A DNA stretch of 64,000 nucleotides, from contig NZ_CP032279.1 in assembly GCF_001696615.3 (NCBI RefSeq), positions 1,116,001 through 1,180,000 on the forward strand, given 5' to 3'. Both the position numbers and the translations under genes were made by a program. The notes under the pieces are model-generated. The model did no database searches. It was not told the DNA's origin and worked only from the letters and a program-made list of their open reading frames with translations. Below are positions 1-64,000 of this stretch, in pieces (position 1 is the stretch's first letter; every line of letters starts with the position of its first letter). Origin of the DNA: Acinetobacter sp. WCHAc010034 (GTDB lineage: Bacteria > Pseudomonadota > Gammaproteobacteria > Pseudomonadales > Moraxellaceae).

Positions 1-222
1 CCGGTCGCGGTTAAAACCCCGGCTGCGCCGCTGACGGTATTGCCGGCGCCAGTTGACGCCGATGTCAGCTGGGAAACCGAAGAGCTGGAAGACGGCATGC
101 TGGCGAAAGCTGTGGATGCCGACGGCACATTGCGCGGCTTTGTCCTGCTGGGCGCCACCGCAGGCAAGCAGCGCCTTGCGCTGACCAAGCTGGTTCCGGA
201 CTTGATTCCGGCCGCAATTTAA
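1..222 (+). CDS. rubB: Rubredoxin-NAD(+) reductase, C-terminal part (5' end outside window)
   Basis: This reading frame is open from the first base and ends at TAA, so only the last 73 residues are present and the start lies upstream of the window. The visible part matches the C-terminal domain of the FAD-dependent rubredoxin reductase, which passes electrons from NADH to rubredoxin and on to alkane hydroxylase in the cytoplasm. The assignment rests mainly on context: esterase and oxyR genes follow directly, as in the rubA-rubB-estB-oxyR operon of Acinetobacter ADP1. The sequence alone is too short to prove the family. The TTG at 40 is an internal leucine codon, not a start. Confidence 0.75.
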   Translation, partial: PVAVKTPAAPLTVLPAPVDADVSWETEELEDGMLAKAVDADGTLRGFVLLGATAGKQRLALTKLVPDLIPAAI

Positions 223-230
223 GCGTTTAA

Positions 231-264
231 TATAAGGACGTTTTTTAAACAAAAGCGTCCTTTT
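231..264 (+). terminator. Hairpin between rubB and estB (attenuator or partial terminator)
   Basis: AAGGACG (234-240) pairs with CGTCCTT (256-262), and the T-run after the left arm pairs further with the AAAA before the right arm. A short T-run follows at 261-264. The hairpin lies just before the estB ribosome-binding site. It could lower read-through into estB-oxyR or act as a processing site. This is inference from sequence only. Confidence 0.5.
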
Positions 265-278
265 AAAGGAGAATGAAC

Positions 279-1217
279 ATGAATAGCGCCTTGCAGTTTA
301 GCAATTCTCCATATACGGCATTTATGCATGAAACCAAAGTCGATCTAGGCAATGGCATAGAACTGCATGTCGAAGTCGGCGGCGATCCTGAGCATCCGCC
401 CATCCTTCTGGTCATGGGTCTAGGCGCGCAAATGCTGTATTGGCCTGATTTTTTCTGCAAATCACTGATTGATCAGGGCTACCGCGTCATCCGCTTTGAC
501 AACCGCGACACCGGCCTGTCTTCAAAAATCAGAAGCCAGGGCCCGCGCCTGAATACCTTCAAGCTCATGAGCCGCTTCGCGGTGGGCCTGGAAAACCAGG
601 GCGCGCCGTATGACCTGTATGATATGGCGGAAGACGCCTCCCTGCTGATTGACCGCATGGGGCTGGATCAGGTCGATGTCATCGGCGCCTCTATGGGCGG
701 CATGATTGCGCAGATCCTTTCCGCGAAATATCCTGAAAAGATTAAAAATCTGGGCCTGCTGTTCACCAGCAACAATCAGCCCCTGCTGCCGCCGCCGTTT
801 CCCAAGCAGCTGTTCAGCTTGATCGGCAAGCCGGATTCTCATGATGAAGACGGCATCATCAATCACAGCCTGAAGGTCTTCAGCATTATCGGCTCTCCGG
901 GCTACTTCAATCAGCTTGAAGCGATTCAGACCGCCCGCCGCCTGTACCAGCGCAGTTATTATCCGGCAGGTATACTTCAGCAGTTTTTAGCCATATTATG
1001 TACAGGTTCGCTGCTGCAGCTGGACAAGCAGATTCAGAAGAACACTCTGGTGCTGCACGGGTCCCGTGACCGCCTGCTCCCGCCCAGCCACGGCAAAGCC
1101 GTTGCGAAAGCAATTTCCGGCGCTAAATTTGAATTAATTGATGGAATGGGGCATGATATCCCACCGCACTTTATTCCATATCTTAGCGGTTTATTTGCCG
1201 ATCACTTTAAATCATAA
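279..1217 (+). CDS. estB: Alpha/beta-hydrolase esterase EstB
   Basis: A cytoplasmic alpha/beta-hydrolase-fold esterase of about 312 residues with no signal peptide. The nucleophile elbow GASMGG places the catalytic serine near residue 138. A later GSRDRLLPP holds the likely acid and GMGHDIPPH the likely histidine. The start is ATG 279, because AGGAG at 267-271 is seven bases upstream of it; the ATG at 273 would be too close to that site. The gene sits between rubB and oxyR. In Acinetobacter ADP1 the gene at this place is estB, cotranscribed with the rubredoxin genes. The natural ester substrate is not evident. Confidence is high for the fold and good for the name because of synteny. Confidence 0.88.
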   Translation: MNSALQFSNSPYTAFMHETKVDLGNGIELHVEVGGDPEHPPILLVMGLGAQMLYWPDFFCKSLIDQGYRVIRFDNRDTGLSSKIRSQGPRLNTFKLMSRFAVGLENQGAPYDLYDMAEDASLLIDRMGLDQVDVIGASMGGMIAQILSAKYPEKIKNLGLLFTSNNQPLLPPPFPKQLFSLIGKPDSHDEDGIINHSLKVFSIIGSPGYFNQLEAIQTARRLYQRSYYPAGILQQFLAILCTGSLLQLDKQIQKNTLVLHGSRDRLLPPSHGKAVAKAISGAKFELIDGMGHDIPPHFIPYLSGLFADHFKS

Positions 1218-1230
1218 ACATTAGGACACT

Positions 1231-2136
1231 ATGGCTGCATTACCATCTTTAAGACAGCTGTCATATCTCGTAACACTGTCTGAAACGCTGCATTTTACCG
1301 AAGCTGCGCGCCGTTCGTTTGTCACCCAGTCGACTTTGTCGGGCGGGATCATGGAACTTGAGCGCCTGCTGGGCGGCGTACTTGTAGAACGCGACCGTCA
1401 AAATGTCCGTTTAACGCCGCTCGGCGAGCAGGTTGTTGCCCGAGCACGTGTTCTCTTGGCCGATGCGCAGGACTTAATGCGCCTAAGCCGTGAAATGAGT
1501 GAGCCGCTCACTGGCGATTTGCATCTTGGCATTATTCCGACCATTGCGCCGTTTATCCTTTCCCAGCTTTTAGACGAAGTGCATAAGCAGCTGCCTAAAA
1601 TCCAGCTGCATCTGCATGAAGCGCAAAGTGAAAAAATTGTTGAAAAGCTGGAGCACGGCAATTTAGACATGGTGGTTCTGGCCCTGCCTTTTGACACCCG
1701 TGGCTTAAAAGTTGCTGAAATTGCTAAAGAAAGCCTCTACCTTGTGCATCACCGCGCTGACCAGAACGCTGCCCATGCGGTGTCTCTGGATGATCTGGAT
1801 CTGTCGCGCCTGATGCTGCTGGAAGAAGGCCACTGCCTGCGTGACCATGCCCTTAGCGCATGCCCGATTGGCGAACGCAAAAATGACCACCGCCTGAAAG
1901 CCAGCTCACTGCCGACTTTGGTGGAAATGGTTTCTGCAGATTTAGGCTTTACCCTGCTCCCTGAAATCGCGATTCATACCAATATGATTAAGGCGGATCA
2001 GAATCTAGCGGTTAAGCCGGTTGAAGCAGGCCCAAGCCGCACGCTGGCCCTGGTGACCCGCAAAAGCACGCCGCTGCAAAGCGAATTTGACGTGCTGCTG
2101 CAGATTCTGCAGAAAATCACGCAAGACCTGCATTAA
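1231..2136 (+). CDS. oxyR: LysR-family hydrogen peroxide sensor OxyR
   Basis: A 301-residue LysR-type regulator. An N-terminal winged helix-turn-helix (about residues 5-65, FTEAARRSFVTQSTLSGGI) precedes a substrate-binding-like domain. Two cysteines near residues 202 and 211, in GHCLRDHALSAC, keep the nine-residue spacing of Cys199/Cys208 of E. coli OxyR, which form the peroxide-sensing disulfide. The gene starts 13 bases after estB and is probably cotranscribed with it and rubAB, so that alkane oxidation and peroxide defence are expressed together, as in strain ADP1. A strong terminator follows at 2165-2192. Nothing looks truncated. Confidence 0.95.
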   Translation: MAALPSLRQLSYLVTLSETLHFTEAARRSFVTQSTLSGGIMELERLLGGVLVERDRQNVRLTPLGEQVVARARVLLADAQDLMRLSREMSEPLTGDLHLGIIPTIAPFILSQLLDEVHKQLPKIQLHLHEAQSEKIVEKLEHGNLDMVVLALPFDTRGLKVAEIAKESLYLVHHRADQNAAHAVSLDDLDLSRLMLLEEGHCLRDHALSACPIGERKNDHRLKASSLPTLVEMVSADLGFTLLPEIAIHTNMIKADQNLAVKPVEAGPSRTLALVTRKSTPLQSEFDVLLQILQKITQDLH

Positions 2137-2164
2137 TTGATCCATGCAGTAAGTTCAAATACAG

Positions 2165-2192
2165 AAAAAGGAGCATGCAGTGCTCCTTTTTT
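2165..2192 (+). terminator. Rho-independent terminator after oxyR
   Basis: GGAGCA (2170-2175) and TGCTCC (2181-2186) form a stem with loop TGCAG, extended by flanking A and T runs. It lies 28 bases after the oxyR stop and ends the rub-est-oxyR operon. Confidence 0.85.
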
Positions 2193-2684
2193 ACTGCTGA
2201 AGTTTTAAGATTAAGCGCAAAAGAAAAAGGGCAAGCCAATTACAGCTGCCCAGTTAAGGAAACCATACAGATGATTTCACACTCGAGTATTAAATCATCT
2301 ATATCCTTTATAAATCTTCCGGCTAGCCAGATAAGCCAGAAGATGCGTTATATTAAGCGGCTGATAAAGCTGGGTATATCCCCAGTTTTGGGTATTTTTA
2401 ACCATTATTCAAATCTGCCGGCTGGAAGATGCGGGCTGCGCCGCGGAAAATCCTCTGCAGGCGGCGTCTTAAGCCAGGCAGATCAGGCCCTCAGCCGGCA
2501 GGCAGCGCCAACACCTTAATACAGAATAAAAAACGTATAAATAACTTTTAATGACAGCCACTTAAATATAATTCACCCTATAAATACCTATTTTTTGGGA
2601 TATTATTTTCCGGCTTTTTAATGCAAAGTTGATTGCGCTGAAGATAAAAAATTTAATGCAATTGATTCCAGAGTGCCTGAATTC
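2193..2684. other. Gene-free region between oxyR terminator and the next regulator
   Basis: About 490 bases. A 114-codon open frame (2175-2519, +) begins inside the oxyR terminator and has no recognisable protein features, so I do not call it a gene. No tRNA, repeat or clear operator is visible. The last 120 bases are AT-rich and presumably hold the promoter of the downstream regulator. Confidence 0.5.
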
Positions 2685-3305
2685 ATGCTCAATGATCTCA
2701 TTCTGCCCGTACCGGTGCTGATGATTAACCGCCGCGCGGCCCTGCCCGAGCCGCTGCTGCGGCATATTTTGAAAAATTTGGGCTATCCTCAGGAACTGAT
2801 TATGTCCGGGCAGACCCTTGACGGCGCAGAAAAGATGATGATTCAGCATCTGCCCAATCTCATTTTTTACAGCGCTTTTGAACGCGCCGACCTGGATTTC
2901 ATCAAAACAATTAAACACTGCTGCCCTTCCAGCCATTTAGTGACTTTCCATCAGGCAGCGCAGGCTGAATTGATTTCCGCAGCCCTTCAGGCCGGCGCAG
3001 ACGCTTACCTGCTGGACGGCGCATCCGCCGAAGCCGCGCAGCAGCAGATGAAAAGCATTTTGCGCGGCGGCGCAGCGCTGCACCCGCAGCTTGCGCGCCG
3101 CCTGCAGCAAGAAGCATTCAATAGCGCCGGCAGCTTCGCAGCCGCCGGACAGCTCAGCCCGGCTGAACAGCAGATTCTTCAGCTGATCAGCCAGTCCAGC
3201 ACGGCTGAACAGGCAGCCGCGCAGTTAAAGCTTTCCGCCTATCAGGTTGACGGCTTGATCAGGAATATCTTCAGAAAGCTGGCTGCGCTCGGCCCTTCGG
3301 CTTAG
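2685..3305 (+). CDS. Atypical LuxR/NarL-type response regulator
   Basis: About 206 residues with a receiver-like N-terminal half and a LuxR-type helix-turn-helix at the C-terminus (LSPAEQQILQLISQ to LIRNIFRKLAAL, about residues 150-200). The receiver looks degenerate. The strand that normally ends in the phospho-accepting aspartate reads NLIFYSAFE, so no acceptor is present there, although AALQAGADAYLLDGAS resembles the end of a receiver. It may therefore work without phosphorylation. No sensor kinase is adjacent. An in-frame GTG at 2673 would add four residues; I prefer the ATG. Targets are unknown. Confidence 0.65.
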   Translation: MLNDLILPVPVLMINRRAALPEPLLRHILKNLGYPQELIMSGQTLDGAEKMMIQHLPNLIFYSAFERADLDFIKTIKHCCPSSHLVTFHQAAQAELISAALQAGADAYLLDGASAEAAQQQMKSILRGGAALHPQLARRLQQEAFNSAGSFAAAGQLSPAEQQILQLISQSSTAEQAAAQLKLSAYQVDGLIRNIFRKLAALGPSA

Positions 3306-3311
3306 CGCAGT

Positions 3312-3345
3312 AAACAGGGCGCTCAAGGCGCCCTGTCAATCACTT
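3312..3345. terminator. Convergent hairpin between regulator and ppk1
   Basis: CAGGGCGC (3315-3322) and GCGCCCTG (3328-3335) form an eight-pair stem with loop TCAAG. It lies between two convergent genes and probably stops transcription from both, although no long T-run follows on the plus strand. Confidence 0.6.
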
Positions 3346-3368
3346 TGTTCCGGCGCTTTGCCGCCGGA

Positions 3369-5450
3369 TCACTTAATCAGTTCCAGCAGCAGGCGCTGCG
3401 AGTTATGCGGCGCTTCGCCTTCCACAGCCTGCACGCGCACCCATGTGCCATCGCCCTGCAGCAGCCAGGACTGCTGATTGTCCTGCATATAGTTCAGCAG
3501 GCCCTGCTGGTAAATGCGCTTCTTCAGGGCCGGATCTTCAATCGGGAAGCAGGCTTCCACACGGTTGAACAGGTTGCGGTCCATCCAGTCCGCGCTTGAG
3601 CAGTAAATGCGCGCATCGCCGTTGTTGCCGAAGTAATACACACGGGTATGCTCAAGGAAGCGCCCGACAATTGAGCGCACGCGGATATTTTCCGACAGCC
3701 CCGGCAGGCCCGGGCGCAGGCAGCAGATGGAGCGGATGATCAGGTCAATCTGCACACCGGCTTGCGATGCCTCATACAGCTTATTGATCAGCTGCATTTC
3801 GGTCAGCGCATTGACTTTGACAATAATCTGCGCCGGCTTGCCGGCTTTGGCATTGGCAATTTCATCATCAATAAAATTGATCAGTTGCGCATGCAGGGTA
3901 AAAGGCGCATGCAGCAGCTTTTTCAGCTTGGCCATTTTACCCATGCCGGTCAGCTCCTGAAAAATGCGGTGCACATCTTCACACAGCTCTTTGTCGGTGG
4001 TGAGCAGGCCGTAGTCAGTATAAATCCGCGCATTGCCAGCATGATAGTTGCCTGTGCCCAAATGCACGTAGCGCACCAGCTTATTGTTCTCGCGGCGCAC
4101 CACCAGAATCATTTTGGCATGGGTTTTATAGCCGACAATGCCGTAAACCACCACTGCGCCGGCTTCCTGCAGCACATTGGCCACCGCAATATTGGACTCT
4201 TCATCGAAGCGCGCACGCAGCTCAATCACCGCGGTCACTTCCTTGCCGTTGCGGGCCGCTTCGGCCAGCACCTGCACAATTTCAGAATCTGCGCCGCTGC
4301 GGTACAGGGTCTGCTTAATCGCCAGCACCTGCGGGTCGCGCGCCGCTTCGCGCAGCAGGTTGATCACCGGCGCAAAGGATTCATAAGGATGATGCAGCAG
4401 GATGTCCTGCTTCTGCATGGCGCTGAAAATGTTTTCAGATTTTTTCAGTACCTTGGGAATGACCGGCGTATGCGAGTCGTAGCGCAAATGCGGGCGCTTG
4501 AAATTGGACAGCAGGCGCGCCAGATTGACCGGGCCATCGACCTTGTACAGCTGCTCTTCGTCCAGATCGAACTCATCCAGCAGGTAGTCGTAAATATGCT
4601 TCGGGCAGTTGTGCGTCACTTCCAGGCGCACCGCGCGGCCAAAGCGGCGCGAGCTTAATTCGCCTTTCAGCGCCTTGGCCAAGTCTTCAACATCTTCATT
4701 TAAAGCCAAGTCGGCATTGCGCGTCACGCGGAACTGGTAGCAGCCGGTTGCGGTCATGCCCGGGAAAAGGTCAGACACATGCTCATGGATAATCGCGGAC
4801 AGCATCACATGATGCTCTTTGCCGCCGGTCAGCTCATCCGGCAGTCGCACCACGCGCGGCAATGAGCGCGGCGCAGGCACGACCGCCAGGTCAATCTGCC
4901 GGCCAAAGGCGTCCTTGCCCTCCAGCGTCACAATAAAGTTCAGGCTTTTATTGACCAGGCGCGGGAACGGATGCGCGGGGTCCAGGCTGATGGGGGTAAG
5001 AACCGGCGCCACCTGCTCCTGAAAATATTTTTTCACCCATGCCGACTGCGCAGGCGTCAGTTCGCCGCGGCGCAGGAAGCAGATGTCTTCTTCGCGCAGC
5101 TTGTTTAAAATTTCCTGATTAAGGATGCGGTACTGGCGCTCAATGGCGGCATGCGCAGTTTCTGAAATCTGATCCAGCACCTGCTTTGGCGTCAGGCCGT
5201 CCGGGCTGCGGCTTTCATTGCCTAAGTCCAGCTGTTCCATGACGCCCGCCACACGGATTTCAAAGAACTCATCCAGATTGCGTGAGAAAATCAGCAGGAA
5301 GTTCATGCGCTCCAGCAAAGGATGCAGCGGATCGACCGCCTGCTCCAGTACGCGCAGGTGGAAATCTAAAATCGACAGTTCGCGATTGATATAGCGGTCA
5401 TTATAAGTATATTCAGTTTGTGCAGGCGGAGTTTCAGCTGCCGTATTCAT
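3369..5450 (-). CDS. ppk1: Polyphosphate kinase 1
   Basis: A 693-residue enzyme that reversibly makes inorganic polyphosphate from ATP at the inner membrane. It shows the whole PPK1 layout: an N-terminal helical domain beginning [23 protein letters not shown], a head domain, and two phospholipase-D-like C-terminal domains. The strand containing [21 protein letters not shown] holds the conserved histidine that becomes phosphorylated, and [13 protein letters not shown] holds the second conserved histidine. The start is ATG 5450, because AGG (of AGGTTAG) lies about eight bases upstream; a GTG at 5489 would add 13 residues without such a site. It is transcribed alone, downstream of mtgA but separated from it by a terminator. 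Confidence 0.96.
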
Positions 5451-5518
5451 ATCTAACCTATGCTTTTTAAAAGTGCGGTGCATGGCCACAAGTATGCTTC
5501 AAATTTGTGACAATTTCA

Positions 5519-5552
5519 TAAAAAAAAGCCTGAATTTTGAGGCTTTTTTTAC
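5519..5552. terminator. Bidirectional rho-independent terminator after mtgA
   Basis: A-run plus GCCT (5521-5531) pairs with AGGC plus T-run (5540-5550), with loop GAATTTTG. It lies about 20 bases past the mtgA stop on the minus strand and upstream of ppk1. Confidence 0.85.
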
Positions 5553-5569
5553 CCGCACAGCGGCATGTG

Positions 5570-6244
5570 TCAGGGAATGCGGCTGTAGCGCATATAGCGC
5601 TGGATCATGCGCTTGCGGTACTGCAGCTTGCGGTCAGCGCGGTGCTCCTGATAATACTTTGGATTAGGCAGAATCGCCGCCAGAAACGCCGCCTGCTCGC
5701 GGCTCAGGCTGCGCGAGCTTTTGCCGAAATAGTGCTGCGTCGCCGCTTCGACGCCGTAAATATTATCGCCGAATTCCACCGAGTTCAAATACACTTCCAG
5801 AATCCGCTCTTTCGACCACATGCGCTCCATCATCCAGGTCGCAACAGCTTCCTGGCCTTTGCGCAGAAATGAGCGCTTATTGTATAAAAACAGGTTCTTG
5901 GCCAGCTGCTGCGAAATCGTGGAGCCGCCCGCCACCACTTTGCCCTGATCTTTATTGCGCTCCAGCGCAAACTGCATGCCTTCCCAGTCAAAGCCATTGT
6001 GCTGCAGGAACTTGCCGTCCTCGGCCGCCACTACGGCATGCTTCATGTAATCGCTGATCTGGCTGTAATCGCGCCATTCATGCTTAATCGGCTCAGACGG
6101 ATCTGACCAGTAGTCCAGGCGCATCATCATGGTGGTATCTACAGGATGAGTGCGCCACCAGGCCAGGCTGGCGAAAATCCACAATTGCACCAAAAGCGCC
6201 AGACTGACCAGAATTAATAAAGTGCGGGCAAGAAAGGCTTTCAT
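5570..6244 (-). CDS. mtgA: Monofunctional biosynthetic peptidoglycan transglycosylase
   Basis: A 224-residue family 51 glycosyltransferase that polymerises lipid II into glycan strands at the outer face of the inner membrane. One N-terminal membrane segment (about residues 7-28, [21 protein letters not shown]) anchors it. The catalytic glutamate lies in [15 protein letters not shown], and the family motif [15 protein letters not shown] and VYLNSVEFG follow. There is no transpeptidase domain, so this is the stand-alone MtgA type and not a class A penicillin-binding protein. Length is usual for the family. It is divergent from the rhomboid gene at 6323. Confidence 0.94.
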
Positions 6245-6322
6245 GTCAGTCGGCTGCTCCGGAAAATCTGTTTTTTCATGTTAAGCTTGTTATTAAACGA
6301 ATAATCACCGCAAAAGAATAGC

Positions 6323-7138
6323 ATGCCAGAACTTTCACCTCCTCAAGTAAACACTAAACTTGAAATTCAGCTGTGGTGGTTCACTGCCCTGCTGATTGCC
6401 GTCAATATCGGGCTGTTTGCGTGGCAAGTCCTGCATGGCATGGACATCAGCAATCCAAGCACTGCCGATGCGATCCGCTGGGGTGCTGATTATGCACCTT
6501 TAAGCTTTTTAGCGGAACCCGTCCGCCTGTTCACCAGCATGTTTTTTCATTTCGGCCTGATCCACCTCATGCTGAATATGTGGGCGCTGTATATTTTCGG
6601 CAGCATTGCCGAACAGATGCTGGGACGCATGTATTTCATCGGCCTGTATTTTCTGGCCGGCATCAGCGGTTCCCTGCTCAGCGGCTATGTGTCGATTCAG
6701 GACACATATGAGCTGCTCCGCACCGGCGAAGCCAGCCGCGAGCTGCTGCCGAGCGTCGGCGCCGGCGCATCGGGCGCAGTGATGGGCCTGGGCGCTGCCC
6801 TTACGGTGCTGTCGCTGCTGCCGGTGCTGCCGCAGCAGCGCTTTCTGCTGGACAAAAAAACTTTGGTCAGCGTGATGGCCATCAACCTGGCGATGGGCTT
6901 TATGATCAGCGGCATCAACAACGCAGCCCATATCGGCGGCATGCTCATGGGGGCTTTTCTGGCTGCCGCCTGGTATTTCGGGCAGAAGATTCAGCGCGCG
7001 CCAATGGTCAACCTGGCCAGCCTGCTGCTGGGCCTGGCCGCCTGCTGGTTCATTTATCAATACTGCCTGTCGCTGGTGGCGCACATTGCCCCGCTTTGGC
7101 AGGAGCTGATTGAATGGATGAACCGCGCTGCCGGATAA
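6323..7138 (+). CDS. Rhomboid-family intramembrane serine protease
   Basis: A 271-residue polytopic inner-membrane protein. Family marks are clear: HLMLNMWALYIFG in the second core helix, GAGASGAVMGLGAAL with the catalytic serine, and NAAHIGGMLMGAFLAA with the catalytic histidine. Rhomboids cleave substrate helices inside the membrane; the substrate here is unknown. A hydrophobic N-terminal segment (WWFTALLIAVNIGLFAW) and a C-terminal segment after the core give about seven helices. It stands alone between mtgA and the ABC permease gene. A second, shorter rhomboid gene lies at 17371. Confidence 0.9.
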   Translation: MPELSPPQVNTKLEIQLWWFTALLIAVNIGLFAWQVLHGMDISNPSTADAIRWGADYAPLSFLAEPVRLFTSMFFHFGLIHLMLNMWALYIFGSIAEQMLGRMYFIGLYFLAGISGSLLSGYVSIQDTYELLRTGEASRELLPSVGAGASGAVMGLGAALTVLSLLPVLPQQRFLLDKKTLVSVMAINLAMGFMISGINNAAHIGGMLMGAFLAAAWYFGQKIQRAPMVNLASLLLGLAACWFIYQYCLSLVAHIAPLWQELIEWMNRAAG

Positions 7139-7163
7139 GCCGGAACTCAGCGCTGCGGTGAAG

Positions 7164-9650
7164 CTACTGATTCATCTCGCGCAGGCTCTGCAGCGGCGGA
7201 ATATCGCAGAGATAGCTCAGGCGGTAACGGCCTATCAGCGCGCACAGCAGCGCCATCAGCGGCGGCAGAATCAGCCAGATTCCGCCATGCAGCTGCACCG
7301 CCAGCTCCATTTTATAGCTGGCGACGGCGCTGATCACTTCCGCAAACAGACAAGACACCAAGCCTGCAATCAGGCCCATGAAGCCGATTTCCATGCTCAG
7401 CATGCGCTTCATTTTCTGCCTGGAGCTGCCGAATGCGCGCAGCAAAGCCACTTCGCGCTTGCGCTCATCCATCAGAAGATTCAGGCAGGCGGCCAGCACC
7501 AAAATGCCGGACAGCGCCACCAACGCCGCTAAAATGCTGACGATCTGCACCAGCAGGCTGACAATGCGCTTGATTTCATCCAGAATCAGGCTGACATCAA
7601 TAAATACGGTATTGGAAAACTGCTGAATCAGCGCAATCAGCTGCGGCTTTTCTGCATCCGGCACATAAAAGCTGCCCAGATAGCTGCCGGCATTTTCATC
7701 CATGGTCTGCGGTGAAAAAATAAAGAAGAAATTCGGGCTGAAGCTTTCCCACTCCACGCTGCGCAGGTTAACCACCTGCGCCTGCAGCGGGCCTTCAGGC
7801 AGGCTGAAGGTCAGCCGGTCGCCGATTTGAATGCCCAGCTGCGCGGCGGTTTCCGCCTCGACCGAGACTTGGCCGCTCCGGCTGAATTCGGCCGCACCAC
7901 TGAGGATTTTATTGTCTGCCGGATAGGATGCCGCCTGAGTCAAATTCAATTCACGACGCAGCGAATTATTGCCCTGCACCAGCGCTTCGGCAAAAGGCTG
8001 ATCATTCTTCGCCACCAGGCGCCCGCGCACGTTGGGATACAGCGGCGTGCCTGTCCAGCCGTGCGCGTCCAGCTGCTGCCTGAATGCGGGCATGTCCAAG
8101 GGCGGCAGGCTGTAAACAAACTGATTCGGCGTGCCTGCCGGCAGCTGCTGCTGCCAGCGCTCCAGCAAGTCGGTGCGCAGCACCGCCAGCACCGTAATCA
8201 GGCTCAGGCCCAAAGCCAGCGCGGTAATCTGAAATGCAGTCTGATACGGCGTGCGCACATAGGCGGAAAGCCCGGTCTTCAGGCTGCGGATAAACTTCAG
8301 CACAGTCCAGACCAGCAGGTAAAGCGCCGCGCACAGCGCAATAATTGCGCCCATCACTGCTGCGGTCAGCGCCAGGTTTTCAGTCAGCACCGCGCTGAAC
8401 AGCGCCAGGCTGGCGGTGCCGGCCAGCAGCATCCACAGCATGGACTGCAGCGGCTTTTCCTGCTGGCGGATGACCCGGATCGGCGGGGTATTCAGCAGCT
8501 GCCAAAGGCTCGGCAAGACAAAGCCCAGCAGCACCGCGGCGCTGGTCAGCATGGCCACCGGCAATGGCCCCAGCAGCATCGCGCTGGCGGAAAAAGCCAC
8601 ATTCAAATGCGGAATCAGCTGCAGCATCAGCTGAAGCAGGCCATAGCCCAGCCCAATGCCGAACAGGCTGCCGATCAGCATGGCAATTGCAAAGACCGCC
8701 GCCAGCAGCGCCAGATAAGCCCGGAGAATCTGCTGCCTGGACGCGCCCATGCAGCGCATCAGCGCGATATGATCCTGATTCTGCTGCACATAGCGCTGGC
8801 TGCTTAAGGCAATCGCAATGCCGCAAAGCAGAATGGTCAAAATATTCGCCAGCTGCAGGAAGGTATCCAAATTGGCTATCGGCTTCATCAGGCGGGTATT
8901 GCCTTCACTGGCGTTTCTTAAGCGCAGGCTGCTCTGCTCATCCGCCGCCGGTTCATCCGCCAGCTTTGTTTTGGCGCCCGCTTCGGGATGGCGCAGCTGC
9001 TTAAACCGCTGTTCAAACTGCCGGGTATTTTCAGCCTCTCCCGCCAGCAGCAGGCGGTATTCAATGCGGCTGCCGGCCTGCACCGCATGGGTCTTAGCGA
9101 CATCCTGCCGGGAAATGATCACCGTCGGGGAAAAGCCGCTGAAGCCCAGTTCCTGATTGGAGTCATGCGCAATCTTGGCTGTGACCTTGAAGGCGCCATC
9201 GGCAATATGCAGCGCATCGCCGATTTTCACCTGCAGCAGATCCATCGCGCGCTGGCTCAGCCAGACTTCGCCGGATTGAATCCGCTGCGCCGCCGGCTGC
9301 AGGCGCAGATCGCCGCGCAATGGAAAAGACCCGTCAATGGCTTTGACATTGACCATGACAAACTGATCTGAGGTATGCGCCATCGAGCCGAACATCGTCA
9401 CTTCGCTCTGCTTCAGCTGCAGCTGCGACGCCTGATCTTTCCATGACTGGGCAAGCGGCGCGCTGTCGCTCAGCACCAAGTCTCCCGCCAGCATTTCAGC
9501 CGCCTGCAGAGCTACCGCGTTCTGAATCTGCGCATTGCTGAACTTCAGCGCAGTGGTCGCGCTGATGGCCAGGGTCAGGGCGATAATCAGCAGATAAACC
9601 CCGGTGCTTTTAAAGCTTTGCGTTAATAACGGACGGAACAGCGCGTTCAT
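7164..9650 (-). CDS. ABC transporter permease, FtsX-like (YbbP family)
   Basis: An 828-residue permease with two FtsX-type modules. One membrane segment near the N-terminus is followed by a large periplasmic MacB-like domain (about residues 30-260), then three helices, a central membrane pair, a second periplasmic region (about 490-680), and three C-terminal helices with LVALSGILVLAACLNLLMDERKREVALLRAFG. It starts one base after the ATPase gene at 9652, so the two form one operon. YbbAP-type transporters next to tesA are widespread in proteobacteria. They are thought to extract lipophilic molecules from the membrane, and a link to the TesA esterase is inferred from this conserved pairing. Confidence 0.88.
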   Translation of the reverse strand: MNALFRPLLTQSFKSTGVYLLIIALTLAISATTALKFSNAQIQNAVALQAAEMLAGDLVLSDSAPLAQSWKDQASQLQLKQSEVTMFGSMAHTSDQFVMVNVKAIDGSFPLRGDLRLQPAAQRIQSGEVWLSQRAMDLLQVKIGDALHIADGAFKVTAKIAHDSNQELGFSGFSPTVIISRQDVAKTHAVQAGSRIEYRLLLAGEAENTRQFEQRFKQLRHPEAGAKTKLADEPAADEQSSLRLRNASEGNTRLMKPIANLDTFLQLANILTILLCGIAIALSSQRYVQQNQDHIALMRCMGASRQQILRAYLALLAAVFAIAMLIGSLFGIGLGYGLLQLMLQLIPHLNVAFSASAMLLGPLPVAMLTSAAVLLGFVLPSLWQLLNTPPIRVIRQQEKPLQSMLWMLLAGTASLALFSAVLTENLALTAAVMGAIIALCAALYLLVWTVLKFIRSLKTGLSAYVRTPYQTAFQITALALGLSLITVLAVLRTDLLERWQQQLPAGTPNQFVYSLPPLDMPAFRQQLDAHGWTGTPLYPNVRGRLVAKNDQPFAEALVQGNNSLRRELNLTQAASYPADNKILSGAAEFSRSGQVSVEAETAAQLGIQIGDRLTFSLPEGPLQAQVVNLRSVEWESFSPNFFFIFSPQTMDENAGSYLGSFYVPDAEKPQLIALIQQFSNTVFIDVSLILDEIKRIVSLLVQIVSILAALVALSGILVLAACLNLLMDERKREVALLRAFGSSRQKMKRMLSMEIGFMGLIAGLVSCLFAEVISAVASYKMELAVQLHGGIWLILPPLMALLCALIGRYRLSYLCDIPPLQSLREMNQ

Positions 9651-9651
9651 C

Positions 9652-10377
9652 TCATGCCCTCTGCAGATGCTCAGTCAGCTGGCCATCGGCCAGTTCATAA
9701 TGGCGCTGGCACTGGGCCGCCAGCTGCGGATCATGGGTGACTAAAATCAGCGTGGTGCCCAATTCGCGGTTCAGCTGAAACAGCAGCTGTTCAATTTCCC
9801 TGGCGGTTGCGCCATCCAGATTGCCGGTCGGCTCATCGGCAAAAATAATCTGCGGCTGGCTGATCAGCGCGCGGGCAATCGCCACCCGCTGCTGCTCGCC
9901 GCCGGACAGCACTTTCGGCGTTTGCGCAGCCTGGCGCTCCAGCCCGACTTTGGCCAGCAGCGCCAGGGCTTTGCGCTCCGCTTCCGCATAATTGAAATGC
10001 GCCTGCAGGCGCAAAGGCAGCATGACATTTTCCAGCGCGCTGAGATGCGGCAGCAGCTGAAAGGACTGAAACACAAAGCCGATATGCTTTAAGCGCACAG
10101 CAGCGCGCTGCTCTTCATTCAGCTGCTCAATGGCTTCTCCGCAGACCTGCAAATGCCCCGAACTGGCCTGATCCAGCGTGGCTAGAATCCCCAGCAGGGT
10201 GGATTTTCCGGAACCGGAGCGCCCGGTAATCGCGACCTGCTCGCCTGCATGAATCTGCAGGTTCAAATTTTCAAAAATGCGCAGCTCTTTATCCGCAAGC
10301 TGGATCTTTTGCGTCAACTGCTGTGCAGAAATAATCGCCTGTGGCATGATGGATGGCTCAGTCATCAATTGGGTCAT
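9652..10377 (-). CDS. ABC transporter ATP-binding protein (YbbA/LolD-like)
   Basis: A 241-residue nucleotide-binding domain that energises the permease encoded directly downstream. Walker A is GRSGSGKST (about residue 53), the Q-loop [17 protein letters not shown], the signature [15 protein letters not shown], Walker [13 protein letters not shown], and the H-loop LVTHD. It starts at ATG 10377 with AGGGA five bases upstream. The start codon is only 11 bases from that of the divergent tesA. MacB/LolD-type ATPases pair with FtsX-like permeases and work mechanically rather than moving substrate through a channel. Confidence 0.92.
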
Positions 10378-10388
10378 AGCTTCCCTCT

Positions 10389-11042
10389 ATGCAGAATCGT
10401 ATGCAAAATCATATGCAGCGCCGCGGTCAAAAACTCCGCGCCCTTCTCCGCCTGGCGGCGCTGGGCCTGTGCCTTGCGCCCATGCTGGCCTGCGCCAAAA
10501 CCATTATGATTGTCGGCGACAGCTTAAGCGCAGGCTATGGGCTGCAGCCGCAGCAGGGCTGGGCGCATCTGCTGCAGAAACGCTTAGAGCAACAGTATCC
10601 GAAACAGCATAAAGTGGTCAATGCAAGCGTCAGCGGCGAAACCACCAGCGGCGCTCTGGCGCGCCTGCCGAAACTGCTGCAGGCCCATCGGCCGCATGTG
10701 GTGGTGATTGAGCTGGGAGGCAATGACGGCCTGCGCGGCCAGCCGCCGCAGATGATTCAGAAAAATCTGGCGCAGCTGATTGAAAAAAGCCAGCAGGCCA
10801 AAGCCAAAGTGGTGGTCTTCGGCATGAAGATTCCGCCCAATTACGGCACGGCCTACAGCAGCGCTTTTGAAAGCAGTTACCGGACCGTTAGCCTGCAGTA
10901 CCGCGTGAAGCTGCTGCCGTTCTTTATGGAAGGCGTCGCAGGCAACAGAAGCCTGATGCAGAATGATCTGATTCATCCGAATGCCAAGGCGCAGCCGATT
11001 TTATTGAACAATGCCTATCCCTACATCAAAAGCAGCTTATAA
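10389..11042 (+). CDS. tesA: GDSL-type arylesterase/thioesterase I
   Basis: A 217-residue SGNH hydrolase. The four family blocks are visible: MIVGDSLSAGYG with the nucleophile serine, VSGETTSG with the oxyanion glycine, ELGGNDGLRG with the oxyanion asparagine, and DLIHPNAKAQ with the catalytic Asp and His. A basic N-terminus followed by LRLAALGLCLAPMLACA suggests export to the periplasm. It hydrolyses acyl esters and acyl thioesters. Several in-frame ATGs (10389, 10401, 10413) are possible and none has a good ribosome-binding site, so the exact start is uncertain. It is divergent from the YbbA/YbbP-like pair. Confidence 0.9.
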   Translation: MQNRMQNHMQRRGQKLRALLRLAALGLCLAPMLACAKTIMIVGDSLSAGYGLQPQQGWAHLLQKRLEQQYPKQHKVVNASVSGETTSGALARLPKLLQAHRPHVVVIELGGNDGLRGQPPQMIQKNLAQLIEKSQQAKAKVVVFGMKIPPNYGTAYSSAFESSYRTVSLQYRVKLLPFFMEGVAGNRSLMQNDLIHPNAKAQPILLNNAYPYIKSSL

Positions 11043-11044
11043 AA

Positions 11045-11076
11045 AAGCGAAGGGCGCTTTATAAAAAGCGCCCTGC
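11045..11076. terminator. Convergent terminator between tesA and carbonic anhydrase
   Basis: AGGGCGCTTT (11051-11060) pairs with AAAGCGCCCT (11065-11074). On the minus strand the stem is followed within a few bases by a T-run, so it best serves the carbonic anhydrase gene but may stop both. Confidence 0.75.
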
Positions 11077-11112
11077 ACAACTCTGATAGGAAGGATCTGC
11101 CGGAAAATCAGC

Positions 11113-11727
11113 TTAGAAATCGTAGAAAGTTACTTCGCCGGTTTCCAGTGAATATTCTGCGCCAACCACTTTCAGCTTGCCTTTGGCAATCAGGTTTTCC
11201 AGCACCGCTGAACCGTGGCGCAGCTGGTTGACGGAAGCGAAGACATTGGAGCGCACCGCATGAACAGATAATTTTTCCAGATCATCTTTCAGTTCGGTCT
11301 GCAGTAAAATTTCAACGGATGGGCGCACGCGGTTCACAATCGACATCAGATTTGCCGAAGGCGGCGAAGCAGGATTCATCAGCGCTTCGATGGTTGAATG
11401 AATCGCGCCGCAGTGGGTATGTCCCAGAACAATCACCAGAGGGCAGCCGAAGCTGTCAGCGGCGAATTCCACGCTGCCGACCTGTGACGGCGCAACAATA
11501 TTGCCCGCAACGCGGATCACAAACAGGTCGCCCAAGCCCTGGTCAAAAACCATTTCCGCCGGCACGCGCGAGTCTGAACAGCCCAGCACAATCGCAAACG
11601 GCTCTTGGCTTTCCGCCATTTCCGCCCGCTGCTGATGCGTCAAAAGCGTAAGATGCTTGGTTTGACCATTAACAAAACGTTCGTTGCCTTTTTTTAAACG
11701 ATCTAAAGCTTCTTCTGCTGTTAGCAT
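11113..11727 (-). CDS. Beta-class carbonic anhydrase
   Basis: A 204-residue cytoplasmic zinc enzyme that interconverts CO2 and bicarbonate. The zinc ligands lie in VLGCSDSRVPAE (Cys, with the Asp-Arg dyad) and in LGHTHCGAI (His and Cys), exactly the beta-class pattern. Length is normal. The start ATG is preceded by purine-rich GGATGGAAG. It is transcribed alone, convergent with tesA. The E. coli counterpart is Can. I leave the symbol open because several beta-class paralogues exist in Acinetobacter. Confidence 0.93.
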   Translation of the reverse strand: MLTAEEALDRLKKGNERFVNGQTKHLTLLTHQQRAEMAESQEPFAIVLGCSDSRVPAEMVFDQGLGDLFVIRVAGNIVAPSQVGSVEFAADSFGCPLVIVLGHTHCGAIHSTIEALMNPASPPSANLMSIVNRVRPSVEILLQTELKDDLEKLSVHAVRSNVFASVNQLRHGSAVLENLIAKGKLKVVGAEYSLETGEVTFYDF

Positions 11728-12132
11728 GTTCTTCCATCCTTATTTGAAGTTTTCACATTTTAATGCGCCGTCTGGGGAATGTCACTTGCAAAACATTCGC
11801 TGGCAAGTTTTTCTCAGAGCGTTTTTTCCTGGCTTTTGTTTTCAAGCGGCGCGCCGCCGGGCTGCGCTTTGCGCCACGGCTGGCGCGCTCAGAACGGCGT
11901 AAAATGCCAATGCATAAATCTTTTTCTATGAAAATTGCCTCAGTTTTCAAGGCGCAGTTCACATTTCATGCAATCTGAACTAACTGGGTCAAAAAAGCTT
12001 AACGTGACAAGCCTGCCATTTGGACTACAATATCTTCCAAAGCGCCTGCCCTAAGCCAGATGTTCCCGCGCAGGCCATTGCTCAATAAACGCCATAACAC
12101 ATTCAAGCTGTATTTAGGGATCAAGCCAGTCA
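11728..12132. other. Gene-free divergent region
   Basis: About 400 bases between the divergent carbonic anhydrase and lipase-like genes. Short open frames on both strands (for example 11763-11978) are rich in Arg, Lys and Phe and look like chance reading. I see no RNA gene, repeat or recognised operator. It should contain the promoters of both neighbours. Confidence 0.5.
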
Positions 12133-13173
12133 ATGAAAGGATTGCATTCGACACTCAGCCGCGCGCTGAAACTGGGCTGCCTCAGCTGCCTGCTGCTCTT
12201 AGGCAAGCCCAGCTTTGCAGATGCGGACAGCGCGCTACCGCCCGCCGTGATTCCGCCGCAGATTCTGCTCAACCACCTGCTTCAGGAGCGCAAGGCGGCC
12301 GGGCTGACGGCTAAGACCGTGCAGGTCGGCAATGTGGCCTGGAGCTACAGCGAAGGCGGCTCCCGCGCCAACCCTTCCATTTTGCTGATTCACGGCCTTG
12401 CGGGAAGCCGCGACAACTGGAACCGCGTGGCGCACTACCTGACGCCGTATTACCACGTCATCATTCCGGACTTGCCGACCAATGGCGATACCCGGGTGCC
12501 GGCCAATTTCGATGTTTCCGTACCGAATGTCACCGAGCAGCTGCGCCAGTTCGCCGAAAAAATTGAGATTGAAGACCGGCTGAATATTGCCGGGCATTCG
12601 CTGGGCGGCTCGATTGCCACGGTTTACGCCGCGCAGTACCCTTTTGACACGCAAAGCCTGTTTCTGCTGAACAGCGCCGGCATTTACAGGCAGGCCACGA
12701 CTACTTATTCCAAAAACCCCTATGCCTTAAAGCATCTGATTGTTTCCAAGCCGGGCGATTTAGACGAAGTGATGCATCAGCTGATGCAGCGCCCGCCGGC
12801 GATGCCTTTTAAGCTGAAGCAGGCGCAGGAAAAGCTGCTGATCGCGCAGTCAGATCAAACCAGCAAAATGATTGATCAGGTGGTGGCGATGAACCGGATT
12901 TATACTCCGGACAGCTTTGCCCGCCTGACCCAAGCGGTTGAAGCGCCTACCCTGATTCTCTGGGGCAGGCAGGACAAAATCATTAATGTTGAAGCCGCAA
13001 ATGAGCTGAAATCCTTATTGAAACGCGCAGAGGCTCCTGTCATCCTTAACAATGTCGGCCATATGCCGATTTTAGAGGCTGAGCGGGAGGTCGCGGATCA
13101 TTACCTGCCTTTCCTTGCAAAAAGCCAAAAGTTTAAAAACCCGCTTGCGGATAAACTTATCCCTTTAAACTGA
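12133..13173 (+). CDS. Secreted or periplasmic alpha/beta hydrolase, lipase-like
   Basis: A 346-residue hydrolase with an N-terminal signal peptide (LKLGCLSCLLLLGKPSFADA, cleavage after about residue 30). The oxyanion-hole region is LLIHGLAGSRDNWN, the nucleophile elbow GHSLGGSIA, the acid lies in LWGRQDKIIN, and the histidine in NNVGHMPILEAE. This is the pattern of meta-cleavage-type hydrolases and of exported lipases and esterases in Acinetobacter and Moraxella. No lipase chaperone gene is adjacent. It is followed after 39 bases by an uncharacterised gene, possibly in the same operon. The substrate is not deducible. Confidence 0.82.
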   Translation: MKGLHSTLSRALKLGCLSCLLLLGKPSFADADSALPPAVIPPQILLNHLLQERKAAGLTAKTVQVGNVAWSYSEGGSRANPSILLIHGLAGSRDNWNRVAHYLTPYYHVIIPDLPTNGDTRVPANFDVSVPNVTEQLRQFAEKIEIEDRLNIAGHSLGGSIATVYAAQYPFDTQSLFLLNSAGIYRQATTTYSKNPYALKHLIVSKPGDLDEVMHQLMQRPPAMPFKLKQAQEKLLIAQSDQTSKMIDQVVAMNRIYTPDSFARLTQAVEAPTLILWGRQDKIINVEAANELKSLLKRAEAPVILNNVGHMPILEAEREVADHYLPFLAKSQKFKNPLADKLIPLN

Positions 13174-13212
13174 TCAGCTAAGTTTTAAATCAGCTTAGCT
13201 TTCAAGGACAGC

Positions 13213-14214
13213 ATGCAGAAGAACCCGATGATAGAGCGCCTGATTGACGCTCAGCTTAATTTTTTAGACCGGAACTTTGCTCAGGCGGATACGCTTCAGA
13301 GCGAGTTTTTAAGCTTTTATCACTGGTTCAGAAAGCAGCCCCTGCAGCAGCTGTGGAGCTTTGAACAGATTAATGCGCTGATTCAGAAGCAGATTCTGCA
13401 AACTCCTGCCAGCAGTTTTCTGACCGGGCAAATTGCCGAGCATATTAAATTCTCGCTGATCCACCCGGCAAATGACAGCACGGCAATTGCCGATATTATT
13501 CCGGTTCTGACCGTGGATAAAATTGCGCAGTACGTGGCCAGCAAAAGCGGCCACCGCCAGCGCCTGATTAAGGCCGTGGTCAATAACCCGGCTTTTTCCG
13601 CCATGATCACCCAGCTGATTCAGCACGCCATTCAGGATTATGCGGATAATTCGGTGATTGCCAAAAGCGTGCCCGGCGTTTCGCGCTTTATGAAAATGGG
13701 CAAATCGGTGCTGGAAAATGTCACCGACACCAATCTGGACAGCGCAGTCAGCAGGTATCTGCAGAAGAATATCCTGAAGTTCAGCCAAATGAGCGAACAC
13801 GTGCTGAATCAGCACTTTGATGACCATAAGCTGTATCATTTTCAGGCCAATCTCTGGCATAAAATCAAAAGCATGCCGGTTGCCGTGCTGAAAAATTACA
13901 TTGAAGTGCAGGATTTGCCTGAAACCGTGGGCTTAGGCCATGAAATCTGGGATCACATCCGCCAATCAGATTATTTGAAGCAGCAGGTGCATGACGGCGT
14001 GTATGCCTGGTATATCCGCAATCAGGAGCGCCCTTTTGACCTGCTGCTGCGCGACCTGAATATTGATGAAGCTTTAATTCAGCAGGAACTGCAGGATTTG
14101 CTCAATCCGCTGATGCAGCAGCTGATCAGCTCGCAGTATTTGCGGGAACGCGCGCGCGCGCATTTGGAGCTGTTTTATTATTCGGAAGAGGCGCAGCGGA
14201 TTTTAACGCAATAG
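13213..14214 (+). CDS. Conserved hypothetical protein, helical, downstream of lipase-like gene
   Basis: A 333-residue protein I do not recognise. It has no signal peptide and no clear membrane segment, and it is rich in Gln, Leu, His and Ile, suggesting a mostly alpha-helical soluble protein. Repeated short stretches such as VDKIAQYVASKSGHRQRLIKAV and ITQLIQHAIQDYADNS hint at repeated helical units. It lies 39 bases after the lipase-like hydrolase with only a weak inverted repeat between (AGCTAAG 13176-13182, CTTAGCT 13194-13200), so cotranscription is likely. A role linked to that hydrolase is possible but unproven. A terminator follows. Confidence 0.7.
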   Translation: MQKNPMIERLIDAQLNFLDRNFAQADTLQSEFLSFYHWFRKQPLQQLWSFEQINALIQKQILQTPASSFLTGQIAEHIKFSLIHPANDSTAIADIIPVLTVDKIAQYVASKSGHRQRLIKAVVNNPAFSAMITQLIQHAIQDYADNSVIAKSVPGVSRFMKMGKSVLENVTDTNLDSAVSRYLQKNILKFSQMSEHVLNQHFDDHKLYHFQANLWHKIKSMPVAVLKNYIEVQDLPETVGLGHEIWDHIRQSDYLKQQVHDGVYAWYIRNQERPFDLLLRDLNIDEALIQQELQDLLNPLMQQLISSQYLRERARAHLELFYYSEEAQRILTQ

Positions 14215-14310
14215 GCTTGCGCAAAAGATTTGACCTTAGATTAGAATCAGATTTTCCGCCGGCTGTCAGGGCTTCAACAGAAACGCTGACAGCTGGCGGC
14301 GTAGACGCAG

Positions 14311-14346
14311 TCAGGGTGGAAAACGCGCTTCCGCCCTGATTCTTTT
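14311..14346 (+). terminator. Rho-independent terminator
   Basis: TCAGGGTGGAA (14311-14321) pairs with TTCCGCCCTGA (14329-14339) apart from one G-T position, and TTCTTTT follows. It lies between the convergent unknown gene (+) and the TonB receptor (-). Confidence 0.75.
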
Positions 14347-16405
14347 AGTATTTAAACGTTGCGCCAACGAAGACTTTCTGGCGCTCCACCATATACTCAT
14401 TGCTGCCGTTGGACAGCTTCTTATCCAGCAGGTTAGTAAAGCCGCCGCGGACCGTCAGCTGATCATTTACAACATAATTGCTGGATAAATTCATAACGGT
14501 ATGGCGTTTTTGCATGCTTGAATCCGCTGTATTTTTGGTCAAATACTGCTTGCCTAAATGCTGTGCAGACAATTCCACGCTTAATGGCTCAATCGGCTGC
14601 CAGCTTAATGCGGAATTCACTGTTAATTTTGGCGTTGCAATTAATGCCTCTCCTGTATCTTTATTTTCCGCTTTCAAGAAATACGTTGCATTATTGCTCC
14701 ATTTCAAGCGCTCTGAAAGCGGAAAATCCGCCACCATTTCCACGCCGCGGGTTACTGCCTTTCCGGTATTTTCATTGCGGGTAAACCAGTTGCCGTAGTA
14801 GTAGCCTAAAGGCACATAGTCAATCCGGTTTTTGAAATCCGTATGGAAGAAGGTCACGCCTAAGTCTGCGCCAAAACCGGTATAATTTACCCCAATTTCA
14901 TAGTTGACGCTTTCTTCCGGCGCCAGATTCGGATTGCCCGTCATATAGCAGCCGCCGCTTGTATATGTATGCGGATCGCCCTTTTCGTCATACCAGGTTT
15001 TCCCCTTCAGCCCAATGCAGCCCCTGCCGCCGGATCTTGTCGCTCCGCCGGGAGACGCTTCCTTGACTGTCGGCGCGCGGAAGCCTTTCGCCGCCCCGCC
15101 TTTAATCACCAGATCATCGCTAGGGCTATAAACTAAATAGCCGCGGGGGCTATGATGCGAGCCATAATTATCATCATGATCCAAGCGGTTGCCTAAAGTC
15201 AGGCTAAGGTTATCTAGAAGTGAAATATTGTCCTCAATAAATAACGCCCAAGTTTTATTGTCTACCTTAGGATTGCCGTAGTTTTGCCCATCCCAGCTTC
15301 CGCCAGGCAAAGTTCCAATAATGCGGGTATTGGTCAATTCCTGTTTTTTCCACTGGCCGCCAACTGTTAAGACCTGATCAAAGGCCGCCTTAAACGGCAT
15401 GGTCAGGCTGCCTTCAACAATCATTTCATTTGACTTGGTCGCATAACTGCTGGCGCTTGAATCATAATCATTGTAGTAAGCATTCAGCTTGGACTTGCCA
15501 ATTGCCCATTCGCCGTCATGTGATAAGCCGTAGCTATTATGTTCCAGTTCATTTGCTCCCCAGCTGGTTTCCTGTTCCGCGCCGGTCGCTGCATTAATGC
15601 TGGAGCCTTTTTTATTTTTCTGCAGGCTATGGCCAACTTCCAAACTGAAAGTCTGCTTATCTGTGGGCTGATAATGCAGCATTGCATTGTAGTTTTGATC
15701 CTGAGCGCCTGTCGTCCCTTTGCCCGCCTGGCGCTTCTTATCCGCTTCACGTTCAGTCATGCCTGCTGTCAGGCGCAGGCCCAGCGTGTCAGTTAAAGGG
15801 CCGGCCGCCATCACCCCGGTCTGCAAAGAAGAGCCCAAATTTGAAGACGCTGTAGGCTGAGTATAGTTCAGAGTGACATTGTCGCCCCACACACTTGGAA
15901 TTTTTCTGGTAATAATATTAATGACGCCGCCCATTGCATCAGAACCATACAGTGAGGACATTGGGCCGCGGACAACTTCAATCCGCTCAATCATATCCGG
16001 CGTAATCCAGTTTAAATCCTGGCGGCCCAAGTCCGGACGGTAGTTGGTATCGCGGGAAGAGCCGATACGCTTTCCATCCACCAAAATAAGCGTGTAGTTG
16101 TCGGGCAAGCCGCGCAGCTTGATTTTTGAACCCTCGCCCGTTGGGCTGATTCCGCCTGTTACACCGGGAACTTTGCTGAGCAGCTCGCCCAGACTGCCTA
16201 CGGGCTGTTTTTCAATCTCTTCACGCGTAATTACACTGATGCTTGCCGGCGCTTCTTTAGCATCTACAGCCTGACTGCTCGCAGTCACAACAATGGTTTC
16301 CAGTTTAGCTGCATGCTGCTGCGCATCATCTTTTGCCTGCGCCGCAGCGCTCATAACCGCTGCAACAGAAAGCGCCAAAGCAGATTGCAATAACTGTTTA
16401 TTCAT
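14345..16405 (-). CDS. TonB-dependent outer-membrane receptor (FepA/CirA-like)
   Basis: About 686 residues. A signal peptide (SALALSVAAVMSAAAQA) is followed by a TonB box region (LETIVVTAS), a plug domain (about 45-160, with RLPDNYTLILVDGKRIG-type and SLYGSDAMGGVINIITRK motifs) and a 22-strand barrel ending in an aromatic residue (VGATFKY). A Cys-containing extracellular loop (GRGCIGL ... SGGCYMTGNP) is typical of FepA/Cir-like catecholate receptors. It imports a ferric siderophore with TonB-ExbBD energy. A near-perfect Fur box lies about 85 bases upstream, so iron repression is expected. The specific siderophore cannot be read from sequence. The start is ATG 16405; a GTG at 16411 is less likely. 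Confidence 0.88.
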   Translation of the reverse strand: MNKQLLQSALALSVAAVMSAAAQAKDDAQQHAAKLETIVVTASSQAVDAKEAPASISVITREEIEKQPVGSLGELLSKVPGVTGGISPTGEGSKIKLRGLPDNYTLILVDGKRIGSSRDTNYRPDLGRQDLNWITPDMIERIEVVRGPMSSLYGSDAMGGVINIITRKIPSVWGDNVTLNYTQPTASSNLGSSLQTGVMAAGPLTDTLGLRLTAGMTEREADKKRQAGKGTTGAQDQNYNAMLHYQPTDKQTFSLEVGHSLQKNKKGSSINAATGAEQETSWGANELEHNSYGLSHDGEWAIGKSKLNAYYNDYDSSASSYATKSNEMIVEGSLTMPFKAAFDQVLTVGGQWKKQELTNTRIIGTLPGGSWDGQNYGNPKVDNKTWALFIEDNISLLDNLSLTLGNRLDHDDNYGSHHSPRGYLVYSPSDDLVIKGGAAKGFRAPTVKEASPGGATRSGGRGCIGLKGKTWYDEKGDPHTYTSGGCYMTGNPNLAPEESVNYEIGVNYTGFGADLGVTFFHTDFKNRIDYVPLGYYYGNWFTRNENTGKAVTRGVEMVADFPLSERLKWSNNATYFLKAENKDTGEALIATPKLTVNSALSWQPIEPLSVELSAQHLGKQYLTKNTADSSMQKRHTVMNLSSNYVVNDQLTVRGGFTNLLDKKLSNGSNEYMVERQKVFVGATFKY

Positions 16406-16488
16406 ACCCACACCCAGTCAAATAATGGAGAAATAAAGTAAATTTATGCGCGGATTTTAACAAACGATAAACATATTGCAATTACTAT

Positions 16489-16503
16489 TGATAATTATTC
16501 TCA
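16489..16503 (-). promoter_or_regulatory. Fur box upstream of the TonB receptor
   Basis: TGATAATTATTCTCA matches the 7-1-7 Fur core TGATAAT-N-ATTATCA at 13 of 14 defined positions. It lies 84 bases upstream of the receptor start and in the 3' flank of nfuA. Fur with iron would repress the receptor. The match was counted by eye. Confidence 0.82.
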
Positions 16504-16525
16504 TTATTTTTACAGATAATGCATA

Positions 16526-16557
16526 TAAAAATAGCCTCTATTGAGAGGCTATTTTCA
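16526..16557 (-). terminator. Rho-independent terminator after nfuA
   Basis: AAAATAGCCTCT (16528-16539) pairs perfectly with AGAGGCTATTTT (16544-16555) around a four-base loop. It lies just past the nfuA stop codon and separates it from the Fur-controlled receptor gene. Confidence 0.85.
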
Positions 16558-16573
16558 TTTCATTCAGGCCGGC

Positions 16574-17212
16574 TTACTTGAAATAAGCGCCTTCCGCCTG
16601 GCTGTGGTCAGTTTCGTCCACCACCTGCATCAGTTCAGGCACATGCTGCTTTAAAGTGGTTTCAACGCCCTGCTTTAAAGTCACATCAATGGCAGAACAG
16701 CCTTGACAGCCGCCGCCAAATTTAAGCACGGCGGTCAGGCCATGTTCAGCGTCATCAACCACTTTCACCAGTGCGCAGTTGCCACCATGCCCCGCCAAGC
16801 CCGGGTTGATTTCTGACTGCAGCACATAGGTAATGCGCTCTTCTACAGAGGCATCCGGGCCAACGCGCGGCACTTTCGAGTTCGGCGCGCGGAACGTCAG
16901 CTGGCCGCCAAAGCGGTCTTTATTGTAATCAATGACTGCATCCAGCAGATAAGGAATAGATGGCGCATCAACAAAGGCAGGAAAATCAGGATATTCCTGC
17001 TTGTAATCTGTAGGCACGACTTCTTCAGGCGCACTGTAAGCCATGCAGCATTCAGCGCGCGGTGTACCAGGATGTTCTACAAAAATACGTACACCAATGC
17101 CCGGCGTGTTTTGTTTTTCCAGCAAGTCTTTTAAGTACTCTTGCGCATTGGGTGTAATCAATAAATTTGGAATCTCTTCTGCAACTGCAGTGCTGGTATT
17201 CTCAGTCGACAT
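16574..17212 (-). CDS. nfuA: Fe/S biogenesis protein NfuA
   Basis: A 212-residue iron-sulfur carrier that receives [4Fe-4S] clusters and delivers them to target enzymes in the cytoplasm. The N-terminal half is a degenerate A-type scaffold domain (LLITPNAQEYLKDLLEKQ). The C-terminal Nfu domain carries the cluster-binding CQGC at about residues 169-172 (FGGGCQGCSAID). It is about 20 residues longer than E. coli NfuA, with the extra residues at the N-terminus (MSTENTSTAVAEEIP). It stands alone, divergent from the rhomboid gene. NfuA supports iron-limited and oxidative growth, in line with the nearby iron receptor. Confidence 0.95.
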   Translation of the reverse strand: MSTENTSTAVAEEIPNLLITPNAQEYLKDLLEKQNTPGIGVRIFVEHPGTPRAECCMAYSAPEEVVPTDYKQEYPDFPAFVDAPSIPYLLDAVIDYNKDRFGGQLTFRAPNSKVPRVGPDASVEERITYVLQSEINPGLAGHGGNCALVKVVDDAEHGLTAVLKFGGGCQGCSAIDVTLKQGVETTLKQHVPELMQVVDETDHSQAEGAYFK

Positions 17213-17370
17213 AACAATATTTCCTCATGCTGAAGCCGCTATTTTAACTGAAGATGCGGTGCATTACGAAAAAATCAACCAAAATTGTCGGAATTATCCT
17301 GAAAGTTCCCGCTGACGCTTAAATTAATGGCATTATGGGCGACAAATACTGCTCATTTGAACGCCAATTT

Positions 17371-17988
17371 ATGCTTGATTCAGCTTTGAACCACACCGTT
17401 ATCCTCATCCTGATTACGGTCATTGTTTCCTTCATTGCCTTTCAAAACCAGAACATTATGAACCGCCTGATTTTCTGGCCTCCGGCAATGCAGCGCGGCC
17501 AGTTTGACCGCTTCATCACGCATGGCTTTGTGCATGCGGACGGCACGCACCTGCTGTTCAATATGATTACCCTGTTCTTTTTCGGCAGCATTATTGAAGC
17601 GTTTTACCGCCAGTATTTTTATGACCTGGGCTTTGTGCTGTTCTATCTGGGCGGCTTGATCGCTGCCATTATTCCCAGCTACCTGCAGCATAAAAATGAT
17701 GCGCGCTGGGCCAGCTTAGGCGCTTCCGGCGCGGTTTCCGCGGTGCTGTTTGCCTATATCCTGTTTGAGCCGTGGAAGCTGATTTTTGTATTTTTCATTC
17801 CGGTTCCAGCCATTATTTTTGCGGTGCTGTATGTTGCCTACAGCATCTGGTCAGGCAAGCGCGGCAATTCCAATGTCAATCACAGCGCGCATCTGTGGGG
17901 CGCAGCTTACGGGGTGATCATGACCATTATTATTGAGCCGCGCCTGCTTCCGCATTTCTTCAATAAGCTGCTGCAGATGCCATTTTAA
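17371..17988 (+). CDS. Rhomboid-family intramembrane serine protease
   Basis: A compact inner-membrane protein of about 205 residues with six predicted helices. It shows HLLFNMITLFFFGS, the serine motif GASGAVSAVLFAYILF and the histidine motif HSAHLWGAAYGVI, which are the three rhomboid signatures. It is shorter than the rhomboid at 6323 and lacks that protein's extra helix. I take ATG 17371 (MLDSALNHTV), which starts just before the first helix. An in-frame ATG at 17335 would add a charged 12-residue tail, and neither start has a clear ribosome-binding site. The substrate is unknown. Confidence 0.88.
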   Translation: MLDSALNHTVILILITVIVSFIAFQNQNIMNRLIFWPPAMQRGQFDRFITHGFVHADGTHLLFNMITLFFFGSIIEAFYRQYFYDLGFVLFYLGGLIAAIIPSYLQHKNDARWASLGASGAVSAVLFAYILFEPWKLIFVFFIPVPAIIFAVLYVAYSIWSGKRGNSNVNHSAHLWGAAYGVIMTIIIEPRLLPHFFNKLLQMPF

Positions 17989-18012
17989 GCGCCATCTGAC
18001 AGACAAAAACGC

Positions 18013-18044
18013 GCTAAAAAAAGATGCCGCCGGCATCTTTTTTA
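18013..18044. terminator. Bidirectional terminator after rhomboid gene
   Basis: An A-run plus GATGCCG pairs with CGGCATC plus a T-run around 18016-18043, almost without a loop. It lies between the rhomboid gene (+) and a convergent small gene (-). Confidence 0.85.
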
Positions 18045-18066
18045 TTGGCCAATACGCCGCGCTGCA

Positions 18067-18360
18067 TCAGCCATCTATGCTTTCCATCAGCTGGCCATGC
18101 GAAAAATGCCAGTTTTTTTGATAAGCCGAAACAAATTTGGCAATGAAAATCGGCGCGCGGTCAATTGCAGAGCGCTCCTTAAAATGGCCATGCGCCTTAG
18201 CCCAGTCATAGCAGCTTTGATTCAGCGGATACTCCGTCAAAATTCCGCTTAAGTAATTCCGCTTGATCCATCCCTCGGCCTGCCGGTAGCTGGAAAAAAC
18301 CGCGGAGGCGAAGCCTGATTTATGCGCATTGAAGATATATACCTGATTGGATCTGTTCAT
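18067..18360 (-). CDS. DUF7710-like small protein
   Basis: A 97-residue protein with no signal or membrane segment. FSSYRQAEGWIKRNYLSGILTEYPLNQSCYDWAKAHGHFK and the ending FVSAYQKNWHFSHG resemble the DUF7710 family, whose members share a W-I-x(5)-L-S-G-x-L-T-x-Y-P core and a YxW-A-x(3)-G-H-F pattern. Function is unknown. It is transcribed alone, convergent with the rhomboid gene. The family name is from memory of the pattern and should be confirmed by a profile search. Confidence 0.65.
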   Translation of the reverse strand: MNRSNQVYIFNAHKSGFASAVFSSYRQAEGWIKRNYLSGILTEYPLNQSCYDWAKAHGHFKERSAIDRAPIFIAKFVSAYQKNWHFSHGQLMESIDG

Positions 18361-18584
18361 AAGTAAGCCTGCCCGTTCTTTTTGTTTTTCTTAGCCATTA
18401 TAATAAGTGTGATGCAAATCACATTTCAATCCATTTTCAGCAGTTTATTTTGCAACAGTTCGTAAATGCAGTGCTTTATGGGGCAGTCTTTGCGCCGCAG
18501 CAGCAAATTTCACTGCGCCTTCCTACGCAAATTGCTTAAAATAAAAGCGCAGCCGCAAATATAAATATAAAGAGGGATACCGCA

Positions 18585-18752
18585 ATGAAAAGAATCATCA
18601 TGGCGCTCAGCATGCTGTGCTTCAGCGCCCTGTCCGCATGCGCCGTGCATACCCGGGAAGGCAGCATTACCGTTGACCCGGACTGGGGCCATTACCCGCA
18701 TGATCATGGCGGCTTCTGCCCGCCTGGACAGGCCAAAAAGGGCCGCTGCTGA
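18585..18752 (+). CDS. Small Cys/His-containing lipoprotein (55 aa)
   Basis: An unlisted short gene: ATG 18585 with GAGGG nine bases upstream, ending TGA 18750-18752. The product has a lipoprotein signal (KRIIMALSMLCFSALSAC) with a lipobox ending at Cys19, so the mature lipoprotein is only about 37 residues. The mature part is polar and contains HYPHDHGGFCPPGQAKKGRC, with three histidines and two cysteines that could bind a metal or form a disulfide. A terminator follows 16 bases downstream. The complete start signal, lipobox and terminator support a real gene. Function is unknown. Confidence 0.72.
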   Translation: MKRIIMALSMLCFSALSACAVHTREGSITVDPDWGHYPHDHGGFCPPGQAKKGRC

Positions 18753-18767
18753 GCCTAATGCATGCGC

Positions 18768-18795
18768 AAGCCTTCAGATATGAAGGCTTTTCTTT
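18768..18795 (+). terminator. Rho-independent terminator after small lipoprotein gene
   Basis: AAGCCTTCA (18768-18776) pairs with TGAAGGCTT (18781-18789), with loop GATA, followed by TTTCTTT. Confidence 0.85.
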
Positions 18796-18888
18796 GGATG
18801 CCGCCCAGACAGCTGCCTAGCTATTTTCTTCAGCAGTTCATGCAATTTTGTAAGTTATTGCCACTCCGGAAAACGATCTGGCATAGAT

Positions 18889-18908
18889 AATGTATACATC
18901 TGTATATT
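18889..18908. promoter_or_regulatory. Direct repeat TGTATA upstream of the 516-aa gene
   Basis: TGTATA occurs at 18891 and again at 18901, one helical turn apart, about 35 bases before the next start codon. The first copy is part of the palindrome ATGTATACAT. It could be an operator or part of the promoter. This is speculative. Confidence 0.3.
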
Positions 18909-18936
18909 AATAATTAGATCACGTGAGATATTTTGC

Positions 18937-20487
18937 ATGTCCAGCTCCATAGACGGTCTTCAGTTTCCAAACCCAGCGCAAAAGCACAAGCCCAGCACCT
19001 CTAAAACCGGCCGGGAAATTATTGCGGAAGCCTTAGCCAGCGTTGACCACAGCGCTTCGCTGCAGGCCACTGCAGAAAAAAACTGGCGCAAGCAGTACCC
19101 GCGCTATTTTAAGGCGCTGGTTGAGCAAGGCATTCAGAACGCCGGCAAGCCGATTCAGATTGCCGAAGCCGGCCTGAATAAAGCGCACCATACCTTCGAG
19201 TTTTTCCGCAACGGCGAAAAGCATCTGCTGAAAAATGTCATGCAGCTGGACGCGCAGCCGCTGCATACCATCAAGCTGAAAGGCGAAAGTACTGAAGCGC
19301 CGGAATGGCATGTGCCCTATCATGGCCAGAAGCTGCGGGGCGACGCCTTGCTGGCGCAGATTCAGAAATGGCAGGATGCCGGCATTGTAGAGCCGAGCCA
19401 TGCCGATGCCCTGAGGGAAGCGGCCGCCCATCCGGAATGGTTCGACCTGTCTGACCGCACCATGGTGTTATTCGGCGCGGCTTCTGAAGCCGGCCCGCTG
19501 ACCTGGCTGTCCAAATGGAAGGCCAATATTGTTGCGGTAGATTTGCCGAACAGCCGCGTTTGGGGCCGGATTTTAGACACGGTCCGCAAAGGCAATGCCA
19601 CGCTGTATGCGCCAAGCGCGGAAGCGCTTGCTGCAGATACGCCTGCGGCTGTATTGAAGGAAAAGTTAGGCGCCAACCTGCTGACGCAGATTCCGGAAAT
19701 TGCGCAGTGGCTGCTGCAGAACCCTGATCAGCTGGATTTGGCCGCTATCGCCTATTTGGACGGCGAAAAGCATGTGCGTGTTTCCATGGCGATGGATGCG
19801 ATTATGCAGCATGTCAGCGCGCACAAGGCCGGCACCAGCCTGATGTATATGTGCACCCCGACCGATGTCTATGCCGTGCCCGCAGAAGTGATTGAGGCCT
19901 CCACCGATAAGTTTGCGCAGCGCTCTAAAGCGCAGCAGCTGATCAGCACCGGCATTTCCGCCCTTTCGCGCCAAAATTTGTTCAGAAAAAACCTGCACGG
20001 CCTGATTGCTTCAGACAATGGCCAAAACTACGGCATTGCCGACTGCCTGGTGGTGGAGCAAGGCCCGAACTACGCTTTGGCCAAGCGCATTCAGCAGTGG
20101 CGCGCAACACTGGCGCGCCATCAGGGCCAGCGGGTCAGCATTAATATTGCGCCATCCACCACAACGCATTCCGTGACGAAAAACCCGCTGCTGAAAGCGG
20201 CCTTTAACGGCGCCAGCCTGTTTGATGTGGAAGCCTTCAAGCCGGAAACTACCAATGCGATTATGGCGGCGCTGTGGGTGCATGATTTGCGCAGTCCAAA
20301 GTCGGCGGCCAATCCGGAAGTGGAACTCGCGCATCCGCTGGAGCTGATGATGAAAGGCGCCAATCACGGCGGCTTATGGCGTGTCGCCTATTTAGCCCGC
20401 ACAGCGCTGCCTTTCGCCGCGGTATATGGTTTCGCCGCGGAAAAGCTGCCGCTTGACAAAGTGCTGGGCAAGCTGAAAAAGCGGTAA
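18937..20487 (+). CDS. Uncharacterised 516-aa protein with Rossmann-like segment
   Basis: I do not recognise this family. The protein is soluble-looking over most of its length, with no signal peptide. A central stretch, TMVLFGAASEAGPLTWLSKWKANIVAVDLPNSRVW (about residues 175-210), looks like a nucleotide-binding Rossmann beta-alpha-beta unit: a hydrophobic strand, a glycine-containing turn, a helix, and a second strand ending in Asp. A later conserved-looking stretch is SLMYMCTPTDVYAVPAE. The C-terminus has a hydrophobic segment (LARTALPFAAVYGFAAEKL) that could be one membrane helix. An oxidoreductase or transferase acting on an NAD(P)- or nucleotide-like ligand is possible but unproven. It is transcribed alone and ended by a strong terminator. 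Confidence 0.8.
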   Translation: MSSSIDGLQFPNPAQKHKPSTSKTGREIIAEALASVDHSASLQATAEKNWRKQYPRYFKALVEQGIQNAGKPIQIAEAGLNKAHHTFEFFRNGEKHLLKNVMQLDAQPLHTIKLKGESTEAPEWHVPYHGQKLRGDALLAQIQKWQDAGIVEPSHADALREAAAHPEWFDLSDRTMVLFGAASEAGPLTWLSKWKANIVAVDLPNSRVWGRILDTVRKGNATLYAPSAEALAADTPAAVLKEKLGANLLTQIPEIAQWLLQNPDQLDLAAIAYLDGEKHVRVSMAMDAIMQHVSAHKAGTSLMYMCTPTDVYAVPAEVIEASTDKFAQRSKAQQLISTGISALSRQNLFRKNLHGLIASDNGQNYGIADCLVVEQGPNYALAKRIQQWRATLARHQGQRVSINIAPSTTTHSVTKNPLLKAAFNGASLFDVEAFKPETTNAIMAALWVHDLRSPKSAANPEVELAHPLELMMKGANHGGLWRVAYLARTALPFAAVYGFAAEKLPLDKVLGKLKKR

Positions 20488-20528
20488 ACCCGCAAGATGA
20501 TTTCAGCCTCAAGCTGTTCTCCAATCCA

Positions 20529-20560
20529 TAAAAAAACGCTGCCAAGGCAGCGTTTTTTGA
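20529..20560. terminator. Bidirectional terminator
   Basis: AAAAAACGCTGCC pairs perfectly with GGCAGCGTTTTTT (20531-20558) around AA. It separates the convergent 516-aa gene and the phosphate transporter gene. Confidence 0.88.
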
Positions 20561-20584
20561 TCTCTGTGCAATCTAGGCAAATGC

Positions 20585-22207
20585 TTAGAAGACTTTCAGC
20601 AGCAGCCAGTACAGTGCGCCTGACAGGCAGATGGTTGCCGGCAAAGTGAACACCCATGCCGACAGAATGGTGCGCACCATTTGCGCATTCAGGCCGGATT
20701 TGTTCGCCACCATGGTGCCCGCAACCGCGCTGTTCAGGACATGCGTGGTGGATACCGGCATGCCGAGGCCATCAGCCGCTGCAATTGTTGACATCGCCAC
20801 CAGCTCAGCCGACATGCCTTGGCCATAAGTCATGTGGTTTTTGCCAATGCGCTCGCCCACAGTCACCACAATGCGCTTCCAGCCGACCATCGTGCCTAAG
20901 CCCAATGCCAAAGCAACCGCAACTTTCACCCATGTTGGAATGTACTGCAGGAATGAATCCAGATTGCTGCGGTACGCCTTCACAGTTTTCTTCTGCTCAG
21001 CCGTCATCGCCGGCAGCTGATCCGCTTTATCCAGGCGCTTGAATGCCGTCGTGCTGAGGTACATGTCGTTGCGGATCACCGAAACTTGCGCTTCAGGAAT
21101 TTCATCCACGCCGCCGTATTGCGCAACGCGCTCGCCCAAATGGCCCGTCAGGCTTGCCAAAGCGGGAACAACTTCAGCATTCACTTCTTTGGTCTGAATG
21201 TATTTGGTCAGGACTTCACGGGCTTGTTCATCGGCAATCTGCGCATGCTGCGGATAAACCGCCGCTGCAGTTTGCACGGACAGCTGCTCGAAAGACTGAA
21301 TATGCTTGTCATCTAAGTTTTTATTCAATGAATAAGCCAGCGGCACACAGCCGATCAGAATCAGCATGATCAGGCCCATGCCTTTCTGGCCGTCATTTGA
21401 ACCGTGCGCAAAGCTTACGCCTGTGCAGGTGAAAATCAGAATAGCGCGGATCAGCGGCGGCGGCGGCTTGTTGCCTTCCGGCGGCTGGAACAGTTCCAGC
21501 TGCTTTCTGAAGACTTTTTTCACCAGCAGGAACAGCAGCGCAGCGAATGCAAAGCCGATCAGCGGCGAGAACAGCAGCGCTTTGCCGACTTTCAGCACCT
21601 GCTCCATATCAATGCCGCTGGCGCCGCTGCCTGCGTTCAGCAGGTAGTTCATAATGCCGACGCCAAGGATCGAGCCAATCAGCGTATGCGAGCTTGAAGC
21701 TGGAATCCCCAAAAACCACGTGCCCAAGTTCCATAAAATGGCAGCGATCAGCATGGCGAAAACCATGGCAAAGCCTGCGCCGGAACCGACATTCATGATC
21801 AGTTCCACCGGCAGCAGGGCGATAATGCCGTAGGCAACCGCGCCGCTGGCGACCATTACGCCCAGGAAGTTGCAGAAGCCTGCCCACATCACCGCAACCG
21901 GCGCAGACAGCGCATTGGTGTAAATCACCGTAGCGACCGCATTGGCGGTATCATGGAAGCCGTTGACGAACTCAAAGCCGAGCGCAATGAACAAAGCTGT
22001 GCCCAGCAGAATCATGGAATACAGGCTTAACGCGGGAACATGCGCCAAATCAGCAGTTAATTGAAATCCAATATAAATAAGCGTTGAAATAATAACGGTT
22101 AAAAACACCGGCATAAAAAATTTCGGTGTAGGCACATGAACATTCGTCGACTTCTTAGCGGCAGTCGATGGTTGTGCTGAATCTACGGGAGTTTGATTAG
22201 AATTCAT
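20585..22207 (-). CDS. Low-affinity inorganic phosphate transporter, Pit family
   Basis: About 540 residues. The protein has the two inverted PiT repeats, GFEFVNGFHDTANAVATVIYTNAL near the N-terminus and VSFAHGSNDGQKGMGLIMLI in the middle, plus GLGMPVSTTHVLNSAVAGTM near the C-terminus. It carries phosphate, usually as a metal-phosphate complex, across the inner membrane with protons. A hydrophilic cytoplasmic loop of about 120 residues splits the two halves. An N-terminal cytoplasmic tail precedes the first helix. The start is uncertain: ATG 22207 (MNSNQTPVDS) is preferred, with ATG 22240 or TTG 22249 as upstream choices, none with a strong ribosome-binding site. No phoU-like gene is adjacent. 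Confidence 0.92.
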   Translation of the reverse strand: MNSNQTPVDSAQPSTAAKKSTNVHVPTPKFFMPVFLTVIISTLIYIGFQLTADLAHVPALSLYSMILLGTALFIALGFEFVNGFHDTANAVATVIYTNALSAPVAVMWAGFCNFLGVMVASGAVAYGIIALLPVELIMNVGSGAGFAMVFAMLIAAILWNLGTWFLGIPASSSHTLIGSILGVGIMNYLLNAGSGASGIDMEQVLKVGKALLFSPLIGFAFAALLFLLVKKVFRKQLELFQPPEGNKPPPPLIRAILIFTCTGVSFAHGSNDGQKGMGLIMLILIGCVPLAYSLNKNLDDKHIQSFEQLSVQTAAAVYPQHAQIADEQAREVLTKYIQTKEVNAEVVPALASLTGHLGERVAQYGGVDEIPEAQVSVIRNDMYLSTTAFKRLDKADQLPAMTAEQKKTVKAYRSNLDSFLQYIPTWVKVAVALALGLGTMVGWKRIVVTVGERIGKNHMTYGQGMSAELVAMSTIAAADGLGMPVSTTHVLNSAVAGTMVANKSGLNAQMVRTILSAWVFTLPATICLSGALYWLLLKVF

Positions 22208-22249
22208 GCAAGCAGGAATGGAGGATTTAAGAATCCCCATATTGTTCAA

Positions 22250-22672
22250 TTAAATTGTGACAATTATATGACAAAGCGCTGTCATATAAAGCAGTTTTTC
22301 ATACTTTATTGCATTTAATTCTTGCCGGCGCGCCCGCGCCATCCTTCAACTTAAATTATAAAAATCAAATATTTGTTTTCAAATATTGCGCACTTAAAAG
22401 GATAAACCTGAAATATTTCAAGGCTTAAATATTTTTGAAATATTTCATGGCGGATTATTACAAAAGATTGCCCGAGCACCATAATGACGCATTAATGCTG
22501 CAGCTTCATTAAGCAGACCGCCGCTTTGGCTGGCTATTCTGCGCAGGGCGCTACGGCTAAATATTCAGCAAAGCTGGTTCAGCGCAGCCCATAACTGGCG
22601 AGTATCCGTAAAAAGCGCCTGAATTCTGTTAATATATCGCCGATTTTATATTCCATCGGATTGGGGTTATTT
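22250..22672. other. Upstream region of metH, AT-rich, with twin palindromes
   Basis: About 420 bases between the divergent phosphate transporter and metH genes. No gene is visible. It contains two identical 12-bp palindromes (listed separately). I looked for a cobalamin riboswitch and saw no convincing B12 box or conserved core. Confidence 0.55.
22409..22447 (+). promoter_or_regulatory. Two identical palindromes, possible MetR-type operator
   Basis: TGAAATATTTCA is present at 22409-22420 and again at 22436-22447, 27 bases apart. Each is a perfect palindrome. MetR, the LysR-type activator of metE and metH, binds TGAA-N5-TTCA in enteric bacteria; here the spacing is TGAA-N4-TTCA, one base shorter. 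The location upstream of metH supports a regulatory role, but the regulator is inferred. Confidence 0.45.
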
Positions 22673-26362
<3,690 letters not shown>

Positions 26363-26375
26363 TTTGTTAATCTTA

Positions 26376-26478
26376 GAATCCCCCTAAATCCCCCTTTTGC
26401 AAAGGGGGACTTTATCATGTGATTAAATGAATTACGTGACAGCTCCTCCCTTTTTTAAAGGGAGGTTGGGAGGGATTA
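26376..26478 (+). repeat. Three-hairpin repeat, copy A (left of DUF2971 gene)
   Basis: A 103-base element starting 13 bases after the metH stop. It holds three hairpins: CCCCCTTT/AAAGGGGG (26390-26397 with 26401-26408), TCATGTGATT/AATTACGTGA (26415-26424 with 26430-26439, two G-T pairs) and CCTCCC/GGGAGG (26445-26450 with 26460-26465). Its two ends are imperfect inverted repeats of each other (AATCCCCC... and ...GGGATT), like a MITE. The first 37 bases are identical to copy B at 27574-27680, which lies in the opposite orientation. Confidence 0.88.
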
Positions 26479-26562
26479 ATATAAGCAAAAATGATTACAA
26501 TTGAATTTCAGAAAAATAACAATATAGACTTATAATTTTAATAAACCCAGAAGAGTTTACAT

Positions 26563-27567
26563 ATGTTTGTATATAAATATCGTGGCGGTGCATTTGAAAG
26601 AGATTTAAAGTCCTTAAAAAATAATGAGTTTTGGGCATCAAATACAAAGCAACTCAACGACCCTTGCGAAGGACTAATAACTAGCAATAGTTATCAACAA
26701 CAAATTAACATTCTCAAGAATGTTTTTTATCAACACAAAAACAATATAGCTTTAATTGAGCAAAGCCTTACAAATATTATAGATATGAAAGATACCAAGC
26801 TTGGTATTTTCTCATTAAGTAAGTGTTATAATGATGAACTTCTTTGGGCACATTATGCTGATAGTCATAAAGGTTTTTGTATAGAATATAATCTGGAAAA
26901 ACTTTTATCAAAGCAGGACCCTAAACATCGCTTTTTCGATATCCAATATTCAAATAAAATTCCTAATTTTGATCTTTCAACTGTTATAAATCAAAATGAT
27001 CCTGATAAATTAATTAAAATAATGCTTGGATTTAAATCTCAACGTTGGAATTACGAAAATGAATTACGGGTCATTACAGAAAATCAGGGCTCAAATATAT
27101 ACGATTTCAGAGCCGTAACAGCTATATATTTTGGATTAAAAGCCCCAAAAGATGATATAGAGCAGATAATGCAGACTTTACAAGGGCGCAACGTAAAATA
27201 TTTTCAAATGAAATTAAAACAGAATTCTTTTGAACTAGAAGCTACACAAATAAAAGATAAATTTCAAACTAATGTAAAATATAAATATTCTATAGCACCT
27301 ATCACTGAATTAGCAGTTGATCCTTCTACTTTAAAACTAGAATATCAAAAGTTCTCACCATATTTGCAAAAACTAGCCGAAATTGTTAGGCGAGAACCAG
27401 ATTGTTACGAGGTTACTTATATAGATCTAAGTCTTTCTAAAAGCACACCAAATAATCCTGTATTTTTTGCACAATATAAAACTCAAGCAGATGATTTTCA
27501 TACTCAGACTATACATTACACCACGAATCAAATTGACACAGAATACGATCAAATTGATGATCTCTAA
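26563..27567 (+). CDS. DUF2971 domain protein, AT-rich cargo gene between inverted repeats
   Basis: A 334-residue cytoplasmic-looking protein. The N-terminus (YKYRGGAFERDLKSLKNNEFWASNTKQLNDPCEG) and LGIFSLSKCYNDELLWAHYADSHKGFCIEYNLEK are the hallmarks of the DUF2971 family. Their biochemical activity is unknown, and members are often seen in variable or defence-linked loci. Base composition differs sharply from the neighbours: 19 of 60 bases are G or C at 26821-26880, against 34 of 60 at 24841-24900 in metH. The stop codon is six bases from repeat copy B, and copy A ends 84 bases before the start. This points to acquisition as a unit. The ribosome-binding site is a weak AAGAG. Confidence 0.85.
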   Translation: MFVYKYRGGAFERDLKSLKNNEFWASNTKQLNDPCEGLITSNSYQQQINILKNVFYQHKNNIALIEQSLTNIIDMKDTKLGIFSLSKCYNDELLWAHYADSHKGFCIEYNLEKLLSKQDPKHRFFDIQYSNKIPNFDLSTVINQNDPDKLIKIMLGFKSQRWNYENELRVITENQGSNIYDFRAVTAIYFGLKAPKDDIEQIMQTLQGRNVKYFQMKLKQNSFELEATQIKDKFQTNVKYKYSIAPITELAVDPSTLKLEYQKFSPYLQKLAEIVRREPDCYEVTYIDLSLSKSTPNNPVFFAQYKTQADDFHTQTIHYTTNQIDTEYDQIDDL

Positions 27568-27573
27568 AATAGC

Positions 27574-27680
27574 TAATCCTCCCCAACCCTCCTTTAAAAA
27601 GGAGGGAGTTCCGCGAATTGAATACCGACATTAAATTCGCGTGAAGTCCCCCTTTGCAAAAGGGGGATTTAGGGGGATTC
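27574..27680 (-). repeat. Three-hairpin repeat, copy B (right of DUF2971 gene, inverted)
   Basis: A 107-base element in inverted orientation to copy A. Read on the minus strand it begins with the same 37 bases as copy A, then a diverged middle hairpin (CGCGAATT 27612-27619 with AATTCGCG 27634-27641) and a third hairpin (CCCTCC with GGAGGG). Its last 12 bases (27669-27680) encode the final three residues and the stop of the DUF559 gene. The stems differ in sequence from copy A but keep pairing. Confidence 0.88.
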
Positions 27681-28040
27681 CAGCCTAAACTCCGCAACAC
27701 AATAAATCTGCTCTACAACAGCATCCGTTTCAGTCAAAATCTGACTATTTGAAAATCTTAGAACCATAAGCCCTAATTCACTCAAAGCCTTATCCCGATT
27801 TTGATCTGCATCTAAACCCTCTTCTGTGTAATGCTGCCCTCCATCACACTCAATTACCAAATTCGCTGCTGGGCAATAAAAATCCACAATAAAATTTAGC
27901 ATCGGCTTCTGCCTATAAAACTGCAGATCTAAAATTTGCTTACGCCTTAATCTCTGCCACAGCAGCTGTTCTGCATCCGTCATACTGCTGCGCAAATCAC
28001 GAGACGGCTGCTTTAAGTTTTTATTATAGGGTTTCATCAT
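27669..28040 (-). CDS. DUF559 domain protein, Vsr-like endonuclease fold
   Basis: A 123-residue protein of the DUF559 family, related to very-short-patch-repair and other PD-(D/E)XK nucleases. Visible marks are LRSSMTDAEQLLWQRLRRKQI, FYRQKPMLNFIVDFYCPAANLVIECDGGQHYTEEGLDADQNRDKAL, with the candidate active-site D (VDFYC) and E-x-D-G-x-x-H region, and the late VLRFSNSQILTETDAVVEQI. The role in the cell is unknown; such genes travel widely. The last codons (Glu-Ser-Pro-stop) lie inside repeat copy B, so the original C-terminus may have been replaced. It ends 101 bases past the convergent DUF2971 gene. Confidence 0.85.
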   Translation of the reverse strand: MMKPYNKNLKQPSRDLRSSMTDAEQLLWQRLRRKQILDLQFYRQKPMLNFIVDFYCPAANLVIECDGGQHYTEEGLDADQNRDKALSELGLMVLRFSNSQILTETDAVVEQIYCVAEFRLESP

Positions 28041-28050
28041 TTGATAATTT

Positions 28051-28536
28051 TTAAGCAGTCAATCGGTCTACAAACAGCACCCCATCCAAATGATCAACTT
28101 CATGCTGAATAATACGGGCAGGAAAACCTGAAAATTCCGCCTCAACTTTCTTGCCATTTAGTGTGAAATAACGCACCCGTATGCTTTGCGCACGCTCAAC
28201 TTGCCCGCGCTCATTCGGCACGCTTAAACAGCCCTCTTACCCCAAACACACAGCTTGAGAAAACGCTAAAATTTCGGGATTAACCATCACCACCGCCTCC
28301 ATTTCAGGCGCATCTGGATAACGCAGATTCGGACGCGATGCCACAATAATCACCCGCTTGGAAATATACACTTGCGGTGCGGCGACGCCTACGCCATTAC
28401 GCTCAAGCATGGTGGCATGCATAGCAGAAGACAGCTGCCGCAGCCATTCACTGTTAAATTCCGCGTCTGCGACGGACGCCGCTTTAAGCTTTAAAATCTC
28501 TTCGCCACGCTGCGCTACAGGTAAAATCACGCTCAT
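28051..28536 (-). pseudogene. Peptide deformylase paralogue broken by an in-frame stop
   Basis: One reading frame from ATG 28536 to TAA 28051-28053 encodes a deformylase-like protein of about 160 residues, interrupted by a single TAA at 28237-28239. Before the stop come motif I GVGVAAPQ and strand KRVIIVASRP. Directly after it, in the same frame, come motif II EGCLSVPNERG and motif III QHEVDHLDG with the metal-binding histidines. The stop occupies the position just before EGCLS, where homologues usually have Glu, so one base change (GAA to TAA) explains it. No frameshift is involved. The catalytic Cys and both His lie after the stop, so a truncated product would be inactive. An essential def gene is presumably elsewhere. 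A sequencing error remains possible. Confidence 0.85.
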
Positions 28537-28666
28537 CGGAACCTATAATTTTTTTGCAAGAATAATGAATAGCATCGTATTGGATATTTAATTCAGCTTC
28601 TATCATTTTCATTTAAGAATCTTGGCATAATATTTACCTGATAAAAATAACCTTCGGCACATCACA

Positions 28667-28870
28667 ATGAATGCGACCCAGCTTTTTCTCGGCGTTATCT
28701 TCAGCTCGATTGGCTTAGGCTACTTTCTGTATGGCAAAAAGCAGAAAATGACGGTGCCCTTTGCTGCAGGCTTAGCGCTAATGATTTTCCCCTATTTTAT
28801 CGAAAGCAGCATTTTTCTCAGCATGATTGGCATTGCATTATCCATGCTGCCGTATTTTCTGCGTTTTTAA
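28667..28870 (+). CDS. Small inner-membrane protein (67 aa)
   Basis: A 67-residue hydrophobic protein with two to three membrane segments (ATQLFLGVIFSSIGLGYFLYG, VPFAAGLALMIFPYFI, FLSMIGIALSMLPYFLRF) separated by a short basic loop, GKKQKM. Small proteins of this shape are common and conserved in Acinetobacter and other proteobacteria, but the function is unknown. It stands alone, divergent from the broken deformylase gene. There is no strong ribosome-binding site. Confidence 0.7.
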   Translation: MNATQLFLGVIFSSIGLGYFLYGKKQKMTVPFAAGLALMIFPYFIESSIFLSMIGIALSMLPYFLRF

Positions 28871-28977
28871 GTGAGCATTAGCAGGAAAAATAGGCCGATC
28901 ATTCTGCCGAGTATCTGCAGCCGCTTTTATGGTTTTCAAATAGCCCGCATGGCCGGCCGCGCCGCCGCATAAAATGC

Positions 28978-29008
28978 AAAATGCCCGATGAGGCGCACCG
29001 GGCATTCT
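28978..29008 (-). terminator. Probable terminator after DUF2505 gene
   Basis: AATGCCCG (28980-28987) pairs with CGGGCATT (28999-29006). On the minus strand the stem is followed by a T-rich stretch (TTGCATTTT). It lies about 40 bases past the stop at 29050. Confidence 0.6.
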
Positions 29009-29049
29009 GCAAATCAGCCTCAGTCCGCTTCGGAGCAAGGCAGATCTTC

Positions 29050-29547
29050 TTAAGCTGACAAATTCTTGCGCAGCTCATCTTCCACAATTTCCAGCTCCAG
29101 CTGGCTGAAACGGCGGATTTCAGCTTCTGCATGCTTTTCCAGCAGGCCGCCAATCAGCGGAACTTTCACTTTCACCGTCCATTCCAGCTGGAACTGAATC
29201 TGTGATGCATCGCCGGTCACTTGGCGCTGGCAGCGCGCTTCCAGCGGCAGGTTCGGGTCTAAAATCACTTCCGAAGTCATCTTGGCCAAGTCGCTGACAT
29301 CGGTGCGGTGCAGGCGGAAGGCATCCTTCAGCAGTTTTTTTGCGATGTCCGGAATATTGACATCCAAATTATAAGCGCGCTTTAAGGTATACATATCCCC
29401 AGTTTTCTGCGATTCCAGAATTTCCAGATTTTCGCCGGGAATGCGCCTGCATACCGCTTCATGCAAGGAGGTATCGGCGGCCAGGCGCTTGAAGTCTTCC
29501 AGTGAAACGCCCTGAATTGCCACGTTGACAGTAAATTGATGTGCCAT
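29050..29547 (-). CDS. DUF2505 family protein
   Basis: A 165-residue protein with no signal peptide or membrane helix. It matches the DUF2505 pattern, a START/SRPBCC-like lipid-binding fold: an N-terminal strand HQFTVNVAIQGVSLEDFKRLAAD, a middle region on a Y-x-x-x-V-N-I-P pattern, and a C-terminal amphipathic helix GLLEKHAEAEIRRFSQLELEIVEDEL. AGGA lies ten bases before the ATG. It is transcribed alone. A role in binding a hydrophobic ligand is plausible for the fold, but no function is known. Confidence 0.8.
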   Translation of the reverse strand: MAHQFTVNVAIQGVSLEDFKRLAADTSLHEAVCRRIPGENLEILESQKTGDMYTLKRAYNLDVNIPDIAKKLLKDAFRLHRTDVSDLAKMTSEVILDPNLPLEARCQRQVTGDASQIQFQLEWTVKVKVPLIGGLLEKHAEAEIRRFSQLELEIVEDELRKNLSA

Positions 29548-29756
29548 TTTTGAGTTCCTGTTGAGTATCCGTCTTAGTTGTTCTTATTTCGCGTCAAATG
29601 CGCAGTGAAAATCTTGCGCGCCCATTTAATCCTGCTGTTCTGGCGCTGTCATTGACTGTATGGCAATGAAATGCCGCCATGATGTCCAAAACCGGACAAT
29701 CCCTCTGCAGGCAACGCTGGAAGTGCATCTTTGGCTTGCGCGCCTATTTTAAAGAA

Positions 29757-30065
29757 TCACGGCCGCTTTTTAAATAGGCAGTGATGCCTGACGCCCTGCC
29801 GGTCCAGCAACGCAGCGGCCAGCTGCGGCCCATAGTCTATCCGCAAATGCTGCGCCTGATACTGAATCAGGATGCAGTATTCTTCCGCGCCGTCGTCCAG
29901 GCCGGCTGCCGTCCACACCGTGCCGCGCGGAAACCGCTGCAGCCACGGGGCTGCATAAAAATCTGCAATTGAATCAAAGCTTAAATAAGCCTGCGGATTG
30001 TCCAGAATGCGGCGCGCCAGCGCATCAAATTTTTTCTGCTGTTCCAGCTGAAAGTCTATCAGCAT
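29757..30065 (-). CDS. Hypothetical protein (102 aa)
   Basis: A small soluble protein that I do not recognise. It is rich in Gln, Leu, Ala and Asp and has no signal peptide. It reads like a compact alpha/beta domain: helix LEQQKKFDALARRILDN, then FYAAPWLQRFPRGTVWTAAG and EEYCILIQYQAQHLRIDYG. The start is ATG 30065, because GGGGGA lies ten bases upstream; a TTG at 30077 would add four residues. It is divergent from the crotonase gene. Cotranscription with any neighbour is not evident. Confidence 0.6.
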   Translation of the reverse strand: MLIDFQLEQQKKFDALARRILDNPQAYLSFDSIADFYAAPWLQRFPRGTVWTAAGLDDGAEEYCILIQYQAQHLRIDYGPQLAAALLDRQGVRHHCLFKKRP

Positions 30066-30256
30066 GCTATCCCCCAAATGGCTGCAGCCCTGCTGCGCCA
30101 GTATAGCGCCGCGGCCAAAGCCGGATCATCTTTTCTGGTGTTTTTAAGCCTTTCCCGCTGCTGAATTGCGCAGTCACACTTTATGAATTGACAGTATTCT
30201 AACTGCCGTTTAAAAAGTATCAGTACATAAAAAAATCACAGCAGAAGGACAAGAAT

Positions 30257-31039
30257 ATGCAGCATCAAGGAAACGTCAGCCATGAAATCCGCGGGCAGGT
30301 TATGCTGATTGGCCTCGACCGGGCAGAAAAGCGCAACGCCTTTGACAGCCAGATGATTCATGAGCTGTCTTTGGCGCTTACCGAATATGAAAATCATCCC
30401 GGCTTGCGCTGCGCGGTGATCTTTGCGCACGGCGAACATTTTACCGCAGGCCTTGATCTTGCGGAACTGCAGCCCAAGCTTGCCTCGGGCGTATTCGATT
30501 TTGCGGAAAATCAGATCAACCCCTGGGGCACCGGCGCAAGAAAGCGCGCCAAGCCGGTGATCGCCGCCGTGCAGGGCTACTGCTTTACTGCAGGCATTGA
30601 ACTGATGCTGAACGCCGATCTGGTGATTGCGCAGGACAACTGCCAGTTTGCCCAGATGGAAGTGCAGCGCGGCATTTTGCCCTTCGGCGGCGCCACGGTG
30701 CGCTTTGTGCAGGCGGCCGGCTGGGCCAAAGCCATGCGCTTCCTGCTGACCGGCGAGCGCTTTTCCGCACAGGCCGCGCTGGAGATGAATCTGATTAATG
30801 AAATTACCGAAGCCCCGCCGCTGTCCCGCGCCATTGAGCTGGCGGAGCAGATTTGCCGCGCCGCCCCGCTGGCGGTGCAGGCCACACTGGCTTCCGCGCA
30901 GGAGGGCGTAATGCAGGGCCCTGAAGCCGCCTTTGCCCGGCTGCAGCAGCATCTGCAGCCGCTGCTCCGTTCCGAAGACGCTCAGGAAGGCGTTATGGCC
31001 ATGCTGCAGCGCCGCGACCCGAAGTTTCAAGGCAAGTAA
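30257..31039 (+). CDS. Crotonase/enoyl-CoA hydratase family protein
   Basis: A 260-residue member of the crotonase superfamily, which handles CoA thioesters through an oxyanion hole. Family marks are RAEKRNAFDSQMIHELSLAL, the oxyanion strand AHGEHFTAGLDLAEL, and VIAAVQGYCFTAGIELMLNADLVIA. The second oxyanion glycine stretch and catalytic-site positions read QMEVQRGILPFGGATVRF. The residues GIL at the usual Glu-containing position suggest that it is not a classical hydratase, so isomerase or hydrolase activity is possible. AAGGA lies well placed before the ATG. It precedes the hydrolase-TetR pair by 38 bases and may be cotranscribed with it. Confidence 0.85.
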   Translation: MQHQGNVSHEIRGQVMLIGLDRAEKRNAFDSQMIHELSLALTEYENHPGLRCAVIFAHGEHFTAGLDLAELQPKLASGVFDFAENQINPWGTGARKRAKPVIAAVQGYCFTAGIELMLNADLVIAQDNCQFAQMEVQRGILPFGGATVRFVQAAGWAKAMRFLLTGERFSAQAALEMNLINEITEAPPLSRAIELAEQICRAAPLAVQATLASAQEGVMQGPEAAFARLQQHLQPLLRSEDAQEGVMAMLQRRDPKFQGK

Positions 31040-31077
31040 ATTTAAAACTCACAGCAATCATCCGGACCCAAGCCGCC

Positions 31078-32001
31078 ATGAAAAACTCACATCCTCAGAC
31101 TCAGTCCAGCCCGGACATTCCTGTGCGCAGCACTGAAATCCAATTCAGCGCAGCCGACGGCTATGCGCTGACCGGCACGCTGTATGCAGCGCCGCAGGCC
31201 GCAGCCAGCATTGTGGTGTCCTGCGCGACCGGCGTGCCGCAGGGCTTTTACCGCCGCTTTGCCGAATACGCCGCGCGGCGGGGCTTTCAGGTGCTGACCT
31301 TTGACTACCGCGGCATTGGCAAGTCTGCGCCGGACAGCCTGAAAGGCTTCCGCATGTCCTATCTGGACTGGGGGCGCTATGACCTCAGCAGCGCGATTGA
31401 CGTTTTGGCCAAAGACGGCCTGCCGGTTTACATGATTGGGCATTCATACGGCGGGCAGGCGCTGGGGCTTGCGCGCAATCATCATCTGGTGCAGGCCATG
31501 CAGTGCTACGGCACCGGCGCCGGCTGGCACGGCTATATGCCGCTGAAGGAAAAAGTTAAAGTTCAGGTCATCTGGAATATCATTTTCCCGCCGATGGTGG
31601 CGGCTGCCGGCTATCTGCCGTGGAGCCGGCTGAACATGGGCGCAGACCTGCCGGCCGATGTCTATCATCAGTGGCGCAGATGGTGCAGGAACCCGACGTA
31701 TTTCTTTGCCGACCCGGAACAGCAGGCGCTGCACAGCCAGTATGCGCAGGTGAAGACTCCGATTTTCGCCGTTTCCGCGCTGGATGATGACTGGGCGCTG
31801 CCGGCATCGCGCCATGCCTTCATGCAGCATTACCGCAATGCGCCCCTGCAGTTTATCGACATGGCGGCGCAGGACTACGGCCTGAGGGAAATCGGCCATA
31901 TGGGCTATTTCCGCAAAGGCGCGGAAAAAATCTGGGATCAGGCGCTGCAGCAGTTTGCGCAAATGCAGCCTTCAGGACAGCCTGCCCATGCGCCCGCGTA
32001 A
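31078..32001 (+). CDS. Alpha/beta hydrolase (COG4757-like)
   Basis: A 307-residue cytoplasmic hydrolase. The N-terminal cap strand IQFSAADGYALTGTLYA, the HG-equivalent VSCATGVPQGFYRRFAEYAARRGF, the strand VLTFDYRGIGKSAP, and the nucleophile elbow GHSYGGQALGL place it with the COG4757-type predicted hydrolases. The acid is probably in VSALDDDWALP and the histidine in EIGHMGYFRKG. Its 3' end overlaps the start of the TetR gene by 14 bases, so the two are translated together and the regulator may control this operon. Substrate unknown. Confidence 0.85.
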   Translation: MKNSHPQTQSSPDIPVRSTEIQFSAADGYALTGTLYAAPQAAASIVVSCATGVPQGFYRRFAEYAARRGFQVLTFDYRGIGKSAPDSLKGFRMSYLDWGRYDLSSAIDVLAKDGLPVYMIGHSYGGQALGLARNHHLVQAMQCYGTGAGWHGYMPLKEKVKVQVIWNIIFPPMVAAAGYLPWSRLNMGADLPADVYHQWRRWCRNPTYFFADPEQQALHSQYAQVKTPIFAVSALDDDWALPASRHAFMQHYRNAPLQFIDMAAQDYGLREIGHMGYFRKGAEKIWDQALQQFAQMQPSGQPAHAPA

Positions 32002-32566
32002 GCTCAGCCGCGAACAGCTGCTGCTGCGGTCCGCGCTGTGCTTCAAGCAGCATGGCTATACCGCCGCCAGCGTCAGCCGGCTGGCGCAGGCCTGCGGCTT
32101 GAGCAAGGCCGCTTTTTACTATGATTTCAGCAGCAAGGACGCCCTGCTGCATGAGATTTTAGAAGCCACGCACCAGCAGCTGCGCAAGAGCCTGTTTCAG
32201 CAGCTGCGCCGCCCGCATGAGGATCTGGCCGCCGCCTATCTGCAGGCGCATGCCGGCGCGGCGCATTTTTTCAGTTCCGGCGGCACCGGCTGCCTGGCCG
32301 GCATGCTCAGCGCGGAACGGCCGAACCTGCCGGAGCAGATTGCGGAAAAAGTCAGGGCCATTTTTCAGGACTGGGAACAGGCCTTTTATGAATTTTTCCG
32401 GCAAGGCATGGATGAGCAGCGCGCTGCGCAGTGGGCTGCGCTTTCGGTTGCCGATTATGAAGGCGCGATTTTAATGAGCCGCATCCGCCCCGAGCAGAAT
32501 TATCTGGCCCTGCTGCAGGCGCGCATCCTGCATCAGCTGAATCTGCATCAGCTGGCGGAATCCTGA
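31988..32566 (+). CDS. TetR/AcrR-family transcriptional regulator
   Basis: About 192 residues. The N-terminal helix-turn-helix (LLLRSALCFKQHGYTAASVSRLAQACGLSKAAFYYDFSSKDALL) is a textbook TetR domain, and the rest is a ligand-binding helical domain with a TetR_C-like TGCLAGMLSAE stretch. The start is ATG 31988 (MRPRKLSREQ), overlapping the hydrolase gene by 14 bases. Its stop overlaps the convergent gene at 32548 by 19 bases. It probably represses its own operon (crotonase, hydrolase, tetR). The inducer is unknown; acyl-CoA- or fatty-acid-like ligands would fit the neighbours. Confidence 0.9.
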   Translation: MRPRKLSREQLLLRSALCFKQHGYTAASVSRLAQACGLSKAAFYYDFSSKDALLHEILEATHQQLRKSLFQQLRRPHEDLAAAYLQAHAGAAHFFSSGGTGCLAGMLSAERPNLPEQIAEKVRAIFQDWEQAFYEFFRQGMDEQRAAQWAALSVADYEGAILMSRIRPEQNYLALLQARILHQLNLHQLAES

Positions 32567-33018
32567 ACGCGGATTTCCTGCCGGCGCTCTGCGCCAAAGC
32601 GGTCAACATGCGCATAGAATACGCCATACTTTCCGGCATAGTATTCCAAAGACTGCCCGCCCAAGGCCCAGTAAATGGACCATTCGCCTAAATCCATTTT
32701 GCGGATCTGGCTTGTGGAATTGGCCGGCATTTTGCGCAGCAGGCTGGCCTGCAGCTGTTCCGCTTCAGCAAGGCCATGCAGCTGAGGCCGCTGCATGAAC
32801 AGTTCGGCAATGTCATCAAACAGGCGCTGCTCTTCGGCATCCGCCTGCTGTTCCGCGCGGGCGCGCGGCGGCGCATCCGTCACCCCGGCGCGCTCCGGCG
32901 GCGCCGCATATTTTGAGCGCTTCCGGATAAACTGCTGTGTTTTATATATTTTTACCGCAATGACCCAAGCCGCGGCGGCTGCGGTCAAAATGCAGAGCAG
33001 CAGTAACAGTTTGACCAT
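32548..33018 (-). CDS. Membrane-anchored hypothetical protein (156 aa)
   Basis: A protein with one N-terminal membrane helix (LLLLLCILTAAAAAWVIAVKIY) followed by a basic segment and a soluble domain. An Ala/Arg/Glu-rich linker (about residues 40-65) leads to a C-terminal domain with QIRKMDLGEWSIYWALGGQSLEYYAGKYGVFYAHVDRFG. I do not recognise the domain. The last 19 bases overlap the 3' end of the convergent tetR gene, so both can affect each other by antisense transcription. It is upstream of, and may be cotranscribed with, nothing obvious. Confidence 0.65.
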   Translation of the reverse strand: MVKLLLLLCILTAAAAAWVIAVKIYKTQQFIRKRSKYAAPPERAGVTDAPPRARAEQQADAEEQRLFDDIAELFMQRPQLHGLAEAEQLQASLLRKMPANSTSQIRKMDLGEWSIYWALGGQSLEYYAGKYGVFYAHVDRFGAERRQEIRVQDSAS

Positions 33019-33149
33019 AGCCGAATCCCGCAGATGCTTTCCTACTCATTCAGCCTGATCATAACACGGCGCAGGCGGATATTTTTTAAACAGATTATGA
33101 CCTTTTAGATCAAAATAAAAAACGCTGCGCCAAGTCTGCGCTGCACCGC

Positions 33150-35009
33150 TTAAACAGCCTGCAGCCGGTCGCGCCCCGCCTGCTTGGCGGCGTACAGCTG
33201 CGCGTCGGCAGACTTCATCAGGGCATGAATATCGGCATAGCGCTGCTGGCGGTGCATGCAAGCCACCCCCATGCTGATGGTGACATAAGCCTTGGCGTCC
33301 TGCCTGCGGCAATGCTCAAAGCGCTGCCGGCGGACAGCATCCAAAACCGCGTCCAGCAGTTCCGCAGCGGCCGGAAACGGTACATTCTGCATCACAATTG
33401 CAAATTCTTCACCGCCATAGCGCGCCAGGAAAGCCGACGGCGGCAAGCGCGCGGAAATCACCTGCACCAGCTGCTGCAGGATTTCATCGCCTTTCAGATG
33501 GCCGTAGTAATCATTGTAGTTTTTGAAATAATCCACATCCAGCATGGCAAAAATCAAGGTGCCGTGATGCTGGCGCAGGGTTTCTGCAAAACGCTGCTGA
33601 ATTTCATCATTCAAGGCGCGGCGGTTGTATGCTCCGGTCAGGGCGTCAATTTTAACCTGATGCTCCAGTTTGGCATTCAGCTCATGCAGCTGCTCGGTGC
33701 GCGCCTTGACTTTCTGATCCAGCAGGCTGTTCAGCTCCATCAAAGTATTGTTCAGCTGCTCGGTATAGTAAGTGTGATAGGCGTAATTTCTGGACTGCTG
33801 GAACATGATCAGCAGCGCGTACAGGCTGGTGGAAATAAACGACAGATTGACCGAATCAATCCAGTTCATCATCAGCAGGAAATCATTTAAAAAGGTCACG
33901 CAGAGGAAAATCACCGCGCACAGGTTCAGCACCGAATAAGCTTCGCCATGCTTCAGGGTCTGGTAAAAGCCATAGGCGAAATTCGCCAATACAGACAGAC
34001 TGAACGCCGAACTGTACAGCGCCAGCGGCTCAAAAATTTCCGGCACGGAAACCAGGGTCACGGCAATATTCAGCGCCAGCAGCAGCATGGCGGTCTGATA
34101 GTTCAACGGATGCAGGTATCTTCGGTTCAGCAGGTGAATATAGCTGATGAAAAACAGAATGGCACAGTAGGTAAACAGGTATTCCAGCCGCGTGCCCCAC
34201 AGCCAGCTGATATTGGTAAAGGCCGTGTAGGCATAGGGCGCGGAAAACATGTTATGCAGCGCCAGAAACACAATAAAGATGCCGAAGACAAAGATGCTCT
34301 TGCTGTTGCGCTGCTTTGAGCCGCGGAAAACCGCAAACAGAATGGTGAACAGGCCAATGCCCAGCACCGCGCCGCAAACCATGGCGATGCTCATCATCAG
34401 CTGCTGGAACTGGCGGTTGATTACTTGGGCTACGCCGATGCGCATCGGATTTTCAATGCCGCCATGCAGCGTGGAAAAATTCGAGGCCTGAATGCTTAAG
34501 GTGAAATATTCATTTTCCGCCACAAAATAAGCGATCCGCGGCGCATTTTCAGTGACCTGCGCTGCCGGCGTTTTGCCGACATCACCCAGGCGCACAAGCA
34601 GGTCGCCGTTTAAATACACCCGGTAAGCGCCGTACTGATTCGGAATTTTGATTGCAATGCGCCGCCCGATAAAGGCTTTGGGCATTTTAAAGTAGCCGAC
34701 AAAGGTGCCGTAATTCTGATTGCTTCCGGTCAGCTCTTTGAATGAGGCCGGCAGGCTGACCACCCGCGGCGCCAGCACGGCGCTGGATTCTGTCAGGAAC
34801 TGCTGCGGATAGAACAGCCACTGCCCCTGCAGCGGCACGCTGCTGTCTTCGGTAAAATCGACGCTGTTGATGTATTCGCTGTGCTGCTGGTAAAAAGACG
34901 GCGGCGCAGGCTCATACTGGGCATGCGCGGAAGAATGCCCGAAAATGATGGCGCAGCTGAGAAGTAAAAAAATCCAGAAAAAACGGATTGCATCATGCAA
35001 GTAAAGCAA
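33150..35009 (-). CDS. Diguanylate cyclase with 7TM-DISM sensor
   Basis: A 619-residue membrane protein that makes cyclic di-GMP. A signal peptide (FFWIFLLLSCAIIFGHSSAHA) is followed by a periplasmic 7TMR-DISM extracellular domain (about 30-180), seven membrane helices (about 185-390), a coiled-coil linker (NNTLMELNSLLDQKVKARTEQLHELNAKLEHQ), and a GGDEF domain. The catalytic motif is RYGGEEFAIVM, the active GGEEF form. DYFKNYNDYYGHLKGDEIL binds substrate. Extracellular carbohydrate-like ligands are usual for DISM sensors. No EAL domain is present. The start appears to be TTG 35009, since no in-frame ATG lies before the signal peptide; AGGAA is ten bases upstream. Confidence 0.9.
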   Translation of the reverse strand: MLYLHDAIRFFWIFLLLSCAIIFGHSSAHAQYEPAPPSFYQQHSEYINSVDFTEDSSVPLQGQWLFYPQQFLTESSAVLAPRVVSLPASFKELTGSNQNYGTFVGYFKMPKAFIGRRIAIKIPNQYGAYRVYLNGDLLVRLGDVGKTPAAQVTENAPRIAYFVAENEYFTLSIQASNFSTLHGGIENPMRIGVAQVINRQFQQLMMSIAMVCGAVLGIGLFTILFAVFRGSKQRNSKSIFVFGIFIVFLALHNMFSAPYAYTAFTNISWLWGTRLEYLFTYCAILFFISYIHLLNRRYLHPLNYQTAMLLLALNIAVTLVSVPEIFEPLALYSSAFSLSVLANFAYGFYQTLKHGEAYSVLNLCAVIFLCVTFLNDFLLMMNWIDSVNLSFISTSLYALLIMFQQSRNYAYHTYYTEQLNNTLMELNSLLDQKVKARTEQLHELNAKLEHQVKIDALTGAYNRRALNDEIQQRFAETLRQHHGTLIFAMLDVDYFKNYNDYYGHLKGDEILQQLVQVISARLPPSAFLARYGGEEFAIVMQNVPFPAAAELLDAVLDAVRRQRFEHCRRQDAKAYVTISMGVACMHRQQRYADIHALMKSADAQLYAAKQAGRDRLQAV

Positions 35010-35138
35010 CGTGCTTGAGTTCCTGAATATTGTTATTTATACGCTTAATGTACGGTTAAAATTGGCGATTTCCAAATATTTTTTTTCATTTGCTGATCAG
35101 CAGCATCCTTGCCGCTGCGCGCCGCGCCGGATTAAAAA

Positions 35139-35477
35139 TCAGTCGCGGGTTTTGACATCAAACAGCTCAATTTCAAAAATCAGATTGGAGTTCGCCGGAA
35201 TGATATTGCCCATTTTGCGTGAGCCGTAAGCCAGATGCGCAGGCACAATCAGTTTGCGCTTGCCACCGACTTTCATGCCCATAATGCCCTGATCCCAGCC
35301 TTTAATCACGCGGCCGGTGCCAATCACAGTTTCAAAATAGCTGCCGCGGTCAACCGATGAATCAAACTTAGTGCCGTCTTCCAGCCAGCCGGTATAGTGC
35401 GTGGTGATGAGCGCGCCTTTAACCGCTTCTTTGCCCTCGCCGATTTTTAAATCAATAATTTCCAATTCATTTGACAT
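35139..35477 (-). CDS. FKBP-type peptidyl-prolyl isomerase
   Basis: A 112-residue single-domain FKBP that catalyses cis-trans isomerisation of proline peptide bonds in the cytoplasm. Family marks are ALITTHYTGWLEDGTKFDSSVDRGSYFETVIGTGRVIKGWDQGIMGMKVGGKRKLIVPAHLAYGSR, with the active-site Asp-Phe, Trp and Tyr in their usual places. No signal peptide and no SlyD metal-binding tail are present. Transcribed alone. Confidence 0.93.
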   Translation of the reverse strand: MSNELEIIDLKIGEGKEAVKGALITTHYTGWLEDGTKFDSSVDRGSYFETVIGTGRVIKGWDQGIMGMKVGGKRKLIVPAHLAYGSRKMGNIIPANSNLIFEIELFDVKTRD

Positions 35478-35572
35478 CGCTGTGTACCTGCATGCATCTA
35501 AAAAATAAAATCCTGAACCGCTGCATTATAAGCAGCTGCCGGAAAATTACTTAGCCTTTATTGCCCGATTGG

Positions 35573-36196
35573 CTAAAAGCTCAGTTCCGTAATGCTCTGA
35601 TCATCCAATAAATACTCAGTCAGCCTGCGGTGATTGGCTGCCGGGCCGATCAGCACCCAGCGCCCGGTGATTTTATGCTCGGTTTTATGCTGCGTATTAC
35701 GGATCACCTGCATGCCGTATTCCTTAAACAGCTCTTCATACTTGTCCAGCGTTTCCTGCTGATAGGCGCAGACAATGCGGTAAGTGCGCGCCTGATGCAG
35801 GTCTTCAATGCGCTCCTGCACATAAATCAGCAGGATCAGCACAATCAGCACAATAAAGGCTGCGAACAGGCTGAGCACAATATAGCCTGCGCCCACCGCC
35901 ATGCCGATGGCCGCGGTCATCCAGATGGTGGTTGCGGTGGTAATGCCGGAAATGCGGTTTTCATCCTTGAAAATCACCCCTGCGCCCAAAAAGCCGAGGC
36001 CGGTCAGGATATTGGCCGCCAGCCGGTCCGGGTTGGCAACGCCGATTTTCAAAGACAGAATGGTAAACAGGCAGGAGCTCATGCTCACCATAATCATGGT
36101 GCGCAGCCCCGCAGACTTGCTGCGGTATTCGCGCTCTGCGCCAATAACCGCGCCAATCCCCAATGCAATCAGCAGATGATACAAGTCAGCAGGCAT
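35573..36196 (-). CDS. MgtC/SapB-family membrane protein
   Basis: A 207-residue protein with four to five N-terminal membrane helices and the MgtC signature GAVIGAEREYRSKSAGLRTMIMVSMSSCLFT, then RLAANILTGLGFLGAGVIFKDENRISGITTATTIWMTAAIGMAVG. The C-terminal part is a small cytoplasmic ACT-like domain. MgtC proteins respond to magnesium limitation and act on membrane ATP synthase in Salmonella, but orthologues without the mgtB partner, as here, have unknown targets. Length is normal. Transcribed alone. Confidence 0.9.
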   Translation of the reverse strand: MPADLYHLLIALGIGAVIGAEREYRSKSAGLRTMIMVSMSSCLFTILSLKIGVANPDRLAANILTGLGFLGAGVIFKDENRISGITTATTIWMTAAIGMAVGAGYIVLSLFAAFIVLIVLILLIYVQERIEDLHQARTYRIVCAYQQETLDKYEELFKEYGMQVIRNTQHKTEHKITGRWVLIGPAANHRRLTEYLLDDQSITELSF

Positions 36197-36316
36197 GCTC
36201 GGCCTTTAGTGTAATTTTCCTGCTTCAGATATACCCAGCTTTGCCTGAAAGATGCAAGCCCCGCAGGCGCCTTTCAGTAAAATTTACTTGCATGCCGGCC
36301 AGCTGAGGCTGCCGGG

Positions 36317-36847
36317 CTACTGCAGCTGTTCCCACTCAATTACGGCTTGCGCGCTATCGCCGATTAACGTCCATTCGCCGTCCATCACGTTCAGCTGCAG
36401 CTGCATTGTACGCTCACACAAGGCCTGAACCGCTTCGGTAGTCGCAGTGGAAAGCTTCCAGACTTCAAGATTCTTTAAAGTTTTCAGCTTGCTGTTGCGC
36501 TTGTACCATTCATCCACCGCAGTGCCGTAAGTCACAATCGCCACCCGGCTGCAGCGCGCGCAGGCTTTTTTGACTTTGTCTTCGTCCGGGCTGCCGACTT
36601 CAATCCATTTCACCAGCTGGCCGGTAAGGTCTTTTTCCCACAAGGCCGGCTCGTCTGTTTCAAACAGGTCTTTGGTAAATTCCAGCGCTTCGCCGGCATA
36701 GCGGGCAAAGGCCAGAATGCGCACCATCAGGCGCTCAATGGTTTCTGACGGATGCAGCGCCATAGTCAGCTGGAAATCCGCATACTGATGCACATCCATA
36801 TTGGCAATGTTCAAGTCCGCTTTATAAATTGTTGCTTTCAGCGCCAT
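36317..36847 (-). CDS. yaeQ: YaeQ family protein
   Basis: A 176-residue conserved proteobacterial protein. MALKATIYKADLNIANMDVHQYADFQLTMALHPSETIERLMVRILAFA is the unmistakable start of the YaeQ family. YaeQ has a PD-(D/E)XK-like nuclease fold and was once reported as a suppressor related to RfaH, but its function is unresolved. The start is ATG 36847, because AGGAC lies nine bases upstream; an upstream choice (36877) would add ten residues. It stands alone, before the GTPase gene on the same strand. Confidence 0.92.
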   Translation of the reverse strand: MALKATIYKADLNIANMDVHQYADFQLTMALHPSETIERLMVRILAFARYAGEALEFTKDLFETDEPALWEKDLTGQLVKWIEVGSPDEDKVKKACARCSRVAIVTYGTAVDEWYKRNSKLKTLKNLEVWKLSTATTEAVQALCERTMQLQLNVMDGEWTLIGDSAQAVIEWEQLQ

Positions 36848-36913
36848 AAAAAAGTCCTCAAATTTGGCGCCTAGCATATAAGATTTAGCCGGCTTTTGCA
36901 GGGGAAGATTGTG

Positions 36914-37954
36914 CTATTTTCCCTCATTCGCGTGGCAGTTCATCAGCTGCGTTTCAAATTCCAGCCATTCGCGCGGCTGCCGGTAGATAATTTCCAGCCG
37001 GTTATCAATATTTTCTTCGGCCGTTTGGTAATTGAACTGCTCCGGATTGAAATTAAAGCTTTTCCAGCCGGCATTCGTATGGAAAATGCCTTTAATGCGC
37101 AGCCAGTCGCGCTGTTCGCAGAGCAGATCCAGCAGCGCGTAAAAATCAAAAATCCAGCGCTTTGGCATTTTCCAGCCCGCCACACTGCAGCCCTGCGCGG
37201 TTTCGACATAATGGTACGGCAGCTGCTTGATTTCCGGCAGCGCTTCGGCAGCCTGGAGCTTTTTCTGAAGCTGCAGCAGGGGCTGAATTTTGCGCACCGC
37301 GCCTGCATAAGCAATATCAACCGCAGCCAAATCCAGCTGGCCCATTGGCGCCGGCAGCCAAGCCTGCTGATAGGGCTGGTATTCGGCCTGAAGCGCAGCC
37401 AACGCCTGCTGATCGGCTGCGCTCATGCAGTCCGCATGCGATACGGCAATAATCTGCGCCGCTTTCAGCTGGTCGGCATATAGATTCTGCTGGCTCCACG
37501 CGCTGTCATGCAGCCGCGAGCCGTCCACCACCGTCACCAAGGCGCGCATGCTGAGGTGCGCCTGCCAATGCGGTTCGGTCAGCTGCTCCAGCAGCTGCGC
37601 AGGGTGCCCCAGCCCGGTCGGCTCAATAAACAGGCGGTCTGGCTTGGCCTCCGACAGCAGGCGCGACAGCGCAAGCTGCATCGGCATTTGGCTGCTGCAG
37701 CACAGGCAGCCGCCGAGCAGCTCCTTTACCGCAAAGCCCTGATCCTGCGGCAGCAGCTGCTGATCGACGCCAATCTGGCCAAACTCATTCATCAGCACCG
37801 CCCAGACTTCGCCTTCAGGCTTCTGGCTCAGCAGATGCTTCAGCAGCGTGGTTTTCCCCGCGCCTAAAAAGCCGGAAATAATATGCACGGGAATCGCCCT
37901 GGGGGCGGAAATGAGCTTCACAAGATCACCTGCTGCAGACTGTTCAATTTGCAC
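36914..37954 (-). CDS. CobW/COG0523-family P-loop GTPase, putative zinc metallochaperone
   Basis: A 346-residue protein. Motifs: G1 SGFLGAGKTTLLKHLL, the metal-binding CxCC in LLGGCLCCSS, Walker B LFIEPTGLG, and SHADCMS at the G4 position. The C-terminal CobW_C domain includes GWKMPKRWIFD. COG0523 GTPases insert or carry zinc and other metals. This one lacks an obvious His-rich loop. No Zur box was identified upstream by eye. The start is probably GTG 37954; several other weak starts exist just downstream. Confidence 0.85.
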   Translation of the reverse strand: MQIEQSAAGDLVKLISAPRAIPVHIISGFLGAGKTTLLKHLLSQKPEGEVWAVLMNEFGQIGVDQQLLPQDQGFAVKELLGGCLCCSSQMPMQLALSRLLSEAKPDRLFIEPTGLGHPAQLLEQLTEPHWQAHLSMRALVTVVDGSRLHDSAWSQQNLYADQLKAAQIIAVSHADCMSAADQQALAALQAEYQPYQQAWLPAPMGQLDLAAVDIAYAGAVRKIQPLLQLQKKLQAAEALPEIKQLPYHYVETAQGCSVAGWKMPKRWIFDFYALLDLLCEQRDWLRIKGIFHTNAGWKSFNFNPEQFNYQTAEENIDNRLEIIYRQPREWLEFETQLMNCHANEGK

Positions 37955-38316
37955 CTCTTATAGCGCTAAGCGCCGGCGCTTGCAAGCTCTGCGCGCGGGC
38001 AGCGGTGCATGCCGGCTTGCCATGCGGGGCGGACTGCCCTTCTGCGCTTGATTGTTTTTCATTTGCTGGCCGCGCAAGCTGCAGACGGCCTAGGCAGCAA
38101 GGCGATGCCCTGCTTATCCAGCCTGATGCATGGCCGGCGCAGGCGGAACCGCGCCTGCCGCTTTCAGCCTAAGACGCTGAAGGGCTTATGAAAATTCAGC
38201 ATTCAGGCATCAAATTTCAATTGAATCCGCTGCCTGCGGACTGCTAAAATCGGCACTGCCCCTGCGGCGAATACAATCAGAAAATCAGTAGAAGAAGAAA
38301 CGCTTAGGACAATACT
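37955..38316. other. Gene-free region between GTPase and lipoprotein genes
   Basis: About 360 bases between divergent genes. It contains a perfect 14-bp palindrome AAGCGCCGGCGCTT (37968-37981) close to the GTPase gene start, whose role is unknown. Short open frames rich in Arg, Ala and Cys are present but lack start signals. No RNA gene or repeat is visible. Confidence 0.45.
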
Positions 38317-38658
38317 ATGCTCAAAACCGCTTTTACGGCAGCCGCTGTAACTCTGCTGCTCAGCGCATGCGCAGAACCCCTGCCGCAAGACAAGCGCAAT
38401 TATGCCGGAACTTGGCAAAATGACGACAGCAGCGTGCAGCTGACCATCAGCGCCGATGGGCGCCTGGACTACAGCAGGCAGCAGGTTAATTCCAGCACCG
38501 CAATTTCAGGCCCGATCAAAGCCTTTGAAGGCAACCGGATTCAGGTTGGCTTTGGCCCATTCAGTTCAGACTTTACCGTGTCTGAAGCGCCGCATCTGAA
38601 CAGCAGCGGCATGTGGAGCATGACGGTAGACGGGCTGTATCTAAACCGGGTTCAATAA
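38317..38658 (+). CDS. Small outer-membrane-type lipoprotein (113 aa)
   Basis: A 113-residue exported lipoprotein. The signal FTAAAVTLLLSAC has a good lipobox with Cys17 or so. The mature part begins AEPLPQDKRNYAGTWQNDDSSVQLTISADGRLDYSRQQ and looks like a short lipocalin- or META-like beta barrel piece (alternating strands, GTWQ motif). The +2 residue is Ala, which favours outer-membrane sorting. AGGA lies ten bases upstream of the ATG. Function unknown. Transcribed alone. Confidence 0.75.
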   Translation: MLKTAFTAAAVTLLLSACAEPLPQDKRNYAGTWQNDDSSVQLTISADGRLDYSRQQVNSSTAISGPIKAFEGNRIQVGFGPFSSDFTVSEAPHLNSSGMWSMTVDGLYLNRVQ

Positions 38659-38791
38659 TGCCTTTGGCCTGCCCTGCTTTGCGCCAAGATGCGGATGAGC
38701 GCTGCGGCCGCAGATGGCCGCGCAGTTCCCGGTGAGGCATGCAGCCAATAAAAATGACCGCCATGCAGCGGTCTTAATTTTCAGCAGCAAA

Positions 38792-39313
38792 TCAGCTGTG
38801 TGCTGACTTCTTGTAAATGCTGCAGGATGGATGATGATTTTCCTGCAGGCGCGCGATTTTGCGCTGTTCCGCCGCTTCAAAGCGGCAGCGCTTCCAGTCA
38901 TTGTCCAAATTCAGCGCCGGAATCGGCTTCGGCTTGCCGCTTTCATCGACCGCCACCATAGTGAAATAGCAGCTGTTGGTATGGCGCACGGTGCGCTTTT
39001 GAATATTCTGCGCTTCCACGCGGATGCCGATTTCCATTGAAGTGCGGCCGACATGGTTCACGCTGGCAAGGAAAGTCACCAATTCACCCACATGAATCGG
39101 CTCTTTAAAATTCACTTTATCTACCGACAGCGTAACCACATAGCTGCCTGAATAGCGGCTGGCGCATGCATAAGCGACTTGATCCAGCAGTTTCAGAATA
39201 GTTCCGCCATGCACATTGCCTGAAAAGTTGGCCATGTCCGGGGTCATCAGGACGGACATAGTTAACTCAGACTGGTCATCTAATACTGGAGCAATTTGAT
39301 CTAATGGGGACAT
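38792..39313 (-). CDS. Acyl-CoA thioesterase, hotdog fold
   Basis: A 173-residue thioesterase of the YciA/BFIT-like hotdog family that releases CoA from acyl-CoA. Marks are MTPDMANFSGNVHGGTILKLLDQVAYACASRYSG with the catalytic Asn/Asp and the helix D, and VDKVNFKEPIHVGELVTFLASVNHVGRTSMEIGIRVEAQN. The C-terminal tail is longer than in E. coli YciA. It is convergent with the small lipoprotein gene. The acyl-chain preference is unknown. Confidence 0.9.
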   Translation of the reverse strand: MSPLDQIAPVLDDQSELTMSVLMTPDMANFSGNVHGGTILKLLDQVAYACASRYSGSYVVTLSVDKVNFKEPIHVGELVTFLASVNHVGRTSMEIGIRVEAQNIQKRTVRHTNSCYFTMVAVDESGKPKPIPALNLDNDWKRCRFEAAEQRKIARLQENHHPSCSIYKKSAHS

Positions 39314-39589
39314 CGCGTTTCTCTAGACTCGGTCGAATAGCATTGATAAGTGTGATTATTATATCGTTTTTAATCTAAATAAAATGTTCTTGCCGGCAAA
39401 AAAATCATCACTATTATTTATAGTGATTGCGCAGCCATTCAGGAAAACATATATATTTTCATTAAATGGCTGAGTATTAAGCGGATTTAGCGCATTTAAC
39501 AGCAAATCCCTCACAGCGCCTTGCATCGGATATTACAAAAAGATACAGGCAGAAATCAGCTATGCCCTTAAAAGCTGCAGGCTGGGCAA

Positions 39590-39784
39590 TTATAAGACTG
39601 GCGCTAAGACCTTCAGCATTTCCAGAGGGACATTGTCATAGCTTAATTTCTGCGGGCCGCCCTGCAGATGGTCCAGCTGGGTTTCAATGCTGTAGGAGCC
39701 GTCAATGTTCACTGCAGTCACCCTGAAAACCCGCGGCTCCATAAAGGCTAAAGTGACTTGCTGGCCAATCTTCAATGTCTGCAT
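39590..39784 (-). CDS. Hypothetical small protein (64 aa)
   Basis: A 64-residue protein (start MQTLKIGQQVTLAFMEPRVFRVTAV) that looks like a small beta-barrel or SH3-like fold with alternating hydrophobic strands. No signal peptide or membrane helix. I do not recognise it. It is plausible because the composition is protein-like and the gene lies in a space otherwise lacking one, but evidence is modest. Downstream of the patatin-like gene on the same strand, not obviously cotranscribed. Confidence 0.5.
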   Translation of the reverse strand: MQTLKIGQQVTLAFMEPRVFRVTAVNIDGSYSIETQLDHLQGGPQKLSYDNVPLEMLKVLAPVL

Positions 39785-39975
39785 TTCAACCCCGCCTTAA
39801 TTCCAGCAACCGGTTTAAGCGCTCAGCAGCTCTGCTTCAGCACGCATAGCCAATCAAAAAACTGGACAGCCGCCCCTAAAGCTCAAAAACCGGTCAAATA
39901 TAATTTTAAATATCAAAATATTATAATACAAACCGCCGGAGATTGATGCACGGCTTTTGAAATGCAGGCTGTGTC

Positions 39976-40971
39976 TTACTGCTGGGCGCTGAACTGCATG
40001 ATTTTATGCCCCTGCGCATATTTATGCGCAGCATAGGCGCGGGAAAGCTCATTCAGCTTCAGTTCAGCCGCCTCAATGCCCGCCTGCATGGTGGCTTCCC
40101 GGCCTTTCACGTCAAAAATATGCGCCTTCTCGCGGATATCCGGCTGAATCACCACATCCGCGCGCTTCAGCTCTTCTTTGGCTAGATAGTACTGCATGAT
40201 ATTGATGTTCTGGTTAAACAGGCCCCAGACATTGCTGGTTTCCGTATGCATCGGCTGGGCCAGAATATCCACGGCAATAATGATATCGGCGCCTAAATCG
40301 CGGGCGACATCCACCGGAACCGGGCTGACCAGCCCGCCGTCGACATATTCCTCATGATTGATCACCGCGGGAATGAACATGCTGGGAATGGAAACTGAAG
40401 CGCGCACCGCCTGCCCGGTATTGCCGGCATTAAAAACCGTTTTTCTGCCCTGCTGCAGCTCGGTCGCCACCACATACATTGGAATTTTCAGCAGTTCCAG
40501 CGGAGTGTCATTGACCTGCTCATTGACATAGTCTTCGACTTTTTTGCCGTCCAGCACGCCTTTTTTGTCCAGGCGGATATCGCGGACATCATTCGGCTTC
40601 ATGCTGAGCGCCACTTCGCGCAATTCCGCTGCTGATTTGCCTGAAGCGTACAGCGAGCCGACGATGCTGCCCGCACTTGTGCCGACGATAAAGTCCGGCT
40701 TAATGCCGTTGGCTTCAAGCACCTGAATTGCGCCAATATGCGCATAGCCGCGCGCGCCGCCGCTGCCCAGCACCAGGGCAATAATCGGGCGCTTTTCCTG
40801 CTGCTTCAGCTTTTTAAAGTCAATGCGGTCTTTGCCGGCATAGGCTTCCGCTACCGCCAAGGCCGGCGCTTTTTCCGCCAGCACAGGCGCCGCGGCATCT
40901 GCAGGCTGAGACGCGATTGTTTGGCAGCCGGCAAGGCTGGCGCAGGCCAAAGCAGCAAAAGCAAATTTCAT
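39976..40971 (-). CDS. Patatin-like phospholipase lipoprotein (RssA-like)
   Basis: A 331-residue lipoprotein: lipobox SLAGC near residue 16 after FAFAALACA. The patatin core has the oxyanion glycines in LGSGGARGYAHIGAIQVLE, the nucleophile serine in GTSAGSIVGSLYASG, and the catalytic Asp in DGGLVSPVPVDVAR. It hydrolyses acyl esters of phospholipids, presumably at the periplasmic face. The start is ATG 40971, since the lipoprotein signal begins there; an upstream in-frame start (41022) would add 17 residues. Transcribed alone. Confidence 0.88.
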   Translation of the reverse strand: MKFAFAALACASLAGCQTIASQPADAAAPVLAEKAPALAVAEAYAGKDRIDFKKLKQQEKRPIIALVLGSGGARGYAHIGAIQVLEANGIKPDFIVGTSAGSIVGSLYASGKSAAELREVALSMKPNDVRDIRLDKKGVLDGKKVEDYVNEQVNDTPLELLKIPMYVVATELQQGRKTVFNAGNTGQAVRASVSIPSMFIPAVINHEEYVDGGLVSPVPVDVARDLGADIIIAVDILAQPMHTETSNVWGLFNQNINIMQYYLAKEELKRADVVIQPDIREKAHIFDVKGREATMQAGIEAAELKLNELSRAYAAHKYAQGHKIMQFSAQQ

Positions 40972-41201
40972 ATTCACTATGGATTTTCCAACGGCATTGA
41001 TTGATTGTCTTGCAAGAAGCACAGTCTAAAGCGGTCAAAACCCAATCACTGTTATGATTCGTTACACGGCCATGCAGTCAAATTATAATCGAAAAACCGT
41101 CCATTCAAAACCTGCCGGGAGGAACGCTCTATGCTGCGGGGCTTTGATTAAATCTTGCCTGATGCCGCCGCCGGCTAAGCGGACTGACGGGACACGCCCA
41201 T

Positions 41202-41231
41202 AAAAAAAGCCTCATGACTGAGGCTTTTTAG
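41202..41231 (-). terminator. Rho-independent terminator after the alanine symporter gene
   Basis: AAAAAGCCTCA (41204-41214) pairs with TGAGGCTTTTT (41219-41229), loop TGAC. On the minus strand it follows the symporter stop at 41252 by about 20 bases. Confidence 0.87.
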
Positions 41232-41251
41232 CGGTTATTTCCGGCTTTGCA

Positions 41252-42727
41252 TTACCAGATGTCGGAATCAACCTTGTCTTTATATTTAGGATGATTGTCC
41301 AGCTTAAATACCGGCTCTTTCACCCCCTGCTTCAGCTGCGAAGTATAGTCCTTCAGTAGCATCAGCAGGAATGGAGTCAGCAGCAAAATAGAGAACAAGT
41401 TAATGCTGGCCATAACGCCCATGAACAAATCCGCCATATTCCAGATCAGCGGCACGCTCATGACTGAACCGAAATACACCATAAGCAGCACAAACACGCG
41501 GAATGTGAACATGACTTTGGCATTGTTATTCAGGAACTGTACATTGCCTTCGGCATAGGCATAGTTGCCAATCACCGATGAATAGGCGAACAGGAACAGA
41601 ATAACCGCCAGGAAGTCATCGCCCCAGCTGCCGATTTGGCTTTCCAGCGCCATCTGCGTCAAGGCTACGCCTTCAAAGCCGGCATTTTCATACAGGCCGG
41701 AAGCCAGAATAATGATGGCTGTGCATGAACACACCACGAAGGTATCAACAAATACCCCCAGCATTTGCACCAGGCCCTGATTAACAGGGTGCTTCACATC
41801 TGAAGCCGCAGCCGCATTCGGCGCAGAACCCATGCCCGCTTCATTTGAGAATAGGCCGCGCTTAATGCCCATCATCATGGCCATAGACACCATGGCGCCA
41901 AAGAAGCCGCCGGCAGCCGCATCAAACTCAAAGGCCTTGCTGAAAATCAGCTTGAAAATATCAGGCAGAATCTGGAAATTGATGACGGCAATATACAAAG
42001 CCACAGCCAGATACAGCGCTGCCATCAGCGGTACAAAGCTTTCAGCGACTTTGGCAATGCGCTTGATCCCGCCAAAAATAATCAGGGCAGTCATCAGCAC
42101 CAGAAACAGGCCGACCCATGAAACTACCAGATGCAGGCCGCCAAGCTCCAAGGTCAGATTGGCCCGGTCCCAGCCCCAGGCATGCGAGGTTGCGCCGGTA
42201 ATGGCATTGGCCTGCACGGCATTGAACACAAAGCCGTAAGTAAAAATCAGCGTCACTGCAAACAGCGCGCCCAGCCATTTCTGCTTCAGGCCTTTGGTAA
42301 TGTAATACGCCGGCCCGCCGCGGAACTGCTGATTTTCAGTGTCCCGCACTTTAAACAGCTGCGCCAGCGAGGATTCTACAAATGCTGAACTCATGCCTAA
42401 AAATGCGGTAATCCACATCCAGAACACGGCGCCCGGGCCGCCAATCGCAATAGCGATGGCAACACCGGCAACGTTGCCCACCCCGACACGGCTGGCTAAG
42501 CCGGTAACAAAGGCCTGAAACGGCGTAATGCCGTGGTCATCATCGCCTGCCTTGCGGCTGTTTTTCATCACCTTGAGGCTGTGCGCGAATAAGCGCAGCT
42601 GCACGGCGCCCGTAATCACGGTATAGAAAATGCCTACCGCAACCAGAAAAATAACCAGAAAGTCCCATAAGGGGCCATTCAGCTTATTCACCAAGGCAAG
42701 CAAGGCTTCATTTAATTGTTCATTCAC
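41252..42727 (-). CDS. Sodium:alanine symporter family protein (AGCS)
   Basis: A 491-residue inner-membrane carrier with about 11 helices that imports alanine or glycine with sodium. Family marks include FQAFVTGLASRVGVGNVAGVAIAIAIGGPGAVFWMWITAFLGMSSAFVESSLAQLFK, with the substrate-binding region, and GLFSNEAGMGSAPNAAAASDVKHPVNQGLVQMLGVFVDT. Length and layout are normal. The neighbour gltS on the same strand is separated by a terminator, so the genes are transcribed separately despite a shared theme of sodium-driven amino acid uptake. Confidence 0.93.
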   Translation of the reverse strand: MNEQLNEALLALVNKLNGPLWDFLVIFLVAVGIFYTVITGAVQLRLFAHSLKVMKNSRKAGDDDHGITPFQAFVTGLASRVGVGNVAGVAIAIAIGGPGAVFWMWITAFLGMSSAFVESSLAQLFKVRDTENQQFRGGPAYYITKGLKQKWLGALFAVTLIFTYGFVFNAVQANAITGATSHAWGWDRANLTLELGGLHLVVSWVGLFLVLMTALIIFGGIKRIAKVAESFVPLMAALYLAVALYIAVINFQILPDIFKLIFSKAFEFDAAAGGFFGAMVSMAMMMGIKRGLFSNEAGMGSAPNAAAASDVKHPVNQGLVQMLGVFVDTFVVCSCTAIIILASGLYENAGFEGVALTQMALESQIGSWGDDFLAVILFLFAYSSVIGNYAYAEGNVQFLNNNAKVMFTFRVFVLLMVYFGSVMSVPLIWNMADLFMGVMASINLFSILLLTPFLLMLLKDYTSQLKQGVKEPVFKLDNHPKYKDKVDSDIW

Positions 42728-42759
42728 TGTGAATCCCTCTACAGCCTAAATATTGACAA

Positions 42760-42795
42760 GCTTAAAAAAAGCCCTGTACAAGGCTTTTTTTAAGA
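42760..42795 (-). terminator. Rho-independent terminator after gltS
   Basis: CTTAAAAAAAGCC (42761-42773) pairs with GGCTTTTTTTAAG (42782-42794) around an eight-base loop, directly past the gltS stop. Confidence 0.87.
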
Positions 42796-42801
42796 CCACT
42801 G

Positions 42802-44043
42802 TTACGCGAAGAACTTAAGAATAAGCTGAATCACGGTCGCGTTAATAAGGTCGACAAAGAATGCGCCGCATAATGGCACAATCAGAAAGGCTTTATGCGA
42901 TGGGCCATACATATTGGTAATCGCCTGCATATTTGCAACCGCTGTCGGCGTTGCGCCCATGCCGAAACCGCAATGCCCCGCCGCCAATACCGCAGCATCA
43001 TAGTTTTTGCCCATAACGCGGAAGGTAATGAACGCCGCATACAGCGCCATCGTCAGCGTCTGCGCGCCAAGGATCACAACCAGCGGGCCAGCCAAATCGG
43101 CCAGCTGCCACAGTTTCAGTGAAAGCAATGCCATGGCCAGATACAGCGACAGTGAAGCGTTGCCGAATACATCAATGGCGCGGTCAAAAATTTGAACCTT
43201 GAAAATGCCTTCGAGGATATTGCGCAGCAGCACACCGCCCGCCAATGCCCAGACAAAAGTCGGCAGCTCAAACATGGTGCCTTTGCTGTAGCCGGTCATG
43301 AATTCGGCGAAAGCCAAACAGCCGGCAAACAGGCCCAATGTCGTGATGGCGTTGTCTGCGGTGATCAAGCGCACGCGGTGTGGATATTCAAACGGCACAT
43401 ATTCCGTTGAATTGATATCCGCCAGCGGCGTGTCGTCGCTCTTCTTAATCTGCTCATTGGTGCGCGGCGTAGCCAGTTCATAGCGGTTGATCAGCAATTT
43501 CGCCAACGGGCCGCCAATAATGCCGCCAATGATCAAGCCGAATGTCGCGCTTGCCATGCCCAGCGCCAGCGCGCCTTGGATGCCGTGCTGGGTTTCCAGA
43601 ATTTCGCCCCAGGCGCCCGCAGTGCCGTGGCCGCCAGTCAGGGTAATAGAACCCGCAATCAGGCCAATCAGCGGATCAATGCCCAGCAAAGTCGCCAGGC
43701 TGATGCCGACAAAATTCTGCACCACAATAAATGAAGCGACTGCAACCAGGAAAACAACCAGTCCAAGGCCGCCTTCCCGCAGCTTGGCAAAGTTGGCGCT
43801 TAAGCCGATCGACGCAAAGAAAATCAGCATGAAGCTGGTTTGCAGCTGGCTGCTGGTGGTAATGCTGTAACCCCATAAGCTGTGCACAATCAGGGAGACG
43901 ACTGCAGCAACCAGACCGCCCGCAACCGGTTCTGGAATGTTATAGCGCTTTAAAAAATCAATTTTATTAACCAGAAACCGTCCAAGCAGCAAAACAATGA
44001 CTGCGGCGATTAAGGTATAAAATGCATTAAAAGTAAATTCCAT
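42802..44043 (-). CDS. gltS: Sodium/glutamate symporter GltS
   Basis: A 413-residue inner-membrane carrier that imports glutamate with sodium. It matches GltS throughout: LLLGRFLVNKIDFLKRYNIPEPVAGGLVAAV, SITLTGGHGTAGAWGEILE (first reentrant loop), and GHCGFGMGATPTAVANMQAI (second reentrant loop), with GxGG-type motifs in both halves. The start is probably ATG 44043 (MEFTFNAFYTL), typical of the family; ATG 44073 would add ten residues. It has no strong ribosome-binding site at either. Confidence 0.94.
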   Translation of the reverse strand: MEFTFNAFYTLIAAVIVLLLGRFLVNKIDFLKRYNIPEPVAGGLVAAVVSLIVHSLWGYSITTSSQLQTSFMLIFFASIGLSANFAKLREGGLGLVVFLVAVASFIVVQNFVGISLATLLGIDPLIGLIAGSITLTGGHGTAGAWGEILETQHGIQGALALGMASATFGLIIGGIIGGPLAKLLINRYELATPRTNEQIKKSDDTPLADINSTEYVPFEYPHRVRLITADNAITTLGLFAGCLAFAEFMTGYSKGTMFELPTFVWALAGGVLLRNILEGIFKVQIFDRAIDVFGNASLSLYLAMALLSLKLWQLADLAGPLVVILGAQTLTMALYAAFITFRVMGKNYDAAVLAAGHCGFGMGATPTAVANMQAITNMYGPSHKAFLIVPLCGAFFVDLINATVIQLILKFFA

Positions 44044-44073
44044 AATAAATAGTCCATACAGATTATGGTTCAT

Positions 44074-44476
44074 TCTTGCTTTAAAACAGCAAGCGCGGAT
44101 TTTATGCGGAAATCAATAACAATTGATCTGCATTGTCCTTGCCCGCAGACACAAGTCAGGCCCGTCTGATGCTTCACTCAGCAAATAGCAGCGGCGTGCA
44201 TTCCGCTAAAATGCGGCGTCCAAAAAATGACTGAACACGGCCTGTCCCTTCATTTTATGCATTAAAGGCAGGCATGCAACGCTTCATATTTCAGCTAAAA
44301 GCTTCTGAGCAACCATCAATATGAATAAAAGTGCGACATTATGCAGTTTTTTTATAGAAAATCTTTATTTTTTTACAATTATTTCCATCAAACGCTGTCC
44401 GCGCCTGTATAAATTGCTCCCGGAAAAAGGCCTATAGATGATTTTACAGCAATCCAGATTGAAAAATAAAATAAAT
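44074..44476. other. Gene-free region upstream of gltS
   Basis: About 400 bases between the gltS start and the porin terminator. No gene, tRNA or repeat found. The half near gltS should contain its promoter. A short AT-rich stretch at 44340-44400 is the only compositional feature. Confidence 0.5.
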
Positions 44477-44508
44477 AAAAACAGGAGCATAACGCTCCTG
44501 TTTTTTCT
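44477..44508 (-). terminator. Rho-independent terminator after the porin gene
   Basis: CAGGAGC (44482-44488) pairs with GCTCCTG (44494-44500) around ATAAC, flanked by A and T runs. It lies 21 bases past the porin stop on the minus strand. Confidence 0.87.
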
Positions 44509-44528
44509 TTAAAAGCTTACAGCTGCAA

Positions 44529-45833
44529 TTAGAAGCTGTACTTCGCCATCAGGCCAACGCGGTCATCATTAAATGAATTGCCGGCAAAGTTTTTACGCTT
44601 GCCATTCACATATTCAACACCTAAATCAATCGGCTTCGCTGGCGAATAAATCACATTCAGCCACGCCTGCTGCACTTCTTCGTTGGCATTCGCACTCAAT
44701 GCAGATTTAGCATATTTAGTGCCGTCATCAGCAAATAATGCGCCATAAGCTAAAGTCGAACGCAATTTATCATTAAACTTGTAAGTCGCGCCTACTTGAA
44801 CAGCTGCAAATTCATTTTGCTCGATATTCTTGCCATCAAGCACATAAGCGGAATTGGCGCCGTATAAATAGTTGCTGTTGCCCTGAGAATAAGAAACATC
44901 GCCAGTCAATTTCAGCTGCTTGCTTACTTCAAAACTCGTACCCGCAGCCAAGCCCCAAGCTACCGCACTGTCATCAGCAGATTTATAATTTTCCACTAAA
45001 GCGCGCGCAGATGCTGCGCCTTTGCCGCCGGCAAAGCCTTGCGTTACTTTAGCTGTCAAGCTAGGCACGCTATATTTAGTTGCCGAATCTGCAGGTTTAG
45101 CATCTTTATCAAGCTGGGTAAACTTGCTGTCCCCTTCTTCTACAGCAACAAACAGTTGAGTTTGCGGCGCAAGCTTGAAGTTATAGCGCACTTGCGGAAC
45201 GCGCGCGGTGCCGCCGCCAGCGTTAGTCGCAAAGTCAATCATTTCCGGCGCATGATTAGACAGGAAGTTAGACGTGGTTTGACCAAACAGCCAGTTATTG
45301 TAAGTTAAGTATGCATGGCGGATGCGAAGCGCTTCATTTGTTCCAGCAAAGTCAACTTCCAGCTTGCCGCCGACTTTATTGTCACCGCCGACAGGCGATG
45401 TAAAGTCTAAGCCTAAGCGCGTTGTTTTCGCAGTAGCGCGCAATTTATCCTTAGTTTTTCCATCTGTAGATGATACTTTGTTGAAGTCATCATCCGCGCC
45501 TTCAATAATGTAGTTCGCATCACCGCGGACAAAACCGTACAGATTCACATCTGCGCCAGCTTTAGATTTCAATGATGCCAGCGGCGAAGCTGCAGGCGCC
45601 ATTACCGGCGCTGGAGCCGGGCGCGCTTTAACTTGCTGAATGTCAGCCTGCTGCTGTACTTGAACCTGCTGCTGCTGCTTGATCAGCGCTTTCAGTTCCG
45701 CAACTTCAGCGCGCAGCTGCGCAACTTCCTTTTGCTCAGCTGTGGCTGCATGCGCAGAATTCAGCATAATGGCTGAAACAGCAATGGCTAAACTGTATTG
45801 AACTGCAGGTTTTTTAAGTTGAGCGAAATTCAT
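44529..45833 (-). CDS. DcaP-like outer-membrane porin
   Basis: A 434-residue protein. A signal peptide (SLAIAVSAIMLNSAHA) is followed by a coiled coil (EQKEVAQLRAEVAELKALIKQQQQVQ, about residues 33-60), an Ala/Pro linker and a beta barrel that starts DVNLYGFVRGDANYIIEGA and ends VGLMAKYSF with a terminal Phe. This coiled-coil-plus-barrel layout is that of the DcaP family of trimeric Acinetobacter porins, which pass dicarboxylates and some beta-lactamase inhibitors. The exact substrate is not deducible. Transcribed alone with its own terminator. Confidence 0.9.
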   Translation of the reverse strand: MNFAQLKKPAVQYSLAIAVSAIMLNSAHAATAEQKEVAQLRAEVAELKALIKQQQQVQVQQQADIQQVKARPAPAPVMAPAASPLASLKSKAGADVNLYGFVRGDANYIIEGADDDFNKVSSTDGKTKDKLRATAKTTRLGLDFTSPVGGDNKVGGKLEVDFAGTNEALRIRHAYLTYNNWLFGQTTSNFLSNHAPEMIDFATNAGGGTARVPQVRYNFKLAPQTQLFVAVEEGDSKFTQLDKDAKPADSATKYSVPSLTAKVTQGFAGGKGAASARALVENYKSADDSAVAWGLAAGTSFEVSKQLKLTGDVSYSQGNSNYLYGANSAYVLDGKNIEQNEFAAVQVGATYKFNDKLRSTLAYGALFADDGTKYAKSALSANANEEVQQAWLNVIYSPAKPIDLGVEYVNGKRKNFAGNSFNDDRVGLMAKYSF

Positions 45834-46531
45834 ATATTCTCCAGATGAAAATGCGTTTTTTTTTGCTTCAATGCAAACTTTTCCATGATTGCATATATTT
45901 ACAGGAAAAATCCCATACTGCTTTGCTGTTTTTACGCTTTTGTAATTTATATAAATAATAAGCGCGGTGGCTTATTATTCATCCTACAAACCGTTCAAGC
46001 GCAAAAAACAGCTCCTTTTTTTGCCATGCCGATCATGGCGGTTTTTCCTTGCAATATTTGGTCCAGTTGGAACCGCCCGGTTTTATTCAGTCCATCCGCT
46101 GCGCTGTATTCTTAAAATTGAGCTGTCCATCCTGACGCCCCATATTTAATATTTGAACGGACAATCCTGCTGCTGGCTATCTGTGCTTTAGTAGCATGCA
46201 AAAGCCTGACGCGCACCGGCTGTGGCGCAAAAACATCATGAAGGCCTGATTTAACCGGCTATTTCCATTTAAGATATTGACGCGCAAAATAGATTTGCAC
46301 CCTGCGGCGGGTTTTTCACTAGCCGAAACTTCCAACTTGATACCTTTTAGATATTTTTTAATACCTTAAAGGTATTTTAATTCTATCAGTTTTTTCATGA
46401 TCCAGCAGCAAAGCTGGCGCTGCCGCGGGAAAAATAAGCCAGCCTGCCGGCATTGCGCAGCGCCATCCAGCCTGAAAAAGCTCAATTGCCGGGCGGCAGC
46501 GCGCTGAAGCAGCATTGCCTCATGCGCCCGT
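45834..46531. other. Large gene-free region between porin and Bcr/CflA genes
   Basis: About 700 bases, the longest empty stretch in the window. Short open frames on both strands lack start signals and recognisable domains. One perfect inverted repeat, AATACCTT/AAGGTATT (46360-46367 with 46369-46376), follows a partial copy GATACCTTTT at 46340. The region may be a decayed gene or an unrecognised regulatory RNA; I cannot show either. Confidence 0.5.
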
Positions 46532-47734
46532 TCAGGCGTTTTGCCCGCGCTGAAGCCGGCTGAACGCCAGCAGCGCAAGCGCGATAAACAGCAGCATGAC
46601 TCCCGCCATGTTCAGCAATGCGCTCCACAGCATGAAGTTCAGCATCACCCCGCCCGCCAGCCCGCAGGCGAACTGCATGCTGCCCATGACTGCGCTGGCG
46701 GTTCCTGCGCGCGCGCCCTGCTGCGACATCGCCAGCGCCATGGCATTCGGGCCGGTAAAGCCTATGCCTGAAATTGCCAGAAACATGCCCAGCATTACCC
46801 AGAGCAGTGGCGCATGCGGCGCCAGGCCGGCGGCCAGCAGCGCTGCCGTGCCCGCCAGCTGCAGATAAAGGCCAATTTTCAGGCGCTGAATGACGCCGGT
46901 TTTAGGCGCCAGGCGCCTATTCAGGGCGGAAAACAGCATAATGCCAAATGCATTGGCGCCAAAGGCATAGGCGAACTGCTGCTGGTTCAGACCGTAGCCG
47001 TCCATCAGCACGGCCGCAGAGGAACTGATATAGCAGAACAGCACGCCGCCGGAAAAGCAGCCGGCCAGCATCGGCAGCCTGAAGCTTGGATCCTTGAAAA
47101 TCGCCATGTACAGCAGCAGCACCTGATTGAAGTTCAAGTGCAGGCGACGGCTGGCGGGCAAAGTTTCCTTAAAGAAGAAATGCACGCACAGCAGGCATAC
47201 TGCGCCGATCAGGCCCAGGAAAGCAAAAACCGCATGCCAGCTGAAAAATTTCAGCACCAATGAGCCCAGCGCCGGCGCAATAATCGGCGCAATTCCCATC
47301 ACAATCATCATGCTGGAAAACGCCTGCGCGGAGGCCTGCAGGTCCAAGCGGTCGCGGATGGCGGCCCGCGCAATCACCACGCCGACACAGCCGCCCAAAG
47401 CCTGCAGAATGCGGGCGGCGATCAGGCTCCATTCGCTTTGCGCAAACAGGCAAATCAGGCTGGCTGCAATGTACAGGCACAGGCCAAAATACAGTGGCGC
47501 CTTGCGCCCAATCCGGTCACTGACCGGGCCGTAAATCAGCTGGCCGGCCGCTAGGCCTAAGAAGTAAGCCGGCAGCGTGTTGGCGATCCTCTGCGTGCTG
47601 ACGCCGAAATCCTGCGCCATCTGAGGCAGAGCCGGCAGATACATGTCTATGGACAGCGGGCCAAGCGAGGTCAAAAGCGCCAGCAGCATGATCCATGCGC
47701 TGGAATACCGGGTTGTGCGCTGTGCGTCCTGCAT
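46532..47734 (-). CDS. Bcr/CflA-family multidrug efflux MFS transporter
   Basis: A 400-residue 12-helix major facilitator. SIDMYLPALPQMAQDFGVSTQRIANTLPAYFLGLAAGQLIYGPVSDRIGRKAPLYFG contains the DHA1 loop signature. CVGVVIARAAIRDRLDLQASAQAFSSMMIVMGIAPIIAPALGSLV is the antiporter motif C of the Bcr/CflA group. It probably exports drugs, sulfonamides or amino acid derivatives with proton antiport. Transcribed alone, divergent from the FUSC gene. Confidence 0.9.
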   Translation of the reverse strand: MQDAQRTTRYSSAWIMLLALLTSLGPLSIDMYLPALPQMAQDFGVSTQRIANTLPAYFLGLAAGQLIYGPVSDRIGRKAPLYFGLCLYIAASLICLFAQSEWSLIAARILQALGGCVGVVIARAAIRDRLDLQASAQAFSSMMIVMGIAPIIAPALGSLVLKFFSWHAVFAFLGLIGAVCLLCVHFFFKETLPASRRLHLNFNQVLLLYMAIFKDPSFRLPMLAGCFSGGVLFCYISSSAAVLMDGYGLNQQQFAYAFGANAFGIMLFSALNRRLAPKTGVIQRLKIGLYLQLAGTAALLAAGLAPHAPLLWVMLGMFLAISGIGFTGPNAMALAMSQQGARAGTASAVMGSMQFACGLAGGVMLNFMLWSALLNMAGVMLLFIALALLAFSRLQRGQNA

Positions 47735-47874
47735 AGGGTTATTTCATGATTAAATGCTGAGAATGCAGACAAGTTTACACAGGTCATAGTATTATTTCCG
47801 CATATTCAAAGTGAAAAATCACACAATTCAGAGATGCCCCCGGCCGCGCCGAATCTGACAGCAAAGGATGAACA

Positions 47875-50049
47875 TTGAACTCTTGGCTCGCGCGCCTGAA
47901 GCAGGCGACTTACAACACGACATTCATGTACAACGTCCGCATGATTATTGCGTTTGCGGGGACGGCTTTCGCGCCGTACTTTCTGGGCCAGCAGATGTAC
48001 ACCATTCCCTTGACGCTGGGCGTTGTGGCGGCCGGCTTAAGCGATATTGACGACCGCTTTTCCGTGCGCATCATGAACCTGATTTACACCTACATCGGTT
48101 TTTTCGCCACGGCGGTTTCCATTTACCTGCTGTTTCCTTACCCGATGCTGTTCGCGATTGGCCTGATTGTGTCCTGCATCGGCTGGATTCTGCTCGGCTC
48201 ACTGGGGCGGCGCTACGCTACAATTTCCTACGGCTGCCTGGTGATTTCCGTGTATTCGATGCTGGGCGTGCACTTATTTGACAACTGGTACATGCAGGCC
48301 AGCCTGCTGGTGATTGGCGCGGCGTGGTACGGCCTGCTGTCCACCGTCAGCTTCCTGCTGTTTCCTGTGCGCCAAGTGCAGGACAAGCTGGCGCAGTGCT
48401 ATTCCTCCCTGGGCGATTTCCTGTTTGCCAAATCCAACCTGTTTGATGTCGATATGACCGCAAAAAGCTATCAGCAGAGCATGATTGAGCTGTCTTTGGA
48501 AAACGGCAAGCTGATCGCCATCTTCAACGACATGAAGACTGCCCTGCTGACCCGCTTAAAGGGCGACCGCGGCCAGCGCGACACGCGGCGCAGCCTGCAG
48601 TACTACTTTGTCGCGCAGGATATCCACGAGCGCGCGGATTCCTCACATATTGACTATCAGAAGCTGGCGAAAATCTTTGAGCACAGCGACATCCTGTTCC
48701 GCTTTCAGCGCATTCTGTCCATTCAGGGCAAGGCCTGCAAGGATCTCAGCAGCAGCATCATGCAGCGCAAGCCGTATCATCACAGCAAGCGCTTCAAGCA
48801 TGCCTTTGAAAACCTGCGGCTGTCTTTGGAAAAACTGCGCGCTGAACAGCAGTACGATCAGGTCTGGGTCAATTCATTATTTTCGCTGTATCAGAATTTG
48901 AAAGCCATTGATTCGCAGCTGCGCAACGTTGAAACCGAGCGCCACATGAATTTCGACAAAGCCAAGCATATAGAGCATCAGCTGAAAGATGACGACCTGA
49001 AAGGCTGGGACGATATCGTGATCCGCGTCAAGCAGCATTTAACGCCGGAGTCTGTGCTGTTCCGGCATGCCGTGCGCGTCTCGCTGGTGCTGTTTATCGG
49101 CTATATTTTTGTGCAGGTGACCAATATCCAGTACGGCTACTGGATTCTGCTGACCGCGCTGTTTGTCAGCCAGCCGAATTTCAACGCCACCAAGCGGCGC
49201 CTGTATCTGCGCATTGTCGGCACCTTAATCGGCATTATTTTGGGCTATGCGGTTCTGTATTTCATTCCGTCCATCGAGGGCCAGCTGCTGCTGCTGATCC
49301 TCAGCGGCGTGCTGTTTTTTGAACTGCGCAGCAAGCAGTATGCGCAGGCCACCGCTTTCATCACGATTTTAGCGCTGATCAACTTCAATCTGGACGGCAT
49401 GGGCTTTGCCGCCGCCATGCCGCGCATGATTGACACCTTAATCGGCTGCGCGCTGGCATGGTTCGGCGTCAGCTTTATTTTTCCGGACTGGAAATTCCGC
49501 CGCCTGCCGCGCACCATCAAGCGCTCGCTGCAGGCGCAGTGCAGCTATCTGAGCGAAGTGGTGGAGCAGTATAAGAACGGCCGCAACAACGGCCTGAATT
49601 ACCGCGTGGTGCGGCGCGCCGCCCATAATACCGATGCCGATGTCGCCTCGCTGATTTCAACTTTAGCCACCGAGCCGGATTTTGACCCCGCGCAGAAAGC
49701 CCAGGCGTTTGAGTTCCTGTGCCTCAACCACACCTTCATCAGCTATATCGCAGCCTTGGGCGCGCACCGCGGAAAAATTCAGGATCAGGAAGTCCTCACC
49801 CTGCTGGACAAAGCGCTGGATGACATTCAAGGCGCGCTGCTCAGGGATGAAGTTCCGGATCTGACTGCGCAGAATATGCTGCAGACCATCCGCCAGCGCT
49901 TATCGCAGAATAATGATGAAGATCAGAAGGCATTGATTATCCTGCAGCAGCTGTCGCTGATGTTCAGCATTTTGCAGCAGCTGAGCCGCTTAAAGCAGAA
50001 TTTAAGCCATGACCATGACCAGCATGCGACAGAATTGGCTTCATTATAA
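47875..50049 (+). CDS. FUSC-family (YccS-like) inner-membrane protein
   Basis: A 724-residue protein with two six-helix membrane blocks (about residues 20-175 and 395-530) and cytoplasmic domains between and after them. The second block contains RHAVRVSLVLFIGYIFVQVTNIQYGYWILLTALFVSQPNFNATKRRLYLRIVGTLIGIILGYAVLYF, the FUSC signature seen in YccS, YhfK and aromatic-acid exporters. A role in export of aromatic acids or related compounds is inferred from the family. The start is TTG 47875, supported by AAAGGA with seven-base spacing; the ATG at 47868 is in another frame. No partner membrane-fusion protein is adjacent. Confidence 0.87.
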   Translation: MNSWLARLKQATYNTTFMYNVRMIIAFAGTAFAPYFLGQQMYTIPLTLGVVAAGLSDIDDRFSVRIMNLIYTYIGFFATAVSIYLLFPYPMLFAIGLIVSCIGWILLGSLGRRYATISYGCLVISVYSMLGVHLFDNWYMQASLLVIGAAWYGLLSTVSFLLFPVRQVQDKLAQCYSSLGDFLFAKSNLFDVDMTAKSYQQSMIELSLENGKLIAIFNDMKTALLTRLKGDRGQRDTRRSLQYYFVAQDIHERADSSHIDYQKLAKIFEHSDILFRFQRILSIQGKACKDLSSSIMQRKPYHHSKRFKHAFENLRLSLEKLRAEQQYDQVWVNSLFSLYQNLKAIDSQLRNVETERHMNFDKAKHIEHQLKDDDLKGWDDIVIRVKQHLTPESVLFRHAVRVSLVLFIGYIFVQVTNIQYGYWILLTALFVSQPNFNATKRRLYLRIVGTLIGIILGYAVLYFIPSIEGQLLLLILSGVLFFELRSKQYAQATAFITILALINFNLDGMGFAAAMPRMIDTLIGCALAWFGVSFIFPDWKFRRLPRTIKRSLQAQCSYLSEVVEQYKNGRNNGLNYRVVRRAAHNTDADVASLISTLATEPDFDPAQKAQAFEFLCLNHTFISYIAALGAHRGKIQDQEVLTLLDKALDDIQGALLRDEVPDLTAQNMLQTIRQRLSQNNDEDQKALIILQQLSLMFSILQQLSRLKQNLSHDHDQHATELASL

Positions 50050-50134
50050 TTCGGATGATTTTGGAACAATATACTCACTGAATCGGCTTAAATAATGCTA
50101 AACTTTTTAAAGTTTGAAATTTGTTAGTTTGACC

Positions 50135-50695
50135 ATGACCGCAAAAAATTTATACGCCTATACCCTGCAGCCAGTAGCTTATGAAGTTTCTGAAGAAGAA
50201 CAGCGCCATGCCCAGCTTGTGCTGTCGCGCAGCAACTATAAAATCGGCAAAAAAGCCTGGCTGATTATGGGCGCAATTATTGCCCTGGCCCTGCTGGGAA
50301 TTATCCTGATTAAGAACTATTCCACTATTTTCTGCTGGGTAGCGATTGCCTGCGTGGTCATCTATTTCCTTGCCCGCAAGTTCGGCATTGAGTGGTATGT
50401 AAAGCGCAAATTAAAAGAAACCCCTGTGCAGGAAATCAAAGGCATCCGCCTGGGCGTGCAGCCGCACGGCATTTCCATGCAGCAGCAGATGGGCATGCAA
50501 ATGGGCAATATGACCGTGGGCTGGAAAGACATCTACGAATGGTACAACACGCCGGAATTCATTCTGGTCAACTTCAAGATTAAGGGCCAGCAAGGCGCCT
50601 ACATTCTGCCTAAGCGCCTGGACAGCAAGAATTTCCCTTTCAGCACCATCCGCAAGCATTTGACTGAAACTGTCGGCGAGCCGAAATCGGTTTAA
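50135..50695 (+). CDS. YcxB-like membrane protein
   Basis: A 186-residue protein with two adjacent membrane helices (AWLIMGAIIALALLGIILI, STIFCWVAIACVVIYFLARKF) and a C-terminal cytoplasmic domain containing HGISMQQQMGMQMGNMTVGWKDIYEWYNTPEFILVNFKIKGQQGAYILPKR. This matches the YcxB-like family pattern, whose domain resembles PH folds. Function unknown. It lies about 85 bases after the FUSC gene and may be cotranscribed with it. The start is ATG 50135; a TTG at 50114 would add seven residues. Confidence 0.78.
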   Translation: MTAKNLYAYTLQPVAYEVSEEEQRHAQLVLSRSNYKIGKKAWLIMGAIIALALLGIILIKNYSTIFCWVAIACVVIYFLARKFGIEWYVKRKLKETPVQEIKGIRLGVQPHGISMQQQMGMQMGNMTVGWKDIYEWYNTPEFILVNFKIKGQQGAYILPKRLDSKNFPFSTIRKHLTETVGEPKSV

Positions 50696-50780
50696 GCGCT
50701 GCGCCGACGCGGACAGCCTTGGCATGTGAATGATGCCGGCCGGTTAAGCATTTTTAACGCCGCCTTGCCCAGCACTGCGG

Positions 50781-50824
50781 CGAAGAGAGGATGAACAGCA
50801 ATGCTTTCATCCTCTCTTTTATCT
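50781..50824 (+). terminator. Rho-independent terminator
   Basis: AAGAGAGGATGA (50783-50794) pairs perfectly with TCATCCTCTCTT (50807-50818), followed by TT and AT. Long stem, 12-base loop. It ends the FUSC/YcxB transcription unit. Confidence 0.85.
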
Positions 50825-50936
50825 TGCGCCCTTCACAATTCAGGGTTAGGGAAAATTCATCAGCAGGCCATAATAAAGTGGATTTGCGCTGCCCGGCATG
50901 GCTGCATCTGAATTTCTTATACTGCTAATCAGTAAT

Positions 50937-50958
50937 GATAATGAGAATAAATATTATC
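50937..50958 (+). promoter_or_regulatory. Fur-like site before PepSY-flavoreductase gene
   Basis: The 22 bases start GATAAT GAGAAT and end TATTATC, overlapping copies of the Fur hexamer GATAAT. Compared with the 19-base Fur consensus it keeps both outer arms. It lies 77 bases before the ATG and just upstream of a TATAAT box, a placement typical for iron repression. Counted by eye. Confidence 0.72.
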
Positions 50959-50991
50959 CTTAAAATCCATACAGTCTTCTTAATCTGAGGT

Positions 50992-50997
50992 TATAAT
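50992..50997 (+). promoter_or_regulatory. -10 box of the PepSY-flavoreductase promoter
   Basis: TATAAT is a perfect -10 hexamer 38 bases upstream of ATG 51035. No good -35 hexamer is visible at the usual distance. Confidence 0.5.
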
Positions 50998-51034
50998 CCG
51001 CCTCACCCAGTCAGCCCGCCAAACATTGACCGCC

Positions 51035-53653
51035 ATGTTTAAAAAAATCCTTTTTCAAATTCATTGGTTTCTCGGGATTACTGCCGGACTCATCCTTTCG
51101 CTTATGGGTGTAACTGGCGCAATCTATTCCTATGAACAGCCGATTCAGAAATGGCTGAACCCTGAAAGCTATACGGTTCAGGCAGAACAGAAAGAAAAAT
51201 TAACCCCTGCCCAAATCTTTCAGCATTTCCAGCAGGCCGATCCTGCAGTAAAAATCAACAGCATCACCATCGCCCAAGACCCGGCCGCCTCTTCCACAGT
51301 AAATATCGTCAAGGAAGGCGCGCGCAAGGGCTACAACATGATGATCAACCCCTATTCCGCTGCCGTGCTGCCGGAAATTAAGGGCCGTGAATTTTTCCAG
51401 TTCATTCAGCAGCTGCACCGCAACTTAACGGTCGGCGAAACCGGCAAGCAGATTACCGGGGCTGCCACGCTCATGCTGATTTACTTTGTGCTGAGCGGCC
51501 TGTACCTGCGCTGGCCGAAAAAACATTCGGCTAAGCAATGGCTGCTTGTCAAGCCGAAATTGAAAGGCCGCAATTTCCTGTGGGACCTGCACGCTGTCGT
51601 CGGCACCTGGGTCATCATTTTTTACCTGCTGCTGGCATTTACCGGCCTGTACTGGTCATATGACTGGTGGCGCGACGGCATGTTCAAAGTAATGGGCGTA
51701 GAGCGCGCGCAGCCTGAAATGCAGGCCAAGGCGCAGGGCAAAGGCGGCCCAGCCGCTGAAGGCAATAAGCCAAGCCCGGCAGGCGCGGCTCCTGCTGAAC
51801 AGGGGCAGAATAAAGCTGAAGGCCGCGGTTCCAAAGGCTTGAGCCCGGAGCAGGTCAGCGCGGCATTAACCCAGACCTGGACCGGCTTCAATGCGCAGGT
51901 CGGCCGTGAATATTCCAGCATCACCCTGAACATTCCGAAAAAAGCCAATGGCGAAATGGAAGTGTCTTTTGTCGATGCCGAGCCGCAGCATGAACGCGCG
52001 CGCAATAAGGCCGCCTATGACTATCAGGCTGGCGCCATTACCAAGCTTGAACTGTACGAAGACCAGAAACTGAACGAGAAAATCATGAGCAGCATGCTGC
52101 CCGTGCACCGCGGCAGCTTCTTTGGCCCGGTCTATCAGTTCTTCGCCATGCTGGCCTCGCTGATCATGCCGCTGTTCTTTATCACCGGCTGGATGCTGTA
52201 TCTGAAGCGCCGCAAGCAAAAGCGCCTGACGCAGCTGGCGCGCAGCCACCTGACTGACGCAGCGCCGGACCTCAATGCCAAGCCTTGGCTGATTGCCTAC
52301 GCATCGCAAACCGGCGTTTCTGAACAGCTGGCCTGGCGCACTGCTGCCAGCCTGCAGGAAGCGCGCCAGCCGGCAGCCGTGAAAGCCGTGCAGCAGCTGA
52401 CTGCGGAGGACTTGAAAAATGCGCCGCAAATCCTCTTTGTCGCCAGCACATACGGCACCGGTGAAGCGCCTGACTTAGCCTCGGCTTTTGAAAAGAAACT
52501 GATGGCGCAGGCGCTGGATTTAAGCCATCTGCGCTATGCCGTGCTGGCGCTCGGCTCTCAGGAATATCCTGAAACTTACTGCAGCTTCGGCCGCCGCATT
52601 GACGCATGGCTCAGCAGCAATGGCGCCGTGCAGCTCTTCCAGACCATTGAAGTGGATAACGGCGATGCAGCCGCCATTCAGGCATGGAACGCGGCCCTGG
52701 CCAAAGCGACGAAGCTCGAACTGCAGGCCATGACCCTTGAGAAAACCTTTGACGCATGGACGCTGACCGCGCGCAGGCTGCTGAATCCGGACAGCCTGGG
52801 CGCGCCGGCATTCAATCTGGAGCTTAAGCCTAATCATGAGGCGCTTTGGCAGGCCGGCGATATTGCCGAGATTCAGCCCGGCAACAGCGCCGAGCGCATT
52901 CAAGCCTTCCTGCAGCAGCATGCTGTTGCAGCCAATACGCCGGTTGACGCAGCAGCCCAAAGCATTGCGGAAATGCTCTGGGACCGCGATTTAACGGTGG
53001 AGGTCGAGCCTTTTGCCAATATGCGCCATTTGCTGGAGCAGCTCCCTGCGCTGCCGGCGCGCGAATATTCAATCGCCAGCATCCCGCAGCAGCAGCTCCT
53101 GCGCTTAGTGGTGCGCCAGCAGGCCGATGCGCAAGGCCAGCTCGGCCTCGGCTCAGGCTGGCTGGGGCAGCATGCAGCGCTGAACAGCGCCATCGCCCTG
53201 CGCATCCGCACTAACCCGTCTTTCCACCTGATTGACGATAACCGGCCGATTATCTGCATCGGCAACGGCACCGGCATTGCAGGCCTAATGAGCCTGCTGA
53301 GCGCGCGCATCCGTGCTGACTATACCGACAACTGGCTGATTTTCGGCGAGCGCCAGCGCGAGCATGACTTCTTCTTCCAGAGCACTATTGAGGCATGGCA
53401 GACCACCGGCATGCTGAAGCGCCTGGATTTAGCCTTCTCGCGCGATCAGGCGGAAAAAATCTATGTCCATCACAAGCTGCGCGAACAGGCTGCGGAACTG
53501 AAGGCATGGATTGAAAAGGGCGCGGTCATCTATGTCTGCGGCAGCATCCGCGGCATGGCCAGCGATGTTGACCTTGCCTTGACCGATATTTTAGGCGCTG
53601 AAAGCGTTGAACAGCTGAAGCAGGACGGCCGTTACCGCCGCGATGTCTACTGA
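51035..53653 (+). CDS. PepSY-domain flavoreductase (iron reductase-like fusion)
   Basis: An 872-residue inner-membrane protein. The N-terminal part (about 1-400) is a PepSY-associated TM module with four helices, LFQIHWFLGITAGLILSLMGVTGAIYSYEQP first and IMPLFFITGWMLYLKRRK last. A linker rich in Ala, Gly, Gln and Lys (about 230-265) lies in the middle. The C-terminal half is a cytochrome P450 reductase-like unit: a flavodoxin domain starting LIAYASQTGVSEQLAWR, an FAD-binding domain, and an NADPH domain ending GRYRRDVY. It probably moves electrons from NADPH across the membrane to ferric siderophores. The Fur-like site upstream fits this. The start is ATG 51035; TTG 51026 would add three residues. 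Confidence 0.85.
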   Translation: MFKKILFQIHWFLGITAGLILSLMGVTGAIYSYEQPIQKWLNPESYTVQAEQKEKLTPAQIFQHFQQADPAVKINSITIAQDPAASSTVNIVKEGARKGYNMMINPYSAAVLPEIKGREFFQFIQQLHRNLTVGETGKQITGAATLMLIYFVLSGLYLRWPKKHSAKQWLLVKPKLKGRNFLWDLHAVVGTWVIIFYLLLAFTGLYWSYDWWRDGMFKVMGVERAQPEMQAKAQGKGGPAAEGNKPSPAGAAPAEQGQNKAEGRGSKGLSPEQVSAALTQTWTGFNAQVGREYSSITLNIPKKANGEMEVSFVDAEPQHERARNKAAYDYQAGAITKLELYEDQKLNEKIMSSMLPVHRGSFFGPVYQFFAMLASLIMPLFFITGWMLYLKRRKQKRLTQLARSHLTDAAPDLNAKPWLIAYASQTGVSEQLAWRTAASLQEARQPAAVKAVQQLTAEDLKNAPQILFVASTYGTGEAPDLASAFEKKLMAQALDLSHLRYAVLALGSQEYPETYCSFGRRIDAWLSSNGAVQLFQTIEVDNGDAAAIQAWNAALAKATKLELQAMTLEKTFDAWTLTARRLLNPDSLGAPAFNLELKPNHEALWQAGDIAEIQPGNSAERIQAFLQQHAVAANTPVDAAAQSIAEMLWDRDLTVEVEPFANMRHLLEQLPALPAREYSIASIPQQQLLRLVVRQQADAQGQLGLGSGWLGQHAALNSAIALRIRTNPSFHLIDDNRPIICIGNGTGIAGLMSLLSARIRADYTDNWLIFGERQREHDFFFQSTIEAWQTTGMLKRLDLAFSRDQAEKIYVHHKLREQAAELKAWIEKGAVIYVCGSIRGMASDVDLALTDILGAESVEQLKQDGRYRRDVY

Positions 53654-53671
53654 GGTTCAGCCTGCCTGAAC

Positions 53672-53704
53672 AGAAAAACCGGGCTCCTATACCCGGTTTT
53701 TTCT
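53672..53704 (+). terminator. Rho-independent terminator
   Basis: AAAAACCGGG (53674-53683) pairs with CCCGGTTTTTT (53692-53702), loop CTCCTATA, about 20 bases after the stop. Confidence 0.88.
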
Positions 53705-53767
53705 TGTCCGGAAATTGTTTAAACTGCATTCCACAATTCAATAATACAGATTTAAGACTTTAAACCG

Positions 53768-54538
53768 ATGAAAAGACTGCTGCTTTTGATTCCGGGCGCG
53801 CTGCTGCTGGCGGATGGCCTATGGCTGGTTTCACTGAATAAAATCCATTTAGGCATTATCCTGCCGATGCTGATCGGGGCTGTGTTTATCGGCATCGCGC
53901 TGTTTCATGCGCCAATCCAGCGCTTTTTAGCGCAGCATCGCGCGCTGCGGAAAGCCTGGACTCTGTCATGGGCCGGATTTGGAATTTGGCTGATCAGCCT
54001 GGCCGGATTTTTCGCCTATCTGCAGCACTCCATCAGCCAGTCAGAACAGATTCCGCCTGTCAAAGCCATCATTGTGCTGGGCAGCGGCCTTGAACACGGC
54101 CAGCCCTCGCCTACGCTGAAAGCGCGCCTTGATGCAGGCGCAGCCCTTGCCTTAAAAAATCCGGACGCGGCCTTAATTATGGCCGGCGGCTTAGGCTTTA
54201 ACGAAAAGATTTCTGAAGCGGCGGTAATGCAGAACTACCTTGTGCAGGCGCATCATCTGGCAGCGGAACGGATTCATCTGGAAGACCACAGCACCAGCAC
54301 GGAGCTGAACCTCATCAACAGCAAAGCGGTTCTAGAGCGGCTGCAGATTGGCTTAGACCAGCCGATCGCCATCGCCACCAGCGATTTCCATGTGCTCAGG
54401 GCCGCAGCCATTGCCGGGCATCAGGGCTACAGCAATATCTATGCCGTCAGCGCGCCGACTCCGCTGTATATCCGCTACAACTCATGGCTGCGGGAATATT
54501 TCGCCTTCCTCAGCGGCTGGCTGCTGAATGAATATTGA
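53768..54538 (+). CDS. YdcF/SanA/ElyC-family protein (DUF218)
   Basis: A 256-residue protein with three N-terminal membrane helices and a periplasmic DUF218 domain. Marks are AIIVLGSGLEHGQPSPTLKARLDAGAALALKNPDAALIMAGGLGFNEKISEAAVMQNYLV, then IHLEDHSTSTELNLINSKAVLE and IAIATSDFHVLRAAAIAGHQGY. ElyC and SanA of this family support envelope integrity and peptidoglycan assembly at low temperature or with vancomycin. Length is usual. Transcribed alone. Confidence 0.88.
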   Translation: MKRLLLLIPGALLLADGLWLVSLNKIHLGIILPMLIGAVFIGIALFHAPIQRFLAQHRALRKAWTLSWAGFGIWLISLAGFFAYLQHSISQSEQIPPVKAIIVLGSGLEHGQPSPTLKARLDAGAALALKNPDAALIMAGGLGFNEKISEAAVMQNYLVQAHHLAAERIHLEDHSTSTELNLINSKAVLERLQIGLDQPIAIATSDFHVLRAAAIAGHQGYSNIYAVSAPTPLYIRYNSWLREYFAFLSGWLLNEY

Positions 54539-54562
54539 GGCAGCAGCCTCTAGCCGCGCAGA

Positions 54563-55024
54563 TTAATTAATGCGGATGCTGCGCGGCTGCGGAATATCGC
54601 GGTTTTGGAAAATTTCCGGCTTTTGCGCATACACCTGATATAAATATTTTTTGAGATCCAGCAGCAGCTTTTCCGGGGCAACAAGTATGTTTTGCCCTTC
54701 CGGCGTCAAATCCAGCGACAGCGCAGTATGCTGCTCACGCAAAAACGGGATGACCTTTTCAATAAAATCCTTCAGGCTGATTTCTTCAGGCTGGTAATTT
54801 TCCCAATTATCTTTAATCAGCAGCTTGGCCAGGCTTCTATTTTTCCAGACCGCAAAGGCTTTCTGGCCGGTCGGCGTCGCGCACAGCGCCCAGCCGTCCT
54901 GATACAAAGCGGTTAAGCCGCCCTGCGCAACCAGCGCTTCAAGGAACTGTTTATAGGCATCTTGGGGATTGAAATTTGTTATTTGAGTTTTAGCCGCGGC
55001 CCTGCGCTGATATGGATTTCTCAT
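54563..55024 (-). CDS. DUF2750 domain protein
   Basis: A 153-residue cytoplasmic protein. QFLEALVAQGGLTALYQDGWALCATPTGQKAFAVWKNRSLAKLLIKDNWENYQPEEISLKDFIEKVIPFL is the DUF2750 pattern, in which G-L-x-x-L-x-x-D-G-W-A and the V-W pair are conserved. Function unknown. It lies between the ElyC-like gene (convergent) and the tRNA array, and could be read through from the tRNA promoter, but no link is evident. Confidence 0.75.
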   Translation of the reverse strand: MRNPYQRRAAAKTQITNFNPQDAYKQFLEALVAQGGLTALYQDGWALCATPTGQKAFAVWKNRSLAKLLIKDNWENYQPEEISLKDFIEKVIPFLREQHTALSLDLTPEGQNILVAPEKLLLDLKKYLYQVYAQKPEIFQNRDIPQPRSIRIN

Positions 55025-55113
55025 AGATCACATGCGTATATTAATTATTATAGACTGCGGATTCTATGAAATAATCATGCGCTAAGCAAGTTTTAAGCAA
55101 AGGAACAGATATA

Positions 55114-55189
55114 TGGTGGGCGCTGACGGGATCGAACCGCCGACATTCTGCTTGTAAGGCAGACGCTCTACCAACTGAGCTAAGCGCCC
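55114..55189 (-). tRNA. tRNA-Val (anticodon TAC)
   Basis: A full cloverleaf on the minus strand: acceptor GGGCGCT/AGCGCCC, D-arm AGCTCAGTTGGTAGAGC, anticodon loop TTACAAG, T-arm GGCGGTTCGATCCCGTC, encoded CCA end. It is the last of eight tRNAs in the cluster. Sequence identical to the other three Val copies. Confidence 0.97.
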
Positions 55190-55298
55190 TGAGGAATAAA
55201 AACAACGTTGTTGTTTTTATGACGCAAGACAAGCGAAGCGCGTAGTCTTGGTGTTTGAATATCTTAAATCTCAGGAATTTAAGACACCTTAAGATAAA

Positions 55299-55375
55299 TG
55301 GCGCAGCGGACGGGACTCGAACCCGCGACCCCCGGCGTGACAGGCCGGTATTCTAACCAACTGAACTACCGCTGC
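55299..55375 (-). tRNA. tRNA-Asp (anticodon GTC)
   Basis: A 77-base cloverleaf: GCAGCGG acceptor, D-arm AGTTCAGTTGGTTAGAAT, anticodon loop CTGTCAC with GTC, T-arm CGGGTTCGAGTCCCG, encoded CCA end. Identical to the other Asp copies. Confidence 0.97.
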
Positions 55376-55420
55376 ATCACGTCGCTTCTTAACGAAGCAC
55401 ACTTTATATCTTAAAAGATA

Positions 55421-55496
55421 TGGTGGGCGCTGACGGGATCGAACCGCCGACATTCTGCTTGTAAGGCAGACGCTCTACCAACTGAGCTAAGCGCCC
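55421..55496 (-). tRNA. tRNA-Val (anticodon TAC)
   Basis: Second-nearest Val copy to the 3' end of the array, identical to that at 55114. Complete cloverleaf with CCA. Confidence 0.97.
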
Positions 55497-55524
55497 TTAA
55501 AGGGGTTGTTGCATTCTTTGCAAA

Positions 55525-55601
55525 TGGCGCAGCGGACGGGACTCGAACCCGCGACCCCCGGCGTGACAGGCCGGTATTCTAACCAACTGAACTACCGCTG
55601 C
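55525..55601 (-). tRNA. tRNA-Asp (anticodon GTC)
   Basis: Complete 77-base cloverleaf with CCA, identical to that at 55299. Flanked by complementary arms (TCTTTGC before, GCAAAGA after). Confidence 0.97.
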
Positions 55602-55614
55602 ATCGCAAAGATTA

Positions 55615-55690
55615 TGGTGGGCGCTGACGGGATCGAACCGCCGACATTCTGCTTGTAAGGCAGACGCTCTACCAACTGAGCTAAGCGCCC
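55615..55690 (-). tRNA. tRNA-Val (anticodon TAC)
   Basis: Complete cloverleaf with CCA, identical to the other Val copies. Only 13 bases separate it from the Asp copy at 55525. Confidence 0.97.
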
Positions 55691-55711
55691 TCAAAAGACC
55701 GATTGTGTAAA

Positions 55712-55788
55712 TGGCGCAGCGGACGGGACTCGAACCCGCGACCCCCGGCGTGACAGGCCGGTATTCTAACCAACTGAACTACCGCTGC
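55712..55788 (-). tRNA. tRNA-Asp (anticodon GTC)
   Basis: Complete 77-base cloverleaf with CCA, identical to the other Asp copies. Flanked by ATTGTGTAAA (left) and TTTGCACAAT (right), which pair with one G-T position. Confidence 0.97.
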
Positions 55789-55835
55789 ATTTGCACAATG
55801 TCGCTATTGCGGCAAACGAATATTAAGACTTAAAG

Positions 55836-55912
55836 TGGCGCAGCGGACGGGACTCGAACCCGCGACCCCCGGCGTGACAGGCCGGTATTCTAACCAACTG
55901 AACTACCGCTGC
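55836..55912 (-). tRNA. tRNA-Asp (anticodon GTC)
   Basis: Complete 77-base cloverleaf with CCA. Flanking AAGACTTAAAG (left, 55825-55835) and CTTTAAAGTCTT (right, 55914-55925) are near-perfect complements, so the precursor can extend the acceptor stem. It and the Asp copy at 55712 are adjacent without a Val copy between. Confidence 0.97.
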
Positions 55913-55940
55913 ACTTTAAAGTCTTAACGCTGAAAAAGCT

Positions 55941-56016
55941 TGGTGGGCGCTGACGGGATCGAACCGCCGACATTCTGCTTGTAAGGCAGACGCTCTACCA
56001 ACTGAGCTAAGCGCCC
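55941..56016 (-). tRNA. tRNA-Val (anticodon TAC), first gene of the array
   Basis: Complete cloverleaf with CCA. As the first gene of the array on the minus strand it follows the promoter at 56049-56076 by about 32 bases. Confidence 0.97.
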
Positions 56017-56048
56017 TTTCAAAACGTCTTCATCGTTTGATGAGGTGC

Positions 56049-56076
56049 ATTATAGAGAATCCTCACCGGGTGTCAA
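56049..56076 (-). promoter_or_regulatory. Consensus promoter of the tRNA array
   Basis: On the minus strand, -35 TTGACA (56071-56076) and -10 TATAAT (56049-56054) are both perfect and 16 bases apart. A GC-rich start (GCACC) follows the -10 box, as in stringently controlled stable-RNA promoters. No other strong promoter is visible inside the array, so one transcript of about 930 bases is likely. Confidence 0.88.
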
Positions 56077-56403
56077 ACGCTTTTCTGCGAGTTTTCCACT
56101 TTTTGCGCCCGAGTGATTAAAAAATAGGTGATCTGCGCTAAAAACCGGCATTTTTGTTTAATTTTTAAGTGCATAACTTATTTCAGCGCGGTTTTTCAGG
56201 CGCATTTGCAACGCTGCCTGATCCCTTTTCAGCAGCGATTGCCGCAGCTGCAGCTGAATTTCAAAGCCTGCATTGCGCATAACCTCCTAAATCTCTTTCC
56301 TATACAGCAGGATTTCATCAGGCTTCAGTATGCCAGCTATTCAGATAAGGGACTGAGCGGACTAAAAAACCGGGCGCATTTGCAGCGCCCGCCTGCAGGC
56401 GGC
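56077..56403. other. Gene-free region upstream of the tRNA promoter
   Basis: About 325 bases between the tRNA promoter and the L,D-transpeptidase stop. It holds the transpeptidase terminator (56364-56391). A 159-codon open frame (56128-56607, +) crosses it but is mostly antisense to the transpeptidase gene and shows no protein family, so I reject it. No other feature is visible. Confidence 0.55.
56362..56393 (-). terminator. Rho-independent terminator after the L,D-transpeptidase gene
   Basis: CGGGCGC (56371-56377) pairs with GCGCCCG (56385-56391). On the minus strand the stem is followed by six T. It lies about 15 bases past the stop of the transpeptidase gene. Confidence 0.85.
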
Positions 56404-56895
56404 CTACGCTGCAATATAAACCAATGCATTTTCAGGCACCAATTCAAACAGCTCCGCCACGTCCGCATTGCGCATGCGGATGCAGCCGTGCGACATCGGA
56501 ACCCCCATCGGCTCTGTATCCGGCGTGCCGTGAATATAGATGTAGCGCTGATAGGTGTCGCAGCCTTCGCCCTGATTAAAGCCGCATTCCAGGCCGCTGA
56601 GCCATAAAATCCGCGATAGAATCCAGTCGCGTTCAGGATACTGGGCCGCCAGCTGGGCGCTGTAAACCTCGCCGGTCGGCTGGCGCGCAATGAAAACCGC
56701 ATTCAATGGCGCGTTCTGGCCAAATTTTTCTGCAACCTTGTGCCAGCCTCGCGGGGTTTTGCCGCTGTTTTCAGTTTCGCCAATGCCGTTTTTTCCGCTA
56801 GAAATCACGTAAATCTTATCCAGCTTGTTCAGGCTGAGGGTCTGGCGCTTTAAATCAATAATGATATCTGCCTGATCCAGCGCATATTGGGTCAT
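56404..56895 (-). CDS. L,D-transpeptidase (YkuD domain)
   Basis: A 163-residue protein with a YkuD catalytic domain: IYIHGTPDTEPMGVPMSHGCIRMRNADVAELFE contains the catalytic His and Cys (S-H-G-C-I-R). Such enzymes make 3-3 peptidoglycan crosslinks or attach lipoproteins in the periplasm. No N-terminal signal peptide or membrane segment is visible, which is unusual for an envelope enzyme. Its start overlaps the stop of the YbaN-like gene by four bases (ATGA at 56892-56895), so the two genes are translationally coupled. Confidence 0.87.
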   Translation of the reverse strand: MTQYALDQADIIIDLKRQTLSLNKLDKIYVISSGKNGIGETENSGKTPRGWHKVAEKFGQNAPLNAVFIARQPTGEVYSAQLAAQYPERDWILSRILWLSGLECGFNQGEGCDTYQRYIYIHGTPDTEPMGVPMSHGCIRMRNADVAELFELVPENALVYIAA

Positions 56896-57311
56896 GATTC
56901 TTTCCCTATTTTCTGTTTCTCTGCATGTTCGCTATCTGGACTGAGCGCTTGGCCCTGCGGTTCCGGGCGCATCCACAGCCATGCCGCCACAATCAGCATC
57001 GCGGCATCGGTAAAAATTTTCACCGCTAAAGGCGCGGCGGTAAACAGCATAATCACCGCGCTGATCAGCATCATCACGCTGGCGACCCATTTGGCTTTGC
57101 GGGGCACGGTGCCGTTTTCGCGCCAGGCGCGCAAGGTCGGGCCATATTTAGGATGGTTTAGCAGCCAGTTATCCATTTGCGGCCAGCCTTTTGAAGCCGC
57201 CCAAGCCGCTAAAATCAGAAAAACAGTTGTCGGCATGCCGGGCAGCAGCGCACCAATAAAGCCCAGTATGATAAAAATCACCACCAGGCTGCGCCAAAAC
57301 AGCGTTCTCAT
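56892..57311 (-). CDS. YbaN family inner-membrane protein (DUF454)
   Basis: A 139-residue protein with two N-terminal helices (VVIFIILGFIGALLPGMPTTVFLILAAWAASKGWPQMDNWLLNHPKYGPTLRAWRENGTVPRKAKW is the YbaN signature) and two more further on (VMMLISAVIMLFTAAPLAVKIFTDAAMLIVAAWLW). Function is unknown. It is the first gene of a two-gene operon, followed with a four-base overlap by the L,D-transpeptidase, which suggests a shared role in the envelope. The C-terminus is charged. Confidence 0.88.
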   Translation of the reverse strand: MRTLFWRSLVVIFIILGFIGALLPGMPTTVFLILAAWAASKGWPQMDNWLLNHPKYGPTLRAWRENGTVPRKAKWVASVMMLISAVIMLFTAAPLAVKIFTDAAMLIVAAWLWMRPEPQGQALSPDSEHAEKQKIGKES

Positions 57312-57397
57312 ACCACAGCCCTAAGTCCAGAATTGAGGTAGTATAAAGCGTTTTTGCATTTTATCCGCTGTTATTCTGCACTTTCCTCAGGCCACGC

Positions 57398-58264
57398 ATG
57401 CATCTGAATTTTTTAAACCTTGAACACGATGAACCCTGGCTGGCCTTGCGGCAGCCGCTGGTGCGCCAGCTGGCCTTCTGCATCGGCAGCCCGAATATTC
57501 TGCGCAGCCTGCCTGCGGACCTGGCCATAACGCATCCATTCCAGCTGCATGACGATGCCACTTGGAATAAGCATTTAAAAAATTACTGGCCCCGCCTGCA
57601 GCAGCTGGACCGGCATCCTGAAGCGCTGGCCGATTTTTTGCAGCAACTGAAAAGCACCCGGCTGGGCCTGCGCTTCGAAATGTTCCTCTGGTTCTGGCTT
57701 TTGGACAGCGGGCACCACCCTTACCGGCTGCTGGGCCACAGCATTCAGAAGATAGACGGGCCGAAAACGCTGGGCGAGCTGGACTTTGTCCTGCTCAACA
57801 CCGAAACCGGTGAAGTTGAGCACTGGGAAGCTGCCTTGAAATATTATCTGGCGGAGCGCGATTTCTCCCTGCCCCATTGGCATGGCCTGAACCGCAGCGA
57901 TACCCTCAGCCGCAAGCTGCATCATTTCACCGAAAAGCAGTTTCAATTTGCAGATGCCCTGAACCATCAGATTCAGCGCCGCTTCTGCATCCTGAAAGGC
58001 CAGCTGTATCTGCCTGAGCGCTCCAGCTGCGCCGCGCTGCCGGACTGGATCAATCCCGCGCGCCGAATCGGGCTGTGGGGACAGCGCCTGCCGGACGCCG
58101 CCCTGCAATTTTACCGGCTGCAGCGCCATGAATGGATTTGCCCGCAGGCGCAGCCCAGCAGCCATGCGGCGCAATGGTGGACGGACGGCCTGTATAAAGC
58201 AGCCTGTCAGGAGCATTACTATATGTTCCGCCGGCCGGGCCTTTTATTACATTCGCTTACTTAA
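57398..58264 (+). CDS. DUF1853 family protein
   Basis: A 288-residue cytoplasmic protein of the DUF1853 family, found mostly in gammaproteobacteria. Marks are LGLRFEMFLWFWLLDSGHHPYRLLGHSIQKIDGPKTLGELDFVLLN-EHWEAALKYYL, a strand with E-x-D-F and E-x-A-x-K, which resembles the PD-(D/E)XK nuclease core. No activity has been shown for the family. It is divergent from the YbaN operon and followed by a small lipoprotein gene. Confidence 0.85.
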   Translation: MHLNFLNLEHDEPWLALRQPLVRQLAFCIGSPNILRSLPADLAITHPFQLHDDATWNKHLKNYWPRLQQLDRHPEALADFLQQLKSTRLGLRFEMFLWFWLLDSGHHPYRLLGHSIQKIDGPKTLGELDFVLLNTETGEVEHWEAALKYYLAERDFSLPHWHGLNRSDTLSRKLHHFTEKQFQFADALNHQIQRRFCILKGQLYLPERSSCAALPDWINPARRIGLWGQRLPDAALQFYRLQRHEWICPQAQPSSHAAQWWTDGLYKAACQEHYYMFRRPGLLLHSLT

Positions 58265-58358
58265 GCGCAATAAAAACTGCATACAGTTTAAGCAGCACAT
58301 TTTTTAATCTAAAGCTCACATCAGAATAATTTGACTATTCCTTAATCTGGAGATGACG

Positions 58359-58499
58359 ATGAAAAAAATTCTTGCCGTTTCACTACTTGCGGTTTTCGCC
58401 TTAACCGCCTGCAACACCGTTAAAGGCCTGGGCAAAGATGTCTCCAAAGCAGGCGATGCCGTCACCAATACCGCTGAAAAAACCCAAGAGAAAATGTAA
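58359..58499 (+). CDS. Entericidin A/B-like lipoprotein (46 aa)
   Basis: A short gene with GGAG ten bases before ATG 58359 and stop at 58497-58499. The product MKKILAVSLLAVFALTAC has a lipobox with Cys18; the mature part (NTVKGLGKDVSKAGDAVTNTAEK) matches the entericidin pattern N-T-V-x-G-x-G-x-D-x-x-x-x-G. Entericidins are small envelope lipoproteins linked in E. coli to a toxin-antidote pair induced in stationary phase; only one gene is present here. Function in Acinetobacter is untested. Followed by a terminator. Confidence 0.9.
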   Translation: MKKILAVSLLAVFALTACNTVKGLGKDVSKAGDAVTNTAEKTQEKM

Positions 58500-58514
58500 T
58501 TCAATTCCGGCATG

Positions 58515-58545
58515 AGAAACCTTACCGCGCGCTAAGGTTTTTTTA
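58515..58545 (+). terminator. Rho-independent terminator after entericidin-like gene
   Basis: AAACCTTA (58517-58524) pairs with TAAGGTTT (58533-58540) and a T-run follows to 58544. Confidence 0.85.
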
Positions 58546-58614
58546 TGTTTAAGTTTTCCTTTATTTTGCCGATTCGCCTATTATATTGCGACTTTTTAGA
58601 CTTTCAGATTCAGC

Positions 58615-59751
58615 ATGACTTCATCCTCAGCGACACTCGATCTCAGCCTAGAGCTTTTACGGCAGCCTTCCGTTACCCCTGTCGACCACACCTGCCAAAA
58701 TATCATGGCTGACCGCTTGGCTAAAGCGGGCTTCAATATTGAACATATGCGTTTTGAAGACGTTGACAATTTATGGGCGCGCCGGGGCACGGAGTCTCCA
58801 GTGTTCTGCTTTGCAGGCCATACCGATGTTGTGCCGACCGGCAATCTGGATGCATGGAATTCAGCGCCTTTTGCCCCGGAAATCCGCGACGGCAAGCTGT
58901 ACGGGCGCGGCAGCGCCGACATGAAAACCGCTTTGGCGGCCATGGTGATTGCCTCTGAGCGCTTCACTGCAAAGCATCCGGACCACAAGGGCTCAATTGC
59001 CTTCCTGATCACTTCAGATGAAGAAGGCCCGGCAATCAACGGCACGGTGAAGGTTATTCAAGCGCTGGAAGCGCGCAATGAGAAAATGACCTGGTGCCTG
59101 GTCGGCGAACCGTCCAGCACCCATCAGCTGGGTGACATCATTAAAAACGGCCGCCGCGGCTCGCTCAACGCCAGGCTTACGGTAAAAGGCAAGCAGGGCC
59201 ATGTGGCCTACCCGCACCTTGCCGTAAACCCGATTCATACGGCATCCAAAGCCTTGGCCGAGCTGTGCGAAACGGTTTGGGACAGCGGCAATGAATACTT
59301 CCCTGCCACCTCTTTCCAGATTTCCAATCTTAATGCCGGCACCGGGGCAACCAATGTCGTGCCGGGCGTGATGACCTCGCTGTTCAACTTCCGCTATTCA
59401 ACAGAAGTCACCGCGGAAGAGCTGAAAGCGCGCACGCTGGAAATTCTGGACCGCAATAATGTTGAATACGATATCGTATGGACGCATTCAGGCCTGCCTT
59501 TCCTGACTCCGGTTGGCGAACTGGTGAATGCCGCCCAAAACGCCATCCGCAATGTCACCGGCGTAGAAGCCGAGCTTTCAACCAGCGGCGGCACTTCTGA
59601 CGGGCGCTTTATCGCTCCGACTGGCGCACAGGTTCTGGAATTAGGCGTTTTAAACGCCAGCATCCACCAAATTGATGAGCATGTGAATGTTGCCGACCTG
59701 GAGCCGCTGGCTGAAATTTATGAACAGATTCTAACCGGCCTGCTGGCTTGA
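58615..59751 (+). CDS. dapE: Succinyl-diaminopimelate desuccinylase
   Basis: A 378-residue zinc enzyme that removes succinate from N-succinyl-LL-diaminopimelate in the lysine and peptidoglycan precursor pathway. Metal and active-site residues appear in [14 protein letters not shown] (His and Asp), [17 protein letters not shown] (bridging Asp), [14 protein letters not shown] (catalytic Glu pair), LVGEPSS (Glu/Asp position) and the late [17 protein letters not shown] (His). The dimerisation domain sits at about 180-290. Length is usual. It stands alone with its own terminator. Confidence 0.96.
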
Positions 59752-59771
59752 TCCGGCTTCAGCGGCCGCAA

Positions 59772-59803
59772 TAAAAAAGGAACTCCGCGGAGTTCCTTTT
59801 TTA
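59772..59803. terminator. Bidirectional terminator after dapE
   Basis: A 30-base perfect palindrome: an A-run plus GGAACTCC paired with GGAGTTCC plus a T-run (59773-59802), with no unpaired loop bases. It serves dapE (+) and the CheW-like gene (-). Confidence 0.9.
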
Positions 59804-59817
59804 TTCATCAAGCTGTT

Positions 59818-60264
59818 TTACAGGCCAATCGACGACTGGATATAGGCCAGATTCGGCACATGATAGAGCTGATCATTCATCCGCACATACTGGAAAACCG
59901 CAGGATCACTCAGCGCATGCTCTTCATCAACAATTTCGGAAATGCGCAGGCGGATAGAGCGCGGCATTTCATTGCACATCAGCGCAAAACGCTGATGCAC
60001 ATCATCGCCTTCAATCACCAAAGCAACGCCGCTTTTCCGCGCCGGCTCATTCACCGCATACACCGGCAGCTTCAATTCATGCCACTGCACATGCGAAACC
60101 TGCGTTTCACTGTCCAGCGCAGATAAAACAATGTTCTGCGGCAGCAGCATGGCTTCCTTGCCGCAGCAGTCGATGATATAGGCGTCAATAAACCCGGTCG
60201 AAACCGTAATCAGATGCTGCAATTCCTGCTGGCTAATCTCATTCGGTACAGCTGTCTGGCTCAT
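59818..60264 (-). CDS. CheW-like protein of the Pil-Chp system
   Basis: A 148-residue protein placed four bases after chpA on the same strand, hence in the same operon. It shows a CheW-type beta-sandwich pattern: YIIDCCGKEAMLLPQNIVLSAL as the first strands, VQWHELKLPVYAV (the usual W-x-x-x-x-L-P-V stretch), and ALVIEGDDVHQRFALMCNEMPRSIRLRISEIVDEE. CheW proteins link receptors to the kinase; ChpC has this role in Pseudomonas Pil-Chp. It is somewhat diverged, so the exact name is open. Confidence 0.75.
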   Translation of the reverse strand: MSQTAVPNEISQQELQHLITVSTGFIDAYIIDCCGKEAMLLPQNIVLSALDSETQVSHVQWHELKLPVYAVNEPARKSGVALVIEGDDVHQRFALMCNEMPRSIRLRISEIVDEEHALSDPAVFQYVRMNDQLYHVPNLAYIQSSIGL

Positions 60265-60267
60265 AGA

Positions 60268-63200
60268 TTACCCCTGTTTTTCTGCAATTAAACTTTCAAT
60301 ATTGGCCAGCAGTTCCGCTTCCTGGAACGGCTTGCCCATATAGTGCGTTGCGCCCAGGCTGAAGGCGCGCTCGCGGTGCTTCTCGCCGGTACGCGAGGTA
60401 ATCATGATGATCGGCAAGTCCTGATGAATGTCATGATGGCGGACCAGGTTGGTCACTTCAAAACCGTCCATGCGCGGCATTTCAATATCCAGCAGCATCA
60501 GATCCGGCCTTACGTTTTCCAGCTGCTCCATGGCATCCACGCCGTCTTTGGCGGTGACGACATCATAGCCTTGGCGCTCCAGCAGGCGCGAAGTCACTTT
60601 ACGCACCGTAACCGAGTCATCCACGATCATCACTAAGCGGCGGGCATTGCCGCGGCGTGAATGATCGCGCTGATCCGAACCGCGCTTAACGCGCTGCGTG
60701 GCTTGAATCTGGCGGGCAATGCTTTGCCCGTCCAAAATCAGGCAGACTTGGCCGTCGCCCAGAATCGTCGCGCCTGCAATAGCGCCGACATTCGAGAACT
60801 GCTGGCCAATCGGCTTCACTACAATCTGCGCGCGGGAACCGATCAGCTGGTCAACCAGCAAAGCGATAGTTTGCCCGCTGTTGCCCTTAATCAGCAGCAC
60901 CGGCAATGAATGCGCAACGCTGCCTAAGCGCGGAATCGGCTGATTCGAAACAAATTCCGACAGGTAGCGCAGCTTGTAGCTGGCATTGTCAATTTTGAAC
61001 ACATCCGCCTTGCTGGAGAAATACTCTTCCAGCGCAGACGGCGAGATGCGGACAATACGGTCAATCTGCGCCAAAGAAATCGCAAATTGCTGATCGCCGG
61101 CTTTCACCATCAGGGCGTCGCTGACCGCTACAGTGGTCGGCACGCGGATGGTAAAGGTCGTGCCCTGGCCCAGTTCCGAATCAACCGAAACATGGCCGCC
61201 TAGGGCTTTGATTTCGCTTTGCACTACATCCAGGCCAACGCCGCGTCCGGAAATCTGCGTCACCTGCTTGGCGGTACTGAGGCCCGGATGGAAAATCAGC
61301 TGCAGGATTTCCTGCTTGTCGAGGAACTGATCGGCTTTGATCAGGCCCTGGCTCAGCGCCTTGGCCTTAATCACCTCTTCATTGATGCCTTTGCCGTCAT
61401 CACTGAAGGATACCAGTACATCGGTGCCCTGGCGGCTGATATTCAGCACAATGCTGCCGACTTCCGGCTTATGCAGCGCCAAGCGCTCTGCTGTATCTTC
61501 CAAGCCATGGTCAATCGCGTTGCGCAGCATATGCTCGAATGGCGTCACCAGCCGCTCCAGAATGGTTCGGTCCAGCTCGCCTTCGGTATTCTGCACAATC
61601 AGTTCCGCCGGGCGGTTCAGTGTTGATGAGGTCTGGCGCACAATGCGCTGCAGGCGCGGCAGCATGCGCGAGAACGGCACCAGACGCGTGCGCATCAAGC
61701 TTTCCTGAATTTCAGCCTGAATACGCGACTGCTGCAGCAGCAGGCCTTCCGCATCACGGATTTTCTCCGCCAGCGTGCTCTTGAAGTCAACCAAATCCGA
61801 AGCCGACTCGGCGAGCGACTTAGACAGCTGATTCAAGGATGAATACTGGTCCATTTCCAGAGGGTCGAAGTCCTCATAGCGCGAATTGTCCGTGCCATGC
61901 TTGGCGAGAATCTGAGATTCCAGCTCGCCGTCCATCCGGCGCAGCTGATCCGCCAGACGCTTAATCGCCAGCTCCATTTCATTCAGGGTATTGCCCAGCT
62001 GGCCAAGATCCATTTCAATGCGCGAACGGTTGATTGAATTCTCGCCGGAAAGGTCAATCATTTTCTCAACCAGATCAGCGGAGATCCGGATCATTTCATT
62101 GCTGCTGCCGGCATTTAAGGCATCTTTCCACTCGCCCTGCATCGACGGCGGTTCGGCGCCATCGCCCTGAATAAATTCAAAGCCCAGCGCGGCCGCCGGC
62201 TGAGCGGACTTGCCGGTGCGGTTCGGCAGCTGCGCAGTCAGGTCAACCAGCTCAATTGACTCCAGGCTCAGCCTGATGCTGTCAAAATTGCTGTAGTCTT
62301 TCTCAAAAATCGCCTGCTTCAGCCAGCTGACGGTGGTCTGCAGCAGCACATCATAGGCGTTTGAGCTGAAATGATGCACCGCAAACTGTTCAAAGGTAGT
62401 TTCCAGCTGATAGGAAATGGCCGCCACCGGCTCATTTTCCACCATGCGCGCACCGCCCTTAATACTGTGGGCCGCACGCTGCAGCTGCAGCAAAATGCTT
62501 CGGTCGGTGCGCTGCTCAAACCATTGCGCCAGCAGCTGCTCCGCAGCCGCCAGCACTTCCTCAGCTTCCTCAAGGAAGGTTTCCTCAACCACTGCGCGCA
62601 GCGTGTCATCTTCAGAGAAAGCAGCCTCTGACGGTGCCGGCGCTTCCGCAGCAACAGCCGGCTCAGCTGGCGCAGAAACTTCTTCAGCCGCAGGAAGCGT
62701 AATATCTTCCGCAGCCGGCTCTTCCGCCGCTGGCGCAGCTTCAGGCGCTGCATGCGCATCCGAGGCGTGTCCGGCAGCTAATGCTTGAATATTCTGAATA
62801 ATATCAATCGTAGCAGGCGCCGGATAGTCGATTTGCTTATCGCGGATAATTTGAATGCGGTCAGCCACATCATCCTGCACTAGGCGGATAATCTGGATCA
62901 GCGCCGGGCTGATGCTGATTTGCTGGCGGATAATGCGCTCATACACGAACTCCAGCTCATGCGCAATCAGGCCGATATGCGATGCTGAAATCATATTTGC
63001 GCCGCCTTTCAAGGTGTGCAAATAGCGCATCAGATTGTTCAAAGCGCCGATATTGCTTTGGTCTTTCGACCATGTGCTGAGGTCCTGATCAATCCCGGCC
63101 AGCAGCTCATCCGCTTCTTCAAGGAAAATTTCCAGCAGCTCTGAATCAAAGTCGGTATTGGCTTCAGCAGAGCGCTGCTGCCCGCGGTCAGATGCAATGC

Positions 63201-64000
63201 GCTGGCTGAGCTGCGCAAAATCAACTGCGGCTTCCGGCGCCTGATCAGGCGCCGCGGCCTGTTCAATATCCTGCTGCACAAAGGCGGACAGTTCGCCCAG
63301 CAATTTCTGCGCTTCCGCGCTTAACACCACGCGCTGTCCGGCAGCCAAGGTGTCGAATAGATGAATGAATTCCTGATGCGCCTGGGCAAATAATTCATAG
63401 CCGTAATCAAGGTTCAGCAGCTGCAGCTTTTCCGCAAGAGCATCGTAGCCCTGCTTCAGTTCCGAGGTGAAGTCATGAATACCGGTTGAAGCGCGGTTAT
63501 CCGTATGTTCCAGCAGCTGCTGCGCCTGAGCGCTGAGCGCGCGCAGGTATTGCGGGAATTCAGCCTTGGCGCGGCTGTCAAATTCAAACTCGGCATCCAG
63601 CAGCTGGTCAATATTCAGCTCAATCAGCTTCGACACCAAGCCTTGCGGATTGGCATCCTGATCCACATCTTCAGCAGCAAAGCCGTAATCATGCCATGCG
63701 GTATTGAATGTTTCGTAAATGGCATCCAGCTGGCTGGCTGGGCCTCCGCGCAAGGTGTGCAGATAGTCGCGGACAAATTCCGCATACTGGATCAGCAGCG
63801 CAGTTTCCTGCGAGGTCGAAACAATTTCTTCCTGCAGCAGGGTCTTAAACAGGTTTTCAACCCTGGTGCTCGCTTCAAATACCTGATCAATCTGCGCCAT
63901 CGACGAGCTGCCGCGCAAGGTATGCAGTGCGCGGATTAAACCGTTGTAATCCTGAACTTTTTCATCTTCTGTTTTAAGGAACTGGTCAATCGCATGCAAA
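60268..64000 (-). CDS. chpA: ChpA hybrid sensor kinase/response regulator (CheA-like), N-terminus outside window
   Basis: The last 1243 codons of a giant CheA-type kinase of the type IV pilus (twitching) chemosensory system. Three clear Hpt histidines are visible in this part: ALHTLRGSSSM (about residue 26 of the fragment), YLHTLKGGANM (about 326) and AAHSIKGGARM (about 510). An Ala/Glu/Pro linker follows, then the dimerisation and ATPase domains (HMLRNAIDHGLE N-box, FSDDGKGINEE, GRGVGLDVV), a CheW-like domain, and a C-terminal receiver (MIVDDSVTVRK, LLDIEMPRMDGFE with the phosphorylated Asp, MITSRTG). The 5' end is cut by the window edge; the TTG at 63999 is internal. In Pseudomonas this kinase controls PilG/PilH and cyclic AMP. 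Confidence 0.93.
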   Translation of the reverse strand, partial: LHAIDQFLKTEDEKVQDYNGLIRALHTLRGSSSMAQIDQVFEASTRVENLFKTLLQEEIVSTSQETALLIQYAEFVRDYLHTLRGGPASQLDAIYETFNTAWHDYGFAAEDVDQDANPQGLVSKLIELNIDQLLDAEFEFDSRAKAEFPQYLRALSAQAQQLLEHTDNRASTGIHDFTSELKQGYDALAEKLQLLNLDYGYELFAQAHQEFIHLFDTLAAGQRVVLSAEAQKLLGELSAFVQQDIEQAAAPDQAPEAAVDFAQLSQRIASDRGQQRSAEANTDFDSELLEIFLEEADELLAGIDQDLSTWSKDQSNIGALNNLMRYLHTLKGGANMISASHIGLIAHELEFVYERIIRQQISISPALIQIIRLVQDDVADRIQIIRDKQIDYPAPATIDIIQNIQALAAGHASDAHAAPEAAPAAEEPAAEDITLPAAEEVSAPAEPAVAAEAPAPSEAAFSEDDTLRAVVEETFLEEAEEVLAAAEQLLAQWFEQRTDRSILLQLQRAAHSIKGGARMVENEPVAAISYQLETTFEQFAVHHFSSNAYDVLLQTTVSWLKQAIFEKDYSNFDSIRLSLESIELVDLTAQLPNRTGKSAQPAAALGFEFIQGDGAEPPSMQGEWKDALNAGSSNEMIRISADLVEKMIDLSGENSINRSRIEMDLGQLGNTLNEMELAIKRLADQLRRMDGELESQILAKHGTDNSRYEDFDPLEMDQYSSLNQLSKSLAESASDLVDFKSTLAEKIRDAEGLLLQQSRIQAEIQESLMRTRLVPFSRMLPRLQRIVRQTSSTLNRPAELIVQNTEGELDRTILERLVTPFEHMLRNAIDHGLEDTAERLALHKPEVGSIVLNISRQGTDVLVSFSDDGKGINEEVIKAKALSQGLIKADQFLDKQEILQLIFHPGLSTAKQVTQISGRGVGLDVVQSEIKALGGHVSVDSELGQGTTFTIRVPTTVAVSDALMVKAGDQQFAISLAQIDRIVRISPSALEEYFSSKADVFKIDNASYKLRYLSEFVSNQPIPRLGSVAHSLPVLLIKGNSGQTIALLVDQLIGSRAQIVVKPIGQQFSNVGAIAGATILGDGQVCLILDGQSIARQIQATQRVKRGSDQRDHSRRGNARRLVMIVDDSVTVRKVTSRLLERQGYDVVTAKDGVDAMEQLENVRPDLMLLDIEMPRMDGFEVTNLVRHHDIHQDLPIIMITSRTGEKHRERAFSLGATHYMGKPFQEAELLANIESLIAEKQG

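Follow-up and report, generated by a model that had tools for sequence, protein, structure and literature searches.

A hairpin-repeat frame for variable genes beside metH in Acinetobacter, with DUF559 as its likely cognate nuclease

Results

The repeat pair and gene at the 3' end of metH

The window, the whole stretch of 64,000 nucleotides of Acinetobacter sp. WCHAc010034 DNA that was analysed, carries an AT-rich gene between two inverted hairpin elements next to metH. By name, the proteins most similar to those of the window also point to Acinetobacter. The metH gene (22661..26362, + strand; the ORF as listed, with an uncertain start codon and the name given in an earlier note on this DNA) is the fixed left anchor of the arrangement. 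It is followed by R1 (copy A, 26376..26478, 103 bp), a type I hairpin element consisting of an end-1 hairpin (26376-26412), a middle hairpin (approximately 26413-26440) and an inner end-2 hairpin (approximately 26441-26478). The ‘cargo’ is a gene for a 334-aa DUF2971 protein (26563..27567, + strand; PF11185, E 4e-11; PADLOC PDC-S31, E 6e-51), for whose fold the best PDB match had an E value of only 0.11. R2 (copy B, 27574..27680, 107 bp) is a second type I element, inverted relative to R1 and again with three hairpins, the inner end-2 hairpin lying at approximately 27574-27611 and the end-1 hairpin at 27644-27680. Both elements were delimited by sequence, inverted-repeat search and folding. 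Convergent to the cargo gene is a gene for a 123-aa type I DUF559 nuclease (27669..28040, − strand; PF04480, E 5e-35), whose 3' end is overlapped by R2, the last codons and stop codon of DUF559 (27669-27680) forming the end of the repeat. The ORF beyond DUF559 (28237-28536, − strand, running on to approximately 28060) looks cut short, since it encodes 99 aa compared with 159-184 aa for the same cluster, c2, in most other loci; we take it to resemble a peptide deformylase.

The earlier note described two inverted copies with 37 identical end bases around this gene, and perfect 37-nt inverted arms are indeed present at 26376-26412 and 27644-27680. A second inverted pair (26452-26478 and 27574-27600) is 85% identical. 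Because the middle parts of R1 and R2 are unrelated in sequence, the 37 identical bases are not in themselves proof of a recent duplication. Two further particulars of the note also hold: six bases separate the end of the DUF2971 stop codon (27567) from the start of R2 (27574), and the bracketed gene is foreign in composition, with a G+C content of 29.9% against 52.5% for metH and 52.6% for the window. R1 and R2 each fold independently into three hairpins closed by the ends of the element (z of −5.95 and −6.39), so that each, like a MITE, has inverted ends of its own. At up to 3 mismatches the end motif occurs twice in the whole window, against 0.01 occurrences expected. In the WCHAc010034 genome the 22-nt repeat end (up to 2 mismatches) was found at the R1 and R2 sites only, and a looser search added four matches at 78-89% identity, among which two lie side by side. 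A search for a known RNA family gave three matches with E values of 1 or less, none of which reached the gathering score of its family.

The absence of a transposase, also remarked on previously, is correct for the Y1 (HUH) class, which was rejected as the source of the repeats’ enzyme since PF01797 has no match in the WCHAc010034 genome; what the remark overlooks is the nuclease gene that ends inside copy B.

Inverted repeats around a foreign gene have the geometry of a composite element, in which the two repeats and the gene would move jointly as a MITE-bounded transposon, and this is what was originally proposed. There is a precedent in the short inverted-repeat elements around class 1 integrons in Acinetobacter, where the MITE pairs are said, in an excerpt of PMC10969869, to be identical and to mobilise their cargo, whereas here the frame is constant and it is the cargo that varies. 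DUF2971 with both repeats was found at no second site, and a search of 72,556 plasmid records gave a single match, which covered 41 bp of the query. No target duplication is seen in the sequence at the outer ends of R1 and R2, where the note had suggested looking for one. In relatives, R1 and R2 recur with different cargo between them. Mobility of the 1.3-kb unit as a whole was accordingly rejected, and a composite transposon is very improbable. The part of the proposal that survives is that the repeats bracket foreign cargo in an arrangement that is not coincidental. The note would have concluded that two separate insertions had coincided if relatives had each repeat without the gene, or the gene with other flanks; the outcome was a third one, with both repeats around other genes.

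All four of the DUF2971 relatives with at least 66% identity (in G032, G153, G119 and G024) lie directly after metH with type I repeats alongside, and neither repeat type was found in the loci of the relatives with 37-44% identity (8 genomes). In the metH slot, DUF2971 is interrupted in G119 (L111) and gave a fragment-only match in G024 (L054).

The metH slot across the genus

The 3' end of metH is present in 166 of 175 Acinetobacter genomes. The region 3' of metH was taken from 80 genomes, together with the window, and the 76 loci of at least 3 kb were counted. The recurrent frame is metH, R1, cargo, R2 and DUF559, often with a third repeat. A repeat motif lies within 250 bp of metH in 35 of the 76 loci, DUF559 is found in 37, and 30 have both; in nine metH loci repeats occur without a DUF559 gene inside 5.5 kb, and in three others DUF559 occurs without a repeat motif. 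The end motif (up to 1 mismatch) is present in 112 of the 175 genomes, and a reversed control pattern had no match among the rows listed for the genus. Genome-wide, 40 of 263 copies of the end motif lie within 3.5 kb after metH, against 0.26 expected (76 genomes with a usable metH locus).

The cargo stop codon runs into R2 in many loci, and the DUF559 stop codon lies at one fixed offset inside the R2 motif in 20 of the 37 metH loci with DUF559. A second count placed the DUF559 stop inside the end motif in 13/31 type I and 11/29 type II loci; given these three fractions, a stop that always lies inside the repeat was rejected as a general rule. A RelA/SpoT-family gene follows metH with repeats in L095 and without detected repeats in L104, L112, L113 and L121. 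R1 was not detected in L156.

Frame and cargo are separable, and the switch from one cargo to another falls at the edges of the repeats. When loci that differ in cargo are compared, identity is 92% over the last 40 bp of R1 and 56% over the 40 bp that follow; at the other end it is 80% over the first 40 bp of R2 and 52% over the 40 bp preceding it (from 26 R1 ends and 21 R2 ends located in 29 labelled loci). Five close pairs were compared: in three of them (L136/L156, L129/L144 and L114/L122) identity resumes within 5 bp of the left end of R2, in L101/L111 it stops within 2 bp of the right end of R1, and L136/L154 has mixed edges. When placed on the metH tree, the cargo labels of 32 loci require 24 changes, compared with 23.7 in shuffles, and are therefore without phylogenetic signal. 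The distances between DUF559 genes track those of metH (Spearman 0.63, with 0/999 permutations as high; 30 loci), whereas sharing the same cargo does not bring two loci closer in metH (0.185 against 0.181; 30 loci). Thus, DUF559 stays while the cargo turns over.

An empty site, the existence of which had been raised in the earlier note, is found in G059 (L141). It has no cargo but retains a single element between metH and DUF559. This element is a hybrid, matching R1 elements on its left and R2 elements on its right, and the two matching parts overlap by 14 bp within the inner hairpin. Such a hybrid would be the expected product of recombination between the inner hairpin cores.

The slot could in theory be a passive one. 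The hairpins would then be two-way terminators at convergent gene ends, the cargo would be swapped by homologous recombination after DNA uptake with the repeats merely supplying homology, and DUF559 would be a bystander. The position of R2 between convergent genes, to both of which it gives stop codons in many loci, is what a terminator would require, and repeats without DUF559 and cargo changes without repeats both occur. The bearing of DUF559 on this possibility is considered below.

A PADLOC scan of 20 chosen cargo proteins gave matches at the cut of E 0.01 for nine, seven of which were strong; 13 had no strong match. The strong matches are DUF2971 (PDC-S31), Hypoth_Ymh (PD-Lambda-3_B), OLD, SIR2 (PDC-S25), RelA/SpoT (PDC-S33), FRG (PDC-S15) and PtuA, the last from a locus (L148) with a DUF559 match in which the repeat was not detected. 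Further cargo comprises a RES-domain protein, a transglycosylase-like protein, LprI, YfbU, an IS transposase and unknowns. Sixteen of the 32 labelled loci carry a family whose one scanned member matches PADLOC strongly, and by these matches several cargo genes resemble phage-defence genes. The G+C content of eleven measured cargo genes is 26-32%, compared with 38-44% in the 3-8 kb after metH. With variable cargo at one site beside metH, the locus has the form of a hotspot.

DUF559 and its hairpins

The predicted structure of DUF559 (mean pLDDT 89) matches 3hrl, an endonuclease-like protein of Neisseria gonorrhoeae (E 4e-7), and 3r3p, the catalytic domain of the homing endonuclease I-Bth0305I (E 7e-3, TM 0.80 of target), and has a weak fold match to Vsr. 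A sequence profile of DUF559 also finds 3r3p (E 3e-4). The model thus predicts an EDxHD/Vsr-type catalytic fold. The E, D, ExD, H and D columns of DUF559 are invariant or nearly so, are present in the protein encoded in the window, and presumably correspond to the EDxHD active site.

A DUF559 protein of Caulobacter, VsrA, is needed for a DNA-damage response in a methylase mutant and has been proposed to act in mismatch repair, according to the part of PMC12907096 drawn on here; the phenotype fits nuclease activity in cells. With the weak fold match to Vsr, this proposal lends some colour to DUF559 being a Vsr-like mismatch-repair nuclease near which hairpins gather, either because both are dispensable or because DUF559 cuts promote nearby repeat insertion. 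The distribution of the hairpins bears on this.

There are two types of DUF559 in Acinetobacter, type I with AATCCCCCTAAATCCCCC-type repeats and type II with CCTCTCCCTAACCCTCTCC-type repeats. With limits of 500 bp in distance and 4 mismatches, type I repeats accompany 27 of 31 type I DUF559 loci and type II repeats accompany 28 of 29 type II loci, and no locus of either type has repeats of the other. Each type of DUF559 is therefore paired with its own type of repeat. A degenerate type I DUF559 fragment (L325) has type II repeats nearby. Repeat copy number across the genome was rejected as proof of own-type pairing, being non-specific and clade-confounded (AUC for DUF559 type of 0.75 and 0.76 for own-type repeats and 0.67 and 0.72 for the other type).

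DUF559 is also linked to hairpins well beyond the genus. At 60 Pseudomonadota DUF559 loci, the density of pyrimidine-arm hairpins over 300 bp is 3.2 per kb on one side of the gene and 4.0 per kb on the other, against 0.08 at 4-8 kb, and only one purine-arm control hairpin lies within 300 bp. Fifty-six of these loci have a hairpin within 300 bp on at least one side and 29 on both, and among 548 other ORFs in the same stretches 48 (approximately 9%) have one on at least one side and two on both. In a named sample of 74 DUF559 loci from several phyla, the corresponding numbers are 68 and 53, with 14 (approximately 9%) and one for 164 other ORFs. Among loci that by title are not from Pseudomonadota, 17 of 18 have a hairpin on one side or the other; purine-arm hairpins, too, are more frequent near the gene in these loci, with 18 inside 300 bp. 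Across 398 genomes, one hairpin-tail pattern, the only one tested, is present in 64 of 108 genomes with DUF559 and hence absent from 44, compared with 28 of 290 without; of 40 genomes with ten or more copies of the pattern, seven have no DUF559 match at the cut used.

These results weigh against both of the readings set out above. If hairpins simply gathered at a dispensable Vsr-like gene, neither the own-type pairing nor the behaviour of other ORFs of similar size (100-233 aa), which are flanked on both sides in just 1/191 and 1/77 cases in the two samples, would be expected, and this reading is improbable. A passive frame of terminators leaves unexplained both the type-specific pairing and the occurrence of DUF559 between hairpins in several phyla; it seems unlikely, though less so than the Vsr-like reading.

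A filled and an empty site can be compared in G116 and G167, where a repeat-DUF559-repeat block of approximately 577 bp in the former is replaced by 13 bp in the latter. One flank is 95.4% identical over 2.1 kb and the right flank 90.4% over 83 bp only. The junction is not base-perfect and no target duplication is seen there. By this sequence comparison, repeat-DUF559-repeat appears as a discrete block.

Other arrangements were also seen. In L320 (G076, approximately 5885-6892) there are three tandem DUF559 frames with the same C-terminus and with the type I repeat motif among them. A type II DUF559 gene, flanked left and right by type II repeat motifs, is also present in the WCHAc010034 genome itself (L327, C13:2900000-2912000). 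The type II DUF559 genes of L326-L334 have one right-hand neighbour in common, and most of them also one on the left; the genes between DUF559 and the shared right-hand gene vary, and this arrangement is perhaps a second slot. In L319 (G010, approximately 3980-5111) two inverted type II motifs surround two ORFs in a 9-kb stretch that contains no DUF559 gene.

Discussion

The explanation favoured here is that R1 and R2 frame a slot at the 3' end of metH whose gene content differs between related species, and that the likely cognate enzyme of the hairpin-repeat family is the DUF559 nuclease at the edge of the slot. We would put the probability of this at about 0.6. By analogy with the REP/RAYT systems, DUF559 is likely to serve the hairpin repeats as a RAYT serves REPs, with another kind of nuclease, and the metH slot is likely to be a place where DUF559 and the repeats help to swap single genes, often phage-defence-like ones. 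DUF559 may nick or cut DNA at or near its own hairpins, in a manner comparable to that of a RAYT at REPs or of a homing nuclease at its target. Repair of the break may then draw on another repeat-bearing copy, such as the DNA of a relative. Each hairpin core is palindromic, so that R1 and R2, despite their opposite orientation, are also homologous in the same direction over their inner cores. Recombination between these cores could delete the cargo, as appears to have happened in the G059 hybrid, or replace it. The cargo is likely to be kept by selection, since several cargo genes resemble phage-defence genes.

A wider proposal is more tentative, and we place it a little short of even odds. 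DUF559 proteins would be the missing mobilising enzymes of pyrimidine-arm hairpin repeats found throughout the bacteria. Together they would form a REP-like system of a second kind, in which a Vsr/homing-nuclease fold stands in place of Y1 and which in Acinetobacter would operate as a cassette exchange that swaps single phage-defence genes beside metH via palindromic cores.

The likeness to REP/REPIN elements and their RAYTs (Y1) lies in a small single-domain nuclease gene, in dispersed hairpin repeats that flank it and in type-specific pairing. As with a RAYT, the enzyme gene is flanked by its own hairpin family (27/31 and 28/29 loci, with hairpins on both sides in 29/60 and 53/74). The differences are that the nuclease is DUF559, with a predicted Vsr/homing-nuclease fold, in a genome without a Y1 match, and that R1 and R2, as read from both copies, lack a GTAG or CGTC tag at the foot of the hairpin. 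The CGTC REPs are one large class of dispersed hairpins which, in the portion of PMC3733652 relied on here, apparently have no dedicated transposase. The present hairpins differ from them in tag and sequence and are of a different class.

Chromosomal defence hotspots are similar in that one locus carries many alternative defence-like genes. The metH slot differs in holding mostly one or two genes, in having a hairpin frame defined at the level of bases and in its resident DUF559. Yi et al. (Commun Biol, 2025) have reportedly described defence hotspots in Acinetobacter, and may list the metH locus.

Bacterial genomes commonly contain short hairpin repeats, and here another class of them is tied to a common nuclease family of unknown function. 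The pairing of DUF559 with repeats of its own type is open to direct test in vitro. The slot offers a concrete route for the exchange of single defence-like genes without an integrase or transposase, and it also provides a search rule for new defence candidates, namely genes that lie between such repeats and adjoin DUF559.

The EDxHD homing endonucleases, such as I-Bth0305I, share with DUF559 the predicted catalytic fold, and in the phage ‘HEG islands’ nuclease genes likewise stand at the edges of genetic exchange, as described in a section of PMC10448857. In contrast to these, DUF559 is found with no intron or intein, has hairpin repeats at the gene, and adjoins a slot in the chromosome whose cargo is defence-like. 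Close to one end of a 23.6-kb contig classed as viral (L339, viral_contigs) there is a gene for a DUF559 protein that shares 63% identity with that of the window.
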